A stretch of 64,000 bases of DNA, taken from contig NZ_CP063808.1 in the NCBI RefSeq assembly GCF_018128905.1, forward strand, positions 1,798,001 through 1,862,000, given 5' to 3'. A program made the translations under genes and the position numbers. The notes below the pieces were generated by a model. The model saw nothing but the letters and a program-made list of their open reading frames with translations. It was not told the DNA's origin and searched no databases. Of the stretch, positions 1-64,000 are shown in pieces. Every line of letters starts with the position of its first letter. Positions within the stretch are counted from its first letter, which is position 1. The stretch is from Streptomyces sp. A2-16. GTDB lineage: Bacteria; Actinomycetota; Actinomycetes; Streptomycetales; Streptomycetaceae.

Positions 1-1
1 C

Positions 2-1231
2 GCCCGGTCCGCCCTGATGCTCATCGACCTCGACCGTTTCCGCTCGGTCAACGACACCCTCGGCCACCTCGCCGGCGACCGGCTCCTCCTGCAGATCGCC
101 GACCGGCTGCGGATCGCCCTGCCGCGCGGGGCGGAGGCGGCGCGGCTCGGCGGCGACGAGTTCGCCGTCTTACTGCCGGTCGCCGACTCCACGACCTCCG
201 CGACCCGGGTCGCCCGCAACCTGGTCGCCGCCCTCAGCTCCCCGCTCGACCTCGACGGACTCACCCTCGTCCTGGAGGCCAGCGCCGGGGTCGCCGTCTT
301 CCCCGACCACGCCCTGGATGCCGAGGGGCTGCTGCGCCGCGCCGACGTGGCGATGTACCAGGCCAAGCGGGACCGTACGGGAGTGGAGGTGTACGAGTCC
401 AAGCGGGACTCCAACACCCCCGACCGGCTCGGGCTCCTGGGCGATCTGCGCCGGGCCCTGGACGCGCACGAGGTGCAGCTGCACTACCAGCCCAAGGTCC
501 GCTTCGACGGACAGGTCGCCGGCCTGGAGGCCCTGGTGCGCTGGGTGCACCCGGAGCGCGGGAAGGTACCGCCGGACGAGTTCATCGCCATCGCCGAGTC
601 GTCCGGCCTGATGCCCCACCTCACCGAGTACGTCCTCGACACGGCCCTCGCCCAGGTCGCCGAGTGGCGGGCGCAAGGCCTGTTCGTGCCGGTGGCGGTC
701 AACGTCTCCCCGCGTGACGTCCACACCCCGGGCTTCGCCGGCTCCGTCGCCGCCCGGCTGGCCCGGCACGGCGTCCCGGCGGGAGCGCTCCAACTGGAGA
801 TCACCGAACACGTCCTGCTGGAGGACCCCTCGCGGGCCGCGGACACCCTCGCCGCGCTGACCGGGCACGGCGTGAAGATGTCCCTGGACGACTTCGGCAC
901 CGGTTACTCCTCCCTGGTCCACCTGCGCCGCCTCCCCGTCAGCGAACTGAAGATCGACCGCTCGTTCGTGGCCAAGCTGGCCGTCGACACCGAGGACGCG
1001 GAGATCGTCCGCTGCACGGTCGACCTCGCCCACTCCCTGGGCCTCCTGGTCGTGGCGGAGGGCGTCGAGGACGACGAGACCTGGGAGCGTCTGCGCGACA
1101 TGGGCTGCGACGCCGTACAGGGCTGGCTGGTGGCGGCGGCGATGCCGCCGGAGGAGACGACGGCGTGGCTGCGGGCGCGGGGTTCGCGCGGTTGGCAGCG
1201 TCCTCGGGCGGCCCTGCCGGCGGCCGAGTAG
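2..1231 (+). CDS. rmdB: GGDEF-EAL c-di-GMP cyclase/phosphodiesterase, C-terminal part (5' end outside window)
   Basis: The reading frame is open from base 2, so the start and any membrane or sensor region lie left of the window. About 409 residues are visible. The GGDEF domain comes first, with an intact GGDEF at visible residues 50-54 and the metal-binding IDLDRF upstream. The EAL domain follows with all key residues: EAL at about 176-178, Asn in [18 protein letters not shown] from about 296, LKID and AEGVE. By family knowledge both c-di-GMP synthesis and hydrolysis are possible. Codon 57 (bases 170-172), two codons after GGDEF, is TTA, which in Streptomyces needs the developmentally regulated bldA tRNA. 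The name rmdB rests on domain makeup and remembered synteny next to gatCAB, so the family is certain and the orthology only moderately so. Confidence 0.85.
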
Positions 1232-1240
1232 CCGTTCCCG

Positions 1241-1262
1241 CCCGCACCGCCGGTGCGGGTTT
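1241..1262 (+). terminator. Hairpin terminator after the GGDEF-EAL gene
   Basis: An 8-bp perfect GC stem (1241-1248 with 1252-1259) around a 3-base loop is followed by TTT, 10 bases after the upstream stop codon. It probably ends transcription before the gatC promoter. Confidence 0.6.
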
Positions 1263-1328
1263 CGTGGCAGGGTGCGGGTGGCCCCGGTGGGGCTCGATCG
1301 GCGTCGGCGGCCGCGGCCCGGCAAACCG

Positions 1329-1360
1329 TTTAACGGCCCGAGCCCCCCGCCCCCTAGGAT
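1329..1360 (+). promoter_or_regulatory. Possible gatC promoter
   Basis: TAGGAT at 1355-1360 is a good match to a Streptomyces -10 box and sits 40 bases before the gatC ATG. A weak -35-like TTTAAC lies at 1329-1334, but the 20-base spacer is long. Only the -10 box is reasonably convincing. Confidence 0.3.
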
Positions 1361-1400
1361 TGAGCCCAAACCACACACACTCACCCCAGAGGATCGCTGC

Positions 1401-1697
1401 ATGCCTGGCATCACGCGCGAGGAGGTCGCCCACCTCGCACGGCTGGCGCGTCTGGAGCTGAAGCCCGAAGAGCTCGAGCACTTCGCAGGACAGCTGGACG
1501 ACATCATCGGCGCGGTCGCACGCGTCAGTGAGGTCGCCGACCAAGACGTACCGCCGACCTCGCACCCGCTCCCGCTGACGAACGTCATGCGGGCGGACGA
1601 GGTCCGTCCGTCGCTCACCCCCGAGCAGGCGCTCTCCGGCGCCCCGGCCCAGGAGCAGCAGCGTTTCAAGGTGCCGCAGATCCTGGGGGAGGACTAA
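1401..1697 (+). CDS. gatC: Asp-tRNA(Asn)/Glu-tRNA(Gln) amidotransferase subunit C
   Basis: A 98-residue protein with the normal length and sequence of GatC, opening [20 protein letters not shown] and ending with the conserved [10 protein letters not shown]-type region (here [10 protein letters not shown]). GatC is the small scaffold of the GatCAB complex, which amidates Glu-tRNA(Gln), and Asp-tRNA(Asn) where needed, in the cytoplasm. The ATG at 1401 is chosen because homology begins there. The frame is open further upstream, but that part is shadow sequence. gatA starts 5 bases after the stop, so the two are co-transcribed. Confidence 0.95.
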
Positions 1698-1702
1698 TCG
1701 CC

Positions 1703-3192
<1,490 letters not shown>

Positions 3193-3196
<4 letters not shown>

Positions 3197-3432
3197 GCAA
3201 GCTGACCAAGGCGAAGGACTTCAAGAAGTCCAAGTCCGGTACGTACCTGTCCATCGCCACCACGGCGTTCGGCGCCATCGGTGTCGCCAAGCGGCTCAAG
3301 AAGGCGCGCGCCGAGAGCGACACGCTGGTTCTGATCGACGCGACCGTGGCCGCCGTCGCCGTCGTCACCGGCCTCGCCGTCCTGTACCGCGAGCTGAAGC
3401 GGCTGGGCGACGACGACGTCCTGCTGGGCTGA
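3193..3432 (+). CDS. Small membrane protein encoded inside the gatCAB operon
   Basis: A 79-residue protein from the GTG at 3193, overlapping the gatA stop as GTGA. It has a Lys-rich N-terminus ([15 protein letters not shown]), a mildly hydrophobic segment near residues 18-30, a basic patch (KRLKKARAE), a clear hydrophobic helix ([20 protein letters not shown], about 46-65) and an acidic tail. No known domain is recognised. The tight overlap with gatA and the 6-base gap to gatB make it a true operon member. It may anchor something at the membrane or be an unrelated passenger. The function is unknown. Confidence 0.75.
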
Positions 3433-3438
3433 GAGGGA

Positions 3439-4962
3439 ATGCAGACCGTGACCACCACGACCGACCTGGTGTCGTACGAGGACGCTCTGGCGTCGTACGA
3501 CCCCGTCATGGGCCTCGAGGTCCATGTCGAACTCGGCACCAAGACCAAGATGTTCTGCGGCTGTTCGACCGAGCTCGGTCAGGACGCCAACACGCAGACC
3601 TGTCCCACCTGCCTCGGCCTGCCCGGCGCGCTCCCGGTCGTCAACGCGATCGGCATCGAGTCGGCCATCAAGATCGGTCTCGCGCTGAACTGCGAGATCG
3701 CCGAGTGGTGCCGCTTCGCCCGGAAGAACTACTTCTATCCGGACATGCCGAAGAACTTCCAGACCTCCCAGTACGACGAGCCGATCGCCTTCAACGGCTA
3801 CCTCGACGTCCAGCTGGAGGACGGCGAGACCTTCCGCGTGGAGATCGAGCGCGCCCACATGGAGGAGGACACCGGCAAGTCGACCCACGTGGGCGGCGCG
3901 ACGGGCCGCATCCACGGCGCCTCGCACTCGCTCCTGGACTACAACCGCGCCGGCATCCCGCTCATCGAGATCGTCACCAAGCCGATCGAGGGCGCGGGCG
4001 AGCGTGCTCCCGAGGTCGCGCGGGCCTACGTCCGTGAGCTGCGCGAGGTCATCAAGGCGCTCGGCGTCTCCGAGGCCCGCATGGAGATGGGCCAGATGCG
4101 CTGCGACGTGAACCTGTCGCTGCGCCCGCACGGCACCGAGAAGTTCGGCACCCGTTCGGAGACGAAGAACGTCAACTCGCTGCGGTCCGTGGAGCGCGCG
4201 GCCCGCTTCGAGATCCAGCGGCACGCGGCCGTGCTGTCGTCCGGCGGGACGATCATCCAGGAGACCCGGCACTTCCACGAGGACACGGGGTCCACGACCT
4301 CGGGCCGCGTGAAGGAGGAGGCCGAGGACTACCGGTACTTCCCCGAGCCGGACCTCGTCCCGGTGGCCCCCTCCCGCGAGTGGGTCGAGGAGATCCGGGC
4401 CGGGCTGCCCGAGCTGCCGCTGGTCCGCCGCAACCGCCTGGTCGCGGAGTGGGGCATCACGGCCCTCGACATGCAGGCGATCCTCAACGCCGGTGCCCTG
4501 GACCTGATCGTCGCCACGATCGACGCCGGTGCCGACGCGGCCTCCGCCCGCAAGTGGTGGATGGGCGAACTCGCCCGCAGCGCCAACGAGTCGGGCAAGG
4601 CGCTCGACGAACTCGCGATCACCCCGGCGCAGGTCGCCCGGGTCACCGAGCTCGTCGCGAAGGGCGACCTCAACGACAAGCTGGCCCGCCAGGTCATCGA
4701 AGGCGTCCTCGCGGGCGAAGGCACCCCGGACGAGGTCGTCGACAAGCGCGGTCTGAAGGTCGTGTCGGACGAGGGTGCCCTCGGCACCGCCGTCGACGAG
4801 GCCATCGCCGGCAACCCGGGCATCGCCGACAAGATCCGCTCCGGCAAGGTCGCCGCGGCCGGTGCCCTGGTCGGCGCGGTCATGAAGGCGACCCGCGGTC
4901 AGGCCGACGCGGCGCGCGTCAAGGAGCTGATCCTGGAGAAGCTGGGCGTCAGCGAAGGCTGA
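3439..4962 (+). CDS. gatB: Asp-tRNA(Asn)/Glu-tRNA(Gln) amidotransferase subunit B
   Basis: A 507-residue GatB. The N-terminal cradle domain carries the zinc cysteines (CGCSTEL and CPTCLG near residues 37-58), the conserved LEVHVEL near 27, and [14 protein letters not shown]. The C-terminal YqeY/tail region (about 360-507) binds tRNA. GatB phosphorylates the tRNA-bound Glu or Asp and amidates it with ammonia from GatA. GAGAGGG precedes the ATG at 3439. A GTG at 3448 is an alternative start. It is the last gene of the operon, followed by a strong palindrome. Confidence 0.96.
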
Positions 4963-4987
4963 GCCGAAGCACGCGACAAGGCACGCG

Positions 4988-5023
4988 GTACGGCCCCGGA
5001 GGACATGTCCTCCGGGGCCGTAC
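4988..5023. terminator. Perfect 36-base palindrome between gatB and a convergent methyltransferase gene
   Basis: The 36 bases are an exact inverted repeat centred between 5005 and 5006. It lies 25 bases after the gatB stop and 12 bases before the stop of the convergent gene, so it is well placed to terminate transcription from both sides. There is no long U tract on either side, as is common in Streptomyces. Confidence 0.75.
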
Positions 5024-5035
5024 GGCTGTCCACGG

Positions 5036-5851
5036 CTACTTACGGCGTCCTACGAGCCGTACGAATCCGAGCGTCCGACCCTCGTCGGCGCGCACCAGAT
5101 CCACCGAGTCGCGGGCCATGTCGGCCATCCACGCGTAGGGGCTCTCCTCGGCGCAGACCTCGCTCCACAGCAGCCAGTCCTTCCAGCCGTCGGGCTGCCA
5201 TTCGGCGGTCTCGACCTCGACGGCCCCCGTGCGCGTCCACTGGCGCCGCCACCAGGCGGCGGAGTGGAACGCCCAGAATCCGGCGTCCCAGAAGGGCTTG
5301 AGGTGCTCAGGGGGCTCGTCGCCCTCCAGCTCCTCCCGTACCGCGGGCATCACGACCCCGATCCGCCCGCCCGGCTTCAGCAACCGGGTCAGCGTGGGCA
5401 GATAGAGGTCGTTCGTGCCGAAGTACTGGTACGCGTCGATGCTCACGATCGCGTCGAAGCTCGCCTCGGCGAACGGCAGGTCGTGCGCCTCCGTGTGCAC
5501 GGGAAGCACCCGGTCGGCGAAACCGGCCTCGGCGATGCGCTTGGCGTTCTCGTCCGGCTTGACCCACAGGTCGGCCGCGGTGACCTGGACGTCGTACTCC
5601 CTGGCCAGGAAGACCGAGGTCATCGCGCGGCCGCAGCCCAGGTCGAGCACGCGGGCACAGGGCCGCAGGGTGTCGAGGCCCAGGGCGGGCGCGAGCCACT
5701 CCAGCAGCCACAGCGCGTTCGGGCCCATCTGGTTCTCGATGACCCAGCGGGCGTCGTAGCTGTTGCTGCGGGGGTAGCGGGCCTGGGTCAGCCGTCGGGT
5801 GAGGTCCTCATTCGAGGTCTGCGAGGTCCTCGGGGTGATGTCGTCTGGCAT
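5036..5851 (-). CDS. Class I SAM-dependent methyltransferase
   Basis: A 271-residue cytoplasmic protein with a Rossmann methyltransferase fold. Motif I is VLDLGCGRAMTSVFLA (about residues 66-81), an acidic post-I strand VTAADLW follows, then IVSIDAYQYFG and LLKPGGRIGVVMP in the motif IV-VI region. The Trp-rich C-terminal third (FWDAGFWAFHSAAWWRRQW) resembles the small-molecule methyltransferases often named cyclopropane-synthase-like. The substrate cannot be told. The ATG at 5851 has AAGGAG upstream. It is transcribed alone, convergent with gatB. The product class is firm. Confidence 0.85.
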   Translation of the reverse strand: MPDDITPRTSQTSNEDLTRRLTQARYPRSNSYDARWVIENQMGPNALWLLEWLAPALGLDTLRPCARVLDLGCGRAMTSVFLAREYDVQVTAADLWVKPDENAKRIAEAGFADRVLPVHTEAHDLPFAEASFDAIVSIDAYQYFGTNDLYLPTLTRLLKPGGRIGVVMPAVREELEGDEPPEHLKPFWDAGFWAFHSAAWWRRQWTRTGAVEVETAEWQPDGWKDWLLWSEVCAEESPYAWMADMARDSVDLVRADEGRTLGFVRLVGRRK

Positions 5852-5991
5852 CGGTGAACGGGCTCCTTGAGTCCTGAGAGACGGAAAGGGATACGGCGGA
5901 GCTCGGTCGGACGCTCAAACAACGCACCTGCTTCGGTCGGGGGCCGGACGGGCCCGGGATCTCTCAGCGGAACACGCTACGCTCGCCCGCC

Positions 5992-6297
5992 ATGAACGGT
6001 CCTGCGAATTCCGAGCCATCCGACATACAGGAGGAGTACGACGGTCAGGTGCTGGACGCCCGGAGGGCCCGCTGGACGGCCTCCGGCACCGGCGCCCTGC
6101 TGGCCCTCGCCGGCCTGGCCGCGGCGGCCCTGCGCGCCGCCGGCTCCGCCCCCGCACTCGTGCCGGCGGCCTACGCCTTCGGCGCCGCGGTGTGCGCGCT
6201 CGCGGCGTTCCTGGGCTCCCGCGGGCGCACCCGCAGAGCCCTGTGGCTGCTGATCGCGGGCGTCATGGTGATGGCTCTGGGCGACCAGTTCGACTGA
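5992..6297 (+). CDS. Small three-helix membrane protein, unknown function
   Basis: A 101-residue protein. A polar N-terminus of about 30 residues is followed by three Ala/Leu-rich membrane helices at roughly 34-53, 58-77 and 83-98, with arginines between the second and third. No domain is recognised. Coding bias fits the genome. The neighbours (methyltransferase on the other strand, MMPL transporter 194 bases downstream) give no clue. The stretch 6298-6491 is noticeably AT-richer than its surroundings and probably holds the promoter of the next gene. Confidence 0.65.
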   Translation: MNGPANSEPSDIQEEYDGQVLDARRARWTASGTGALLALAGLAAAALRAAGSAPALVPAAYAFGAAVCALAAFLGSRGRTRRALWLLIAGVMVMALGDQFD

Positions 6298-6491
6298 TGT
6301 GACAGAGTGACCGTTACTGTCCTGTGATCTGCCTCCCACTCCTGTGAATAAGCGCACGATCGCGATAAACGATCACTTTTGCCTGCGAGAGTGGACCACG
6401 CATTGCTCATGCGTTCTTTGCGGGCCGTTCACATCCGGACGACTGTTCCCGGTCAAAGATCCACAATTCACCACCCCCTGGGAGCACGTTC

Positions 6492-8732
6492 GTGGCAGCC
6501 CTCGCACGCTGGTGTGTCCGACGACGCCTGGTCGTCGTTCTCCTGTGGCTCCTCGCCCTCGGCGGAGTGAGCGCGGCCGCCGCCGTCACCGGCTCCGCGT
6601 ACTCCAACGACTACGAGGTCCCCGGCACCGAGTCCGGCCGCGCCACCCAGCTGCTCCAGGACGGCTTCCACAACCTCGGCGGCGACAACGACACCGTCGT
6701 CTGGCACGTCACCTCCGGCTCGGTCCGCGACGCCGACGTCGAACAGACGATGACCGCGACCCTGGACAAGATCGCGGACCTGCCCGGGGTGGCCGCCGTG
6801 GTCAGCCCCTACGACGCGCAGGGCGGCCGGATCAGCGCCGACGGGCACACCGCCTACGCCACCGTCACCTTCGACCGCTCCGCCGAGGACATCGACACCT
6901 CCGAGGCGCGGGCCGTGGTGGACACCGCCAAGGACGCGGAGGCCGACGGACTCCAGGTGGAGCTGGGCGGCAGCGCCGTCGCCCTCACCGAGCCCTCGGG
7001 CGGGCATGTCGCCGAGATCGTCGGCGTCCTCGTGGCCGCGCTGGTGCTGTTCCTCGCCTTCGGCTCGCTCGCCGCCTCGCTGCTGCCCATCGCCACCGCC
7101 CTGGTCGGCGTGGGCACCGCGTACGCCGGGATCGTGCTCCTCGGGCACGCCATGACCGTCGCCGACTTCGCGCCCATGCTCGGCATGCTGATCGGGCTCG
7201 GCGTCGGCATCGACTACGCGCTCTTCATCGTCACCCGGCACCGACGCGGGCTGAAACGCGGCCTGGGTGTCGCCGAGTCCATCGCGAACGCGGTCACCAC
7301 CACCGGACGGGCGGTCGTCTTCGCGGGTGCCACCGTTTGCATCGCCCTGCTGGGCATGCTGATCCTCCGGCTCGGTTTCCTCAACGGCGTCGCGATAGCC
7401 GCCTCCCTCACCGTCGTCCTCACGGTCGCCGCGTCCGTGACCCTGCTGCCCGCCCTGCTCTCCCTCATCGGCATGCGCGCCCTGAGCCGGCGCGAGCGGC
7501 GCCGCCTCGCCGAGCACGGGCCCGAGCCCGAACTGCCCACCGGGTTCGCCCACCGCTGGTCCGCGTTCGTGGAACGCCACCCCAAGCTGCTCGGGGCGAT
7601 CGCCCTGCTGGTCATCACCGTCCTCGCCCTGCCCACCCTGGGCCTGCGCCTCGGCACCTCCGACCAGGGCAACGACCCCCGGTCCTCGACCACCCGACAG
7701 GCCTACGACCTCCTCGCCGACGGCTTCGGGCCCGGCGTCAACGGACCGCTCACGCTGGTGACTCGTGTCGACGGCGCCGAGGACAAACTGCTCCTCGACA
7801 ACCTCGACGCCACCCTGCGCACCACTGAGGGCATCGCCTCCACGACCCCGGTCACCTACGACACCGGCGGCGACCTCGCCTACTTCACGGTCGTCCCCGA
7901 CTCGGCCCCGCAGTCCCGGCAGACCAGCGACCTCGTCGACCGGCTGCGCACCGAGGTGCTCCCGCGCGCCGAGACCGGCACCTCCCTCGACATCCACGTC
8001 GGCGGGATGACCGCCTCGTACGACGACTTCGCGGACGTCATCGTCGGCAAGCTGCCCCTGTTCGTCGGCGTCGTCATCGGCCTCGGCTGTCTGCTGCTCC
8101 TGCTGGCCTTCCGCTCCGTCGGCATCCCGCTGAAGGCCGCCGCGATGAACGTGGCCGCGGTCGCCGCCGCCTTCGGAGTCGTCGTGGCGATCTTCCAGTG
8201 GGGCTGGGGGAGCGAGCTGCTGGGACTGGGCCGCGCCGGACCCATCGAACCCTTCCTGCCCGTGATCATGGTGTCGGTCCTCTTCGGGCTCTCCATGGAC
8301 TACCAGGTCTTCCTGGTCAGCCGGATGTACGAGGAGTGGCTGGAGACCGGCGACAACCGGCGGGCGGTCCGCGTCGGCCTCGCCGAGACCAGCCGCGTCA
8401 TCAACTCCGCCGCGGTCATCATGATCTCCGTCTTCCTCGCCTTCGTCCTCAGCGGCGACCGCGTGATCGCCATGTTCGGCATCGCGCTCGCCGCCGCCGT
8501 GGCCCTCGACGCCTTCGTCCTGCGCACCTTGCTGGTGCCCGCCCTCATGCACCTGCTCGGCGGCGCCAACTGGTGGCTGCCGGGCTGGCTGGACCGCCGG
8601 ATGCCCCGCATCAGCATCGAACCTCCCGAGTGCCGTGCCGCACATGAGAGGCTCACCGATGTCGTGGAGCAGGACGTCGTGGAGCAGATGGAGAGGGAGC
8701 GGGACGAGGATGTACGCGATATCCCTGGGTGA
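6492..8732 (+). CDS. MMPL/RND-type membrane transporter
   Basis: A 746-residue protein of the MMPL family (actinobacterial RND-like exporters of lipids or other hydrophobic compounds). It has two homologous halves, each with one N-terminal helix, an extracytoplasmic loop of 140-170 residues and a block of five helices, giving about 11-12 helices. The proton-relay Asp motif appears twice: GVGIDYALFIVTRHRRG near 240 and GLSMDYQVFLVSRMYEEW near 600. The GTG start at 6492 follows GGGAG and begins the first helix properly. The cargo cannot be deduced. It overlaps the acetyltransferase gene by 23 bases. Confidence 0.9.
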   Translation: MAALARWCVRRRLVVVLLWLLALGGVSAAAAVTGSAYSNDYEVPGTESGRATQLLQDGFHNLGGDNDTVVWHVTSGSVRDADVEQTMTATLDKIADLPGVAAVVSPYDAQGGRISADGHTAYATVTFDRSAEDIDTSEARAVVDTAKDAEADGLQVELGGSAVALTEPSGGHVAEIVGVLVAALVLFLAFGSLAASLLPIATALVGVGTAYAGIVLLGHAMTVADFAPMLGMLIGLGVGIDYALFIVTRHRRGLKRGLGVAESIANAVTTTGRAVVFAGATVCIALLGMLILRLGFLNGVAIAASLTVVLTVAASVTLLPALLSLIGMRALSRRERRRLAEHGPEPELPTGFAHRWSAFVERHPKLLGAIALLVITVLALPTLGLRLGTSDQGNDPRSSTTRQAYDLLADGFGPGVNGPLTLVTRVDGAEDKLLLDNLDATLRTTEGIASTTPVTYDTGGDLAYFTVVPDSAPQSRQTSDLVDRLRTEVLPRAETGTSLDIHVGGMTASYDDFADVIVGKLPLFVGVVIGLGCLLLLLAFRSVGIPLKAAAMNVAAVAAAFGVVVAIFQWGWGSELLGLGRAGPIEPFLPVIMVSVLFGLSMDYQVFLVSRMYEEWLETGDNRRAVRVGLAETSRVINSAAVIMISVFLAFVLSGDRVIAMFGIALAAAVALDAFVLRTLLVPALMHLLGGANWWLPGWLDRRMPRISIEPPECRAAHERLTDVVEQDVVEQMERERDEDVRDIPG

Positions 8733-9282
8733 GGACGCCGAGCTGCGGCCGCTGGAGCCGTGGCACGCCGAGGAGTTCCTGGCCCACCTGGAGCGCGGGC
8801 GCGAGTTCATCAATCAGTACATCCCCTTCGCCGCCAAGGCGACGGACGCGGAGGGCGCGCGCGAGGTGCTCCAGCGCTACGCCGACCTGCGCGCCGCCGA
8901 CACCGGCTCCCTGCACGGCCTGTGGCTGGAGGGCAAGCTCGTGGGCGGAGTGCTCTTCCTGAACTTCGACGCCGAGAACGGCAACGGCGAGGTCGGCTGC
9001 TGGCTGGAGCCCGCCGGCACGGGGCGCGGCCTGGTCACGCGTGCCATGCGGGTACTGATCGACTTCGCCGTGGACCAGCGCGGCATCCACCGGATCGAAT
9101 GGGTCGCGTCCGCAGGCAACACCGCCAGCCTGAACGTCGCCCGGCGCCTGGGCATGACCCGCGATGGCGTACGGCGGGAGGCCTACCCCTATCGTGGCGT
9201 GCGGCACGACCTGGAGGTGTGGTCGATTCTGGCCCCCGAATGGCGTGAAGCACGCGGGCGTGCCGTTCACAGCGATCATTAA
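8710..9282 (+). CDS. GNAT N-acetyltransferase (RimJ/RimL type)
   Basis: A 190-residue acetyltransferase. The acetyl-CoA fold is seen in GEVGCWLEPAGTGRGLVTRA (about residues 95-114), then HRIEWVASAGNTASLNVARRLG and the closing REAYPYRGVRHDLEVWSIL, typical of RimL-like enzymes that acetylate protein N-termini or small amines. The ATG at 8710 is chosen because GGGAGCGGGACGAGG lies just upstream and homology starts there. The start lies inside the end of the transporter gene (23-base overlap), implying co-translation. The substrate is unknown. Confidence 0.85.
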   Translation: MYAISLGEDAELRPLEPWHAEEFLAHLERGREFINQYIPFAAKATDAEGAREVLQRYADLRAADTGSLHGLWLEGKLVGGVLFLNFDAENGNGEVGCWLEPAGTGRGLVTRAMRVLIDFAVDQRGIHRIEWVASAGNTASLNVARRLGMTRDGVRREAYPYRGVRHDLEVWSILAPEWREARGRAVHSDH

Positions 9283-9308
9283 GAGACCTCTCAGACAGGA
9301 TCCGTACG

Positions 9309-9917
9309 GTGCCCGACATGGGAACGAAGACAGCTGACGAGACCGGCGCCGAGACGGGCGCCGAGACCACGACCGACCAGGAGAAGGTGAACGTCGCCAA
9401 GACCGACGAGGTGGCGGAGGCGGAGGCCACCCCGGCCGAGGACACCGCCGCCGAGATCACCGACGAGATCGACGACGAAGAGGGCGACGAGCTGCCCGAG
9501 GTGCCCCAGGAGGAGGGCCCCACCGGCGTCGGCCAGGGCGCGGGCGCCGTCGTCTCCGCCGCGCTCGGCCTTGTCTCGCTCACCGGCAGCTGGATCGGCA
9601 CCGTGGCATCCGCACGGCAGTCGCTCATCGGCCAGCTGCACGCGCAGACCGCGACCTCCTCCGACGTGGCCAAGCTCCTCGACGAGGGCTACGGCGACGC
9701 CTGGAAGGCCACCGCGCTGTGGGGCGGCGTCTTCGCGCTGATCGCACTGATCGTCGGTGTCGCGGTGCTGGTCCGGCCCGCCTTCGGCGCCCCCGGCAAG
9801 CCGCAGGCCACCTGGATCAAGTCCGTCGCCTGGGGCGGTGTGGCGCTCGGTGTCATCGGCCTGCTCCTGGCCGTCCTCAAGTACACCGACTTCCTGCTCG
9901 ACCTGCCTTCCGCCTGA
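9309..9917 (+). CDS. Membrane protein with acidic N-terminal tail, unknown function
   Basis: A 202-residue protein. Residues 1-75 are low-complexity and very acidic (many Glu/Asp/Thr with GAETGAETTTD-like repeats). The rest has three hydrophobic segments: about 78-98, 135-157 and 170-198. No family is recognised. The start may be GTG 9309 or ATG 9318; neither has a strong ribosome site. It lies 26 bases after the acetyltransferase and may be its operon partner. The acidic tail would probably be cytoplasmic. Confidence 0.65.
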   Translation: MPDMGTKTADETGAETGAETTTDQEKVNVAKTDEVAEAEATPAEDTAAEITDEIDDEEGDELPEVPQEEGPTGVGQGAGAVVSAALGLVSLTGSWIGTVASARQSLIGQLHAQTATSSDVAKLLDEGYGDAWKATALWGGVFALIALIVGVAVLVRPAFGAPGKPQATWIKSVAWGGVALGVIGLLLAVLKYTDFLLDLPSA

Positions 9918-10113
9918 ATCGGCGCAGGTCACGAGGGGTCTTAGGGCGTCCGTAGGTACCTTACGGAGTCCCTGAGGCCCCTCACGCGCGTCTAAGGCCC
10001 CTGTGGCTCCCGAAGATGCGGAACTCTCCCGATGTGGCGCACCCCCCTCGGAGACGAAGGTAGAGGCATCGCAGAAAGCGAAGCCCGAAACCGACTCCGA
10101 CAAGGACCACGCC

Positions 10114-10302
10114 ATGTATCCCGAGTACGAGATCTCGCAGTACCGCTCCGCCGAACTCATCCGCCAGGCCGAGCAGGAGCGGCTCGCCCGCGAGACCCTG
10201 CGCGGCCGCCGCGCCGCCCGCCGCGAAGCCGCCGAACGCACCGCGGAGACCGATTCGCATACCGGCCGCCCCCGGCGGCACCGGTTCCTCCGCACGGCGT
10301 GA
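10114..10302 (+). CDS. Small basic/acidic helical protein, unknown function
   Basis: A 62-residue protein beginning MYPEYEISQYRSAELIRQAE. It is rich in Arg, Glu and Ala and probably forms one long amphipathic helix (about 10-45) with a basic tail. The ATG at 10114 is preferred over the in-frame alternative at 10003, because the upstream part has unusual codon use (for example AAA, GCA and GAA) and no homology-like pattern. No function can be assigned. Confidence 0.55.
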   Translation: MYPEYEISQYRSAELIRQAEQERLARETLRGRRAARREAAERTAETDSHTGRPRRHRFLRTA

Positions 10303-10442
10303 GCGCCGGGGGGAGGGAGGACGGCCGCACGGCTCTGTCCGTCCCCGCGGTCACCACCGCGGCCGTCCTCCCGGCGACCGGGGCCGGTCGGGAACCCGGG
10401 CTCGCCCCGAAAACGGGTGCCGTCCTGTCGTACCCGCATGCC

Positions 10443-13400
10443 ATGCTCGGCCCTGTGGAGACCAGGTCCGTCAGTCCCGTGTTCGTCGGCCGCACCGAAG
10501 AACTGAACAGCCTGCACGAAGCGCTCTCCCGCGCCGCCGCGGGAGAGCCGCAGGCGTTGCTGCTGGGTGGTGAGGCAGGCGTCGGAAAGACCAGGCTCGT
10601 CGAGGAGTTCGCCACCGCCGCCTGCCGGCAGGGCGCGGTCGTCGCCCTCGGAGGCTGTGTCGAGATCGGCGCCGACGGACTGCCCTTCGCCCCCTTCTCC
10701 ACCGCCCTGCGCGCCCTGCGCCGCGCCCTGCCCGAAGAACTGGCCGCCGCGGCCGCGGGCCAGGAGGAGGAACTGGCCAGGCTGCTGCCCGAGGTCGCCG
10801 AGGCACACCCCGCCCGGGGCACCGGCCGGCACGACGAGGAGAGCCTCGCCCGCCTCTTCGAACTCACCGCCCGCCTCCTGGAGCGCGTCGCAGCCGAACG
10901 CACCGTCGTCGTCGCCCTGGAGGACCTCCACTGGGCCGACGCCTCCACCCGCCACCTCCTCGCCTACCTCTTCCGCACCCTGCGCACCGGCCGCCTGGTC
11001 GTCCTCGCCACCTACCGCGCCGACGACATCCACCGCCGCCACCCGCTGCGCCCCCTGCTCGCCGAACTCGACCGCCTGCGCACGGTCCGCCGGATCGAAC
11101 TCGCCCGCTTCAACCGGGACGAGGTCAGCCGCCAGATAGCCGGCATCCTCGCCACCGAACCGAACCCCGCCCAGGTCGACGACATCTTCGAACGCTCCGA
11201 CGGCAACGCCTTCTTCGTCGAGGAACTCGCCGTCTGCGCCACCGAGGGCTGCGGCACCGGCCTCACCGACTCTCTGCGCGATCTGCTCCTGGTCCGGGTC
11301 GAGGGGCTGCCCGAGAGCACCCAGCGAGTCGCCCGGGTTGCCGCCGAAGGCGGCTCCACCGTGGAGTACCGGCTGCTCGCCGCCGTCACCCGGCTCGCCG
11401 AGGACGACCTCATCGAGGCCCTGCGGGTCGCCGTGAACGCCAACATCCTCATCCCGGCACCCGACGGCGACGGCTACCGCTTCCGGCACTCCCTGGTCCG
11501 CGAGGCTGTAGCCGACGACCTGCTGCCCGGCGAACGCTCCCGCCTCAACCGCCGCTACGCCGAAGCCCTGGAGGCCGACCCCACGCTCGTCCCGGCCGAC
11601 GAGCGGGTCATGCGCCTGGCCAGTTACTGGTACCACGCCCACGACGCGGCCAAGGCGCTGCCCGCGGTCCTGGACGCCTCCGTCACCGCCCGCCGCCGGC
11701 ACGCCTACTCCGAGCAACTCCGGCTCCTGGAGCGCGCGATGGAGCTGTGGGACAGCGCTCCCGAGAACGTCCGGGCCGACCTGCGGCCCGTCGACTACAC
11801 CGAGGTCTACCCTCCCTGCGGCTGCGACCCCGCCACCACCCCGCTGCGCTACCTCGACCTGATGGCCGAGGCCGCCGTCGCCGGCCGCCTGGGCGGCGAA
11901 CGCGAACGCGCCCTGAAGATCACCAAGCGGGCCCTGAACCTCCTGGCGGACGACGACGGCGACCCGCTCCGCGCGGCCTGGTTCTGGGTCCAGCGCTCCC
12001 ATCTCATCCAGGGTCTGACCCGGGGCGACGGCTGGACCGAGCTGGCCACGGCCCAGGACCTGGTCCGCGGTCTGCCGCCGTCCGAGGTGCACGCCGAGGT
12101 ACTGGCCAACGTCGCCCACTGGTCCATGATCCACATCCCCGGTCCCGACGCGATCTCGGCCGCCGAGCGCGCAGTGGAGTACGCACGCATGGTGGGCGCC
12201 CGCGAGATCGAGATGAACGCCCGCCTCACCCACGCGGGCCTGATCGTCGAGTCCGGGGGCGTCGACAGCGGGCTGGCCGAGATGTTCGAGATCCTGCGGC
12301 AGACACTCGAGGACGGCATCTCCGCCGTCGCCAGCCGCGTCTACGTGAATCTGCCGAGCGCCCTCGAATCCATCGGGCGCTCCCGGGAAGCCGTACCGGT
12401 CCTGGAGGAAGGGATCGGCTACGCACGGAAGTTCGGCCTGTCCGACAAGGAGGCGTGGATCTGGGGCAACCTCGCCGAATCCCTCTGCTCCCTGGGCCAC
12501 TGGGACCGGGCCGCGGAGGCCGCCACCAAGGCCGAACTCGTCGGCCAGAGCGCCAAACCCCGCGGCTTCCACGCCGCCACCCGCGCCCAACTCGCCCTCG
12601 CCCGCGGCGAGCCGGCCGAGGCCGCCCGCCAACTCTCGGCCGCCCGCGGCTACTTCGGCACCCATGACCGGGCTCCGCAACACGAGATCCCCCTCTGCGA
12701 ACTCGCCATCGGCATCGCCGCCGCCGAAGGCCGTCTCCTGGACGCCCGAGCCGAACTCGAACGCGTCCTGGACGTCGGCTTCCCGCCCGGCACCCAGCGC
12801 TACGCCTGGCCCCTGCTCCTGTCCGCCGCCGTCATGGAGGCCGACAGCCTCGCCCTGCCCGTCGCCGAACAGGGCCGCACGAAGATCCTCGACCGCATCC
12901 GGGAGGCCGCCAGGCCCCTCGCCACCAACGCGCCCGTCTGGCTGGCCCACGAACGCTGGCTCCGCGCCGAACTGCTGCGCGCCGAGCGCGCCGACACCCC
13001 GGACCACTGGTGCGAGGCCCTCATCGCCTTCGAGCCCCTGGAGCGCCCCTACGCTCTCGCCCGCGTCCGCCACCGGCTCGCCCAGGCCCTCCTGTCGGTA
13101 CCCGGCGGCGCCGAGCAGCCCGAACGCGACCGAGCCACGGAGCTCCTGCGCCTCGCCCACGCCACCGCCGACCACCTCGGCGCCCGGCCCCTCGCCGACG
13201 CGGTCACCCTTCTCGCCCAGCGCGCCCGCCTCGTCCTGACCGGGGCCCCGGCGCCCGACCGGGGCGACCCGGTGCGCTCCCTGGGCCTCACCGGCCGCGA
13301 ACGCGATGTCCTGCGCCTGGTCGCCCAGGGCCGCACCAACCGCCAGATCGCCGAGGAACTCTTCATCTCCCCGAAGACGGCCAGCGTCCACGTCTCCAAC

Positions 13401-13505
13401 ATCCTCGCCAAGCTCGGCGTCTCCGGAAGGGGAGAGGCGGCGGCGGTGACCCACCGGCTGGGGCTGTTCCCGGCGGAGGTGCTCCACGCGCCGGTCACAG
13501 AGTGA
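10443..13505 (+). CDS. LuxR-family transcriptional regulator with AAA-type ATPase module (LAL type)
   Basis: A roughly 1020-residue regulator. It has an N-terminal AAA-type ATPase with Walker A GGEAGVGKT (about residues 42-50) and Walker B VVVALEDLHWAD. A long helical, TPR-like middle follows, and a C-terminal LuxR helix-turn-helix (GLTGRERDVLRLVAQGRTNRQ, IAEELFISPKTASVHVSNIL). LAL proteins usually activate nearby metabolic or antibiotic genes in response to an effector. No target is obvious here. The start is uncertain: ATG 10443 is chosen because the ATPase homology (SPVFVGRTEELNSL) begins just after; GTG 10455 and GTG 10300 are alternatives. Confidence 0.9.
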   Translation: MLGPVETRSVSPVFVGRTEELNSLHEALSRAAAGEPQALLLGGEAGVGKTRLVEEFATAACRQGAVVALGGCVEIGADGLPFAPFSTALRALRRALPEELAAAAAGQEEELARLLPEVAEAHPARGTGRHDEESLARLFELTARLLERVAAERTVVVALEDLHWADASTRHLLAYLFRTLRTGRLVVLATYRADDIHRRHPLRPLLAELDRLRTVRRIELARFNRDEVSRQIAGILATEPNPAQVDDIFERSDGNAFFVEELAVCATEGCGTGLTDSLRDLLLVRVEGLPESTQRVARVAAEGGSTVEYRLLAAVTRLAEDDLIEALRVAVNANILIPAPDGDGYRFRHSLVREAVADDLLPGERSRLNRRYAEALEADPTLVPADERVMRLASYWYHAHDAAKALPAVLDASVTARRRHAYSEQLRLLERAMELWDSAPENVRADLRPVDYTEVYPPCGCDPATTPLRYLDLMAEAAVAGRLGGERERALKITKRALNLLADDDGDPLRAAWFWVQRSHLIQGLTRGDGWTELATAQDLVRGLPPSEVHAEVLANVAHWSMIHIPGPDAISAAERAVEYARMVGAREIEMNARLTHAGLIVESGGVDSGLAEMFEILRQTLEDGISAVASRVYVNLPSALESIGRSREAVPVLEEGIGYARKFGLSDKEAWIWGNLAESLCSLGHWDRAAEAATKAELVGQSAKPRGFHAATRAQLALARGEPAEAARQLSAARGYFGTHDRAPQHEIPLCELAIGIAAAEGRLLDARAELERVLDVGFPPGTQRYAWPLLLSAAVMEADSLALPVAEQGRTKILDRIREAARPLATNAPVWLAHERWLRAELLRAERADTPDHWCEALIAFEPLERPYALARVRHRLAQALLSVPGGAEQPERDRATELLRLAHATADHLGARPLADAVTLLAQRARLVLTGAPAPDRGDPVRSLGLTGRERDVLRLVAQGRTNRQIAEELFISPKTASVHVSNILAKLGVSGRGEAAAVTHRLGLFPAEVLHAPVTE

Positions 13506-13540
13506 GGCGTACGGTGTAGGAGACCGGCACGGGAGGCCGC

Positions 13541-13747
13541 ATGTTCAACATGTTCGAGGAACTGTTCGCACCCGGCCGCAAGCACACCCACGACGAGCAG
13601 AAGCGGCTGGAGCTGACCCGCGAGGACGTCGGCGACGGCGACCCCGGACGCGGACCGATAGATCTCACGTCCGGGAAGGTCGTCGTCCGCAGGCCCAAGC
13701 CGGACCAGGACGAACCCGAGGCCGAGGGGGAGCGTCCGGCTAGCTGA
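13541..13747 (+). CDS. Small acidic hypothetical protein (DUF6191-like)
   Basis: A 68-residue protein. It starts MFNMFEELFAPGRKHTHDEQ and contains the pattern RLELTREDVGDGDPGRGPID then LTSGKVVVRRP, which I associate with the Streptomyces family DUF6191. It is soluble and charged. GGGAGG lies upstream of the ATG. Its last 8 bases overlap the end of the convergent sugar dehydrogenase gene. The function is unknown. Confidence 0.65.
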   Translation: MFNMFEELFAPGRKHTHDEQKRLELTREDVGDGDPGRGPIDLTSGKVVVRRPKPDQDEPEAEGERPAS

Positions 13748-14918
13748 CCTGTATCTCCAGGATCTTGTCGTCCCCCGCCTTGGGGCTGCCGCGGCCGTCG
13801 GTGTTGCTGGTGACGAGCCACAGCTTGTCCCCGCCCGCGGCGACCACCGTGCGCAGCCGGCCGTACTCGCCCTTCAGGAACGACTGCGGGTCGGCGGAGG
13901 CCGCCGTGCCCTTCAAGGGGACGCGCCACAGGCGCTGGCCCTTCAGACCGGCCATCCAGACGGAGCCCTCGGCGTAGGCGACCCCGCTGGGGGAGGCGTC
14001 GTCGGTCTGCCACTGGGCTATCGGGTTGTGGAACTGCTTGTCGTCGGACCTGCCCTCGGCCGTCGGCCAGCCGTAGTTGTCGCCTGGCTTGATCGCGTTC
14101 AGCTCGTCCCAGGTGTCCTGGCCGAACTCCGAGGCGAACATGCGCTGTTTGGAGTCCCAGGTGAGGCCCTGCACATTGCGGTGGCCGTACGAATACACCG
14201 GGGAGCCCGGGAACGGGTTGCCCGGGGCCGGGTCGCCCTCCGGGGTCAGGCGCAGGATCTTGCCGCCCAGGGAGTCGCGGTCCTGGGAGAGGCCGGTGTT
14301 GCCGCTCTCGCCGGTGCCCGCGTAGAGCATCTTGTCCGGGCCGAAGGCGATCCGGCCGCCGTTGTGGATGAAGCCCTTGGGGATGCCCTTGAAGACGGTG
14401 TCGGGGGCGCCCAGCTGCTCGCCGGACGCCTTCTGCTCGTCGTAGACCATCCTGACGATGCGGTTGTCCGAGTCGGAGGTGAAGTAGGCATAGACCATGT
14501 GGTCGGAGGCGTAGTCCGGGGACAGGGCGATGCCCAGGAGACCGCCCTCGCCCGCCGCGGAGACCCCGGAGACCTGGCCCAGCTCCGTCTTCCGGCCCGA
14601 CGTGCCGTCGACCCTGGTGAGGGTGCCCTCGTCCCGTGAGGAGACGAGCAGGTCGCCGTCCGGGAGCGGGGCGAGGCCCCAGGGGGTCTTGAGGTCCTCG
14701 GCGACCGTGCGCACGACCTTCACCGAGCCCTTCGCCGGCGGGGTCGCCTCCGCGGCCTGCTGGGTGGGCGTGGACCCCGAGGCCGTACTGCTCGATGAGG
14801 CGCTGTCCCCGCCGTCCGGTGAGCCGCCTCCTCCGGTGCCGTCGGAGGAGCAGCCGGCCGTCAGCAGGAGCGTGGTCGCGGCCAACACGGCCGTCACAGC
14901 TCGACGATGCACGATCAT
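13740..14918 (-). CDS. PQQ-type sugar (glucose/sorbosone) dehydrogenase lipoprotein
   Basis: A 392-residue secreted lipoprotein. The signal peptide ends in the lipobox LLLTAGC, followed by a Ser/Gly/Thr-rich linker to about residue 65. A six-bladed GSDH beta-propeller follows, with LKTPWGLAPLPDGDLLVSSR, NGGRIAFGPDKMLYAGTGES, YGHRNVQGLTW and DNYGWP. The family oxidises aldose sugars with pyrroloquinoline quinone; the substrate here is unknown. The ATG at 14918 is chosen because GAAGGGA lies directly upstream and the signal peptide starts there. It is monocistronic and convergent with the DUF6191-like gene. Confidence 0.88.
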   Translation of the reverse strand: MIVHRRAVTAVLAATTLLLTAGCSSDGTGGGGSPDGGDSASSSSTASGSTPTQQAAEATPPAKGSVKVVRTVAEDLKTPWGLAPLPDGDLLVSSRDEGTLTRVDGTSGRKTELGQVSGVSAAGEGGLLGIALSPDYASDHMVYAYFTSDSDNRIVRMVYDEQKASGEQLGAPDTVFKGIPKGFIHNGGRIAFGPDKMLYAGTGESGNTGLSQDRDSLGGKILRLTPEGDPAPGNPFPGSPVYSYGHRNVQGLTWDSKQRMFASEFGQDTWDELNAIKPGDNYGWPTAEGRSDDKQFHNPIAQWQTDDASPSGVAYAEGSVWMAGLKGQRLWRVPLKGTAASADPQSFLKGEYGRLRTVVAAGGDKLWLVTSNTDGRGSPKAGDDKILEIQVS

Positions 14919-15116
14919 GGTCCCTTCGAAGCGGCGAGTCCTACCTGTCATACACCGCTCACGCCCCACAGGTTCCCGATCTCCCGCCCCCGATGCACAC
15001 CGGCTCGCGCCGTGTGGACGGCATGGGCGGAGTGGGTGGGTTTGCTGGTGCGTGGTCTGGAGGAGAGCGGACGGGTCCGCCGATCGGCCGCCGCGTGCCG
15101 GCCCCCTTCCTTGAAC

Positions 15117-15449
15117 GCGCTCCGCCGCTCCCGAGGTCCCACGCGCTCCGCCGCTGCCGGGGTCCCAGGTGCCCCCGACCGGTCCGCCGGCCTCACGCCC
15201 CCAGTTCGGTCCGCTGGGCCCACGCCTCAGGCCGGTCTACTGGTCCCACGCGCCCTGACTGGGGGCGTGGGCCTCACGCCCCAGACCAGTCCGCTGTTCC
15301 CGCGCGCCCCTGACTGGTTCGCTGAGTACACACCCCCGACCCGTCCGCTGGTCCACGCCCCCCTACCGGTTCGCTGGCCCCACGCCCCGGACCGGTTTCG
15401 CTGGCCCCACACCCCACCAGCACGTTCGCTAGTCCCACGACCCCTGGGC
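15117..15449. repeat. Degenerate tandem repeat array, about 12 units of 26-29 bp
   Basis: Successive units begin at about 15117, 15143, 15181, 15208, 15234, 15261, 15288, 15316, 15342, 15368, 15394 and 15423. The core is close to GGTCCGCTGGYCCCACGCCC. Spacing is 26-29 bases for all but one unit. The array fills most of the gene-free stretch 14919-15428 between the sugar dehydrogenase promoter and the aldo/keto reductase stop. Its last unit runs into the final codons of the reductase gene. I see no gene in this stretch. Confidence 0.75.
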
Positions 15450-16427
15450 CGCCGGCAGTTGTGCCACCTCCGTGAGGTCCTGGGTGGTCAGGCGGAGGGT
15501 GGCCGCCGCTGCGTTCTCCGTCACCCAGCGCTCCTGCTTGGTGCCCGGCACCGGGACCACGTGACCGCCCTGTGCCAGCACCCACGCGAGTGCCACCTGG
15601 GCCGGGGTCACTCCCTCCCCGTGCCGGGCCGCGATGCGGCGCAGGCCGGAGACGATCGGCTGGTTCGCGGCCGTCATCTCGGCGGTGAAGCGGGGGTGGC
15701 GGGCACGGACGTCGTCCGGTTCGAAGCCCTCGCCCGGGGTCAGGGTGCCGGTCAGGAAGCCGTTGCCGAGGGGCATCGCCGCCAGGAAGCCGATGCCGCG
15801 CGCGGCGCACCACGGCACCAGCGTCTCCAGCGCCTCCGGCGACCACACCGACAGCTCCGCCTCCACCGCGCTCACCGGGAAGACCTGCTGGACCCGCCGC
15901 AACTGCCGGATCGTCGCGTCGTACAGCCGTGTCCCGGAGCGGCGCCCGCCCCGCGCCCCCATCGCGCACAGCCCCAACGACCGTACCTTTCCGGCCTGTA
16001 CGAGCTCCGCCATCGCGCCCCAGGTCTCCTCGACCGGGACCTCGGGATCCTCGCGGTGCAGCTGGTAGAGGTCGATCACATCGGTCTGGAGGCGCCGAAG
16101 AGAGGCGTCGCAGGCCCGTTTCACATAGCCGGGGCGGCCGTTGGCCACGATGTGCTGCTCGCCCACCAGCAGACCGACCTTGGTCGACACGAACGCGTCC
16201 TCGCGCCGCTCCTTCAACACCCGCCCCAGCAAAAGCTCGTTGGTGAACGGGCCGTACATGTCGGCCGTGTCCAGCAGCGTCGAACCCAGATCGAGCGCCC
16301 GGTGCACGGCCCTGACCGACTCGTCGCCCCGCTGCCGCGACCCGCTGTAGGCCCAGCTCATCGGCATGCACCCGAGTCCGACGGCTCCCACCGCGAGCGC
16401 CGCCGCGCCGATCGTCCTGCGCTCCAC
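15429..16427 (-). CDS. Aldo/keto reductase
   Basis: A 332-residue NADPH-dependent oxidoreductase of the aldo/keto reductase superfamily (YajO/AKR11-like). Catalytic Asp and Tyr are in LLDTADMYG (about residues 53-61), Lys in FVSTKVG near 82 and His in YQLHRED near 120. The C-terminal cofactor motif VPVPGTKQERWVTENAAA is present. Start GTG 16427 has GGAGGG upstream. It is divergent from the hydroxyacid dehydrogenase, with 75 bases between. The last codons and the TAG lie within a unit of the tandem repeat array, so the C-terminus (QGSWD) may have been shaped by the repeats. The substrate is unknown. Confidence 0.9.
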   Translation of the reverse strand: MERRTIGAAALAVGAVGLGCMPMSWAYSGSRQRGDESVRAVHRALDLGSTLLDTADMYGPFTNELLLGRVLKERREDAFVSTKVGLLVGEQHIVANGRPGYVKRACDASLRRLQTDVIDLYQLHREDPEVPVEETWGAMAELVQAGKVRSLGLCAMGARGGRRSGTRLYDATIRQLRRVQQVFPVSAVEAELSVWSPEALETLVPWCAARGIGFLAAMPLGNGFLTGTLTPGEGFEPDDVRARHPRFTAEMTAANQPIVSGLRRIAARHGEGVTPAQVALAWVLAQGGHVVPVPGTKQERWVTENAAAATLRLTTQDLTEVAQLPAAQGSWD

Positions 16428-16502
16428 CTGCTCGTGACCCTCCCTCTTCCGGCCCCCAACCTAACCTCTGGGCTCGGGAGTGCCTGACATAGCCTCCAGA
16501 GC

Positions 16503-17453
16503 ATGAGTGCTGACGTGTGGCTTCCCATCCCGCCCGACGACATCGAGGGGCTCCCCGAAGGCCCCGACTACCGCTTCTGGAACGGTGAGGAGGACTTCCC
16601 TGCGGACCCGGCCGACTGCGCGTACTACGTCGTCCCCTACATGAAGCCCCTGGACGTCGTCCTGCGGCCGATGCCCCACCTGAGCTCCGTCGAGGTCGTG
16701 CAGACGCTGTCGGCCGGCGTCGACAACGTGACGCCGGGCCTGAAGCACCTGCGGTCCGGCGTGCGGCTGTGCAACGCGCGCGGTGTGCACGAGGCGAGCA
16801 CCGCCGAGCTCACGCTCACCCTGATCCTCGCCTCGCTGCGCGGGATCCCCGGCTTCGTGCGGGCCCAGGACAAGGGGGAGTGGCGCGGCGGGTTCCACCC
16901 CGCACTCGCCGACAAGAGCGTCCTCATCGTCGGCTACGGCTCGATCGGCTCCGCCATCGAGGACCGGCTCGTGCCGTTCGAGGTCGCGCGGGTGGCGCGC
17001 GTCGCGCGCTCCGCGCGCACCACGGAGCGCGGCCCCGTGCACCCGCTCGCCGAACTGCCCGCCCTGCTCCCCTCGGCGGACGTCGTCATCCTGTCCACGC
17101 CCCTCGACGAGACCACACGTCATCTGGCCGACGCCGACTTCCTGGCCCGTATGAAGGACGGCGCGCTCCTCGTGAACGTCGCCCGCGGTGCCGTGGTCGA
17201 CACCAAGGCGCTGCTCGCCGAACTGGACACCGGCCGCATCACCGCCGCCCTCGACGTCACCGACCCGGAGCCGCTGCCCCTGGAGCACCCCTTGTGGCGG
17301 GCGCCGGGCGTACTCGTCAGTCCCCACGTCGGAGGACCCACGTCCGCGTTCCTGCCGCGCGCCAAGCGCCTGTTGGTGGACCAGTTGAACCGCTATGTGA
17401 ACCAGGAGCCGCTGCGCAACGTGATCCTTACGACGGGACCGGACGGCGCGTGA
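16503..17453 (+). CDS. D-isomer-specific 2-hydroxyacid dehydrogenase
   Basis: A 316-residue NAD(P)-dependent oxidoreductase. The Rossmann motif is VLIVGYGSIGSAIE near residues 140-153. Catalytic Arg is in NVARGAVVDT, Glu in DPEPLP and His in SPHVGGPT, the Arg-Glu-His set of the family. It is shorter than SerA and lacks ACT domains, so it is not a second phosphoglycerate dehydrogenase of that type. It is probably a 2-oxoacid reductase of the glyoxylate/hydroxypyruvate kind, but the substrate cannot be read from sequence. ATG 16503 fits homology. Confidence 0.9.
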   Translation: MSADVWLPIPPDDIEGLPEGPDYRFWNGEEDFPADPADCAYYVVPYMKPLDVVLRPMPHLSSVEVVQTLSAGVDNVTPGLKHLRSGVRLCNARGVHEASTAELTLTLILASLRGIPGFVRAQDKGEWRGGFHPALADKSVLIVGYGSIGSAIEDRLVPFEVARVARVARSARTTERGPVHPLAELPALLPSADVVILSTPLDETTRHLADADFLARMKDGALLVNVARGAVVDTKALLAELDTGRITAALDVTDPEPLPLEHPLWRAPGVLVSPHVGGPTSAFLPRAKRLLVDQLNRYVNQEPLRNVILTTGPDGA

Positions 17454-17583
17454 CGCGTACCCAGCGCGCTGTCGGGCGCGGGCGCGCAACAGGCGTGTAA
17501 TCCGTTTCCGGTACCCTCCGCAACCTTTCGGACGCGTTCCGTGCCCACATCGCCGCTGGTCGTCACGGAGCGTAGAGGAACTA

Positions 17584-17596
17584 TGTCCCTGAGTGA
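17584..17596 (+). promoter_or_regulatory. Near-consensus BldD box upstream of the cdgC-like gene
   Basis: TGTCCCTGAGTGA matches the BldD consensus TNACNCWGNGTNA at every fixed position except one (T for A at position 3). It lies 298 bases before the chosen start of the c-di-GMP gene. BldD with c-di-GMP represses several Streptomyces GGDEF genes. The rest of the gene-free stretch 17454-17893 holds a Pro/Arg-coding-like, low-complexity region and a possible 29-residue ORF (17583-17672). Confidence 0.4.
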
Positions 17597-17893
17597 CGAG
17601 ACTGGTGTATCGTCCCGACAGGGGCTGCGCCGCGCACCGTTCGGCGCCGGGGATGGACATTGCAGACTGTGAGGGGGGCGACGGGCGATGCACGGCCTAT
17701 GGACCAACGATCCGACGCGGCGGGGCCGCCGGCTCCGACCCTGGCACACAGCCGCGCGCAGACGCGGCCACCACGCCGGTCACGGCGGTCACCACAGCCA
17801 TCACCACCGCAGGCACAACAGCCGCAGGAGGCATGCGCACCCGGCGCACCCGGACCCCCGGGACCCCGGAGCGGCGCGGACCGGGAGGGCCCG

Positions 17894-20890
17894 GTGAGTT
17901 CGCCCCCGTCTCCCACGACCACTCTCGACGGAGCGCTGCGGGCCCGGCCCGCACGGGGGGCGCTGCCCTCCCGGCCGCCGGCCTTCCGCGGCGGGTCGAG
18001 CCTGGTCCACCAACTCCTCCTCGCCCTGGTGTGCGCGGGATACGCCGTCGGTTCCGCACTCGGCTGGGGCTCGCGCGAAGCGGCCCTGATCATGGGCGAC
18101 TTCGGGCTGAGCGCCGCGGCGGGCACCGCCGCCGTGTCGTGCTTCGTCTACGCCCGCAACCGCAGGGTCCGCTTTCGGCCCGCCTGGCTGCTCTTCGCGC
18201 TCTCCTCGACGATGGCGTCCCTCGGCAACCTGATCTGGGGGTGGTACGAAGTCGTCCTGGGCCGCAACGTGCCCAACCCGAGCTACGCCGACCTGTTCTT
18301 CCTCTGCTTCGCGCCACCCGCCATCGTGGGCCTGCTGGTCCTCGCCAAGCGGCCGGTGACGAAGGCGGGTTGGGTCTGCCTGGGCCTCGACGCCTGGCTG
18401 ATCGGCGGCTCGCTGCTCACGCTCTCGTGGAGCCTCGCCCTGGCCCAGGCGGCCAAGTCGGAGGGGCCCAGCGTCGCGCACACCGCGCTGTCCCTGGCGT
18501 ACCCGCTGCTGGACATCGCCCTGGTCAGCATGGTCCTCGCCCTGCACTTCCGGCGCTCGGCGGTCAACCGCACCGCGGTGAACACCGCGATCGGCGCGCT
18601 CGCCCTGACCGTGATGTGCGACGCCCTGTTCACCTCGCCGCTGCTCCACAACAACTACCGCTCCGGCCAATTGCTGGACGCCGGCTGGTTCGCCGGCTCC
18701 CTGCTCCTCGCCTACGCCCCCTGGGCCGCGCCCCGGCTGTCGGGCGGTGACCGGCAGCGGCCGGCCGGGCACACGCGCGTGGTCCACGAACACCTGCCCA
18801 GGCAGCGGTTCGGGATCCAGCACCACCCGTCCGCGCAGGGAGCGCAGGGCGGTGAGCACGGTCGGTATCCGGCCACCCGCCCCATCACCGGGTCGCTGGC
18901 GGCCCTCACCCCGTATCTCGCCGCCGCCGTCTGCACGCTGGGGATCCTCTACAACGTCCTCAACGGCCGCAGCGTGGACCGCGTCGTGCTGCTCACCGGC
19001 GGCACCGTCGTGCTCGCGCTCGTGATGCGCCAGGGCATCATGCTGCTCGACAACATCACCCTCACCCAGGAACTGGCGCAGAAGGAGAACCACTTCCGCT
19101 CCCTGGTGCAGGGCTCCAGCGACGTCATCATGATCGCCGCACCCAACGGCATCCTCCGCTACGTCTCCCCGGCGGCCGCAGGCGTCTACGGATGCCCCGC
19201 CGAGGAACTCGTGGGCACGGAACTGGCCGGTCTCATCCACCCCGAGGACCTGGGCTGCGTGGTGCACGAGGTGCGCCGCTTCCTCGCCGCCAACCCCCTC
19301 GAAGAACCCACCACCCGCATCGAGTGCCGCTTCAAGTCCGGCGACGGCGGCTGGCTCAACGTCGAGTCCACCGTCAACCGTCACCACGGCGGCCTCATCT
19401 TCAACAGCCGGGACGTGACCGAAAGAGTGCGCCTGCAGGCGCAGCTCCAGCACAACGCCGAGCACGACCCGCTGACCGACCTGCCCAACCGCGCCCTGTT
19501 CACCCGGCGCGTCCAGCAGGCCCTGTCCGGCCGCCGTTCCTCCGACCGCGGCACGGCCGTCCTCTTCATCGACCTGGACGGCTTCAAGGCCGTCAACGAC
19601 ACGATCGGACACCAGGCCGGGGACGAACTGCTCGTCCAGGCCGCCCGCAGACTGCAGGACGCGGTCCGCCACGGCGACACCGCATCCCGGCTCGGCGGGG
19701 ACGAGTTCGCCGCCCTGATCGTCGGGGACGGCACCCGGGACCGCACCGCACGCGAAGGCCACATCCTGGAGCTCGCCGACCGTCTCAGGATCACGCTCTC
19801 GCAGCCGTACCTCATCGACGGCAACGATGTCCGGGTCGCCGCCTCCATCGGTGTCGCCTTCGCCGAACCCGGCCTCGGAGCGGGCGAGCTCCTGCGCAAC
19901 GCGGACCTCGCGATGTACCGCGCCAAGGCGGGCGGCAAGGGCCGCGTCGAGCTGTACGCGCCCCAGATGCAGCAGGACGTCGTCCGCAAGGCGGAGCTGG
20001 CCACACGCCTGCGTGCCGCGCTGCACGACGGCGAGTTCGCCCTGCTGCACCAGCCCGTGGTCTGTCTGGAGGACGGCCGGATCACCTCGCTCTCCGCCCA
20101 GGCGCGCTGGCGCTCCTCCCAGGGGGTGCTGTTCACGCCCGCGGAGTTCCTGCGGGTGGCCGAGGACAGCGACCGGACGCAGGAGCTGGGGCGCTGGATC
20201 CTGGAGGAGGCCGTGGAACAGGCCGCCGAGCGGGCGGCCAACGGCCTCACCGTGCCCGTGGCGGTCAGGATGAGTGCCCAGCGGCTCCTCGACCGCTCGC
20301 TGCCCCTGGGCTCCGTCGAGGCGCTGTTGACCCGGCACGGGCTGCCCTCGGGCTCCCTGGTCATCGAGCTCTCCGACACCGACCCCCGGGTCTCCCTGGA
20401 CGAGCTGGAGCGCCGGCTGACCGCGATCCGGCGCGTCGGGGTCCGGATCGCTCTGGACGGGTTCGGCAGCGGTTACGCGGCGATCACCGCGCTGCGCAGA
20501 CTCCCCGTCGACGTGCTGAAGCTCGACCGCAGTCTGGTCGAGGGCGTCGTGGAGTCCGCCCGGCTGCACAAGATCACCAGCGGGCTGCTCAGGATCGCCG
20601 GGGACCTCGGGCTGCAGTCCGTGGCCGACGGGGTGGACCTTCCCGAACAGGTGGTCGCCCTGCGCGCGATGGGCTGCACGCACGGCCAGGGCATGGCGTT
20701 CGCCGGGCCGTTGGACGAGTACCGGCTGCGCAGGGCGCTGGCCTCGGGGCACTATCCGGTGCCGCACGGCTCGGCGGAGCCCGCGTTCGCCGGCGGGGGT
20801 GCGGGGGTGTACACCGGTGGCATGACTGCCGTACTCGGTGGTGGGACGCCCCTCCGCTCACATAATGAGACTCCCGTCCCACCCACTTGA
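17894..20890 (+). CDS. cdgC: Membrane PAS-GGDEF-EAL protein with degenerate EAL domain (CdgC-like)
   Basis: A 998-residue protein. About 8-10 membrane helices (residues about 35-380) include a second set starting LAALTPYLAAAVCTLGIL. A PAS domain follows (about 398-515), then GGDEF with the motif intact at 601-605, then an EAL domain. In the EAL domain the key residues are replaced: SAQ for EAL (734-736), Arg for the metal Asn in VAVRMS, Asp for Glu in ELSD, DG for DD in LDGFGSGY, and ADGVD for AEGVE. So c-di-GMP synthesis looks possible and hydrolysis unlikely. GTG 17894 is chosen because GGGAGG precedes it and codon bias is poor upstream; ATG 17699 is the alternative. The name rests on remembered synteny beside ilvB. 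Confidence 0.85.
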   Translation: MSSPPSPTTTLDGALRARPARGALPSRPPAFRGGSSLVHQLLLALVCAGYAVGSALGWGSREAALIMGDFGLSAAAGTAAVSCFVYARNRRVRFRPAWLLFALSSTMASLGNLIWGWYEVVLGRNVPNPSYADLFFLCFAPPAIVGLLVLAKRPVTKAGWVCLGLDAWLIGGSLLTLSWSLALAQAAKSEGPSVAHTALSLAYPLLDIALVSMVLALHFRRSAVNRTAVNTAIGALALTVMCDALFTSPLLHNNYRSGQLLDAGWFAGSLLLAYAPWAAPRLSGGDRQRPAGHTRVVHEHLPRQRFGIQHHPSAQGAQGGEHGRYPATRPITGSLAALTPYLAAAVCTLGILYNVLNGRSVDRVVLLTGGTVVLALVMRQGIMLLDNITLTQELAQKENHFRSLVQGSSDVIMIAAPNGILRYVSPAAAGVYGCPAEELVGTELAGLIHPEDLGCVVHEVRRFLAANPLEEPTTRIECRFKSGDGGWLNVESTVNRHHGGLIFNSRDVTERVRLQAQLQHNAEHDPLTDLPNRALFTRRVQQALSGRRSSDRGTAVLFIDLDGFKAVNDTIGHQAGDELLVQAARRLQDAVRHGDTASRLGGDEFAALIVGDGTRDRTAREGHILELADRLRITLSQPYLIDGNDVRVAASIGVAFAEPGLGAGELLRNADLAMYRAKAGGKGRVELYAPQMQQDVVRKAELATRLRAALHDGEFALLHQPVVCLEDGRITSLSAQARWRSSQGVLFTPAEFLRVAEDSDRTQELGRWILEEAVEQAAERAANGLTVPVAVRMSAQRLLDRSLPLGSVEALLTRHGLPSGSLVIELSDTDPRVSLDELERRLTAIRRVGVRIALDGFGSGYAAITALRRLPVDVLKLDRSLVEGVVESARLHKITSGLLRIAGDLGLQSVADGVDLPEQVVALRAMGCTHGQGMAFAGPLDEYRLRRALASGHYPVPHGSAEPAFAGGGAGVYTGGMTAVLGGGTPLRSHNETPVPPT
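20861..20866 (+). promoter_or_regulatory. Possible -10 box for the ilvBNC leader transcript
   Basis: CATAAT lies 58 bases before the leader peptide ATG, inside the last codons of the cdgC-like gene. No convincing -35 is seen. A transcript starting near 20872 would include the whole leader, hairpin and terminator. A TTGACA at 20887-20892 is too close to the leader start and has no -10 partner. Confidence 0.25.
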
Positions 20891-20923
20891 CAGTGAGTGC
20901 GTGCCGGGGGGAGGGTCAGTCTC

Positions 20924-20965
20924 ATGCGCACCCGAATTCTCGTACTTGGAAAGCGCGTCGGCTGA
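20924..20965 (+). CDS. ilvB leader peptide (attenuator)
   Basis: A 13-codon ORF, MRTRILVLGKRVG, with GGGGGGAGGG ending about 10 bases before the ATG. Four consecutive control codons read Ile-Leu-Val-Leu, written ATT CTC GTA CTT. ATT, GTA and CTT are all rare in this GC-rich genome, which would sharpen ribosome stalling when branched-chain aminoacyl-tRNA is short. It is followed at once by a hairpin and then a U-rich terminator ahead of ilvB, the classical arrangement of ribosome-mediated attenuation. Similar leaders are known before ilvB in other actinobacteria. Confidence 0.85.
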   Translation: MRTRILVLGKRVG

Positions 20966-20989
20966 CGCTGAGCCACAGACCGCTCAGCG
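20966..20989 (+). promoter_or_regulatory. Leader hairpin of the ilvB attenuator
   Basis: An 8-bp perfect stem (20966-20973 with 20982-20989) and 8-base loop start directly after the leader peptide stop codon. Its position suits a pause or protector hairpin that a translating ribosome would disrupt. The exact antiterminator partner was not resolved by eye. Confidence 0.6.
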
Positions 20990-21007
20990 ATCCCCACCCG
21001 GCGCGCT

Positions 21008-21041
21008 CCCCTCGCTTGCCTTATGGCACGAGGGGTTTTTT
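21008..21041 (+). terminator. Rho-independent terminator of the ilvB attenuator
   Basis: A 7-bp stem (21008-21014 with 21029-21035), extended by an inner 4-bp stem (21017-21020 with 21025-21028) past a 2-base bulge, is followed by six T. Such a U tract is unusual in Streptomyces. It sits 51 bases before the ilvB ATG, so it can only act on the leader transcript. Confidence 0.85.
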
Positions 21042-21091
21042 GTTGCCCAGCCTCCCCACCTCAGCTTCACACCCTCAGCATCGAGAAGAGA

Positions 21092-22942
21092 ATGACGATG
21101 ACCGAGCAGGCCACCGGGGCCCATCCGCAGCCGCGGCCCCGATCCGGAGGACAGCAGTCCGCCCCCGAGCACGTCACGGGCGCGCAGTCCCTCATCCGCT
21201 CTCTCGAGGAGGTCGGCGCCGAGACGGTATTCGGTATCCCCGGCGGTGCCATCCTTCCGGCGTACGACCCGCTGATGGACTCCACCCGCGTGCGGCACGT
21301 CCTGGTCCGTCACGAGCAGGGCGCGGGTCACGCGGCCACCGGTTACGCGCAGGCCACCGGCAAGGTCGGCGTCTGCATGGCGACCTCGGGTCCCGGTGCC
21401 ACCAACCTGGTCACCCCGATCGCGGACGCCCACATGGACTCGGTGCCGCTCGTGGCGATCACCGGGCAGGTGGCCTCCAAGGCGATCGGCACGGACGCCT
21501 TCCAGGAGGCGGACATCGTCGGCATCACCATGCCGATCACCAAGCACAACTTCCTGGTCACCAAGGCCGAGGACATCCCGCGGGTCATCGCGCAGGCCTT
21601 CCACATCGCCTCCACGGGCCGCCCCGGACCGGTCCTGGTCGACATCGCCAAGGACGCCCTCCAGGCGAAGACGACCTTCTCCTGGCCGCCCGTCATGGAC
21701 CTGCCCGGCTACCGTCCGGTGACCAAGCCGCACGCCAAGCAGATCCGCGAGGGCGCCAAGCTGATCACCCAGGCCAAGCGGCCCGTCCTCTACGTCGGCG
21801 GCGGTGTCATCAAGGCCGGTGCCACCGCCGAGCTGAAGGTCCTCGCAGAACTCACCGGAGCTCCCGTCACCACCACCCTGATGGGGCTCGGCGCATTCCC
21901 CGACAGCCACCCGCTGCACGTGGGAATGCCGGGCATGCATGGTTCGGTCACCGCCGTCACCGCGCTGCAGAAGGCCGACCTGATCGTCGCCCTCGGTACC
22001 CGCTTCGACGACCGCGTCACGGGCAAGCTGGACAGCTTCGCCCCGCACGCCAAGATCGTCCACGCCGACATCGACCCGGCCGAGATCGGCAAGAACCGCG
22101 CCGCCGACGTGCCGATCGTCGGTGACGCCCGCGAGGTCATCGCCGACCTGGTCCAGGCCGTCCAGAAGGAGCACAGCGAGGGCCACCAGGGCGACTACAC
22201 CGCCTGGTGGAAGGACCTGTCCCGGTGGCGCGAGACCTACCCGCTCGGCTACGACCTGCCCGCCGACGGCTCGCTCTCCCCGCAGCAGGTCATCGAGCGG
22301 ATCGGACAGCTCGCCCCCGAGGGCACGATCTTCGCCGCGGGCGTCGGCCAGCACCAGATGTGGTCCGCGCACTTCATCCAGTACGAGAAGCCCGCGACCT
22401 GGCTGAACTCCGGCGGCGCCGGAACCATGGGCTACGCGGTCCCGGCCGCGATGGGCGCCAAGGCCGGCATGCCGGGCAACACGGTCTGGGCGATCGACGG
22501 CGACGGCTGCTTCCAGATGACCAACCAGGAACTGACCACCTGCGCCCTGAACAACATCCCGATCAAGGTCGCCATCATCAACAACGGCGCCCTCGGGATG
22601 GTCCGGCAGTGGCAGACCCTCTTCTACAACCAGCGCTACTCCAACACCGTGCTGCACAGCGGCCCGGAGGACATCAACCCGGACGCGAAGGGCACGCGCG
22701 TGCCGGACTTCGTGAAGCTGTCCGAGGCGATGGGCTGCGTGGGCCTGCGCTGCGAGCGCCCGGAGGACCTGGACAAGGTCATCGCGGAGGCGAACTCCAT
22801 CAACGACCGTCCCGTCGTCGTCGACTTCATCGTCCACGAGGACGCGATGGTGTGGCCGATGGTCGCCGCCGGCACCTCCAACGACGAGATCATGGCCGCC
22901 CGGGACGTCCGCCCCGACTTCGGCGACAACGAAGACGACTGA
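21092..22942 (+). CDS. ilvB: Acetolactate synthase, large (catalytic) subunit
   Basis: A 616-residue ThDP enzyme. It joins two pyruvates to acetolactate, or pyruvate and 2-oxobutyrate to acetohydroxybutyrate, the first common step to valine, leucine and isoleucine. The ThDP catalytic Glu is in [20 protein letters not shown] near residue 75. FAD-binding middle and C-terminal ThDP motifs are present ([12 protein letters not shown] to NN). The N-terminal 30 residues are Pro/Arg/Gln-rich as in other Streptomyces IlvB. ATG 21092 follows GAGAAGAG. It is the first gene of ilvB-ilvN-ilvC and is controlled by the leader upstream. Confidence 0.97.
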
Positions 22943-22963
22943 GCGAGAGAGACGTAAAAGATC

Positions 22964-24600
<1,637 letters not shown>

Positions 24601-24609
24601 GTCTCCGTG

Positions 24610-24638
24610 CGGGGTCGGAGCGGACAGCTCCGGCCCCG
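24610..24638 (+). terminator. Hairpin terminator after ilvC
   Basis: A 12-bp stem (24610-24621 with 24627-24638, one G-U pair) with a 5-base loop lies 9 bases after the ilvC stop. A short T-containing tail follows (TTGTCC). It separates ilvBNC from serA. Confidence 0.65.
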
Positions 24639-24832
24639 TTGTCCAACCCGTCGCATCACGGACGGGTGATCCTTCCACAGAGGCGTGGGACGACCCTTGC
24701 CGCGCCACTACACTGCCGTACTACATACGCGTCAGGCCCACAGCGTCGTGCGTCTCCAACGCGGCCAGTACCCTCCACCGCCTGCGGCCGTCGGGACGGC
24801 CGTCCGCACGCAATGGACTTGTGAGGACTCAC

Positions 24833-26422
24833 GTGAGCTCGAAACCTGTCGTACTCATCGCTGAAGAGCTGTCGCCCGCGACCGTGGACGCGCTTGGCCC
24901 GGACTTCGAGATCCGGCACTGCAACGGAGCGGACCGAGCCGAACTGCTCCCGGCCATCGCCGATGTCGACGCGATCCTGATCCGCTCCGCCACCAAGGTG
25001 GACGCCGAGGCCATCGCCGCCGCGCACAAGCTGAAGGTCGTCGCCCGAGCCGGCGTCGGCCTGGACAACGTCGACGTCTCCGCCGCCACCAAGGCCGGCG
25101 TGATGGTCGTCAACGCGCCGACCTCCAACATCGTGACCGCCGCCGAGCTCGCCTGCGGTCTCCTCGTCGCCACGGCCCGCCACATCCCGCAGGCCAACGC
25201 CGCGCTGAAGAACGGCGAGTGGAAGCGCAGCAAGTACACGGGCGTGGAGCTCGCCGAGAAGACCCTCGGTGTCGTGGGTCTGGGCCGGATCGGTGCGCTG
25301 GTCGCTCAGCGCATGTCCGGCTTCGGGATGAAGGTCGTCGCCTACGACCCCTACATCCAGCCCGCCCGCGCCGCCCAGATGGGCGTCAAGGTGCTGTCCC
25401 TGGACGAGCTGCTCGAGGTCTCCGACTTCATCACCGTCCACCTGCCCAAGACCCCCGAGACCGTCGGCCTCATCGGCGACGAGGCGCTGCGCAAGGTCAA
25501 GCCGAGCGTACGGATCGTCAACGCCGCGCGCGGCGGGATCGTCGACGAGGAGGCGCTGTACTCCGCCCTGAAGGAGGGCCGGGTCGCCGGTGCCGGTCTC
25601 GACGTGTACGCGAAGGAGCCCTGCACCGACTCCCCGCTCTTCGAGTTCGACCAGGTCGTCGCCACCCCGCACCTCGGCGCCTCCACCGACGAGGCCCAGG
25701 AGAAGGCCGGTATCGCCGTCGCCCGCTCGGTGCGCCTCGCGCTCGCCGGTGAGCTGGTGCCGGACGCGGTGAACGTCCAGGGCGGCGTGATCGCCGAGGA
25801 CGTCAAGCCGGGCCTGCCGCTCGCCGAGCGCCTCGGCCGGATCTTCACCGCGCTCGCCGGTGAGGTCGCGGTCCGCCTCGACGTCGAGGTGTACGGCGAG
25901 ATCACCCAGCACGACGTGAAGGTGCTGGAGCTCAGCGCCCTCAAGGGTGTCTTCGAGGACGTCGTCGCCGAGACCGTGTCGTACGTCAACGCCCCGCTGT
26001 TCGCGCAGGAGCGCGGTGTCGAGGTGCGGCTGACGACCAGCTCGGAGTCGGCCGACCACCGCAACGTCGTCACCGTGCGCGGCACGCTCGGCAGCGGCGA
26101 GGAGGTCTCGGTCTCCGGCACGCTGGCCGGTCCCAAGCACCTCCAGAAGATCGTCGCGGTCGGCGAGTACGACGTGGACCTGGCGCTCGCCGACCACATG
26201 GTCGTCCTCAAGTACGAGGACCGCCCCGGTGTCGTCGGTACGGTCGGGCGGATCTTCGGAGAGGCGGGCATCAACATCGCCGGCATGCAGGTCTCGCGTG
26301 CGATCGCCGGTGGCGAGGCGCTCGCCGTCCTGACGGTCGACGACACCGTTCCCGCGGGTGTGCTGACCGAGGTCGCCGAGGAGATCGGCGCGACGTCCGC
26401 GCGTGCGGTGAACCTGGTCTGA
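24833..26422 (+). CDS. serA: D-3-phosphoglycerate dehydrogenase
   Basis: A 529-residue long-form SerA, which catalyses the first committed step of serine synthesis. The NAD-binding Rossmann motif VVGLGRIGALVAQRM is near residues 147-161. Catalytic Arg (NAARGGIVDE), Glu (KEPCTDSPLF region) and His (ATPHLGAST) are present. An intervening ASB domain (about 315-450) follows, and a C-terminal ACT domain (VLKYEDRPGVVGTVGRIFGE) for serine feedback. GTG 24833 is chosen over GTG 24821 because GAGGA lies just before it. It is transcribed separately from ilvC and ends at a 17-bp hairpin. Confidence 0.95.
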   Translation: MSSKPVVLIAEELSPATVDALGPDFEIRHCNGADRAELLPAIADVDAILIRSATKVDAEAIAAAHKLKVVARAGVGLDNVDVSAATKAGVMVVNAPTSNIVTAAELACGLLVATARHIPQANAALKNGEWKRSKYTGVELAEKTLGVVGLGRIGALVAQRMSGFGMKVVAYDPYIQPARAAQMGVKVLSLDELLEVSDFITVHLPKTPETVGLIGDEALRKVKPSVRIVNAARGGIVDEEALYSALKEGRVAGAGLDVYAKEPCTDSPLFEFDQVVATPHLGASTDEAQEKAGIAVARSVRLALAGELVPDAVNVQGGVIAEDVKPGLPLAERLGRIFTALAGEVAVRLDVEVYGEITQHDVKVLELSALKGVFEDVVAETVSYVNAPLFAQERGVEVRLTTSSESADHRNVVTVRGTLGSGEEVSVSGTLAGPKHLQKIVAVGEYDVDLALADHMVVLKYEDRPGVVGTVGRIFGEAGINIAGMQVSRAIAGGEALAVLTVDDTVPAGVLTEVAEEIGATSARAVNLV

Positions 26423-26436
26423 CGCTGCACCACGAA

Positions 26437-26474
26437 CGCCGGGCGGGCCGAGGGTTTCCTCGGCCCGCCCGGCG
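26437..26474. terminator. Bidirectional terminator between serA and the MFS gene
   Basis: A perfect 17-bp inverted repeat (26437-26453 with 26458-26474) with a 4-base loop lies between convergent genes, 14 bases after the serA stop and 8 before the MFS stop. CTTTT follows on the serA side. Confidence 0.85.
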
Positions 26475-26482
26475 CTTTTCCG

Positions 26483-28033
26483 TCACACGGGCACCTTCTC
26501 CGGCTCCGCTGCCTCCTCGGGCGTGTGCAGCTCGACCCGGCGCAGTGTCACCGCAGCCAGCACCGCCGCCCCCGCGAGCAGCACCGCCCCCGCGATCGCC
26601 GCCCCCTGCATCCCGCTGGTGAACGCCTCCCGGGCCACGGTCGCCAGCCCCGGTACCCGATCGGCGACGGCCAGCGCCCCGCCCAGCGTCTCGCGGGCCA
26701 CGCCGGGTGCCGAGGCCGGCATGTCGTGTCGGTAGAGGGCCGTACCGATGGAGCCGAGGACCGCCATGCCCAGCGCACCGCCGAACTCCGAGCCGGTCTC
26801 CATCAGGGAAGACGCGGCACCGGCCCGCTCCACCGGGGCGGTGCCCATCGCGAGGTCCATGATCTGGGACATCACGATGACGCCGCCGACCGCGAGGACA
26901 CCGCAGGAGGCCAGCACCAGCCACATCGAGTCCGTACCGGCGAAGGCCAGCAGCGCGAAGCCGGCCGCGGCGATCGCGAAGCCCGCGGTGACGACAGAGG
27001 CGCGGTTGACGCCCTTCTGGACCAGCGCGGTCGCGACCGGCGCCGCGGCCCCGATCGGCACTGACGGCAGCAGCGCCCACAGGGCGGCCTCCAGCGCGCT
27101 CTTGTCGAGCACGGACTGCAGGTACTGCGTGGTGAAGTAGGCCGACCCCATGATCCCGAACGCCGAGACGAGGTTCAGGGCGACGGACGGCGCGAAGCCG
27201 CGGCCGCGGAACAGAGCGGGGTCGATCATCGGCGAGGCCGCGGTGCGCTGGCGGTGGACGAAGAGGGCCGCGAAGAGCAGGCCGACGGTGATCGAGACGA
27301 CGTAACGGACGTTCCAGCCCTCCGAGGGGATCTCCTTGAGGCCGTAGACCACGGGGAGCACGGCGGCCATCGACAGGGGGACGCTCAGCCGGTCGAAGCG
27401 GCCGGGGGTGGCGTTCCGGGACTCGGGGAGCAGGGCCGGGCCGAGGACCAGCAGCAGTGCCATCGCGGGCAGGTTGACCAGGAAGACCGATCCCCACCAG
27501 AAGTACTCGACCAGCACACCGCTCATCACCGAGCCGAGCGCGATCCCGGCCGTCATCACGCCGGACCACAGACCGATCGCCTTCGCGCGCTGGCCGGGGT
27601 CGGTGAACATCGTGCGGAGCAGGGCCATCGTCGACGGCATCAGGGTCGCGCCGCCGATACCGAGCACCGCGCGGGCCGCGATGAGCATCTCGGCGCTGTT
27701 CGCGTACGCCGCCACCAGTGAGGCGGTGGCGAAGGCGGCGGCGCCGATCAGCAGGAGCCTGCGGTGGCCGACGCGGTCGCCGAGCGAGCCCATCGTCATC
27801 AGCAGGCCGGCGAGCACGAACGCGTAGATGTCGAAGATCCACAGCTGCTGGGTGCCGGTCGGCTCCAGGTCCGCGCTGATGGACGGGATCGCGAAGTAGA
27901 GGACCGAGACGTCCATCGAGACCAGCAGCAGCGGGAGCATCAGCACGCCGAGTGCGGTCCTCCCCCAGAGGGGGGACTCCCAGCGTCGCCCGGCGCGGCC
28001 GGACGGGGTGGTGGTGCTCGTCGAGTTCGTCAT
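26483..28033 (-). CDS. MFS drug/proton antiporter, DHA2 (14-helix) family
   Basis: A 516-residue efflux protein. About 14 hydrophobic helices are visible. The first (VLMLPLLLVSMDVSVLYFAIPSIS, in part) holds the family Asp. Motif A appears as GSLGDRVGHRRLLLIG near residue 84 and an antiporter motif C-like region as GIALGSVMSGVLVEYF. It resembles SmvA/EmrB/QacA-type pumps for cationic drugs. The divergent TetR gene 76 bases away probably represses it through the repeats in between. The drug specificity is unknown. Confidence 0.9.
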   Translation of the reverse strand: MTNSTSTTTPSGRAGRRWESPLWGRTALGVLMLPLLLVSMDVSVLYFAIPSISADLEPTGTQQLWIFDIYAFVLAGLLMTMGSLGDRVGHRRLLLIGAAAFATASLVAAYANSAEMLIAARAVLGIGGATLMPSTMALLRTMFTDPGQRAKAIGLWSGVMTAGIALGSVMSGVLVEYFWWGSVFLVNLPAMALLLVLGPALLPESRNATPGRFDRLSVPLSMAAVLPVVYGLKEIPSEGWNVRYVVSITVGLLFAALFVHRQRTAASPMIDPALFRGRGFAPSVALNLVSAFGIMGSAYFTTQYLQSVLDKSALEAALWALLPSVPIGAAAPVATALVQKGVNRASVVTAGFAIAAAGFALLAFAGTDSMWLVLASCGVLAVGGVIVMSQIMDLAMGTAPVERAGAASSLMETGSEFGGALGMAVLGSIGTALYRHDMPASAPGVARETLGGALAVADRVPGLATVAREAFTSGMQGAAIAGAVLLAGAAVLAAVTLRRVELHTPEEAAEPEKVPV

Positions 28034-28042
28034 GCCGGTGAC

Positions 28043-28095
28043 TATACGAGCGTCTTAAACGCTTGTCTATGACGATTGTATAAATCGCTTGTCTA
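28043..28095. promoter_or_regulatory. Operator region between MFS pump and TetR genes
   Basis: A near-palindrome pairs TATACGAGCGT (28043-28053) with ACGCTTGTCTA (28059-28069), 9 of 11 matching, around a 5-base centre. The right arm is repeated directly as TCGCTTGTCTA at 28085-28095, 26 bases on. The stretch is AT-rich compared with its surroundings and must hold both promoters. It is a likely binding site for the adjacent TetR protein. Confidence 0.6.
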
Positions 28096-28109
28096 GATAG
28101 GCTGGGCGC

Positions 28110-28709
28110 ATGGGACATCGCGAGGATCTACTCGAAGGCGCCAAGCGCTGCCTGCTGGAGAAGGGGTTCGTGCGTACGACCGCGCGCGACATCGTCAAGG
28201 AGTCGGGGACCAACCTCGCCTCGATCGGCTACCACTACGGCTCGAAGGACGCACTCCTGGCGCAGGCGTACGTGTCGCTGGTCGAGGCGATGGGCGACGC
28301 CTTCGAGGGGGACGGGACCGCCCTGACCGCCGAGCCCGGCTCCCTCGAACGGTTCCAGGAGGTGTGGTCGAACGTCGTCGCCACCATGCGGGAACCCGGC
28401 TCGATCTGGCACCTCAGCATGGAGATCGTGGTCATGGGCGATCAACTGCCCGAGGTGCGCGACCACTTGGCACGGGCCCAGCGGGAGGCCGGACGTGGGT
28501 TCGTTCCGATGCTCATGGGCGGGCGCGAGGAGGACGTCTCGGACGAGACCGCCGACACCCTCGGCATGTTCTACGTGACCCTCATGACCGGCCTCATCGC
28601 CCAGTGGACCTTCGACCCGAAGACCGCGCCCACCGGCGAACAGCTCACCGAGGGTCTGCGTCAGATGATCGCCGGAATGACGAAGAGCAGGACCACCAGT
28701 CGCGGTTGA
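28110..28709 (+). CDS. TetR-family repressor of the divergent MFS pump
   Basis: A 199-residue TetR regulator. The N-terminal helix-turn-helix reads FVRTTARDIVKESGTNLASI, ending GYHYGSKDALLAQAY (about residues 18-50). A C-terminal ligand domain of about 140 residues includes a Trp/Met-rich stretch (IWHLSMEIVVMGDQLPEVRD) typical of regulators with hydrophobic ligands. It is divergent from the MFS gene, and both starts flank repeated CGCTTGTCTA elements, so autoregulated repression is the simplest reading. There is no strong ribosome site before ATG 28110, so the message may have a very short leader. Confidence 0.9.
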   Translation: MGHREDLLEGAKRCLLEKGFVRTTARDIVKESGTNLASIGYHYGSKDALLAQAYVSLVEAMGDAFEGDGTALTAEPGSLERFQEVWSNVVATMREPGSIWHLSMEIVVMGDQLPEVRDHLARAQREAGRGFVPMLMGGREEDVSDETADTLGMFYVTLMTGLIAQWTFDPKTAPTGEQLTEGLRQMIAGMTKSRTTSRG

Positions 28710-28777
28710 CCAGGCCGCGGGTCAGCGGGCCGTACATCGAGAGGGTGGGGCACCGACCCCGGGAACCCGACCGGGAC

Positions 28778-30079
28778 CTACAGCCGCATCCCCTTCAGCG
28801 CCATGTGCAGCAACAGCCGGTCCTCCCCGTCGTCCAGGTCCAGGCCGGTGAGCTGTTCGACGCGGGACAGGCGGTAGTAGAGGGTCTGGCGGTGGATGCC
28901 CAGCTCGGCTGCGGTGCGGGCGGCCTGGCCCGCGCAGTCGAGGTAGGTCTCGGCGGTGCGGGCCAGTTCGCGGTGGGCGGGGGACAGGAGGGGGCGTACG
29001 ACCGGGTCGTGGGCCGTGTCCGGGGGGAGTGAGGTCAGCAGGCGGTACGGGCCGATGCGGGACCACTCCGCGACCGGGCCGAACCGGGGTTCCGCGAGGG
29101 CGGCCCGGGCCGCGGCCGACGCCTCCTGCCAGGCGGAGGCCAGCTCGGCGAGGCCCACCCGCGCGGCAGCGATCCCGGCGGCGACCGGAGCCACCGCCGT
29201 GTCCCGCGCCGCGCCCTGCGTGCCTTGGACCGGCCGGTCGCCGCTGCCGCCTTCCGGTGCGCCGCCCTTGTTCCCGGTCGCGCGCGTCTCGCCGTCGGCG
29301 CCCGCTCCCACGCCCCGCGCCCGCTCCAGCAACCGGGTCGCCGCGGAGTTCGCCGGGGTCAGCGTGTCCGTCGCCCGCAGGCGCACCAGCGCGGCCAGCG
29401 ACTGGGCCGAGACGCCCCACGGCACCGTGCACGAGGCCGTCGCGTGCGGGATCGTACGGGCCGACGGGGCGTCCTCCGGGTCGGCGGACGGCCACGGGGC
29501 GACGCACACCACGGCGTACGGGCCGTCGCCGCGGGACCCCAGTGCCGTGCGCAGGGCGGCCACCGCCATGTCGGCCTGCCAGCCGCGCTCGGCGGTCAGC
29601 ACCGCCCGCAGCTCCCGGCTCAGGTCGGCCCCGTGCTGCGCCTCGTCCGCGAGCAGGGCGCCGATCCGGGCCGTCACCCGCATGGCCGCGTCCAGCTGCG
29701 GGTCGGTCGGGCCGGGGTCGCCGGGGTCGGAGTCCAGGAGCCAGACGTAACCGAGGACGACCCCCCGATGCCGTACGGGCAGACAGATCCGTCCCCGGTG
29801 GACCCCCGCCTCAGGGGTCGGCGGGATCCGCACCGGGCCGGCGGCCCGCGTGATGCCGAAGCCCTCGAACCAGGTACGGACCGCGGCCGTGGAGCGCCGG
29901 GTCAGGATCGAGCGGGTGCGGACGGGGTCCAGCGCCGACGGATCGAGCTCGCCCTCACTGTCGTACGCACCGAAGGCGATCAGCTCGAAGTCACGGTTCT
30001 CCAGGGTCGCCGGGACGCCCAGGAGCTCCGAGATCTCGTCGACCAGCTCCTGGTACTCACCTCTGGAATCCGTCGTCAC
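28778..30079 (-). CDS. PucR-family regulator, probable activator of proline catabolism (PruC-like)
   Basis: A 433-residue regulator. The middle resembles the GGDEF-derived/GAF-like part of CdaR/PucR proteins. The C-terminal HTH_30 domain (about 375-430) contains [20 protein letters not shown] then [14 protein letters not shown] 30079 is chosen because GGGAGA lies upstream; the frame opens 13 codons earlier without a ribosome site. It is divergent from proline dehydrogenase, 146 bases apart. By analogy with mycobacterial PruC, a PucR-type activator of the proline genes, it probably senses proline or P5C. That link is inference from context. Confidence 0.85.
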
Positions 30080-30146
30080 CCGGACATTCTCCCGCACGAC
30101 ACCGGGCCCTTCATACATCTGTCTGAGATCTGCGGCACGGATGCGT

Positions 30147-30156
30147 GACAGCTGTC
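30147..30156. promoter_or_regulatory. Perfect 10-bp palindrome in the proline regulator/dehydrogenase intergenic region
   Basis: GACAGCTGTC is self-complementary and lies 70 bases before the proline dehydrogenase start and 68 bases from the regulator start. It is a candidate operator half or core. No further copy is evident nearby, so confidence is low. Confidence 0.3.
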
Positions 30157-30225
30157 GATGGCCGACGATCGAGAGGATCCTTAGGTTTCACGGTGGTCCT
30201 GTCTGCTGGTCTGTGGAGGTGCCCC

Positions 30226-31152
30226 GTGCTGGGTCCCGTGATTCTTGCCGCGTCGCGCAGCGACCGGATGCGACGCCTGATCTCGGCGGCCCCGGTGACC
30301 AAGCGGGTCGTCGACCGCTTCATCCCCGGTGAGACGGTCGACGAGATCGTGCCGATCGTCCAGGAGCTCACCTCGAGGGGGCTGGAGCTGACCATGGACG
30401 TGGTCGGCGAGGACATCACCACGCCCGAGCAGGCGGAGGCAGCCCGGGACGCCTACCTCGCACTTGTCGAGCGGCTCAGGACGCTCGAACTGGGTACCAG
30501 GGCCGAGATGTCCGTGAAGCTGTCGATGTTCGGCCAGGCGCTTCCGGGCGGGCACGAGCTCGCGCTCGCCAACGTCCGTCCCGTCGTCGAGGCCGCCGCC
30601 GCCATCGGTACGACCGTCACGCTCGACGCCGAGGACCACACCACCCTCGACTCGATGTTCGCCATCCACGAGGAACTGCGGAAGGACTTCCCGCAGACCG
30701 GCTGTGTGATCCAGGCGTACCTGTTCCGCACCGAGGCCGACGCCCGCCGGCTCGCCGCGGCCGGCAGCCGGGTGCGGCTGGTGAAGGGCGCGTACAAGGA
30801 GCCCGCCGAGGTCGCCTACCAGCAGAAGCACGAGATCGACAAGGCGTACGTCCGGGTCCTGCGCGTCCTGATGGAGGGCGAGGGGTATCCGATGGTCGGC
30901 TCCCACGACCCGCGCCTGATCTCCATCGCCCAGGAACTCGCCCGGCAGGCGGGCCGCAAGCCCGACGAGTACGAGTTCCAGATGCTCTACGGCATCCGCG
31001 GCGACGAACACCTGCGCCTGGCCGCCGAGGGCCACCGCATGCGCGTCTACACGGCCTACGGCACCGACTGGTACGGCTACTTCATGAGGCGGCTCGCGGA
31101 GAAGCCGGCGAACCTGCGTTTCTTCGTCCGCAGCATGATCAGCAAAGGCTGA
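30226..31152 (+). CDS. Proline dehydrogenase (monofunctional)
   Basis: A 308-residue FAD enzyme that oxidises proline to pyrroline-5-carboxylate and feeds electrons to the membrane quinone pool. Family features: MKLSMFGQ-like strand (VKLSMFGQALP near 90), TLDAEDHTTLDSMF, VIQAYLFRTEADARRL, RLVKGAYKEP near 180, and the substrate-binding Arg pair in GYFMRRLAEKP near 285. GTG 30226 follows GTGGAGG. It is the short monofunctional form (putB/pruB type), with the P5C dehydrogenase as a separate gene 39 bases downstream. Confidence 0.95.
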   Translation: MLGPVILAASRSDRMRRLISAAPVTKRVVDRFIPGETVDEIVPIVQELTSRGLELTMDVVGEDITTPEQAEAARDAYLALVERLRTLELGTRAEMSVKLSMFGQALPGGHELALANVRPVVEAAAAIGTTVTLDAEDHTTLDSMFAIHEELRKDFPQTGCVIQAYLFRTEADARRLAAAGSRVRLVKGAYKEPAEVAYQQKHEIDKAYVRVLRVLMEGEGYPMVGSHDPRLISIAQELARQAGRKPDEYEFQMLYGIRGDEHLRLAAEGHRMRVYTAYGTDWYGYFMRRLAEKPANLRFFVRSMISKG

Positions 31153-31191
31153 GCCCGAACACCCGCTCAAGCACAAGGAGTTACGGAAACC

Positions 31192-32823
31192 ATGGACGCT
31201 GTGACCCAGGTCCCCACCCCCGTCAACGAGCCGGTGCACGGCTATGCCCCCGGCTCGCCCGAGCGGGCACGGCTGGAGGTGAAGCTCAAGGAGCTGGCCG
31301 AGAACCCGGTCGACCTGCCGATGACCATCGGCGGCGAGAAGCGGATGGGCGGCGGTGAGCGCTTCGACGTCGTGCAGCCGCACAACCACAAGGCCCGCCT
31401 GGGCACCTACGCCAACGCCACCCAGCAGGACGCCCAGGACGCCATCGACGCCGCTCTCGCCGCCGCGCCCGCCTGGCGCGCGATGTCCTTCGACGACCGG
31501 GCCGCGATCATCCTGCGCGCCGCCGAACTGCTCGCCGGCCCCTGGCGCGAGACCCTTGCCGCGTCCACCATGCTCGGCCAGTCCAAGACGGCCCAGCAGG
31601 CCGAGATCGACACGCCCTGCGAGCTCGTCGACTTCTGGCGCTTCAACGTCAAGTACGCCCGCGACCTGCTCGCCGAGCAGCCCCCGGCGAACTCCCCGGG
31701 CGTCTGGAACCGCCTCGACCACCGCCCGCTCGAGGGCTTCGTCTACGCGATCACGCCGTTCAACTTCACGGCGATCGCGGGCAACCTGCCGACGGCCCCG
31801 GCGCTCATGGGCAACGTCGTGGTCTGGAAGCCGTCCCCGACCCAGACCCACGCCGCGGTGCTGCTCATGCAGCTCCTCGAGGAGGCCGGTCTGCCCAAGG
31901 GCGTCATCAACCTCGTCACCGGCGACGGCATCGAGGTCTCCAAGGTCGCCCTGGAGCACCGGGACCTCGCCGGCATCCACTTCACCGGGTCCACCAAGAC
32001 CTTCCAGCACCTGTGGAAGACGGTCGGCGCCAACATCGAGAAGTACCGCACCTACCCGCGCCTGGTCGGCGAGACCGGCGGCAAGGACTTCGTGGTCGCC
32101 CACCCCTCGGCCGACCGCGCGATCCTCAAGACCGCTCTCACGCGCGGTGCCTTCGAGTACCAGGGCCAGAAGTGCAGTGCCACCTCCCGGGCCTACATCC
32201 CGGCGTCGATCTGGAACAGCGGCTTCAAGGAGGAGTTCGCGGCCGAGGTCGACTACCTCACCATGGGTGATGTCACCGACCTCTCCAACTTCATCGGGGC
32301 CGTCATCGACGAGCGCGCCTTCGCCAAGAACAAGGCCGCCATCGACCGCGCGAAGTCCGACCCCACCTGCACGATCGTCGCGGGCGGTTCCTACGACGAC
32401 TCGGTCGGCTACTTCGTCCGCCCGACCGTCGTCGAGTGCTCCGACCCGGAGAACGAGGTCTTCACCACCGAGTACTTCGGCCCGTTCCTCGCGGTGCACG
32501 TCTACGAGGACGACCGGTACGACGAGATGCTGGCGCAGATGGAGTCGGTCTCCGACTACGCCCTGACCGGCTCGGTGATCGCGGGCGACCGCGCGGCCGC
32601 CGCGTACACGATGGAGAAGCTGCGCTACGCGGCCGGCAACTTCTACATCAACGACAAGTCGACCGGCGCCGTCGTCGGCCAGCAGCCCTTCGGCGGCGGC
32701 CGCGCGTCCGGCACCAACGACAAGGCCGGCGCCCCGCAGAACCTCCAGCGCTGGACCCTGACCCGCGCCATCAAGGAGACGCTGGTCCCGCCGACCGACT
32801 ACGGCTACCCGCACATGGGCTGA
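31192..32823 (+). CDS. pruA: L-glutamate gamma-semialdehyde (P5C) dehydrogenase
   Basis: A 543-residue aldehyde dehydrogenase that converts glutamate semialdehyde to glutamate with NAD, the second step of proline breakdown. It matches the PruA-1 type: GFVYAITPFNFTAIAGNLP near 182, active-site Glu in GETGGKDFVV near 290, catalytic Cys in YQGQKCSATSRAY near 325, and the C-terminal PFGGGRASGTNDKAG. AAGGAG lies 10 bases before the ATG. It is co-transcribed with proline dehydrogenase and followed by a strong terminator. Confidence 0.96.
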   Translation: MDAVTQVPTPVNEPVHGYAPGSPERARLEVKLKELAENPVDLPMTIGGEKRMGGGERFDVVQPHNHKARLGTYANATQQDAQDAIDAALAAAPAWRAMSFDDRAAIILRAAELLAGPWRETLAASTMLGQSKTAQQAEIDTPCELVDFWRFNVKYARDLLAEQPPANSPGVWNRLDHRPLEGFVYAITPFNFTAIAGNLPTAPALMGNVVVWKPSPTQTHAAVLLMQLLEEAGLPKGVINLVTGDGIEVSKVALEHRDLAGIHFTGSTKTFQHLWKTVGANIEKYRTYPRLVGETGGKDFVVAHPSADRAILKTALTRGAFEYQGQKCSATSRAYIPASIWNSGFKEEFAAEVDYLTMGDVTDLSNFIGAVIDERAFAKNKAAIDRAKSDPTCTIVAGGSYDDSVGYFVRPTVVECSDPENEVFTTEYFGPFLAVHVYEDDRYDEMLAQMESVSDYALTGSVIAGDRAAAAYTMEKLRYAAGNFYINDKSTGAVVGQQPFGGGRASGTNDKAGAPQNLQRWTLTRAIKETLVPPTDYGYPHMG

Positions 32824-32840
32824 GGATCTGTCGCACGCAC

Positions 32841-32870
32841 AGAGGGGCCGGGCTGTCGCCCGGCCTCTTT
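32841..32870 (+). terminator. Terminator after P5C dehydrogenase
   Basis: An 11-bp stem with a 2-base bulge (32841-32853 with 32858-32868), a 4-base loop and TTT lies 17 bases after the stop codon. Confidence 0.75.
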
Positions 32871-33133
32871 GCGTCTCCGGTCCCCGTCGTGAGTATCCGC
32901 AGGTCAGCGCCGTGTGATGCACTGCACCGTCTCAGATAGTAGGAAGTCCGAGTAATTGTGGAGACAGACCGGCTGTCCTCCCTTAGCTTTGTAGGAGCCG
33001 AACGTCTCGCTCGATCAAGCGAATGGCGGTCGTGAGCCGGGCCCCGTGCAGGCAACCCCTGCGGCCCGTCGCTCCCCGCCCCTTCCGGCGTCTCGTAGTC
33101 CCCTTCCCTGGAATTCGAAGGAGTCGATTTCTC
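32871..33133 (+). other. Gene-free leader region before a 43-residue protein
   Basis: No gene is seen in this stretch. The segment near 32938-33000 is AT-richer and probably holds a promoter. It contains a dyad GACAG-ACCGG-CTGTC at 32963-32977. The following 130 bases contain small inverted repeats, for example TCGCT/AGCGA near 33010-33025, so the transcript may have a structured 5' leader. No known riboswitch pattern was recognised. Confidence 0.4.
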
Positions 33134-33265
33134 ATGGCCGAGACGACCGCCCGCCGTCGAGTCCGTCACATCTCCCGCACCAGCGAGTCCGACCGCAAGA
33201 ACGCCGCCGCAGCCCTGCAGCGCGCCCTCGACCGCCGTGACAACGGCGGCTCGACCGGTCACTGA
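33134..33265 (+). CDS. Small basic protein of 43 residues, unknown function
   Basis: The ORF begins MAETTARRRVRHISRTSESD and continues with an Ala-rich, Arg/Lys-rich helix and a short Gly/Ser tail. GAAGGAG lies 9 bases before the ATG, an excellent ribosome site, and third-position GC is as expected, so it is probably real. No domain or homologue with known function is recognised. It is followed by the 3' end of a convergent phosphatase gene. Confidence 0.65.
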   Translation: MAETTARRRVRHISRTSESDRKNAAAALQRALDRRDNGGSTGH

Positions 33266-33316
33266 CCGACCCCCGAAGCCGGGAGCCGCACCCGCACGAG
33301 GTGTGGCGCGGGCCCC

Positions 33317-34867
33317 TCAGGCCCCGCGCCGCACCTCGAACCGGTCGATGCGCTCCCCGTTCTGCGCGAGCGCCGACACCGTCAGCCGTGGCCGCGCCCC
33401 GCTCTCCACCTCCACCGAGAGCAGCGAGAAGCCGCGGTAGCGCACCCGCGACCACTCCACCGTCTCCTTCCGGGACTGCCTCGACTTCGTCCACTGGAAG
33501 GTCTCGACGGACTCGTGGTCGTGCACGCGTCCCTCGTAGCTCTCCTTCACGCCCGCGGGGAAGCCGTACAGATCCCGGCCGCCCCCGCCCGCCGTGACGT
33601 AGACGATCCCGTCCCGCGTCGGATCCGTGGCGCCGCCGACCGGCACCGACCGGCCCACCTCGCCGCCGCGGATGGCGTCCGTGCGCTCGTACACGTGGTT
33701 GTGCCCGTTGATCACCAGATCCACCTGGTGCTTCTCGAACAGCGGCAGCCACGCGGCACGCACCCCGCCGTCGGAGGCGTGCGAGGACGTCGAGTACGCG
33801 CAGTGGTGGAAGTACACGACGACGAAGTCGATCGCCTCGTCGGCCCGCAGTTCACCGAGCCTCTTCTCCAGCCACCTCGTCTGCTTCCCGTCCGTGTAAC
33901 CGAAGTTGGCGGGGATCTCGTACGACACGTCGTTCGCGTCCAGTGCCACGACGCCGACGTTGCCGTACGTGAAGGAGTACACGCCCGGCGCCGAGCGCGG
34001 GTCGAAGCCGCTGTCCGGGAGGGACCAGCGGGCGAGCTGGCCGCCGTAGCCGTCGGGGGAGTACCAGGCCTCCATGTCGTGGTTGCCGGTCGTCACCATC
34101 CAGGGCACGCTCCGGGCGACCTCCTCGTTCTGCTTGAGGAACAGGTCCCAGAAGCCCGGGTCGTAGCCGTCCGACTTCAGGCCCTGGCCGTTGCCGTCGG
34201 CGTAGCAGAGGTCGCCGGCGTGGAGGTGGAAGGCGGGCTTCCGGCGCAGCAGGAGGTTGTCGCTCGCGGCAGCCGCGGTGCCGACCCCCTGGTCGCCGAA
34301 GGCGGTGAAGGCGAACTTCTCCGGGCTCGACGGGGCCGTACGGAATTCGCTGATGGTCGAGCGGTGGCGCGCGTCCGCCGGGTCGAAGCCGTCGTGGCCG
34401 ACGCCGTAGTAGTAGGTCGTGCCGGGGCGCAGCCCGTCGAGGGCCGCGTGCAGGTAGTACTGGTCTAGGGCGAGGCGCACGCCGGTCTGTCCCGGGGTGT
34501 GCAGGGGGCGGAGTTCGGCCTCGATCCGGCGGCTCAGGTCGTCGGGCCGCAGACCGACTCGGACGAACGGCTTCCGGACCGCGAGCGGGACCTGCCAGGA
34601 GATCCGCATCCGGGTCCTCGGATCGGCACCGAAGGCGAGATGGCGGCCGAAGGGGGAGACGGCGGAGCCGTGGACCGCGGTCGTGGGGGAGGGGGCCGCG
34701 GTGGACGTCCCCTCGGTGGAGCAGCCCGTCAGCAGGCCGCCCGCCACCGCGCCCGCGGTCACCAGCGTGCGGCGGCGGGTCAGCTTCGTCCGCAGGTACT
34801 CGTGCTGCTCGGCCATGCTGAGGCGACGCGCGAGCCGGGGCGGAAGGCCGAAGTCGGGGAGGTCCAT
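33317..34867 (-). CDS. Purple acid phosphatase-like metallophosphoesterase, Tat lipoprotein
   Basis: A 516-residue exported enzyme. After about 30 residues comes a twin-arginine signal (KLTRRRTLVTAGAVAGGLLTGC) ending in a lipobox, written here in part; the Cys is near residue 51. An Fn3-like N-domain (about 75-185) follows, then the metallophosphatase domain: AFGDQG, AGDLCYADG with the Fe-binding Tyr, TTGNHDMEAW, VVYFHHCAY and NGHNHVYERT. This order is the purple acid phosphatase signature. It probably releases phosphate from organic esters outside the cell. Start ATG 34867 is moderately sure; ATG 34816 is an alternative. Confidence 0.85.
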   Translation of the reverse strand: MDLPDFGLPPRLARRLSMAEQHEYLRTKLTRRRTLVTAGAVAGGLLTGCSTEGTSTAAPSPTTAVHGSAVSPFGRHLAFGADPRTRMRISWQVPLAVRKPFVRVGLRPDDLSRRIEAELRPLHTPGQTGVRLALDQYYLHAALDGLRPGTTYYYGVGHDGFDPADARHRSTISEFRTAPSSPEKFAFTAFGDQGVGTAAAASDNLLLRRKPAFHLHAGDLCYADGNGQGLKSDGYDPGFWDLFLKQNEEVARSVPWMVTTGNHDMEAWYSPDGYGGQLARWSLPDSGFDPRSAPGVYSFTYGNVGVVALDANDVSYEIPANFGYTDGKQTRWLEKRLGELRADEAIDFVVVYFHHCAYSTSSHASDGGVRAAWLPLFEKHQVDLVINGHNHVYERTDAIRGGEVGRSVPVGGATDPTRDGIVYVTAGGGGRDLYGFPAGVKESYEGRVHDHESVETFQWTKSRQSRKETVEWSRVRYRGFSLLSVEVESGARPRLTVSALAQNGERIDRFEVRRGA

Positions 34868-35009
34868 GACGATGAAGTTCCCAGCGGACCTCAACGACCG
34901 CCATACCTACGGGTGAACGCCAGTCGAAGGGCTGACGCCCGGAGCCGCGCACATGTCCGTATCGCGGACAGCCGGTGTCATCCCATGGGACGAGGAGTAG
35001 GGTTCCCGC

Positions 35010-36053
35010 ATGTCTCGCAGCATCAATCTCGCAGTGATTCCCGGTGACGGCATCGGCCAGGAGGTCGTGGCCGAAGGTCTGAAGGTCCTCTCCGCCGTCC
35101 TTCCGCAGGATGTGAAGCTGGAGACCAAGGACTTCGACTTCGGTGCCCGGCGCTACCACGCCACCGGTGAGACCCTCACCGACGCCGACCTCGACGCGCT
35201 GAAGAAGCACGACGCGATCCTGCTGGGCGCCATCGGCGACCCGTCGGTCCCCTCGGGTGTGCTGGAGCGCGGCTTCCTGCTCAAGCTCCGCTTCGCCTTC
35301 GACCACCACGTGAACCTGCGTCCGTCGAAGCTGCTCCCCGGTGTCGACACGCCCCTGAAGGGCGAGCCGGCCATCGACTTCGTCGTCGTCCGCGAGGGCA
35401 CCGAGGGCCCGTACACCGGCAACGGCGGCACCATCCGCAAGGGCACCGAGCACGAGGTCGCCACCGAGGTCTCCGTGAACACGGCCTTCGGTGTCGAGCG
35501 CGTGGTCCGCGACGCCTTCGCCCGCGCCCAGGCCCGCCCGCGCAAGAAGCTCACGCTGGTCCACAAGAACAACGTGCTGACCTTCGCCGGGCACCTGTGG
35601 ACGAACATCTTCAACAAGGTGGCCGCGGAGTTCCCCGAGGTCACCACCGACTACATCCACGTCGACGCGGCCACGATCTACCTGGTCACCGACCCGGCCC
35701 GGTTCGACGTGATCGTCACCGACAACCTCTTCGGCGACATCATCACCGACCTCGCCGCGGCCGTCTCCGGCGGCATCGGCGTCGCCGCCTCCGGGAACAT
35801 CAACCCGAGCGGCGAGTTCCCGTCCATGTTCGAGCCCGTCCACGGCTCGGCCCCGGACATCGCCGGCCAGGGCAAGGCCGACCCCACCGCCACGGTCCTG
35901 TCCGTCGCCCTGCTCCTGCGTCACCTCGGCTACGAGGCCGAGGCCGCCCGCATCGAGGAGGCGGTCTCCGCCGACCTCGCCGAGCGCACCGGCAAGCCCG
36001 CCCGCAGCACCGCCGAGATCGGCGACGCGCTGGCCGTACGAGTAGCCGGCTGA
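35010..36053 (+). CDS. leuB: 3-isopropylmalate dehydrogenase
   Basis: A 347-residue NAD-dependent decarboxylating dehydrogenase for the third step of leucine synthesis. It also serves methylmalate (citramalate route) where CimA operates. Visible: [14 protein letters not shown] at the N-terminus, catalytic Tyr/Lys region [14 protein letters not shown] near 130, and the metal site [20 protein letters not shown] near 237-255, with [20 protein letters not shown]. It belongs to the actinobacterial short form. It is monocistronic, with a terminator 28 bases downstream. The name is clear from motifs and from ilvE next door. Confidence 0.95.
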
Positions 36054-36081
36054 CCGGGCGGATCACTCGAAAAAGCATTCG

Positions 36082-36112
36082 AAGCCGCCGGGTCACTCGC
36101 ACCCGGCGGCTT
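36082..36112 (+). terminator. Hairpin terminator after leuB
   Basis: A perfect 12-bp inverted repeat (36082-36093 with 36101-36112) with a 7-base loop is followed by TTC. It separates leuB from the ilvE promoter region. Confidence 0.8.
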
Positions 36113-36189
36113 TCGCATGTCCCCCGCCGGGTGTCACCATCATCCCCTGGGTCGCATTTCACGCCGTTTCTTCCCCGGCTCCCCGCTTG

Positions 36190-36195
36190 CGATAA
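36190..36195 (+). promoter_or_regulatory. Possible -10 box of ilvE
   Basis: GATAAT (36190-36195) stands out in a GC-rich stretch, 115 bases before the ilvE start. No good -35 is seen upstream. A start near 36202 would place the short VLALV-coding ORF at the very 5' end of the message. Confidence 0.3.
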
Positions 36196-36214
36196 TCGAA
36201 CGCGGAGCCGCGGA

Positions 36215-36268
36215 ATGAGGGAATGCTCGGACGTCCTAGCACTGGTCACTGACAGTAAAAGGGCGTGA
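36215..36268 (+). CDS. Possible ilvE leader peptide, 17 residues
   Basis: The ORF reads [17 protein letters not shown] and holds the run Val-Leu-Ala-Leu-Val (GTC CTA GCA CTG GTC), including the very rare CTA. It lies between a likely -10 box and ilvE, 41 bases from the ilvE ATG. No terminator hairpin with a U tract lies between, so if it regulates, it would have to act on translation of ilvE or by another route. It may also be chance. Confidence 0.3.
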
Positions 36269-36309
36269 GCGCGGCCCGTCACTACACAACCGGTGAAGGA
36301 CAACCACTC

Positions 36310-37398
36310 ATGACGACGCCCACGATCGAGCTCAAGCCCTCCGCCAGCCCGCTCTCCGCCGCCGAGCGCGAGGCGATCCTGGCCAGTCCCGGGTTCGGCC
36401 GCCACTTCACCGACCACATGGTGACGATCAAGTGGACCGAGGGCCGCGGCTGGCACGACGCGCAGCTCGTCCCCTACGGCCCGATCTCCCTCGACCCCTC
36501 CACGCACGTCCTGCACTACGGCCAGGAGATCTTCGAGGGCCTGAAGGCGTACCGCCAGGCCGACGGCTCGGTCGCCGTGTTCCGGCCCGAGGCCAACGCC
36601 CGGCGCTTCCGCAACTCCGCCCGCCGGATGGCGATGGCCGAGCTGCCCGAGGAGCTCTTCATCGAGGCCCTCGACGCGCTGATCGGCCAGGACGCCGACT
36701 GGGTCCCGCCGCACGGTGGCGAGGAGTCCCTCTACCTGCGCCCGTTCATGTTCGCCACGGAGGCCGCGCTCGGCGTCCACCCGGCCAACGAGTACCTCTT
36801 CATGCTGATCGCCTCCCCGTCCGGCGCGTACTTCGCCGGGGGCGTCAAGCCGGTCACCATCTGGGTCTCCGAGGACCACGTCCGTGCCGTCCCCGGCGGC
36901 ACCGGTGACGCCAAGACCGGCGGCAACTACGCGGCCTCGCTCCTCCCGCAGGCCGAGGCCGCCGCCCACGGCTGCGACCAGGTCGTCTACCTCGACGCGG
37001 TGACCCGCACCAAGGTCGAGGAGTCCGGCTCCATGAACATCGCCTTCGTCTACGGCGACCGGATCGTCACGCCGGCGCTGACCGGCTCCATCCTCGAGGG
37101 CATCACCCGCGACTCCCTCCTCCAGGTCGCCCGCGACCTCGGCTACACCGCCGAGGAGGGTGTGATCACCCTCGACCAGTGGCGCGCCGACGCCGCCTCC
37201 GGCGCCCTCACCGAGGTCTTCGCCTGCGGCACCGCGGCTGTTGTCACGCCGATCGGCCACGTCAAGACGAAGACGGACGCCTGGACCCACGGCGACGGCA
37301 CGCCCGGCGAGGTCACCGGCAAGCTGCGTGAGGCGCTGCTGGGCATCCAGCGCGGGGTCAGGGACGACAAGCACGGCTGGATGCACAAGCTGGGCTAG
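36310..37398 (+). CDS. ilvE: Branched-chain amino acid aminotransferase
   Basis: A 362-residue fold-type IV PLP enzyme (BCAT family II, long actinobacterial form). It exchanges the amino group between glutamate and 2-oxoisovalerate, 2-oxoisocaproate or 2-oxo-3-methylvalerate. The PLP Lys is in [19 protein letters not shown] near residue 205. [18 protein letters not shown] near 73 and [16 protein letters not shown] near 315 are family motifs. ATG 36310 is chosen because GAAGGA lies 9 bases upstream. It closes with a perfect 17-bp terminator. Confidence 0.95.
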
Positions 37399-37410
37399 TC
37401 CTACCGGTAC

Positions 37411-37451
37411 GTCAGGGCCGCCGCGGAGACGGGTTCCGCGGCGGCCCTGAC
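37411..37451 (+). terminator. Terminator after ilvE
   Basis: A perfect 17-bp inverted repeat (37411-37427 with 37435-37451) with a 7-base loop lies 12 bases after the ilvE stop. There is no U tract. Confidence 0.8.
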
Positions 37452-37473
37452 GCATGCTGTGCTGTGATCTCCA

Positions 37474-37490
37474 TTTAGAGCGATGCTCGA
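37474..37490. promoter_or_regulatory. Upstream operator-like element of the urease-like/agmatine operon
   Basis: TTTAGAGCGATGCTCGA shares its left arm (TTTAGAG) and most of its spacer and right arm with the perfect palindrome 68 bases downstream. The right arm matches 4 of 7. It would be a second, weaker site for the same regulator. Confidence 0.5.
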
Positions 37491-37541
37491 TGTGATGTGT
37501 CCGATGCCTGCCGCAACCTCTTCCTTCCTCTGTCGAAGATG

Positions 37542-37560
37542 TTTAGAGTGACGCTCTAAA
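37542..37560. promoter_or_regulatory. Palindromic operator directly upstream of ureAB
   Basis: TTTAGAGTGACGCTCTAAA is a perfect 7-bp inverted repeat around a 5-base centre. It ends at the base before the GGAGGG ribosome site of ureAB. The last gene of the operon encodes a TetR regulator, so negative autoregulation through this site is likely. Confidence 0.7.
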
Positions 37561-37572
37561 GGAGGGAACGAT

Positions 37573-38379
37573 ATGCGGCTGACCCCCACCGAACGAGACC
37601 GGCTGCTGCTCTTCGGGGCCGCCGAGCTGGCGCGGGCGCGCCGGTCCCGCGGTCTGAGGCTGAACGTCCCTGAGGCGACCGCGCTCATCGCGGACACCGT
37701 GTGCGAGGCCGCCCGGGACGGGGCACGGCTGGCCGAGGCCGTCGAGCGCGCGCGGTCGGTGCTCGGGCCCGACGACGTGCTGCCCGGTGTCGCGGACGTC
37801 GTCACCGAGGTCCATGTCGAGGCGGTCTTCGACGACGGTTCGCGGCTCGCGGTGGTGAGCGACCCGATCGGCGGGGGGCTCGGCGACGCGGGCCCGGGGG
37901 CGCTGCTGCCGGGGCCGGCGCACGTGGATCCGGCGGCGGTCGTACGGCTGACCGTCACCAACACGGCCGCCGTGCCCGTCTCCGTCACCTCCCACTTCCA
38001 CTTCTTCGAGGCCAACCCGCGCCTCGACTTCGAGCGGGCCGCCGCCTACGGCATGCGGCTCGCCGTCCCCGCCGGGTCCTCCGTGCGCTTCGGGCCGGGG
38101 GAGAGCGCCGAGGTCGGCCTCGTCCCGATCGGCGGCGCCCGCGTGGCCATCGGCTTCGCCGGACTCGTCGACGGCCCGCTGGACGCGCCGGGAGCCAGGG
38201 AGGAAGCCCTGCGACGAGCGGCGGCCTGCGGCTACCTGGGTGCGGCGCCGGGGGCGGGCGGGGAGGGGCGGCACCCTGGTGACCCCGGCCAGGCCCCGCG
38301 CCCCACCACCCCCGGCCAAGCCCCCCGTCCCGGTGACCCCGATGAGCCGGTCTCGTTCGAGTGGGAGGTCGGTCGATGA
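37573..38379 (+). CDS. Fused urease gamma-beta subunit (UreA-UreB), urease-like
   Basis: A 268-residue fusion. Residues about 1-100 match urease gamma (LTPTERDRLLLFGAAELARA, RLNVPEATALIADTVCEAARDG). Residues about 110-222 match urease beta (VTNTAAVPVSVTSHFHFFEA, then NPRLDFERAAAYGMRL). The last 45 residues are a Pro/Gly tail with two copies of GQAPRP and no urease counterpart. Such subunits pack around the catalytic alpha subunit. GGAGGG precedes the ATG, itself overlapped by the operator. Its TGA overlaps the ureC-like ATG by 4 bases, so the two are coupled. No ureD, E, F or G lies in the window. Confidence 0.9.
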   Translation: MRLTPTERDRLLLFGAAELARARRSRGLRLNVPEATALIADTVCEAARDGARLAEAVERARSVLGPDDVLPGVADVVTEVHVEAVFDDGSRLAVVSDPIGGGLGDAGPGALLPGPAHVDPAAVVRLTVTNTAAVPVSVTSHFHFFEANPRLDFERAAAYGMRLAVPAGSSVRFGPGESAEVGLVPIGGARVAIGFAGLVDGPLDAPGAREEALRRAAACGYLGAAPGAGGEGRHPGDPGQAPRPTTPGQAPRPGDPDEPVSFEWEVGR

Positions 38380-40085
38380 GTCGTCCGGGTGGGCATCCTG
38401 CCGAGGCTCGGCGTCTCACGCCTCATGAGTACGCGGCCACTCACGGCCCCCGGGCCGGTGACCGTGTCCGGCTCGGGGACTCCGGGCTGGTGATCCGGGT
38501 CGAGGAGGACTCGCAGCGGTACGGGGACGAGTTCCTCGCGGGGTTCGGCAAGACCGCGCGGGACGGGCTGCACCTCAAGGCGGCCGCCGTGCGCGAGACC
38601 TGTGACGTCGTCGTCAGCAACGTCGTCGTGATCGACGCCGTCCAGGGGATCCGCAAGGTCTCCATCGGGATCCGGGAGGGGCGGATCTGCTCCCTCGGGC
38701 GGGCCGGGAACCCCGACACCCTCGACGGGGTCGACGTCGTCGTCGGTACCGGTACCTCCATCGTGTCCGGCGAGGGGCTCATCGCCACCGCCGGAGCCGT
38801 CGACACCCACGTCCATCTGCTGTCGCCGCGGATCATGGAGGCCTCGCTGGCGTCCGGGGTGACCACGATCATCGGGCAGGAGTTCGGGCCCGTGTGGGGC
38901 GTCGGGGTCAACTCGCCCTGGGCGCTGCGGCACGCGTTCGGCGCCTTCGACGCCTGGCCGGTCAACATCGGCTTCCTCGGCCGGGGTTCGTCCTCCACTC
39001 CCGCCCCCCTGACCGAGGCCCTGGCGGAAGGCGGCGCCTGCGGCTTCAAGGTGCACGAGGACATGGGCGCCCACACCCGCGCCCTGGACACCGCCCTGCG
39101 CGTCGCCGAGGACCACGACGTCCAAGTCGCCCTGCACAGCGACGGGTTGAACGAGTGCCTGTCCGTGGAGGACACCCTGCGCGTGCTGGAGGGCCGGACC
39201 ATCCACGCCTTCCACATCGAGGGCTGCGGCGGCGGACACGTGCCGAACGTGCTCAAGATGGCCGGCGTCCCGAACGTCATCGGCTCCTCCACCAACCCCA
39301 CCCTGCCCTTCGGCCGGGACGCCGTTGCCGAGCACTACGGCATGATCGTCTCCGTCCACGACCTGAAACTCGACCTGCCCGGCGACGCCGCCATGGCCCG
39401 TGACCGCATCCGCGCCGGGACCATGGGCGCCGAGGACGTCCTGCACGACCTGGGCGCGATCGGCATCACCTCCTCGGACGCGCAGGGCATGGGGCGGGCC
39501 GGCGAGACGGTCCGCCGTACCTTCGCGATGGCCGGGAAGATGAAGGCCGAGTTCGGCGCGCCCGACGACCACGACAACGAGCGCGTCCTGCGCTACATGG
39601 CCAAGCTGACCATCAACCCGGCCATCGCCCACGGCCTTTCACACGAGATCGGCTCGATCGAGGTCGGCAAACTGGCCGACCTCGTGCTGTGGCGGCCGGA
39701 GTACTTCGGCGCCAAGCCGCAGCTCGTCCTGAAGTCCGGGTTCCCGGCATACGGCGTGGTCGGCGACCCGGGCGCGGCCACCGACACCTGCGAACCCCTC
39801 GTCCTGGGACCGCAGTTCGGGGCGCACGGCGCCACCCCCGCCGAGATCTCCGTCGCCTTCGTCGCGCAGGCCGCCCTCGACCAGGGCCACGACCTGATGC
39901 CGACCCGCAGGAGAAGGGTCGCCGTACGCGGCACCCGCGGCATCGGACCGGCCGACCTGCGCCTCAACTCCCGTACCGGAGCGGTGGACGTGGACCGGCA
40001 CACCGGCCTGGTGACGCTGGACGGCGAGCCGCTCACCTCCGCACCGGCCGACTCGGTCTCCCTCAACCGTCTTTACTTCCTCTAG
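38376..40085 (+). CDS. Urease alpha-like amidohydrolase lacking the flap cysteine
   Basis: A 569-residue UreC homologue, normal in length. By gapless alignment to remembered Klebsiella UreC (offset +8), all metal ligands are present: His145 and His147 (DTHVH), Lys225 for carbamylation (FKVHED), His254 (ALHSDGLNE), His280 (FHIEG) and Asp368 (SSDAQGMGR). The flap differs: the mobile Cys is Val327 (VSVHD), while the neighbouring His328 is kept. HWICPQ is replaced by HLLSPR. It therefore looks like a metal-dependent hydrolase of urea or a substituted urea. Its operon partner makes N-carbamoylputrescine, a possible substrate. No Ni-insertion genes are nearby. Confidence 0.85.
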   Translation: MSRPGGHPAEARRLTPHEYAATHGPRAGDRVRLGDSGLVIRVEEDSQRYGDEFLAGFGKTARDGLHLKAAAVRETCDVVVSNVVVIDAVQGIRKVSIGIREGRICSLGRAGNPDTLDGVDVVVGTGTSIVSGEGLIATAGAVDTHVHLLSPRIMEASLASGVTTIIGQEFGPVWGVGVNSPWALRHAFGAFDAWPVNIGFLGRGSSSTPAPLTEALAEGGACGFKVHEDMGAHTRALDTALRVAEDHDVQVALHSDGLNECLSVEDTLRVLEGRTIHAFHIEGCGGGHVPNVLKMAGVPNVIGSSTNPTLPFGRDAVAEHYGMIVSVHDLKLDLPGDAAMARDRIRAGTMGAEDVLHDLGAIGITSSDAQGMGRAGETVRRTFAMAGKMKAEFGAPDDHDNERVLRYMAKLTINPAIAHGLSHEIGSIEVGKLADLVLWRPEYFGAKPQLVLKSGFPAYGVVGDPGAATDTCEPLVLGPQFGAHGATPAEISVAFVAQAALDQGHDLMPTRRRRVAVRGTRGIGPADLRLNSRTGAVDVDRHTGLVTLDGEPLTSAPADSVSLNRLYFL

Positions 40086-40102
40086 GACTTGTAGGACCCC
40101 CG

Positions 40103-41128
40103 ATGACCTACCGCATGCCGCCCGAGTGGGCTCCGCACGAACGCACCTGGATGGCCTGGCCCGGCCCCAACCCGACCTTCACCGACGACGGTGAGCTGGC
40201 CGCGGCCCGCGCCGCCTGGGCGTCCGTGGCCCGCGCGGTGCGCCGCTTCGAGCCGGTGACGATGGTCCACGGCCCCGGCCACGCCGAGTCCGCCCGCGCA
40301 CTGCTCGGCCCGGACGTCGAACTCGTGGAGCGCGAGCTCGACGACGCGTGGATGCGCGACATAGGCCCCACGTTCGTCAAGGACGAGCAGGGCCGACCGG
40401 CCGCCGTGGACTGGGTGTTCAACGGCTGGGGCGGCCAGGACTGGGCCCGCTGGGAGCACGACTCGAAGATCGCCCGTCAGGTCGCGGACCTCGCCGGGGT
40501 GCCGGTGCTGAGCAGCCCGCTGGTCAACGAGGGCGGCGCGATCCACGTCGACGGCGAGGGCACCGTCCTGCTCACCGACACCGTCCAGCTCGGCGCGGGC
40601 CGCAACCCCGGCTGGAGCAGGGAGCAGGTCGAGACGGAGATCCACGCGAGACTCGGCACCAGCAGGGCGATCTGGCTCCCGCGCGGCCTGACCGGCGACT
40701 ACGGCACGTACGGCACCCAGGGCCACGTCGACATCGTCGCCGCCTTCGCCCGCCCGGGAGTCGTCGTGGCCCACGTCCAGCCGGACCCCGCGCACCCGGA
40801 CCACGAGGTGACCAAGGAGGTCGTAGGACTGCTCAGGGCGGCGACCGACGCTCGCGGTCGGCGCCTGGAAGTCGTCGAGGTACCCGCGCCGACCGTCCTG
40901 GAGGCCGACGGGCACTGGGTCGACTACTCCTACATCAACCACTACCTCTGCAACGGCGGTGTCGTGCTCTGCGGCTTCGACGACCCGCGCGACGAACTCG
41001 CGGCCGGAATCTTCCGGCGACTGTTCCCGGAGCGCACGGTCACGCCGGTGGACGCGCGGACGATCTTCGCGGGCGGGGGCGGCATCCACTGCATCACGCA
41101 GCAGCAGCCGCGGGCCACGGTCGGGTAG
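40103..41128 (+). CDS. aguA: Agmatine deiminase
   Basis: A 341-residue enzyme of the guanidino-group-modifying family. It converts agmatine to N-carbamoylputrescine and ammonia. Motifs: MPPEWAPHERTWMAWPGP at the N-terminus, WMRDIGPTF near 84-92, NGWGGQ, LVNEGGAIHVDGEGT, the catalytic His in YGTQGHVDIVAAF near 210, and nucleophile Cys330 in GGGGIHCITQQQP. ATG 40103 is 17 bases after the ureC-like stop, within one operon. There is no N-carbamoylputrescine amidohydrolase (aguB) gene in the window, which leaves the next step open to the urease-like partner. Confidence 0.93.
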   Translation: MTYRMPPEWAPHERTWMAWPGPNPTFTDDGELAAARAAWASVARAVRRFEPVTMVHGPGHAESARALLGPDVELVERELDDAWMRDIGPTFVKDEQGRPAAVDWVFNGWGGQDWARWEHDSKIARQVADLAGVPVLSSPLVNEGGAIHVDGEGTVLLTDTVQLGAGRNPGWSREQVETEIHARLGTSRAIWLPRGLTGDYGTYGTQGHVDIVAAFARPGVVVAHVQPDPAHPDHEVTKEVVGLLRAATDARGRRLEVVEVPAPTVLEADGHWVDYSYINHYLCNGGVVLCGFDDPRDELAAGIFRRLFPERTVTPVDARTIFAGGGGIHCITQQQPRATVG

Positions 41129-41223
41129 AACGGACAGGTGAACGTGCTGACCTGCGCCGCCCGCGGAAGCCGGCCGACCGACCCGCCGCGGCCTTCGCCC
41201 GGTGCCGTGTGCGGGGCCGCCGT

Positions 41224-41826
41224 ATGAGCACCCCTCGCCGCACCCCCGCCCCGCCGCGCGAGCGGATCCTCGCCGTGGCCATGGAGATGATCGCCGAGCG
41301 GGGCCTGGAGAAGCTCACCATGGCCGGGCTCGGCCGCGAGCTCGGCATGAGCAGCGGGCACCTGCTCTACTACTTCCGCTCCAAGGACGAACTGCTGCTC
41401 CAGACCCTGGAGTGGAGCGAGGGGCGGCTGGGCGCCGAGCGTGCCCGGCTGCTCACCCGCACCGCGACCGCACGTGAACGGCTCGACGCGTACGTCGACC
41501 TGTACGTCCCGGACGGCCACCGCGACCCGCACTGGACGCTGTGGCTGGAGGTGTGGAACCGCTCGCAGAACGCCGACGAACAGGCCCGCGAACGCCAGGC
41601 CGCGATCGAGGGCGTCTGGCATCGCGACCTGGTCGCCCTGCTCGCGGAGGGGGTCTCGCGGGGGGAGTTCCGGGCCGTGGACCCGGACCGCTTCGCGACC
41701 CGGCTGCGGGCCCTGCTCGACGGGTTCTCCATCCATGTGGCGATCGGGCTGCGCGGCACGGACCGGGGGACGATTCTCGGCCACGTACGGGAGTTCCTCG
41801 ACGACGGCCTCCTCGCGGACGCGTGA
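41224..41826 (+). CDS. TetR-family regulator of the urease-like/agmatine deiminase operon
   Basis: A 200-residue TetR protein. The helix-turn-helix is at about residues 12-55 (ILAVAMEMIAERGLEKLTMA, GLGRELGMSSGHLLYYFRSK). The C-terminal domain resembles the BetI-type TetR_C (WTLWLEVWNRSQ, IEGVWHRDLVALLAEGVSRG), a subgroup that often binds small amines or cations. It lies 95 bases after agmatine deiminase, last in the row, and probably binds the TTTAGAG palindromes in front of ureAB. A polyamine or agmatine effector is a natural guess from context. Confidence 0.85.
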   Translation: MSTPRRTPAPPRERILAVAMEMIAERGLEKLTMAGLGRELGMSSGHLLYYFRSKDELLLQTLEWSEGRLGAERARLLTRTATARERLDAYVDLYVPDGHRDPHWTLWLEVWNRSQNADEQARERQAAIEGVWHRDLVALLAEGVSRGEFRAVDPDRFATRLRALLDGFSIHVAIGLRGTDRGTILGHVREFLDDGLLADA

Positions 41827-41950
41827 CCTTCCGCCCGGGTTGTACGCAATAAGGCCGATTGACCCTGTGGCCGGTGGTGCGTTTGCCTCGTGGGGAGCCC
41901 TCGGCGCGGGGCCGGGGGTAATGCGTCAACGGGGATCACAGGGGGGGAAC

Positions 41951-43012
41951 ATGTCCAGAGCCGCCGTATGCCTTTTAGGCGCGGCCCTGCTCGTCGCGCT
42001 CACCGGAACCACCGCGACCGCCGCACCACACGGTCAACAAGCACCGCACGGTCCACACGCACCGCACACCGACCGTGTCAGCACCGCCGCCGACGGAACC
42101 CAGGGCGACGGTGCCTCCAGCGCCGCCGTCACCACCCCGAACGGCCGTTTCGTCGCGTTCCGTTCGTCGGCGACCAAGCTCGTGCCCGAGGGGATCAGCC
42201 GCCCGGGCACCTACTCCTACATCCGTGACCTGCGCACCGGGCACGTGACCAAGAGGGAGGACGCGCTCGCCACGCCCCGCCTCAGCGCCGACGGCCGCTG
42301 GGCCACGTACATCGCCTGGGGCAGACGCAACGTCACCGTCTTCCTGACCGACCTGACCACCGGCACCAGAACCCGGGTGGGGGATGACGGTCAGAACAGC
42401 TCCGGTTACCCGGACATCAGCGCGAACGGCCGTTACATCGTCTACCGGTGGTCCGGCCATCCGCAGTTCCCGACCCGCGTCGACCTCTACGACCGTGTCA
42501 CCGGCACCACCGAGACGGTCAGCACGGGCCCCGACGACTCCGGGCGGGACATGGACAACCCGTCGATCAGCGGCGACGGCCGCTACGTCGCCTACCAGGA
42601 CAACGGCACCGGTGACGTGTGGGTCGCCGACCGCACCACCGGGACGCGGACCGAGGCCGACGACGGCACCCGCTCGACCGTCGTGCAGCTGAGCGTCAAC
42701 GGGCGTGTCCTGGTGATGGATTCGGCGGACGGCTCCTACGTACGCGATCTGCGCACCGGCCGCGTCCAGCACTTCCCCGGCGACCAGGTGCGGGCCGTCA
42801 GCCCCGACGGGCGCCGACTGCTCCTCCAGGACGGGCAGTCGAACCTCTGGCTGCTCCACGGCGGCCACCGGGTCCTCGTCGGACACGGCAGCGCCGCCGA
42901 CGGATCGGTCTCCGACCGGGGCCGCTCGGTCGTCTACGCCACGGAGGACGCGGACGTCGTCCCCGGTGACACCAATGCCGTGAACGACGTCTTCCGGTGG
43001 AGGTCCCGCTGA
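41951..43012 (+). CDS. Secreted TolB/WD40-like beta-propeller protein 1
   Basis: A 353-residue protein. The signal peptide (MSRAAVCLLGAALLVALTGT) ends near residue 30. Six to seven beta-propeller repeats of the PD40 type follow, with recurring ISANGRYIVYRW and ISGDGRYVAYQD motifs. The sequence opens DRVSTAADGTQGDGASSAAV and closes VVPGDTNAVNDVFRW, the same ends as its neighbours. Codon 9 (bases 41975-41977) is TTA, inside the signal peptide, so translation should depend on bldA. Its TGA overlaps the next ATG by one base. No catalytic domain is seen; it may bind a cell-wall component or another protein. Confidence 0.8.
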   Translation: MSRAAVCLLGAALLVALTGTTATAAPHGQQAPHGPHAPHTDRVSTAADGTQGDGASSAAVTTPNGRFVAFRSSATKLVPEGISRPGTYSYIRDLRTGHVTKREDALATPRLSADGRWATYIAWGRRNVTVFLTDLTTGTRTRVGDDGQNSSGYPDISANGRYIVYRWSGHPQFPTRVDLYDRVTGTTETVSTGPDDSGRDMDNPSISGDGRYVAYQDNGTGDVWVADRTTGTRTEADDGTRSTVVQLSVNGRVLVMDSADGSYVRDLRTGRVQHFPGDQVRAVSPDGRRLLLQDGQSNLWLLHGGHRVLVGHGSAADGSVSDRGRSVVYATEDADVVPGDTNAVNDVFRWRSR

Positions 43013-45069
43013 TGTCCCGCGCTGCAAGAGCCCTGCTGGGGGCGGCAGTCGTCCTCATGCTGGCCGGTACGACGGCCCAGGCCCGGACCGAGGCCGAGGC
43101 CGCCCCGGGGAAAGCCCGCACCGAGCGGGTGAGCACGGCGGCCGACGGCAGCCAGGCCGACGGGTCGTCGGGTGACGCCGCGATCAGCGCCGACGGCCGT
43201 ACCGTCGCGTTCGTGTCCACCGCGGCGAGCTTCGGCTGCGCGCACTTCACCCCGTGCCTGCTGGTGAAGGACGTGACCGGGGGCGGGGTGACCAGGATCG
43301 ACCTCGGCGACGGCTACACCTACGGCTCACCGGCGCCGAGCGCCGACGGCAGCCGTATCGCCTTCTCCGCGGGCACCCGCTTCCTGGCCCCCTACCTGTA
43401 CGACCGCGCCACCGGCCGCGCGCAGAAGCTGTGGCCCCAGGACCCGCCCGGCTCCGTCGAGTCGGGCCGTGCCGAGTCCATCAGCCCGGACGGCACGCAC
43501 GTCGCGTACACCCTCGGGAACCGCAACGGCTCCGGGAGCGCCCGTCTGCTGTACGTCCGCGACACGGCCACCGGCGCCGACGCACTGGTCTCGCCGGCCG
43601 AGGAGGGCGAGAAGAACGGGGCCTCGGTGAGCGCCGACGGCACGCGGGTCGCCTACGGTCTGCACGCCGACAGCGAGCAGGACCCCGCCGACGTCTACGT
43701 CAGGGACCGGACGACGGGCGAGCGGACCCAGGTGGACAACGGCCTCGGAGCCGCCTACCTGGTCCGCATCACGGCGGACGGCCGCCGGGTCCTCCTCCAC
43801 GCCGAGAGCGGCCTGTACGTCCACGACCTGCGCACCGGTGAGTCGCGGCGGGTCGCCGACGGGAACCCCGGCGCGGCCACGGCGGACGGCCGGTACGCCG
43901 TCGTCGCCGGCGAGGACGGCACGCGCGTGCGTGACCTGCGCACCGGGGCACGCGGGGCCGCGCTCCCGCGGTACGCCCAGGTGCTGGACAACGCGCTGGC
44001 CGCCAAGGGGCGGGCGGTGGTGTTCAGTTCGTCGGCCTCCCACCTGGTGCCGGGCGACACCAACGCGGAGTCCGACGTGTTCGTCTTCTCCGGCGCACTG
44101 CGGAGGAACCCGGCGCCGATGCCGTCCGTCACCGAGCGGATCAGCACGACCCGGGACGGACAGCAGCGGTCCGGGGCGTCCCACGACCCGGTGATGGGGG
44201 AGAACAAGGTGGTCTCCTTCACGTCGGAGGGCGATGTGTTCGTGAGCGCCCCCGGCTGGTTCTCGCAGGTCAACTCGGACGGCCAGAAACCCTCGTCCGA
44301 GGGGGCGCCCTGCTACAGCGGCCGCATGGTCGGCTATACGGCCCCCTTGGCCGACGGCGGCCCGGGCGTCCACGTCCGCAACCGCGCGGTCGGCAAGCTC
44401 ACCAGCCTGGGCTCCTACCAGGGCGTCCGCTTCACCTGGACGGGACAGCCCGTGGTGAACCCCACCTGCCAGTGGCTCACCTACGCGGCGACCCTGCCCG
44501 CCACCGAGACCGACCCGGACCCGCAACCGCGCGTGTACCGCTTCAAGTTCAACGGTGGCGACACCGACGTGGTCAGCGCGCCCACCGGCGAGGCCGCGGG
44601 CAACCCGGCCATCGACTACTCCGGCCGGTACGTCGCCTTCGAGCAGGGCGGCGCCGTGTACGTCCGCGACCTGGACACCGGAACCCTGGAGAAGGCCGCG
44701 GCGCACGCGACGGCACTCTCCCTCGGCGCGGACGGCCGCACCATCGCCTACCAGCAGGGCCGCACGTCCGCCGTCCGCAACCTCGACACCGGCACCACGA
44801 CCCGGGTCGAGGGCACCCAGCCCTCGCTGTCGGGAGACGGCACCCGGGTGGCCTACACCTCGGGCCGGTCCGTATACGCGCTCGAACTCGCCACCGGAAA
44901 GAGCCAGTTGGTCAGCGTCGACCGCTGGGGCGGCCGCAACGACCTGCCGGCCGGGCACCCGTCCGTGAACGCCGACGGCACGGTCGTCGCGTTCGAGTCG
45001 GCGTCACCCGATCTGGTGGAGGGAGACACCAACGGGGTGGCGGACGTGTTCCTGCGGACAGTGCAATGA
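43012..45069 (+). CDS. Secreted double beta-propeller protein 2
   Basis: A 685-residue protein. It has an N-terminal signal peptide (about 1-28) and two complete propeller units. The first opens ERVSTAADGSQADGSSGDAA near residue 38 and closes LVPGDTNAESDVFVF near 360. The second opens ERISTTRDGQQRSGASHDPV near 375 and closes LVEGDTNGVADVFLR at the end. This looks like an internal duplication or fusion of the neighbouring single-propeller gene. The start overlaps the stop of gene 1, and the stop overlaps an ATG of gene 3, so the three are translationally linked. Function unknown; extracellular binding is likely. Confidence 0.8.
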   Translation: MSRAARALLGAAVVLMLAGTTAQARTEAEAAPGKARTERVSTAADGSQADGSSGDAAISADGRTVAFVSTAASFGCAHFTPCLLVKDVTGGGVTRIDLGDGYTYGSPAPSADGSRIAFSAGTRFLAPYLYDRATGRAQKLWPQDPPGSVESGRAESISPDGTHVAYTLGNRNGSGSARLLYVRDTATGADALVSPAEEGEKNGASVSADGTRVAYGLHADSEQDPADVYVRDRTTGERTQVDNGLGAAYLVRITADGRRVLLHAESGLYVHDLRTGESRRVADGNPGAATADGRYAVVAGEDGTRVRDLRTGARGAALPRYAQVLDNALAAKGRAVVFSSSASHLVPGDTNAESDVFVFSGALRRNPAPMPSVTERISTTRDGQQRSGASHDPVMGENKVVSFTSEGDVFVSAPGWFSQVNSDGQKPSSEGAPCYSGRMVGYTAPLADGGPGVHVRNRAVGKLTSLGSYQGVRFTWTGQPVVNPTCQWLTYAATLPATETDPDPQPRVYRFKFNGGDTDVVSAPTGEAAGNPAIDYSGRYVAFEQGGAVYVRDLDTGTLEKAAAHATALSLGADGRTIAYQQGRTSAVRNLDTGTTTRVEGTQPSLSGDGTRVAYTSGRSVYALELATGKSQLVSVDRWGGRNDLPAGHPSVNADGTVVAFESASPDLVEGDTNGVADVFLRTVQ

Positions 45070-45095
45070 CAACGACCAGACACGGGGGAACCACC

Positions 45096-46310
45096 ATGCA
45101 CAGCAAGAAGCACCTGGCAGCCGCGCTCCTGGCGGTGCTCGCCGCCGCGGCCCTCACGGGTCCCGCGGCGAGCGCCGCACCCAGGGCCGCGTACACCGAG
45201 CCGGTCAGCGTCACCCCGGAGGGGAAGGCGGGCAACGGCGTCACCCGCACCGCGGTCATCAGCCGCGACGGCCGCCACCTCGCCCTGACCTCGGACGCCG
45301 AGGACCTGGACCCGAACGTGCCGCACAGCGGCATGTACCTGCGCGACCCGCACACCGGCAAGCTCCGCTTCGCGGGCTTCGGCGGCCTGGTGGCGGTCCT
45401 GAACGACGGCCGCTACGTCTACGCCCAGTACACCGCGGAGTCCGCGGAGCTGTGGATCGCCGCCATCGACACGGGCAAGCGGGTCGGGTTCGGCCTCGAG
45501 GTCCCCGAGGGCTTCACCGGGCAGCCCGCCGGGATCTCCGTCAGCCCCAACGGCCGCTACGCCGTCTACACCCTCCAGGACGCCACCGAGCACACCAGCG
45601 TGGTCTTCCTGCGCGACCGCATCAAGGGCACCACCGAGCGGATCAGTCACCCCCGGCCCACCTGGGAGCCGCGCAACGCGTTCCAGCCGACGGTCAGCGA
45701 CGACGGACGCCGGATCGTCTACCAGTACAACTACGCCAACGGCCCGCGTGGCGACGACTGGGGCGACGTGTGGATGTACGACCGCGGCACGCGCGAGCAC
45801 ACCCAGATCGACCGCTCCCACGACGGCTCGCAGACCGAGAAGGAGTCGCTGAACCCGTCGATCAGTGGTGACGGCCGTACGGTCGTCTTCGAGTCCCGGG
45901 ACACCCACCTGGTGCCCGGCGACACCGACGCGAGCTGGAACGTGTTCGTGCACACCGTCCGCACCGGCACCAACCAGCGCATCCACGGCACCCAGGGCGG
46001 CCCCGGCGAGGTCTACACCCGGGGCGCGGCGATCAGCGCCGACAGCCGGTACCTCACGTTCACGTCGGAGGTGACCGAGGCCGGCAGCCGGTACGGCAAG
46101 GAGTACCCCGTCTATCTGCGGGACCTGAGGAAGGGCACGACGACTCTCGTCACCCCCGACACCACCGGCGGCACCGCGACGGCCGACGTCCTGCCGGGCC
46201 GGATCGCCGACGGCGCCCGCAGGATCCTCTTCCAGTCCTCCGACCCGACCCTGATCCCGGCAGGCGACGACAACGACGGCACCGACGCGTTCGTACGCCA
46301 CCTGCGATGA
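45096..46310 (+). CDS. Secreted beta-propeller protein 3
   Basis: A 404-residue protein. A clear signal peptide (MHSKKHLAAALLAVLAAAAL, cleaved after ASA near residue 29) is followed by one propeller with ISRDGRHLALTSDAEDLDPN, VSPNGRYAVYTLQD, VSDDGRRIVYQYNY and ISGDGRTVVFESRDTHLVPG. ATG 45096 is chosen because CGGGGGAAC lies directly before it; an in-frame ATG at 45066 overlaps the previous stop. It diverges most from the other two and lacks the STAADG opening. A strong terminator follows. Confidence 0.8.
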   Translation: MHSKKHLAAALLAVLAAAALTGPAASAAPRAAYTEPVSVTPEGKAGNGVTRTAVISRDGRHLALTSDAEDLDPNVPHSGMYLRDPHTGKLRFAGFGGLVAVLNDGRYVYAQYTAESAELWIAAIDTGKRVGFGLEVPEGFTGQPAGISVSPNGRYAVYTLQDATEHTSVVFLRDRIKGTTERISHPRPTWEPRNAFQPTVSDDGRRIVYQYNYANGPRGDDWGDVWMYDRGTREHTQIDRSHDGSQTEKESLNPSISGDGRTVVFESRDTHLVPGDTDASWNVFVHTVRTGTNQRIHGTQGGPGEVYTRGAAISADSRYLTFTSEVTEAGSRYGKEYPVYLRDLRKGTTTLVTPDTTGGTATADVLPGRIADGARRILFQSSDPTLIPAGDDNDGTDAFVRHLR

Positions 46311-46343
46311 CCAGCACAGTGTTCGCATCCTGAGACGGAGGGT

Positions 46344-46382
46344 GAGCACGGGGGTGGTCTGTGCCAGACTGCCCCCGTGCTC
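46344..46382 (+). terminator. Terminator after the beta-propeller operon
   Basis: A perfect 11-bp outer stem (46344-46354 with 46372-46382) encloses an inner GTCTG/CAGAC stem. It lies 33 bases after the third propeller gene and 9 bases before the cimA leader peptide, so the cimA promoter must overlap or precede it. Confidence 0.75.
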
Positions 46383-46391
46383 TCGTTCGCC

Positions 46392-46427
46392 ATGATTATT
46401 GGCAGCAGGCGCGCCGGTCCGCAGTGA
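46392..46427 (+). CDS. cimA leader peptide with tandem Ile codons (attenuator)
   Basis: An 11-codon ORF, MIIGSRRAGPQ. Codons 2 and 3 are both ATT, an isoleucine codon rarely used in this genome. It lies 192 bases before cimA and 55 bases before a Rho-independent terminator. CimA starts isoleucine synthesis from pyruvate, so stalling at Ile codons would be a direct end-product sensor. There is no ribosome site before the ATG; the message may be leaderless. Confidence 0.7.
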   Translation: MIIGSRRAGPQ

Positions 46428-46482
46428 CCGCCACGTACGACCAGGTACGGGTGGACACCGTCGTCCTCGACCCGCGCGCAGA

Positions 46483-46507
46483 CCTCTCGCACCCGCGAGG
46501 GGTTTTT
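46483..46507 (+). terminator. Rho-independent terminator in the cimA leader
   Basis: An 8-bp stem (46483-46490 with 46495-46502, one G-U pair) with a 4-base loop is followed by TTTTT and, after CGC, TTTT. It is 113 bases before the cimA ATG. Together with the Ile-codon leader it forms a probable attenuator. A competing hairpin at about 46431-46454 pairs CCAC/GTAC with GTAC/GTGG. Confidence 0.8.
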
Positions 46508-46619
46508 CGCTTTTCTGGCCCACCCGCAGCCGGAGGCGAGAGCGCGAGGGAGTATGTGGGGGCGGTGGAGCCGGTCATTCCGGTACGACCGAGACCAAAT
46601 CCTCAGGAGCCTTGAGACC

Positions 46620-48224
46620 ATGACCGCAACCAGCGAGCTCGACGATCAGTTCCACGTCTTCGACACCACCCTGCGCGACGGCGCCCAGCGGGAGGGCATC
46701 AATCTGACCGTCGCGGACAAGCTGGCCATCGCGCGGCACCTGGACGACTTCGGCGTGGGCTTCATCGAGGGCGGCTGGCCCGGCGCCAACCCGCGGGACA
46801 CCGAGTTCTTCGCCCGCGCCCGTCAGGAGATCGACTTCAAGCACGCCCAGCTCGTCGCCTTCGGCGCGACCCGCCGGGCGGGCGCGAAGGCCTCCGAGGA
46901 CCCGCAGGTCAAGGCACTCCTGGACTCCGGCGCCGAGGTGATCACCCTGGTCGCCAAGTCGCACGACCGCCATGTCGAGCTGGCGCTCAGGACGACCCTC
47001 GACGAGAACCTGGAGATGGTCCGCGACACGGTGTCCCACCTGCGTGAGCAGGGCCGCCGCGTCTTCGTCGACTGCGAGCACTTCTTCGACGGCTACCGCG
47101 CGAACCCCGAGTACGCGAAGGCCGTCGTACGGACGGCCTCGGAGGCCGGCGCCGCCGTCGTCATCCTCTGCGACACCAACGGCGGCATGCTCCCGGCGCA
47201 GATCCAGGCAGTGGTGTCGACCGTGCTGGCCGACACCGGCGCCCGCCTCGGCATCCACGCCCAGGACGACACGGGCTGCGCGGTCGCCAACACCCTCGCC
47301 GCCGTGGACGCGGGCGCGACCCACGTCCAGTGCACGGCGAACGGCTACGGCGAGCGCGTCGGCAACGCGAACCTGTTCCCGGTCGTCGCCGCCCTGGAGC
47401 TGAAGTACGGCAAGAAGGTGCTGCCGGACGGCAAGCTCCGCGAGATGACGAGGATCTCGCACGCCATCGCCGAGGTCGTCAACCTCACGCCCTCCACCCA
47501 CCAGCCCTATGTCGGAGTCTCCGCCTTCGCCCACAAGGCCGGTCTGCACGCCTCGGCGATCAAGGTCGACCCGGACCTGTACCAGCACATCGACCCCGAG
47601 CAGGTCGGCAACACCATGCGGATGCTGGTCTCCGACATGGCGGGCCGCGCCTCGATCGAGCTCAAGGGCAAGGAACTCGGCATCGACCTCGGCGGCGACC
47701 GCGAGCTGGTCGGCCGGGTCGTGGAGCGCGTGAAGGAGCGCGAGCTCAAGGGCTACACCTACGAGGCGGCGGACGCCTCCTTCGAGCTGCTGCTGCGCGG
47801 CGAGGTCGAGGGCAGGCCCCTGAAGTACTTCACGGTCGAGTCCTGGCGCGCGATCGTCGAGGACCGCCCCGACGGCAGCCACGCCAACGAGGCCACGGTC
47901 AAGCTCTTCGCCAAGGGCGAGCGCATCGTCGCCACCGCGGAGGGCAACGGCCCGGTCAACGCCCTCGACCGCACCCTGCGCGTGGCCCTGGAGAAGATCT
48001 ACCCCCAGCTCGCCAAGCTCGACCTCGTCGACTACAAGGTCCGCATCCTCGAAGGGGTCCACGGCACCTCGTCCACCACCCGTGTCCTGATCTCCACGTC
48101 GGACGGTTCGGGCGAGTGGTCGACGGTGGGCGTCGCGGAGAACGTGATCGCGGCGTCCTGGCAGGCCCTGGAGGACGCGTACACCTATGGTCTGCTGCGC
48201 GCGGGCGTCGAGCCGGCCGAGTAG
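46620..48224 (+). CDS. cimA: Citramalate synthase
   Basis: A 534-residue DRE-TIM metallolyase of the CimA type. It condenses pyruvate and acetyl-CoA to (R)-citramalate, giving 2-oxobutyrate for isoleucine without threonine deaminase. N-terminal HVFDTTLRDGAQREGINLTV and FIEGGWPGANPRDTEFF are hallmarks of the citramalate rather than isopropylmalate branch. HAQDDTGCAVANTLAAVDAG holds metal ligands. The C-terminal LeuA-type dimerisation/allosteric domain begins near residue 410. ATG 46620 has AGGAG 10 bases upstream. The product name is confident; specificity against homologous isopropylmalate activity is inferred from motifs and the Ile leader. Confidence 0.92.
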   Translation: MTATSELDDQFHVFDTTLRDGAQREGINLTVADKLAIARHLDDFGVGFIEGGWPGANPRDTEFFARARQEIDFKHAQLVAFGATRRAGAKASEDPQVKALLDSGAEVITLVAKSHDRHVELALRTTLDENLEMVRDTVSHLREQGRRVFVDCEHFFDGYRANPEYAKAVVRTASEAGAAVVILCDTNGGMLPAQIQAVVSTVLADTGARLGIHAQDDTGCAVANTLAAVDAGATHVQCTANGYGERVGNANLFPVVAALELKYGKKVLPDGKLREMTRISHAIAEVVNLTPSTHQPYVGVSAFAHKAGLHASAIKVDPDLYQHIDPEQVGNTMRMLVSDMAGRASIELKGKELGIDLGGDRELVGRVVERVKERELKGYTYEAADASFELLLRGEVEGRPLKYFTVESWRAIVEDRPDGSHANEATVKLFAKGERIVATAEGNGPVNALDRTLRVALEKIYPQLAKLDLVDYKVRILEGVHGTSSTTRVLISTSDGSGEWSTVGVAENVIAASWQALEDAYTYGLLRAGVEPAE

Positions 48225-48227
48225 TCC

Positions 48228-48719
48228 TCAGCAGGAGTCCTCGGCGAGCTCCTCGAACTCGCCGAGGCTCATCGCCCGGTCGTCGGCCCGGACCTGACCG
48301 GGCTTCAGGGCGGCGAGGTCCGCGGCCGTGAAGGTGACGACCCCGGTGTACTCGTAGTTGTACTCGTCCTTCCCGAAGGCGAGCTGATAGGTGTGGCCGG
48401 GCAGCAGCCGCTGCTCGCCCACCGGAAGGACATGCCACTCCCCGGGCGGGGAGAAGAGCGGGAACTCGGCGTCGACGGGCCGGCGGCTGCCCGGGGCCCG
48501 CCAGCCGGACGCGCTGTGCCCGGACTCCTCCTGACCCGTGGGCACGCCGGTCAGGGAAGGCCCCCGTACGAGATCGTCCCCGCACGGCCGCAGCACGACC
48601 TCCACCGCACCCGCGCCGTCCACCCGCACCGCGACCAGCGGCAGGATCTGCGCCCCGCACCCGCTCAGCAGACCTGCGGCGGCGACCGCACCGGCCACCG
48701 CGAGGAAACCCCGTCTCAT
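48228..48719 (-). CDS. Small lipoprotein, unknown function
   Basis: A 163-residue protein. The signal peptide MRRGFLAVAGAVAAAGLLSG is followed by the lipobox Cys at 21. The rest is a compact beta-rich domain with LPLVAVRVDGAGAVEVVLRP, then HTYQLAFGKDEYNYEYTGVV and a C-terminal EFEELAEDSC. ATG 48719 is chosen because the signal peptide begins there; the frame extends upstream without sense. It is convergent with cimA, only 3 bases from its stop. No family with known function is recognised. Confidence 0.75.
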   Translation of the reverse strand: MRRGFLAVAGAVAAAGLLSGCGAQILPLVAVRVDGAGAVEVVLRPCGDDLVRGPSLTGVPTGQEESGHSASGWRAPGSRRPVDAEFPLFSPPGEWHVLPVGEQRLLPGHTYQLAFGKDEYNYEYTGVVTFTAADLAALKPGQVRADDRAMSLGEFEELAEDSC

Positions 48720-48822
48720 CACCCCAGCACAGCAGCGAAGGCGCCGCCCGACGACCACCGTTGTGCACCGGTCGCGTTGCGGTCGTACAACTCGCCCCGG
48801 ACGCGATGGCCGACGTGGCGTC

Positions 48823-48851
48823 TTGACGGACGCACGTGCTCTCAGTTCACT
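48823..48851 (+). promoter_or_regulatory. Possible promoter of the GH3 beta-glucosidase
   Basis: TTGACG (48823-48828) is a good -35. After a 17-base spacer comes TTCACT (48846-48851), a weak -10. It is 51 bases before the start codon. No CebR-type palindrome was found next to it. Confidence 0.4.
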
Positions 48852-48901
48852 CACGCCGTGAGGTAAGTCCTGTGTGAATCCTGAGAGCCGAGGGAAGGTC
48901 C

Positions 48902-51900
48902 ATGCGAAGAACCGCCCTGCTCGCCTCCGCCGCCCTGCTCACCTCCCTGCTGCCCCTGGCCGTCGCCCGGGCGGCCGACGACCCGCCTCCGGTCCCCGTG
49001 GACCGCTTCGAGGGCGAAGTCCCCTTCGCCGGCCCGCCGGAGAACGGCATCTTCACCTGGGGCAGCGACACCGACGACCCGCCGACTCTGCGGCTGAGCC
49101 CCCGCGAGGACGCCCCCGAGGGGGACAAGGTCCTCTCCGGCACCTACGACATCAGCGGCTACGGCGGCTTCACGCACGACTTCGCCTTCGCCGAGCCCGC
49201 CCACGACTGGTCCGCCCGCAAGGGCATCCGCTTCTGGTGGGAGGGACAGGACAACGGCAAGAAGGTCGCCTTCGAACTCAAGGACGGCGGCGCCAACGGC
49301 GAGGCCTCCGAGCTGTGGACGACCTCCTTCACCGACGACTTCACCGGCTGGAAGCAGATCGAGATCCCGTTCACGGACTTCGCGTACCGGACGGACTACC
49401 AGCCCGTCGGCGGCATCGACCACGTCCTGGGACTGACGCAGATGTGGGGGTACGCCGTCACCCTCCCCGTCGGCGCGCCCGGTCGATTCGCCATGGACGG
49501 CGTCGAGTTGTACGGCAGGGCCGACCAGTCGCTGCGCGCCTCGGTGCTCACCGACTCCGCGGTGTACCCGGTCGACGAGGGCGGCACGGCCACCGTGAAG
49601 GTCACCGTAGCCATCACCGGGTCCGCGCCCCTCGACGAGCCCGTGACCGTCGCCTACGACACGGCCGGCGGCACCGCCTCCACCTCCGACTACACCCCTC
49701 TCAAGGGCGAGTTCACCTTCCCCGCGGGCACCGCCTCCGGCACCACCCGCACCCTGAAGGTCGCCACCCTCAAGGACAAGGCCGCCGAGACCGCCGAGAC
49801 CGTCCCCCTCAAGCTCACCGTCACCGGCGCCAAGGCCCCCGCCGAGACCCCGCAGGTCGTCATCGACGCGCACGGGCTGCCGTATCTGAACAGCAAGCTC
49901 CCCGTGAAGAAGCGGGTCGCGGACCTCCTGTCCCGGATGAGCCTCGCGGAGAAGACCGGCCAGATGACCCAGGCCGAGCGCGGAGCCGTCGGGACCGGGG
50001 CCGACATCGCCACCGAGGACCTCGGCTCGCTGCTCTCCGGAGGCGGCTCGACACCCACGCCCAACACCCCCGAGGCCTGGGCGAAGATGATCGACTCCTT
50101 CCAACTGCGGGCGCAGGCAACCCGGTTGCAGATCCCGCTCGTCTACGGCGTCGACGCGGTCCACGGCCACAACAACCTGGTCGGCGCCACGGTCATGCCG
50201 CACAACATCGGCATCGGGGCCACGAGGGACCCCCGACTCGCTCAGCGGACCGGGGCCGTGACCGCCGCCGAGGTCCGCGCCACCGGCATCCCCTGGGACT
50301 TCGCGCCCTGCCTCTGCGTCACCCGTGACGAACGCTGGGGCCGTTCCTACGAGTCCTTCGGCGAGGACCCGGCACTCGTGGAGTCCATGGAGACGGTCAT
50401 CCAGGGCCTCCAAGGGGCGCGCAGCGGCAAGGACTTGAGCCGTGGCGACAAGGTCCTCGCCACCGCCAAGCACTTCGTCGGCGACGGCGGCACCGCGTAC
50501 GGCTCCTCCACCACCGGCACCTACACCATCGACCAGGGCGTCACCACGGTCACCCGGAAGCAACTGGAGGCGATCCACCTCGCCCCCTACAGGACGGCCG
50601 TGGACCGCGGCGTCGGCACGGTCATGCCGTCGTACTCCTCGCTCGACGTCGTCGGCGACGGCCTGGGCCCGGTGAAGATGCACGCCCGCGCCGACATGAT
50701 CAACGGAGTGCTCAAGGACCGTATGCACTTCGACGGCTTCGTCATCAGCGACTGGAACGGCATCGACCAGATCCCCGGCGACTACGCCTCGGACGTCCGG
50801 ACCTCCGTCAACGCCGGTGTCGACATGGTCATGGCCCCCTACGCCTACAAGGACTTCCGCACCGCGCTGATCCAGGAGGTGCGGGCCGGACGCGTCAGCG
50901 AGCGGCGGATCGACGACGCCGTGTCCCGCATCCTCACGCAGAAGTTCCGGCTCGGACTCTTCGAGAAGCCGTACGCCGACACGAGCGGCGCCTCGAGGAT
51001 CGGTTCCGCCGGGCACCGGGCCGTGGCACGCGAGGCGGCCGCCGAGTCGCAGGTGCTGCTGAAGAACAGCGGCGGGCTCCTGCCGTTGCGGACGTCGCAG
51101 AAGGTGTACGTCGCCGGGTCCGACGCCGACGACATCGGCAACCAGAGCGGCGGCTGGACCGTCACCTGGCAGGGCTCCTCCGGCGACATCACCCCGGGCA
51201 CGACGATCCTGGAGGCGATGCGCAAGAGTTCCGCCCGACTGACGTACTCCAAGGACGCCTCGGCCCCGACCGACGGCTACGACGTCGGCGTGGTCGTCGT
51301 CGGCGAGACCCCGTACGCGGAGGGCGTCGGCGACGTGGGCAACGGCCATGACCTGGAGCTGTCGGCGACCGACAGAGCCGCCGTCGACAAGGTGTGCGCC
51401 GCCATGAAGTGCGCGGTGCTGGTCGTCTCCGGGCGGCCGCAGCTCATCGGTGACCGGCTCGGCGAGATCGACGCCCTGGTCGCCTCCTGGCTGCCGGGCA
51501 CCGAGGGCGACGGAGTCGCGGACGTCCTGTACGGCAGGCGGCCCTTCACCGGGCAACTCCCCGTCACCTGGCCCAGGTCGCAGGCCCAGCTGCCGATCAA
51601 CGTCGGCGACGCGGCCTACGACCCGCAGTTCCCCTACGGCTGGGGCCTCACCACGCTCGGCAAGGTCCCGGCGGGCGGTCTGACCACGCTGAAGGCGCTC
51701 GGGCTCGCGGCCCGGGCGGCGGAGCGGGCCGGAGCGGACGAGACCGGCCGCGCGCTCGTCACCAAGGCGCGGCTGATCGTGCAGGAGAGGGCCCGGAGCG
51801 TCACCGCCCCGATGGCGGCCCCCTTCGCCGACGCCGACCGCCTCCTGCTCACCGGACGCTACGCGGAGGCGGTGGCGAAGCTGACCGAGGCGTATCGGGC

Positions 51901-51907
51901 GGCCTGA
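48902..51907 (+). CDS. Secreted GH3 beta-glucosidase with N-terminal carbohydrate-binding-like and Calx-beta domains
   Basis: A 1001-residue exo-glucosidase. A signal peptide ends near residue 25. A CBM11/CIA30-like beta-sandwich follows (about 35-205: GIRFWWEGQDNGKKVAFELK, FTGWKQIEIPFTDF). A Calx-beta-like module comes next (about 210-315: ASTSDYTPLKGEFTFPAGTA). Then the GH3 TIM barrel (VADLLSRMSLAEKTGQMTQA; VYGVDAVHGHNN; SYESFGEDP; KHFVGDGGT) with nucleophile Asp617 in FVISDWNGID, and the GH3 C-terminal domain. It likely removes glucose from beta-glucans or cello-oligosaccharides outside the cell. Signal and length fit. Confidence 0.9.
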   Translation: MRRTALLASAALLTSLLPLAVARAADDPPPVPVDRFEGEVPFAGPPENGIFTWGSDTDDPPTLRLSPREDAPEGDKVLSGTYDISGYGGFTHDFAFAEPAHDWSARKGIRFWWEGQDNGKKVAFELKDGGANGEASELWTTSFTDDFTGWKQIEIPFTDFAYRTDYQPVGGIDHVLGLTQMWGYAVTLPVGAPGRFAMDGVELYGRADQSLRASVLTDSAVYPVDEGGTATVKVTVAITGSAPLDEPVTVAYDTAGGTASTSDYTPLKGEFTFPAGTASGTTRTLKVATLKDKAAETAETVPLKLTVTGAKAPAETPQVVIDAHGLPYLNSKLPVKKRVADLLSRMSLAEKTGQMTQAERGAVGTGADIATEDLGSLLSGGGSTPTPNTPEAWAKMIDSFQLRAQATRLQIPLVYGVDAVHGHNNLVGATVMPHNIGIGATRDPRLAQRTGAVTAAEVRATGIPWDFAPCLCVTRDERWGRSYESFGEDPALVESMETVIQGLQGARSGKDLSRGDKVLATAKHFVGDGGTAYGSSTTGTYTIDQGVTTVTRKQLEAIHLAPYRTAVDRGVGTVMPSYSSLDVVGDGLGPVKMHARADMINGVLKDRMHFDGFVISDWNGIDQIPGDYASDVRTSVNAGVDMVMAPYAYKDFRTALIQEVRAGRVSERRIDDAVSRILTQKFRLGLFEKPYADTSGASRIGSAGHRAVAREAAAESQVLLKNSGGLLPLRTSQKVYVAGSDADDIGNQSGGWTVTWQGSSGDITPGTTILEAMRKSSARLTYSKDASAPTDGYDVGVVVVGETPYAEGVGDVGNGHDLELSATDRAAVDKVCAAMKCAVLVVSGRPQLIGDRLGEIDALVASWLPGTEGDGVADVLYGRRPFTGQLPVTWPRSQAQLPINVGDAAYDPQFPYGWGLTTLGKVPAGGLTTLKALGLAARAAERAGADETGRALVTKARLIVQERARSVTAPMAAPFADADRLLLTGRYAEAVAKLTEAYRAA

Positions 51908-51998
51908 GGGCCGTCGGCGGGAGACCAGGGGATGCCCGAGGGAGGGCGGAGGGAGGTCGGAGAGGTCCGTTTCGGGGGGCTTCGGGTAGCGTCGAGGT

Positions 51999-53414
51999 AT
52001 GAAGGCCACCGCGCAGGCCGTAGTACGGACCCGAAGCCTCCCGGGGCTGCTGTTCGCCCTGGTGCTCGTGGCCCTGGCCGCCCTGGCGGCGGCCGCCCCG
52101 CCGGCCTCCGCCAGGGCGGACGCGGGGGACGCAAGGAGCGCGACGAGCGCCACCAGCGTCTCCACGATCGGCCAGGCCCTCCGCAAGAGCCCGGTCTACG
52201 TCGACCCGGCCGCCGCGGCCCAGCTGTCCGCAAAGGACGCGGACGCCCTGGCGGACCGGATCACGAAGGCGGACAAGCCGCTGTTCGTCGCGGTGCTGCC
52301 CGCCGACTATCCGAAGCAGGCCCTGTTCACCAAGCTGCGCACCGCGACCGGCATCACCGGCCTCTACGCGGTCCGCCTGGGCGACGCCTTCGACGCCCGC
52401 GCCGACTCCTCGGTCCTGCCGCAGGCGGCCGTACGGAACCTGGTGAGCACCGTCGAGGGCGAGGACACCCGCACCCAGCTGACCGACTTCACCGCCGCCG
52501 CGGTCACCAACATGGGCGGCTCGGCCCCCTCGACCTGGCGGTCCGCGGACGACGGCGGCGGGGTCTCGTCCACGGCACTGATCACGGTCGGCGTGGTGCT
52601 CGCGGCGGGCGGAGCCGGGGCGTACACGCTGGTACGGCGCAACCGGCGCCGGCACGCGGAGGAGCAGCGGGCCGCGCTGGAGAAGCTGCGGGTGGTGGTG
52701 GACGAGGACATCACGGCGTTCGGCGAGGAACTGGACCGGCTGGACTTCCACCCCGGCGAGGCGGGCGCCGACGACGCGATGCGCGCGGACTACGAGCGGG
52801 CGCTGGACGCGTACGAGCAGGCGAAGTCGTTCATGGGGTCGGCTTCGAGACCGGAGGACGTGCGGGCGGTCACCCAGGCCCTGGAGGACGGCCGCTTCTC
52901 ACTGGCCCAGCTCGCGGCGCGCCGCGAGGGCCGGCCGCTGCCCGAGCGCCGGGTCCCCTGCTTCTTCGACCCCCGCCACGGTCCCTCCGTCACCGACGCC
53001 ACCTGGACACCGCCGGGCGGGGCCCCGCGCGAGGTCCCGGTCTGTGCGGCGGACGCCACCCGTCTGGCCGACGGCCGCGACCCGGTGATGCGCGAGGTCG
53101 ACACCGACCAGGGCCGCCGCCCCTACTGGGACGCGGGCCCGGCCTACGGTCCCTGGGCCGGCGGCTACTTCGGCGGCGGCCTCCTCCCGGGGCTGCTGGT
53201 CGGCACGGTCCTCGGCAGCATGATGGCCACGCCCGCCTACGCGGCCGACTACGGCTCCGGATACGGCGACTTCGGCGGCGGCCACGAGGGCGGCGACCTC
53301 TCCGGCTCGGACTTCGACTCCGGGGACTTCGGGGACTTCGGAGGCGGCGGGGACTTCGGCGGCGGTGGCGATTTCGGCGGCGGGGGAGGGGACTTCGGGG
53401 GCGGAGGGTTCTGA
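51999..53414 (+). CDS. Exported membrane protein with Gly-Asp-Phe repeat tail, unknown function
   Basis: A 471-residue protein. A signal peptide (about 1-38) precedes an extracytoplasmic TPM-like domain (about 45-165: LRKSPVYVDPAAAAQLSAKD, LFVAVLPADY). A membrane helix follows near 195-212 (STALITVGVVLAAGGAGAYT), then a coiled, charged cytoplasmic part (about 215-370). A second hydrophobic stretch is near 395-412 (GGGLLPGLLVGTVLGSMMAT). The tail has repeated DFGGGG units from about 427 to the end. Such tails occur in TPM-domain proteins. No activity can be assigned. It lies 91 bases after the GH3 gene on the same strand. Confidence 0.7.
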   Translation: MKATAQAVVRTRSLPGLLFALVLVALAALAAAAPPASARADAGDARSATSATSVSTIGQALRKSPVYVDPAAAAQLSAKDADALADRITKADKPLFVAVLPADYPKQALFTKLRTATGITGLYAVRLGDAFDARADSSVLPQAAVRNLVSTVEGEDTRTQLTDFTAAAVTNMGGSAPSTWRSADDGGGVSSTALITVGVVLAAGGAGAYTLVRRNRRRHAEEQRAALEKLRVVVDEDITAFGEELDRLDFHPGEAGADDAMRADYERALDAYEQAKSFMGSASRPEDVRAVTQALEDGRFSLAQLAARREGRPLPERRVPCFFDPRHGPSVTDATWTPPGGAPREVPVCAADATRLADGRDPVMREVDTDQGRRPYWDAGPAYGPWAGGYFGGGLLPGLLVGTVLGSMMATPAYAADYGSGYGDFGGGHEGGDLSGSDFDSGDFGDFGGGGDFGGGGDFGGGGGDFGGGGF

Positions 53415-53472
53415 GGGCGGGACCGGCGCGGGTCCTCCGGGGCCCGAGCTCCCCGCGGCGGAGTCGAGAAGC

Positions 53473-53503
53473 GCGGGTCCGGCGCCCAGGGCACCGGACC
53501 CGC
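53473..53503. terminator. Hairpin between the Gly-tail protein and the convergent trypsin gene
   Basis: A perfect 10-bp inverted repeat (53473-53482 with 53494-53503) with an 11-base loop lies between convergent genes, 58 bases after one stop and 27 bases before the other. It can serve both. Confidence 0.65.
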
Positions 53504-53530
53504 ACAGGACCGTACGATCCGCCCCTCACC

Positions 53531-55934
<2,404 letters not shown>

Positions 55935-56186
55935 GTTGTCTCTCGTGGCCTCTGTGCGCAGGGACCGCACGGCTGCGGTACGGCCCCTGTACGAGGCCCG
56001 TGACCACGAGTTCAGCGGCCCGCGGATTGTTAAGCAGCCACCGCACGCCACTGTGAACAAAACAAAGTGCCTGGTCGCGGGCGCTGCGGAACCTTGCGAG
56101 GGGCCCGGAGGGTTCCTTAGGGTGGCGGCGGCGAACAGGCGTCGACGTCGCGGGGGCGTGGGCGGACACGGGGGAGACGAGCGCGC

Positions 56187-59100
56187 ATGGGCCGTCGGGA
56201 GACCCCGGTCGATCCGGCCGCGGGACCGGTGCCGAGGTTCGCCTTCGCACTGCGCAAGCTCCGCCAGGAGGCCGGCGGCCCCACGTACCGCGAACTCGCC
56301 CGCCGGGCCCACTTCTCCGTGACCGCGCTCTCCCAGGCCGCGGCCGGCGAACAACTGCCCTCGCTCCAGGTGACCCTGGCCTACGTCACGGCCTGCGGTG
56401 GCGACGCGGGGGAGTGGGAGCGCCGCTGGAAGGAGGCCGAGCGCGAGGTCCGCGAGGCGGCCGCCGGCGAGGACGACGACACGGAGCCGCCCTACCAGGG
56501 CCTCGCTCGTTTCGAACCGGACGACCACGACCGGTACTTCGGCCGCGAGCGACTGGTCACGGCGCTGCGGCAGCTGGTCCGCGACCGGCGTTTCACCGCC
56601 GTCTTCGGCCCCTCCGGCAGCGGCAAGTCCTCGCTCCTGCGGGCCGGACTGATCCCTGCCCTGCGCGCCGAGCGCGAGCTGGCCGCGATCCGCGTCCTCA
56701 CCCCGGGCGCGCACCCGGCCCGCACCCACGCCGGTGCCCTGCGCCCTGCGGGGAAGGGAGACACCCTGGTCGTCGTCGACCAGTTCGAGGAGGTCTTCAC
56801 CCTCTGCCGGGACCCGGACGATCGCCGCGCCTTCCTCGACCTCCTGCTCGCCGCCCGGCAGGAGGAGAGCGGGCTGCGGGTCGTCATCGCTGTCCGGGCG
56901 GACTTCTACGGCCGCTGCGCCGAACACCGTGGCCTGGCGGACGCGTTGGGGGAGTCCGGCCTGCTGGTCGGCCCCATGGACCCGGCCGAGCTGCGCGAAG
57001 TGATCGTCAAACCCGCCCAGAGCGCCGGACACATCGTCGAACGGGCCCTGACCGCCCGCCTGGTCGAGGAGATCGCCGACGAACCCGGCGGTCTGCCGCT
57101 GCTGTCGCACGTCCTGCGCGAGACCTGGCGCCGCCGCCGCGGCCGGGCGCTCACCGAGGAGGCGTACGAGGCCGCGGGCGGGGTCCACGGGGCCATCGCC
57201 CAGAGCGCCGAGGAGGTGTGGGCCGACCTCTCCCCCGAACACGCGGAACTCGCCCGACTGGTCCTTCTCCGCCTCATCACCCCCGGCGAGGGCTCCCAGG
57301 ACACCCGCCGTCCCGTCGACCGCGCCGAACTGGACTTCACGGGTCCGTGGGGTGGGGACGGGGCCGGCCCTGGTGCGCTGGGTTCGGCGGGCGGAGACGG
57401 GGCGACGCCTGGTGCGGTGGGTTCGGAAGGCGACGGCGCGCCCTCCGACGCCGTCGCCCCACGGACCACCACACCCCCCGCCCCCGACGTCTCCCTCGTC
57501 CTGGACCGCCTCGCGCGGGCCCGGCTCGTGACGCTCGACCACGGCACCGTCGACCTCGCCCACGAGGCGCTGATCACCGCCTGGCCCCGGCTGTCGGGCT
57601 GGATCGAGCAGGAGCGCGAACAGCTGCGGGTGCACCGGCGGTTGACCGAGGCCGCTCGCACCTGGGACGACCTCGGCCGTGACCCGGGCGCCCTGTACCG
57701 CGGCACTCGGCTGGCCACGGCGGAGGAGCAGCTGGCCGGAGCCTCGCTCACCCCGTCGGAGCGGGCGTTCCTGACGGCGAGCGGTGCCGCCCGGCGGGGC
57801 GAGCGCCGCAGGCGCCGCGGGCTCGTCGGTGCCCTCGCCACGCTCCTCGTGCTCGCCCTCGTCGCCGGCGCCGTCGCCTGGCAGCAGAGCCGCACCAGCG
57901 ACCGCCGCCAGGTGGAGGCCGAGGCCCGCCGCGTCGCCGCCGTCGCCGACGGCATGCGGTTCTCCGACCCGCGCACGGCGATGCGGCTCAGCGTGGCCGC
58001 GGCGCGGCTGGCCGACACCACGGAGACCCGCTCGACGCTGATCGGGGCGATGGCCCAGCGGGACGAGGACGTCTTCGCGGTGCCGGGCGCGGACGCCGGT
58101 TTCGACGGCTCCGGCAACGACGTGAACCGGCTCACGGCGGACGGCAGGTCCGTGGTGTCCGTCACCGCGGACCGGGTCCGGATCCGGGACCTGCGCACGC
58201 ACCGGCTCACGCTGTCCGCGCCGGGCCCCGGAAAGCTGATGGACGGTGTTCCGGCCGCCGTCGGCCCGGACGGCCGCACGCTCGCCCTGCTGGCGCAGGA
58301 CCGGATCGAGCTGTGGGACGTGCAGACCGGGCGGGTCGCGAGGACGCTGCCCGGCGTGGACGCGATGCAGACCCCGTTCGCCTTCACCGGGCGGACTCTC
58401 GCCGCCGTCGACTGGGACGACGGCGGCGTACACGCCTGGGACCCCCGCAGCGGGCGCGAGACTTTGCGGATCCCCGAACCGGACGGCGGCGCGGAAGGCG
58501 TCGCCGCCAGCCCCGACGGCCGGTGGCTGGCCCTGTGCACGGGCGGCCGGCGAGTGGAGCTGTGGGATCTCGCGCGCCGACGGGAGGCGCCGGCGCCCTG
58601 GACGGCGAAGGCACGGCCCGCCGACTGCCGCGACCACGCTCTGGAGTTCACCCCGGACAGCCGCACGCTCACCGTCGTCACCGGTGACGGGATCCACGGG
58701 TGGGACCTGCGCACCGGGCGCCGGACACCGTCGTTCAAGGCCGACGGGCTGACCCAGGTGTGGCCGGGCGGGGACGGCACCTTTCTCGTGGGCACCGGAC
58801 CACATCGGCTCGTGGTGTGGCGGGCGGCCCACCCGCAGGTGCCCGTGCTGAGCCGGCGGATCGTCGCGGACGAATGGGAGGACGTCGCCCACGACCGACG
58901 AGCGGGCGTGGTGCGCTATCTCGGGGGCTCCGGGACCGTCGTCCGCTCACTGGCCCTCGGCGCCGCCGCGACGGCCCGCCCGCAGGGGCCCCCGGCGTAC
59001 CGCGCGGAACTCTCCGACGACGGCCGCGTCCTGGCCCGTTCCGTGGAGACGGGCGGCAAGCGGCGTGTGCAGGTGCTGGACACCCGGCGGGGGCGGGTGG

Positions 59101-60050
59101 TCTTCGAGCCGTCGGCGCAGTCGTGTCCCGGGACGGAGTCCTGCACCGAACTCATGGCGCTCAGCGGCGACGGCAGGTACCTGGCGACCGGCGGCGCACC
59201 GCACGACCCGGAGGAGAGGACGGCACCGGACCCGACCCGGATCACCGTGTGGGACCTCAGGACTCGTCGCGTCCACGCCACCGTGGCCGTCGACGCCGAG
59301 CCCGACGGGTCCCTCGCGGTCGACGGCCTCGCCCTCGACACCCACGCCCGCACCCTGCTGGTGTACCGGTCCATGGAACGGCCCGCCGTAGAGGTGTGGG
59401 ACGTGCGGCGGGAGAAGCGGGTCAGGACGGTCCGCAGTGTGCGTCCCGACGGTGTCGTCACCTGGAGCTCGCAGGGGGTGGGCCTCGACGTCCGGTCCGA
59501 CGGGGCCCGCCTGGTGACCCAGGAGGGCCTGGTCGCCGACCTGCGGGCCGGACGCATGGAGCCGCGTGTGCTCGGCGAGGACCTGATCACGACCGCGGCC
59601 TTCGCACCCGACGGCACCCGGCTGGCGGTGGGCGACGTCCTCGGCCGGGTCACGCTCTGGGACGGGGCCGCGCGAGCGCGTCTCGGCGTGCTGGACGGCA
59701 CCACGTCCGATCCGACGACGGACGCCACCGGCGCGGTGACCGCGCTCGCCTACTCGCCCGACGGACGTACGCTCGCCGTCGCCGGCTCGGCCGGCAGTCT
59801 GCAGCTGTGGGACCTGGCGTCCCAACGGCTCCTGGGGACCACCCTGCCCACCGCGGGCGACGAGATACGCGCCCTCGCGTTCGGCGCCGACGGCACGCTC
59901 CACGCCGCCGGGACCGACATCCCCGTCGTGCCGTACGACCTGGATCCGGGCCGTCTGATCAGCGAGGTATGCGAGCGCGCCGGCTCCGGTCTGTCCGAGT
60001 CCGTCTGGCGGACGTACCTCCCGGACCTTCCGTACCGGCGCACCTGCTGA
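56187..60050 (+). CDS. XRE helix-turn-helix / STAND ATPase / WD40 repeat protein
   Basis: A 1287-residue multidomain protein. It starts with an XRE-type DNA-binding domain (about 15-75: FALRKLRQEAGGPTYRELAR, FSVTALSQAAAGEQLPSLQV). The nSTAND ATPase follows (about 100-520) with Walker A GPSGSGKSS at 141-149 and Walker B LVVVDQFEEVF near 195. A membrane helix is at about 545-565, and the C-terminal 650 residues form WD40-like propellers (PDGRTLALLAQDRIELWDVQ, YSPDGRTLAVAGSAGSLQLW). STAND proteins are signal-driven switches that oligomerise; WD40 parts sense ligands. A Gly-rich repeat insert lies near residues 390-425. Its signal is unknown. Related architectures occur in immune and developmental regulators. 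Confidence 0.85.
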   Translation: MGRRETPVDPAAGPVPRFAFALRKLRQEAGGPTYRELARRAHFSVTALSQAAAGEQLPSLQVTLAYVTACGGDAGEWERRWKEAEREVREAAAGEDDDTEPPYQGLARFEPDDHDRYFGRERLVTALRQLVRDRRFTAVFGPSGSGKSSLLRAGLIPALRAERELAAIRVLTPGAHPARTHAGALRPAGKGDTLVVVDQFEEVFTLCRDPDDRRAFLDLLLAARQEESGLRVVIAVRADFYGRCAEHRGLADALGESGLLVGPMDPAELREVIVKPAQSAGHIVERALTARLVEEIADEPGGLPLLSHVLRETWRRRRGRALTEEAYEAAGGVHGAIAQSAEEVWADLSPEHAELARLVLLRLITPGEGSQDTRRPVDRAELDFTGPWGGDGAGPGALGSAGGDGATPGAVGSEGDGAPSDAVAPRTTTPPAPDVSLVLDRLARARLVTLDHGTVDLAHEALITAWPRLSGWIEQEREQLRVHRRLTEAARTWDDLGRDPGALYRGTRLATAEEQLAGASLTPSERAFLTASGAARRGERRRRRGLVGALATLLVLALVAGAVAWQQSRTSDRRQVEAEARRVAAVADGMRFSDPRTAMRLSVAAARLADTTETRSTLIGAMAQRDEDVFAVPGADAGFDGSGNDVNRLTADGRSVVSVTADRVRIRDLRTHRLTLSAPGPGKLMDGVPAAVGPDGRTLALLAQDRIELWDVQTGRVARTLPGVDAMQTPFAFTGRTLAAVDWDDGGVHAWDPRSGRETLRIPEPDGGAEGVAASPDGRWLALCTGGRRVELWDLARRREAPAPWTAKARPADCRDHALEFTPDSRTLTVVTGDGIHGWDLRTGRRTPSFKADGLTQVWPGGDGTFLVGTGPHRLVVWRAAHPQVPVLSRRIVADEWEDVAHDRRAGVVRYLGGSGTVVRSLALGAAATARPQGPPAYRAELSDDGRVLARSVETGGKRRVQVLDTRRGRVVFEPSAQSCPGTESCTELMALSGDGRYLATGGAPHDPEERTAPDPTRITVWDLRTRRVHATVAVDAEPDGSLAVDGLALDTHARTLLVYRSMERPAVEVWDVRREKRVRTVRSVRPDGVVTWSSQGVGLDVRSDGARLVTQEGLVADLRAGRMEPRVLGEDLITTAAFAPDGTRLAVGDVLGRVTLWDGAARARLGVLDGTTSDPTTDATGAVTALAYSPDGRTLAVAGSAGSLQLWDLASQRLLGTTLPTAGDEIRALAFGADGTLHAAGTDIPVVPYDLDPGRLISEVCERAGSGLSESVWRTYLPDLPYRRTC

Positions 60051-60065
60051 TTCGCGGCGACGGGG

Positions 60066-60620
60066 TCAGGCGTTCTTGATCGCGGAGATGTCGAAGCTCA
60101 GCTTGATCTTGTCGGAGATGAGGACGCCGCCGGTCTCCAGGGCCGCGTTCCAGGTCAGGCCCCACTCGGAGCGCTTGATCTCCGCCTTGCCCTCGAAGCC
60201 CACGCGCTCGTTGCCGAAGGGGTCCTTCGCGGCGCCGTTGAACTCGAGGTCGATGCTGAGCGGCCTGGTGGTGCCGAGGATCGTCAGGTCGCCGGTGATC
60301 CGGTAGTCCTCGTCGCCGAGCGCCTCCGCCTTGGTGGAGCGGAAGGTCATGGTCGGGAACTCCTCGATCTTGAAGAAGTCCGCGCTCTTGAGGTGCCCGT
60401 CACGGTCCGCCGACCCGGTGTCGATGCTGTCCATCTTGACGTCGATGGAGGCCGACGACGCGGAGGGGTCGCTGCCGTCGAGGTGCAGCGAGCCGCTGAA
60501 GTCGTCGAACTTGCCCTTGACGTTGGTGACCATGGCGTGCCGGACGGTGAAGCCGATCGTGGAGTGGGCCGCGTCGATGGTGTAGTCGCCGGTCAGTGCG
60601 GTCAGGTCGGTGTTCGTCAT
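60066..60620 (-). CDS. YceI-family lipid-binding protein
   Basis: A 184-residue protein with the YceI lipocalin-like barrel. It begins GDYTIDAAHSTIGFTVRHAM and continues with DGHLKSADFFKIEEFPTMTF, ITGDLTILGTTRPLSIDLEF and the ending GVLISDKIKLSFDISAI. The family binds isoprenoid or fatty ligands in a central channel. There is no signal peptide, so it is probably cytoplasmic. ATG 60620 has AAGGAG upstream. It is convergent with the STAND gene, 15 bases apart. Confidence 0.93.
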   Translation of the reverse strand: MTNTDLTALTGDYTIDAAHSTIGFTVRHAMVTNVKGKFDDFSGSLHLDGSDPSASSASIDVKMDSIDTGSADRDGHLKSADFFKIEEFPTMTFRSTKAEALGDEDYRITGDLTILGTTRPLSIDLEFNGAAKDPFGNERVGFEGKAEIKRSEWGLTWNAALETGGVLISDKIKLSFDISAIKNA

Positions 60621-60754
60621 GAGAAAGCTCCTTGAAGTGAGGATGTTGAATCTTGAACCACTCAACGCGAACGACCGTAGACCTATTCCCTACGGGTTTC
60701 AACATCATCCGCGAAGTGTTGGCGGGATCGCCCCACGGTGGTACATGCCCCCGT

Positions 60755-63077
60755 ATGAACCCGCAGCGCAGAGCTCCCGTGCGACCCACCCGCAGAGCCG
60801 TCTTACTCGCGGCGGCGCTCCTGGCCACCGCCGCCCCGCCGGTCCGCGCCGCCGCAGCCGACCCCTACGACACCCTCCGCCGACGCTGGCTCGACATCGC
60901 CCTGGGCACCGGATACGACCCGGCCTCGGAGCCGTACGCCTCCCGCCTCGCCGAGACCGGCGAACTCGCCAGGCTTTCGCGCCACCATGGCCCCGACCCC
61001 CACCTCCCTGTGGCCCGGCCATCCCTACGACCCCCCGGCCGGCATCACCCAGAGCTACAGCCGCCTGTGGACCATGACCCAGGCCCACGTGCAGCGGGGC
61101 ACCGGCTCGACCGGCGACGAGACGCTCCTCGCGGACATCCTGCGCGGCCTCGACCACCTCTCCGCGACCGTCTACCACCCCGGGACCACCCGGTACGGCA
61201 ACTGGTGGGAGTGGCAGATCGGCAGCCCCCGCCTCCTCATGGACATCACGGCCGCCCTCCACGACCACCTCGGCCCGGACCGCGTCACGGCGGCCTGCGC
61301 CGCCGTCGACCACTTCATCCCCGACGCGATGCTCACCGACTACTCCGGCACCTCCACCGGCGCCAACCGGGTCGACCTGTGCCGCTCCGTCGCCCTGCGC
61401 GGCATCCTCGGCAGGGCCCCCGACCGCATCGCCCTGGCCCGCGACGCCCTCTCGCCGGTCCTCCCGTACGTCACGAAGGGCGACGGCCTCCACGCCGACG
61501 GCTCCTTCGTCCAGCACACCTGGGTCGCGTACTCCGGGACCTACGGCCAGGTCATGCTCGACGGACTCGGCCGCCTCTTCGCCCTCCTCGCGGGCTCCGA
61601 GTGGGAGGTGACCGACCCGCAGCGGCAGAACGTCCTCGACAGCGTCGAGCACGCCTACGCCCCGCTGATCCACGACGGGCTGGTGATGGACAGCGTCAAC
61701 GGCCGTGCCATCAGCCGCGGTCTCCTCAGGAGCGACGACCGCCGGGTGATGCGCAGCGACCACTTCCACGGCCAGGGCATCATCGCCGCCGTCGCGCTGC
61801 TCGCGGGCGGGGCGAGCGAACAGGAGCGGTCCCGCTGGCACGGCCTGGTGAAGGGCTGGATCGAGCGTGACACCGTCACCCCGATCCTGACCGCCCCCCA
61901 GTTCTCGGTGGCCGACCTGGCCCGGCTGCACGCGGTGGCCGCCTCGCCCGTCCCAGCCGCCCCCGAACCCGTCGGGCACAGGCTCTTCGCCGCCATGGAC
62001 AGAGCCGTCCACCGCCGCCCCGGATTCGTCGCGAACATCGCCATGGCGAGCGACCGCATCGCCGCCTACGAATGCGGCAACGGCGAGAACCCGCGCGGCT
62101 GGCACACCGGCGCCGGAATGCTCTCCTGGTGGGCCGCCGACTCGGGCCAGTACACCGACTGGTACTGGCCCACCGTCGACTGGTACCGCCTCCCCGGGAC
62201 GACCGTCTCCACCCGCCGCCTCCCCGACCGGGCCGGCGGCGAGTGGGGCGAGCCCAAGCCGGACGTCCGCTGGGTCGGCGGCACGACCGACGGCGAGTAC
62301 GCGGCGATCGGCCAGCACCTCAAGGGGCTCGGGTCGACACTGCAGGCCCGCAAGTCGTGGTTCTGCGTCGACGACGCGGTGATCTGCCTCGGCGCGGGCA
62401 TCACCTGCGCCGACGGCGTCCCGGTCGAGACGGTCGTCGACAACCGCAACCTGGGGGAGGGCGGTACGCAGGCCTTCGTACGGGGGCCGGGCTGGGCGCA
62501 TCTGGAGGGACACGGAGGCTGGCTCGTCCCCGGCGGGCTGCACACCCTGCGCGAGGACCGCACCGGCGCCTGGTCCGACATCAACACCTCCGGTACGACC
62601 GAGCGGCGCACCCGGCGCTGGCAGACCCTCTGGCTCGACCACGGCACCGACCCGGTGGACGCCTCGTACGCCTATGTCCTGATGCCCGGAGCCTCCCGCC
62701 GTGCCGTCGACGCCCGGGCCGCCGACCGCCACTGGCTGTCGGTCCTCGCCAACGACAGCGCGTGCCAGGCGGTCCGGGTCGGCAGCCCGGGCCTGACCCT
62801 GGCGAACTTCTGGCGGGCCGGCACGGCGGGTCCGCTCACCGCGTCGGCGGGGGCGAGCGTGCTGGTCCGCCGCAGGGGTCGTACCGCTACGCTCTGCGTG
62901 GCCGAACCAACCCGTTCGGGCGAACCGCTGGAGATCGTCCTCAACCGCCCCGTGCGCTCGGTCGTACGCGCCGACGACACGGTCGAGGTACGCGCCACAG
63001 GCCGTCTGCTGCATCTGCGCGTCACTCCGGGGACGGCATGCGCCACGCACGGATGTGAGGTGGCTCTCACGCCCTGA
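60755..63077 (+). pseudogene. Family 8 polysaccharide lyase with a single-base frameshift
   Basis: The N-terminal part (from ATG 60755) encodes a signal peptide (RRAVLLAAALLATAAPPVRA) and the start of the helical domain (DPYDTLRRRWLDIALG). The frame is lost near 60945-60990. The rest continues one frame over, from about 60972 to 63077, with the PL8 hallmarks: catalytic Asn in GANRVDL, His and Tyr in GSFVQHTWVAYSGTYGQVML, and RIAAYECGNGENPRGWHTG. PL8 enzymes cleave hyaluronan, chondroitin or xanthan by beta-elimination. Codon 17 (60803-60805) is TTA. A real mutation, a sequencing error or recoding are all possible. About 770 residues if repaired. Confidence 0.8.
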
Positions 63078-63228
63078 CTTTGTTCGACCCCTACAAGCGG
63101 CAGGCCCTCTGAGCAGTCGGAACGCCTGCATGCCTCCAGGGTTCTGTTCGGTCGCACCAGGAAAACGGGCCGGAGACTGTGAGGAGTCGACGGCTCGCTT
63201 TCCCCGCGGGGCTTCGTAAGGTCGCTAC

Positions 63229-64000
63229 ATGACCGTTTTGGATGAGGCGCCGGGTGAGTCGACGGGCGAGCCGACGGACGCGCGCGGGCGGGTGGCCGAA
63301 CTGCACGGAATCCGTGCGGCGGCCCTGGCCGGCCCCAGCGAGAAGGCGACCGAGGCGCAGCACGCCAAGGGCAAGCTGACCGCACGGGAGCGCATCGAGC
63401 TGCTCCTCGACGCGGGTTCCTTCCAGGAGGTCGAGCAGCTGCGCCGGCACCGGGCGACCGGGTTCGGCCTGGAGGCCAAGAAGCCGTACACCGACGGTGT
63501 CATCACCGGCTGGGGCACGGTGGAGGGCCGCACGGTCTTCGTCTACGCCCACGACTTCCGCATCTTCGGCGGCGCGCTGGGCGAGGCCCACGCCACGAAG
63601 ATCCACAAGATCATGGACATGGCCATCGCGGCCGGGGCGCCCCTGGTGTCGCTGAACGACGGCGCCGGCGCCCGCATCCAGGAGGGCGTCAGCGCCCTCG
63701 CCGGCTACGGCGGCATCTTCCAGCGCAACACCAGGGCCTCGGGCGTCATCCCGCAGATCTCGGTCATGCTCGGCCCCTGCGCCGGCGGCGCGGCCTACTC
63801 GCCCGCCCTGACCGACTTCGTCTTCATGGTCCGCGAGACGTCCCAGATGTTCATCACCGGACCGGACGTGGTCAAGGCGGTGACCGGCGAGGAGATCACC
63901 CAGAACGGCCTCGGCGGCGCGGACGTGCACGCCGAGACCTCCGGTGTCTGCCACTTCGCCTACGACGACGAGGAGACGTGCCTCGCCGAGGTGCGCTACC
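63229..64000 (+). CDS. accB: Acyl-CoA carboxylase, carboxyltransferase (beta) subunit, 5' part
   Basis: The gene starts at ATG 63229 (MTVLDEAPGEST) and runs off the right edge after 257 complete codons of an expected ~530. Crotonase-fold carboxyltransferase motifs are present: GKLTARERIELLLDAGSFQE near 45-64, YAHDFRIFGGALGEAHATKI, LNDGAGARIQEGVSALAGYG and SVMLGPCAGGAAYSPALTDF. It transfers CO2 from carboxybiotin to acetyl-CoA or propionyl-CoA, making malonyl- or methylmalonyl-CoA for fatty acids and polyketides. It resembles S. coelicolor AccB rather than PccB as remembered; a small accE gene would be expected just outside the window. Confidence 0.93.
   Translation, partial: MTVLDEAPGESTGEPTDARGRVAELHGIRAAALAGPSEKATEAQHAKGKLTARERIELLLDAGSFQEVEQLRRHRATGFGLEAKKPYTDGVITGWGTVEGRTVFVYAHDFRIFGGALGEAHATKIHKIMDMAIAAGAPLVSLNDGAGARIQEGVSALAGYGGIFQRNTRASGVIPQISVMLGPCAGGAAYSPALTDFVFMVRETSQMFITGPDVVKAVTGEEITQNGLGGADVHAETSGVCHFAYDDEETCLAEVRY

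Follow-up and report, generated by a model that had tools for sequence, protein, structure and literature searches.

A clade-restricted TTA codon in the GGDEF domain of rmdB probably places this c-di-GMP phosphodiesterase gene under bldA control in Streptomyces sp. A2-16

Control of the cyclic di-GMP (c-di-GMP) phosphodiesterase gene rmdB by bldA, through a TTA codon, is real but already known. In Streptomyces ghanaensis, rmdB (SSFG_02196) is reported to contain one TTA codon, which precedes the EAL domain (PMC7026642, 2020). Translation of an rmdB-gusA fusion carrying this codon nearly stops in a ΔbldA strain, while a version with CTG in its place is unaffected, and the RmdB-GusA fusion gives zero activity for the first 24 h with TTA, whereas its CTG form shows low activity from 18 h onward (PMC7026642). 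The same work, in which c-di-GMP was measured for rmdB mutants and overexpressors, reports a 2-fold increase of c-di-GMP in ΔrmdB cells and ties RmdB to the c-di-GMP level and to BldD. The idea that bldA controls c-di-GMP turnover through the rmdB TTA is therefore not new, and the protein half of the comparison proposed in the initial annotation of this DNA (a bldA mutant, and a change of TTA to CTG) was already published for S. ghanaensis in 2020.

Two further reports describe a TTA in a gene of this type from sequence tabulation, unlike the case of S. ghanaensis. A 2013 survey lists a TTA in SCO5495 in 7 of 14 Streptomyces and also in the Kitasatospora setae orthologue (PMC4255298, Table 2). 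A 2023 survey lists a TTA at nucleotides 1171-1173 (codon 391) of the S. coelicolor diguanylate phosphodiesterase gene FQ762_RS28405 as one of 11 TTA codons whose position is conserved in no less than half of the species that have the orthogroup; 8 of the 11 lie within the first 170 nucleotides of their genes (PMC10327506). From its product name and the position of the codon, we infer that FQ762_RS28405 is SCO5495. The developmental regulator gene adpA is a related case, with a TTA between its two domains and bldA-dependent expression, but its codon is listed in 14 of 14 Streptomyces (PMC4255298), whereas the rmdB codon described here is limited to one clade. In S. venezuelae, RmdB is a phosphodiesterase whose GGDEF domain binds sigmaWhiG (PMC13232838); its transcripts are abundant throughout the life cycle, and the protein is among the most abundant c-di-GMP enzymes (PMC6205966).

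We analyzed a 64,000-nucleotide stretch of DNA from Streptomyces sp. A2-16 (hereafter the window), the left edge of which cuts a gene encoding a GGDEF-EAL protein (Table 1). Using Pfam on the protein translated from the whole gene, we found a GGDEF domain (4.7e-41, residues 321-473) followed by an EAL domain (1e-71, residues 496-727), the order expected of an RmdB orthologue. By eye, the N-terminal region contains hydrophobic stretches, where published descriptions of RmdB place a transmembrane region of 6 or 8 helices, and the open frames 3' of the gene resemble gatC, gatA and gatB. The gene is nearer to counterparts in other Streptomyces (80 loci, best segments 77-96% identity; the best 80 of the matches listed in a named genome collection, from a one-way search) than to four own-genome paralogues (40-42%). 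On the basis of domains, neighbors and identity we refer to this gene as rmdB (SCO5495 in S. coelicolor), and its assignment as a putative rmdB orthologue, also made in the initial annotation, holds at the level of sequence. It shares with S. ghanaensis rmdB, a named orthologue with bldA-dependent translation, the domain order and the possession of one TTA before the EAL domain; the latter gene is from another species, and the position of its TTA is given only as ahead of the EAL domain.

Table 1. Features of the rmdB region, in window coordinates.
Feature	Coordinates	Strand	Basis
rmdB 3' part (GGDEF-EAL c-di-GMP phosphodiesterase)	2..1231	+	open frame; Pfam GGDEF + EAL
GGDEF motif	149..163	+	sequence read
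TTA leucine codon, the gene's only one, codon 393 from likely ATG	170..172	+	sequence read
EAL motif, intact	527..535	+	sequence read; EAL domain about 443-1138 (Pfam)
gatC, neighbor	1401..1697	+	inside ORF 1272..1697, ATG at 1401; named by eye
gatA, used as control gene	1703..3196	+	named by eye

Reading of the sequence bore out the claim that brought this gene to attention: visible codon 57 of the open frame is an in-frame TTA, separated from the GGDEF motif by two codons (GCC and GTC). As the frame continues through both Pfam domains, we rejected a misread frame as the source of this codon. The whole open frame, taken from the gene's locus in its own genome (L003), spans 777 codons from stop to stop and contains no other TTA. 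Its likely start, outside the window, is an ATG at L003:577 with a purine-rich stretch upstream, which gives a gene of 745 codons with the TTA inside the GGDEF domain and ahead of the EAL domain; its number from this start compares with codon 391 of FQ762_RS28405.

TTA is scarce in this part of the genome. Among open frames in the window with GC3 above 0.85 and at least 90 codons, a set that includes mechanical ORFs rather than genes only, 3 of 84 hold any TTA (4 TTA in 25,244 codons), and we found none in the aligned part of gatA from 68 relatives, the sole comparison gene for the background rate. Region-wide richness in TTA was rejected on these counts. One of the other two TTA-holding frames (30145-31152, + strand) resembles proline dehydrogenase by eye, and its TTA, at 30181 (codon 13 of the longest frame), is probably upstream of the true start; the other (41939-41370, - strand) holds two TTA (41921 and 41852), and its translation resembles a mechanical ORF rather than a gene.

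The genome of this strain contains a tRNA-Leu gene with anticodon TAA (contig C1 of genome G000, near 8,934,000; one match to the pattern used), and ARAGORN found no tRNA genes in the window. This genome has seven further GGDEF loci, three of which are edge-cut, and no TTA was present in the frames read there. A second GGDEF domain lies within the window at 19457-19942, ~18 kb 3' of rmdB; the part of its frame covered by the extracted locus (L004) contains no TTA.

A survey of rmdB orthologues, as the initial annotation had suggested, showed that the codon is shared well beyond this strain. At the same alignment column, TTA is present in 43 of the best 80 named orthologues listed, CTG in 29 and CTC in 8; since these are the 80 closest matches, the 43 give no estimate for the genus. 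In an even draw of 295 Streptomyces genomes, the exact context GDEFAV-TTA-LP was found in 104, with no hits in the reversed-pattern control columns, and a strain-specific TTA was therefore rejected. All 30 loci fetched from these 104 matches were rmdB with TTA in the same column, and the remaining 74 show the same 237-base spacing to an RmdB-specific tag at the few positions compared by eye. This tag was matched in 241 of the 295 genomes and had no match in 54; at the first 60 tag places listed from genomes lacking a TTA match, the codon was CTG in 43, CTC in 15, TTG in 1 and unreadable in 1. The resulting share of the genus (35%, 104/295) falls below the figure of 50% or more given in PMC10327506, a comparison between different species sets and with a pattern that here also demands the flanking residues.

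To extend the survey to other genera, we searched 15 genomes with a shorter protein; by their group codes, 13 belong to other genera and 2 to this genus. The 13 best other-genus matches carry CTG (12) or CTC (1) at this column, although for five of them identity is just 48-61% and they may not be orthologues. Four further loci of one other genus also carry CTG, so that TTA at the codon-393 site was found in none of 17 other-genus rows; the TTA listed for K. setae (PMC4255298) may be at another place in the gene. The TTA is also present in a record under the title Kitasatospora aureofaciens NRRL B-2183, which groups among Streptomyces rows; this title may be outdated.

To place the codon on a phylogeny, we collapsed 18 sets of identical rows, which reduced 212 rows to 193, and built a FastTree phylogeny of these distinct rows without the TTA codon itself. 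Left out were a row with an unreadable codon (L166), a row that duplicates the gene in the window (L138), the paralogues from the same genome and matches L222-L236, at 40% identity. All 78 TTA rows fall inside one clade of 98 (branch support 99), a clade that includes the record titled K. aureofaciens. With equal costs, parsimony required 15 changes, compared with a mean of 60.6 and a lowest value of 50 over 200 shuffles. When rooted on eight distant rows, the equal-cost reconstruction has 2 gains and 13 losses, and a gain cost that is doubled or fourfold gives 1 gain and 15 losses, whereas a doubled loss cost gives 18 gains and 2 losses; the direction of change therefore hinges on the choice of costs. 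A gatA tree of 68 taxa required 9 changes, as did an rmdB tree of 67 of those taxa, which argues that the TTA pattern is no quirk of the rmdB tree, although this check is not fully independent because gatA and rmdB are neighbors. Row L158 (genome G022), a member of the TTA clade, reads TTG here; this differs from TTA by a single base and may represent an intermediate in loss. The match in L166 (genome G223) covers only query residues 429-591, and its frame may be broken or its assembly faulty.

We consider it very probable that this TTA acts as a bldA-dependent translational gate on rmdB. For it are the status of the codon as the sole TTA of the gene, the presence of a tRNA-Leu(TAA) in the genome and the conservation of the codon in one large clade; the lack of TTA in the frames read at the other GGDEF loci and in gatA also counts in its favor. 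Against it, the codon is absent from 20 of the 98 clade rows, so it is dispensable, and at this site it is absent from most of the genus.

These absences, together with the few gains and 13-15 losses obtained on the gene tree under two cost choices, would also be expected of a rare codon that arose by chance, was fixed once in an ancestor and is slowly decaying, with little effect on the protein level in most species. We regard such a neutral relic as improbable, given how well the codon is kept. The TTA is kept in 78 of 98 clade rows; over 743 columns, TTG or a codon ending in A or T is kept more often only at columns 4, 7, 9, 12 and 14, all near the translation start. Among 77 near-invariant leucine columns, rare leucine codons occur in no more than 5 rows at 67 and in 6 to 23 rows, mostly as TTG, at nine; TTA itself appears at two other columns, once each. 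The strong reporter effect in S. ghanaensis (PMC7026642) also speaks against a codon of little consequence. As a separate observation, at each of the five start-region columns (L003:550-582), 93-100% of the clade rows that align at that column share a single codon ending in A or T, indicating that DNA around the rmdB start is conserved beyond the protein; this is consistent with a leader or ribosome-binding site and the ATG at L003:577.

A role for the codon in pausing translation for the folding of a membrane-tethered nascent chain within the GGDEF domain, instead of in bldA timing, is very unlikely: a mid-gene position past the putative transmembrane region, away from the gene starts where most of the TTA codons in PMC10327506 lie, would suit it, but in S. 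ghanaensis loss of bldA abolishes expression and CTG restores it (PMC7026642), and CTG or CTC suffices in most of the genus sampled.

The S. ghanaensis reporters thus support the proposal of the initial annotation that bldA controls rmdB through its TTA, and by analogy the same gate is presumably at work in Streptomyces sp. A2-16. Under this bldA-dependent gate, rmdB mRNA would be produced while ribosomes would be held at codon 393 until the UUA-reading leucine tRNA is present, and as this bldA-encoded tRNA matures late, the phosphodiesterase would be delayed. Codon 393 precedes the EAL domain and lies within the GGDEF domain, so without the tRNA the phosphodiesterase would not be made, nor would the GGDEF domain be completed. 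Given this location, the gate would extend to the domain through which RmdB binds sigmaWhiG in S. venezuelae, and both functions of RmdB would presumably be gated jointly. Until the bldA tRNA arrives, c-di-GMP would stay high, and BldD, as well as the RsiG-sigmaWhiG complex known from work in S. venezuelae, would remain engaged. The wild-type shift in timing looks modest, given that activity of the S. ghanaensis CTG reporter was only low when it appeared (PMC7026642). The bldA tRNA and c-di-GMP, both central to the control of Streptomyces development, would meet at one codon; this link is already published, and our survey adds a natural experiment in the form of close relatives that either carry or lack it.

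TTA codons also occur at other positions of rmdB, which we treat as a lead rather than a result. No second TTA was found within the aligned part of the 78 TTA holders, while among the 20 clade rows that lack the codon, 2 carry a TTA at another place in the gene. Outside the clade, TTA at other columns (nine columns) was found in 15 of 78 other Streptomyces rows, a raw count with relatives included, and in 4 of 17 other-genus rows. The counts in other Streptomyces suggest that the position of the TTA may turn over. It is possible, though we hold it only tentatively and think it rather unlikely, that the bldA gate on rmdB shifts position, with a gain at this site in one large clade, repeated losses, and TTA codons at other places in the gene taking over in other lineages. 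If so, position turnover would be an evolutionary switch in developmental timing, setting for each lineage the onset of c-di-GMP breakdown and of RmdB antagonism of the RsiG-sigmaWhiG complex. At five loci (L125, L165, L168, L174 and L188, the first two from one genome) the codon-393 site has no TTA, but one lies 306 codons farther upstream, ahead of the GGDEF domain.

Follow-up and report, generated by a model that had tools for sequence, protein, structure and literature searches.

A candidate isoleucine-responsive attenuator upstream of the citramalate synthase gene cimA in Streptomyces and other Actinomycetia

Results

The cimA locus and its leader

We analysed a 64,000-nt stretch of the 9.8-Mb genome of Streptomyces sp. 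A2-16 (NZ_CP063808.1, positions 1,798,001-1,862,000, forward strand; hereafter the window). The putative regulated gene is cimA, whose product, citramalate synthase, is the entry to the threonine-independent route to isoleucine. Its assignment, which agrees with the gene named downstream of the element in an earlier reading made from the sequence alone, rests on TIGR00977 (cut-off, 450 bits; Table 1), and a cimA match was present in all 121 sampled genomes of the genus Streptomyces. An upstream ORF on the same strand ends at 46310, and the leader features described below lie between this point and cimA. Many Streptomyces also share a conserved GGAGCCGGTCATTCCGGTA between the terminator and cimA (46556-46580 in the window), which contains a small hairpin, CCGG-TCATT-CCGG.

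Table 1 Features of the cimA leader region and of the ilvB leader in the same window
Feature	Position	Strand	Basis or remark
Conserved box CGCATCCTGAGAC, ~-53 to -41 from the presumed transcription start	46324..46336	+	genus alignment
-10-like hexamer CAGACT, 6 nt before the leader GTG	46365..46370	+	hexamer and spacing conserved in genus
Leader ORF VLSFAMIIGSRRAGPQ, GTG start, TGA stop, probably leaderless	46377..46427	+	start swap and kept frame, 89/89
Control codons ATT ATT	46395..46400	+	first ATT invariant in genus; class-wide Ile codons
P1, 5' strand GCGCGCCGGTC	46409..46419	+	invariant in genus; covaries in class
P2 hairpin inside P1, sequence variable	46428..46454	+	compensatory changes within genus; mostly absent outside
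P1, 3' strand GACCCGCGCGC	46469..46479	+	genus conservation; class covariation
Intrinsic terminator hairpin and T tract, abutting P1 directly	46480..46507	+	fold, terminator scan, covariation
Probable cimA ribosome binding site AGGAG	46605..46609	+	sequence; CAGGAG conserved in genus alignment
cimA, citramalate synthase, putative regulated gene	46620..48224	+	TIGR00977, 636 bits
ilvB leader MRTRILVLGKRVG region	20924-21041		stem 20953-21006, abutting terminator 21008-21041

Comparison of the upstream regions of cimA from 89 Streptomyces genomes showed that the leader ORF, its first ATT, P1 and the terminator are kept in every one of them. The sequence-only reading had begun a short ORF at the ATG at 46392 (46392-46427: ATG ATT ATT GGC AGC AGG CGC GCC GGT CCG CAG TGA) and had called its two ATT codons rare. 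Both codons are indeed present in an ORF, and ATT is rare locally, accounting for none of the 60 Ile codons in three long ORFs of the window. The proposed start fared less well: this ATG is replaced in 16 of the 89 genomes (ACG in 14, GCG and AGC in one each) and thus cannot be the general start of the leader. The start codon further upstream, at 46377, is GTG in 86 genomes and ATG in three, and it precedes the ATT by 18 or 21 nt, always in frame (89/89). Judging from this pattern, the leader probably starts at GTG 46377, on an mRNA that is leaderless from that GTG; leaderless leaders of a like kind have been described in S. lividans (PMC8079986).

The earlier reading had also looked to conservation of the ATT codons and of the hairpin. 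The first Ile codon is ATT throughout the genus (89/89), whereas the second is ATT in only 60 genomes, being replaced by ATC in 20, ATG in 8 and ACG in one; the hairpin is conserved in 89/89, and conserved hairpins were found in the cimA-associated matches outside the genus as well. In a subset of Streptomyces, the loss of a single base downstream of the Ile codons gives a peptide ending in SSAPVRSDR or similar, as against SRRAGPQ, and the ORF closes at another nearby stop. The nucleotides GCGCGCCGGTC are kept even though the frame is shifted, which indicates that RNA, not peptide, is conserved after the Ile codons.

Structure of the leader RNA and putative promoter

The two strands of P1 form ten pairs and one C.C mismatch. 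This second stem had been left out of the device as first described, of which the ORF and the terminator stand. The terminator, AGACCTCTCGC-ACCC-GCGAGGGGTTT followed by the T tract, lies ~110 nt upstream of the cimA start. A terminator scan returned two overlapping matches at this site against 0.1 expected in shuffles, in agreement with the Rho-independent terminator and U tract noted there before, and the folding z-score of 46370-46520 was -3.1, with none of 200 shuffles equally stable. Across Streptomyces, P1 and the terminator are invariant or nearly so and P2 covaries. No further exact copy of the terminator was found elsewhere in the genome, and a search of Rfam, including the T-box and ilvB motifs, gave no match at gathering score and only sub-threshold chance matches. 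Pairing of CTCTCG at the leader start with the 3' arm of the terminator is possible in the window; this candidate was rejected, the bases being changed, by inspection, in divergent relatives.

Upstream of the leader, the -10-like hexamer is usually separated by 6 nt from the GTG or ATG in the Streptomyces genomes. The conserved box CGCATCCTGAGAC, judging from its alignment, is a possible candidate for an activator site. Two more exact copies of it are present elsewhere in the genome, of which one lies upstream of a guaA-like gene (L093, near 1501-1513). NdgR was considered as its owner and rejected: the box does not fit the published motif, and cimA is absent among the NdgR targets listed in the available part of the source.

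Distribution outside Streptomyces

A covariance model built from 31 leaders matched 132 of 297 Actinomycetia genomes and 60 of 114 genera (both counts include Streptomyces), usually once per genome. Sixty matches from other genera were retrieved, and cimA lies shortly downstream in 54 of them. Among the remaining six, three are followed by acetolactate synthase (L148, L186 and L188) and one (L187) appears spurious. At L164 and L181 the element, with the Ile-run leaders MFTPRIII* and MFALVIIM*, precedes the gene of a small protein that matches the ACT domain weakly, short of the curated cut-off; this protein is possibly an unrecognised branched-chain gene product.

In each of the 54 cimA leaders outside Streptomyces, an in-frame Ile codon lies 9-15 nt upstream of the base at which P1 begins, mostly 11-14 nt and in the majority of leaders 11 or 12 nt. 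The codon occurs in several reading-frame registers, usually as one of two or three in a row, and the codons of the run vary (ATT, ATC) across the class; examples of the peptides are VQRTAIIIP*, MSFWMIII*, VLHHVIIIR and VLSTSIIIN. The stop codon is found anywhere between 4 nt upstream and 23 nt downstream of that same base. With the one distance narrow and the other scattered, it follows that the spacing of codon and stem is better kept than the position of the stop.

Because the covariance model includes ORF columns, its matches are somewhat biased towards Ile codons. As a control for this bias, 80 genomes that the model had missed were searched; cimA was present in 51, and 30 loci were read. 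An Ile-run leader, a stem and a terminator are seen at nine of these 30 (L189, L192, L193, L196, L197, L204, L208, L214 and L216); the combination was not found at the other loci read, among them those sampled from families f18 and f25. The regions upstream of cimA in f18 (L191, L194, L195, L198, L199, L205 and L209), which are without an Ile leader, have in common another conserved stretch, GGCGGCGAACC..CGTCGCGCG..CCGGTC..GACCGGGCGCGTG, which on its sequence is perhaps a different regulatory RNA.

In the class alignment of P1 and the terminator, 95% of cells are paired, a value favoured by the fitting of the alignment to the model's structure (slid controls, 33-56%), and both-sided changes occur in 26 of 39 pairs; covariation of the observed extent was reached in none of 500 shuffles. 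The four basal pairs of P1 (GCGC) are unchanged in 64/64 sequences, and upper P1 and most terminator pairs vary with compensation. From the end of P1 to the CC of the terminator arm the distance is 3 nt in 55 of the 64, and in nearly all sequences P1 and the terminator adjoin without common bases.

Discussion

Relation to known leaders

The same window contains an ilvB leader (Table 1), whose peptide MRTRILVLGKRVG is identical to that of S. lividans and whose control codons are positioned 17, 14, 11 and 8 nt ahead of the stem. Since its layout and geometry are the same, the cimA leader appears to extend a known kind of attenuator to a new target. The ilvB and ilvBNC attenuators, namely Streptomyces ilvL MRTRILVLGKRVG (PMC8079986), the Corynebacterium ilvB-II motif (PMC10272879) and the three-hairpin model of C. 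glutamicum (PMC11857589), have a (near-)leaderless uORF with branched-chain codons and a stem abutting a terminator. The cimA element shares this layout, with the base of its stem adjoining that of the terminator and control codons ~8-17 nt before the stem, and differs in its target and in having isoleucine codons only. For C. glutamicum ilvBNC, the adjacent antiterminator and terminator hairpins have been proposed, from mutational data, to compete at their bases (PMC11857589). That model includes a GCC trinucleotide common to antiterminator and terminator, whereas there is none such in P1 and the terminator of cimA; the cimA element resembles the C. glutamicum device without being identical to it.

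More distant systems show partial likeness. The trp, his and ilvGMEDA leaders of E. coli likewise combine control codons for the end product, an intrinsic terminator and a stem placed relative to the stalled ribosome or the stop; unlike in these, no strong antiterminator overlapping a terminator arm was found at cimA. In the LEU element upstream of actinobacterial leuA, a uORF with many codons for the product amino acid likewise precedes a related synthase gene, but this element is described as a pseudoknot pairing with the Shine-Dalgarno box (PMC1262725), whereas the one at cimA carries an intrinsic terminator. The actinobacterial ileS T-box responds to isoleucine, the signal proposed for cimA, but binds tRNA directly and without a leader peptide (PMC1262725), and the cimA element matches no T-box. 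Seliverstov et al. (2005; PMC1262725) described actinobacterial elements of ilvB, leuA, leuS, trp, cys and ileS, with cimA not among them, and cimA is absent from a list of eight leaders obtained by RNA-seq in S. lividans (PMC8079986). Consistent with the earlier statement that attenuation of cimA was not known to be described, no attenuator or leader peptide of cimA or citramalate synthase was found in the open-access literature. Judging from its sequence, the element is best described as a new addition to the actinomycete attenuators of branched-chain genes, isoleucine being its signal and cimA a new target.

Proposed mechanism

Conservation of the first ATT codon and the hairpin in 89/89 Streptomyces, together with an Ile codon at a near-fixed distance from the conserved hairpins in 54/54 leaders outside the genus, lends support to the isoleucine-codon attenuator that the sequence-only reading had proposed. 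We consider the cimA leader very probably an Ile-responsive attenuator, and it is likely to act as a ribosome-mediated transcription attenuator through which isoleucine supply would set cimA expression.

A ribosome whose A site is occupied by a hungry codon shields ~12 nt past the codon's first base. With charged tRNA-Ile plentiful, the ribosome would reach the stop codon and cover the 5' strand of P1 (at least its first 8-9 nt), the terminator would form and cimA would not be transcribed. With charged tRNA-Ile short, it would pause on the Ile codon, its leading edge just short of P1, which would then fold; from an Ile codon 11-14 nt upstream P1 should be just free, and a ribosome stalled on a further Ile codon 6-9 nt from P1, where there is one, would overlap the base of the stem. 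In E. coli trp, the 5' strand of the antiterminator is free when the ribosome is stalled and covered by the ribosome at the stop codon. P1 is read as an antiterminator because its 5' strand would behave in the same way, a role to which we give an even chance. Once folded, P1 would antiterminate through competition between its base and the terminator directly beside it. Equilibrium folding cannot decide the role of P1, since the terminator had P > 0.99 in every ribosome state tried; the proposed switch is thus not seen thermodynamically, which counts against the model. We put forward more tentatively, as a possibility that falls short of an even chance, that the element is a class-wide Ile attenuator whose antiterminator has no bases in common with the terminator, the GC-clamped stem obstructing the terminator near the RNA exit channel and the position of the ribosome, at the Ile or the stop codon, gating the stem.

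Alternative explanations

An Ile attenuator could also be built with P1 as a protector (1:2). Here the stalled ribosome would block P1, and the freed P1 3' strand (GCGcAG) would pair with the terminator 5' arm (CTCGC) in a short 2:3 antiterminator. This would be a classical layout, the window does contain a short GCG-CGC-GCG complementarity, and folding with P1 masked predicts a small 2:3 hairpin. At ~-1 to -7 kcal/mol in the short leaders, compared to ~-18 for the terminator, that hairpin is weak, however, and its pairing shows no co-adaptation, cognate pairs being weaker than swapped ones (permutation p = 1.0). Moreover, by the computed geometry and the commonly assumed footprint size, the Ile codon is far enough from P1 that a stalled ribosome should leave P1 mostly free. 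We therefore regard a protector role of P1 as rather unlikely.

The near-invariance of the P1 base and the terminator within Streptomyces might instead point to a conserved RNA (P1, P2 and terminator) that is sensed by a protein or a small ligand, with the ORF incidental or merely helping. Changes of the ilvB leader codons in S. coelicolor were reportedly without effect in older work cited in PMC1262725, and this report is also our main reason for caution on codon sensing. Against such sensing stand the in-frame Ile codon present in all 54 class cimA leaders, with varied codons at a near-constant distance from P1, the start codon and frame kept in Streptomyces, and the lack of a match in Rfam, so that we judge it improbable.

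That the hairpin is a mere terminator of the upstream gene, whose ORF ends on the same strand at 46310, with a short ORF present by chance, is very improbable, given the class-wide link of the element to cimA, the fixed spacing of ORF, P1 and terminator, and the conserved -10-like hexamer between the upstream ORF and the leader.

Significance

The open-access literature yielded no description of RNA-level control of cimA in actinomycetes that produce antibiotics, and a tiny Ile-codon ORF with a terminator stands before cimA in a large share of actinomycetes. Results on ilvB are contradictory as to how attenuators with abutting hairpins work; the roughly one hundred natural variants of the cimA leader form a comparative set that bears on this question in actinobacteria. 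The element is also a ready target for strain engineering, both for isoleucine and for the branched-chain precursors of polyketides and lipids.
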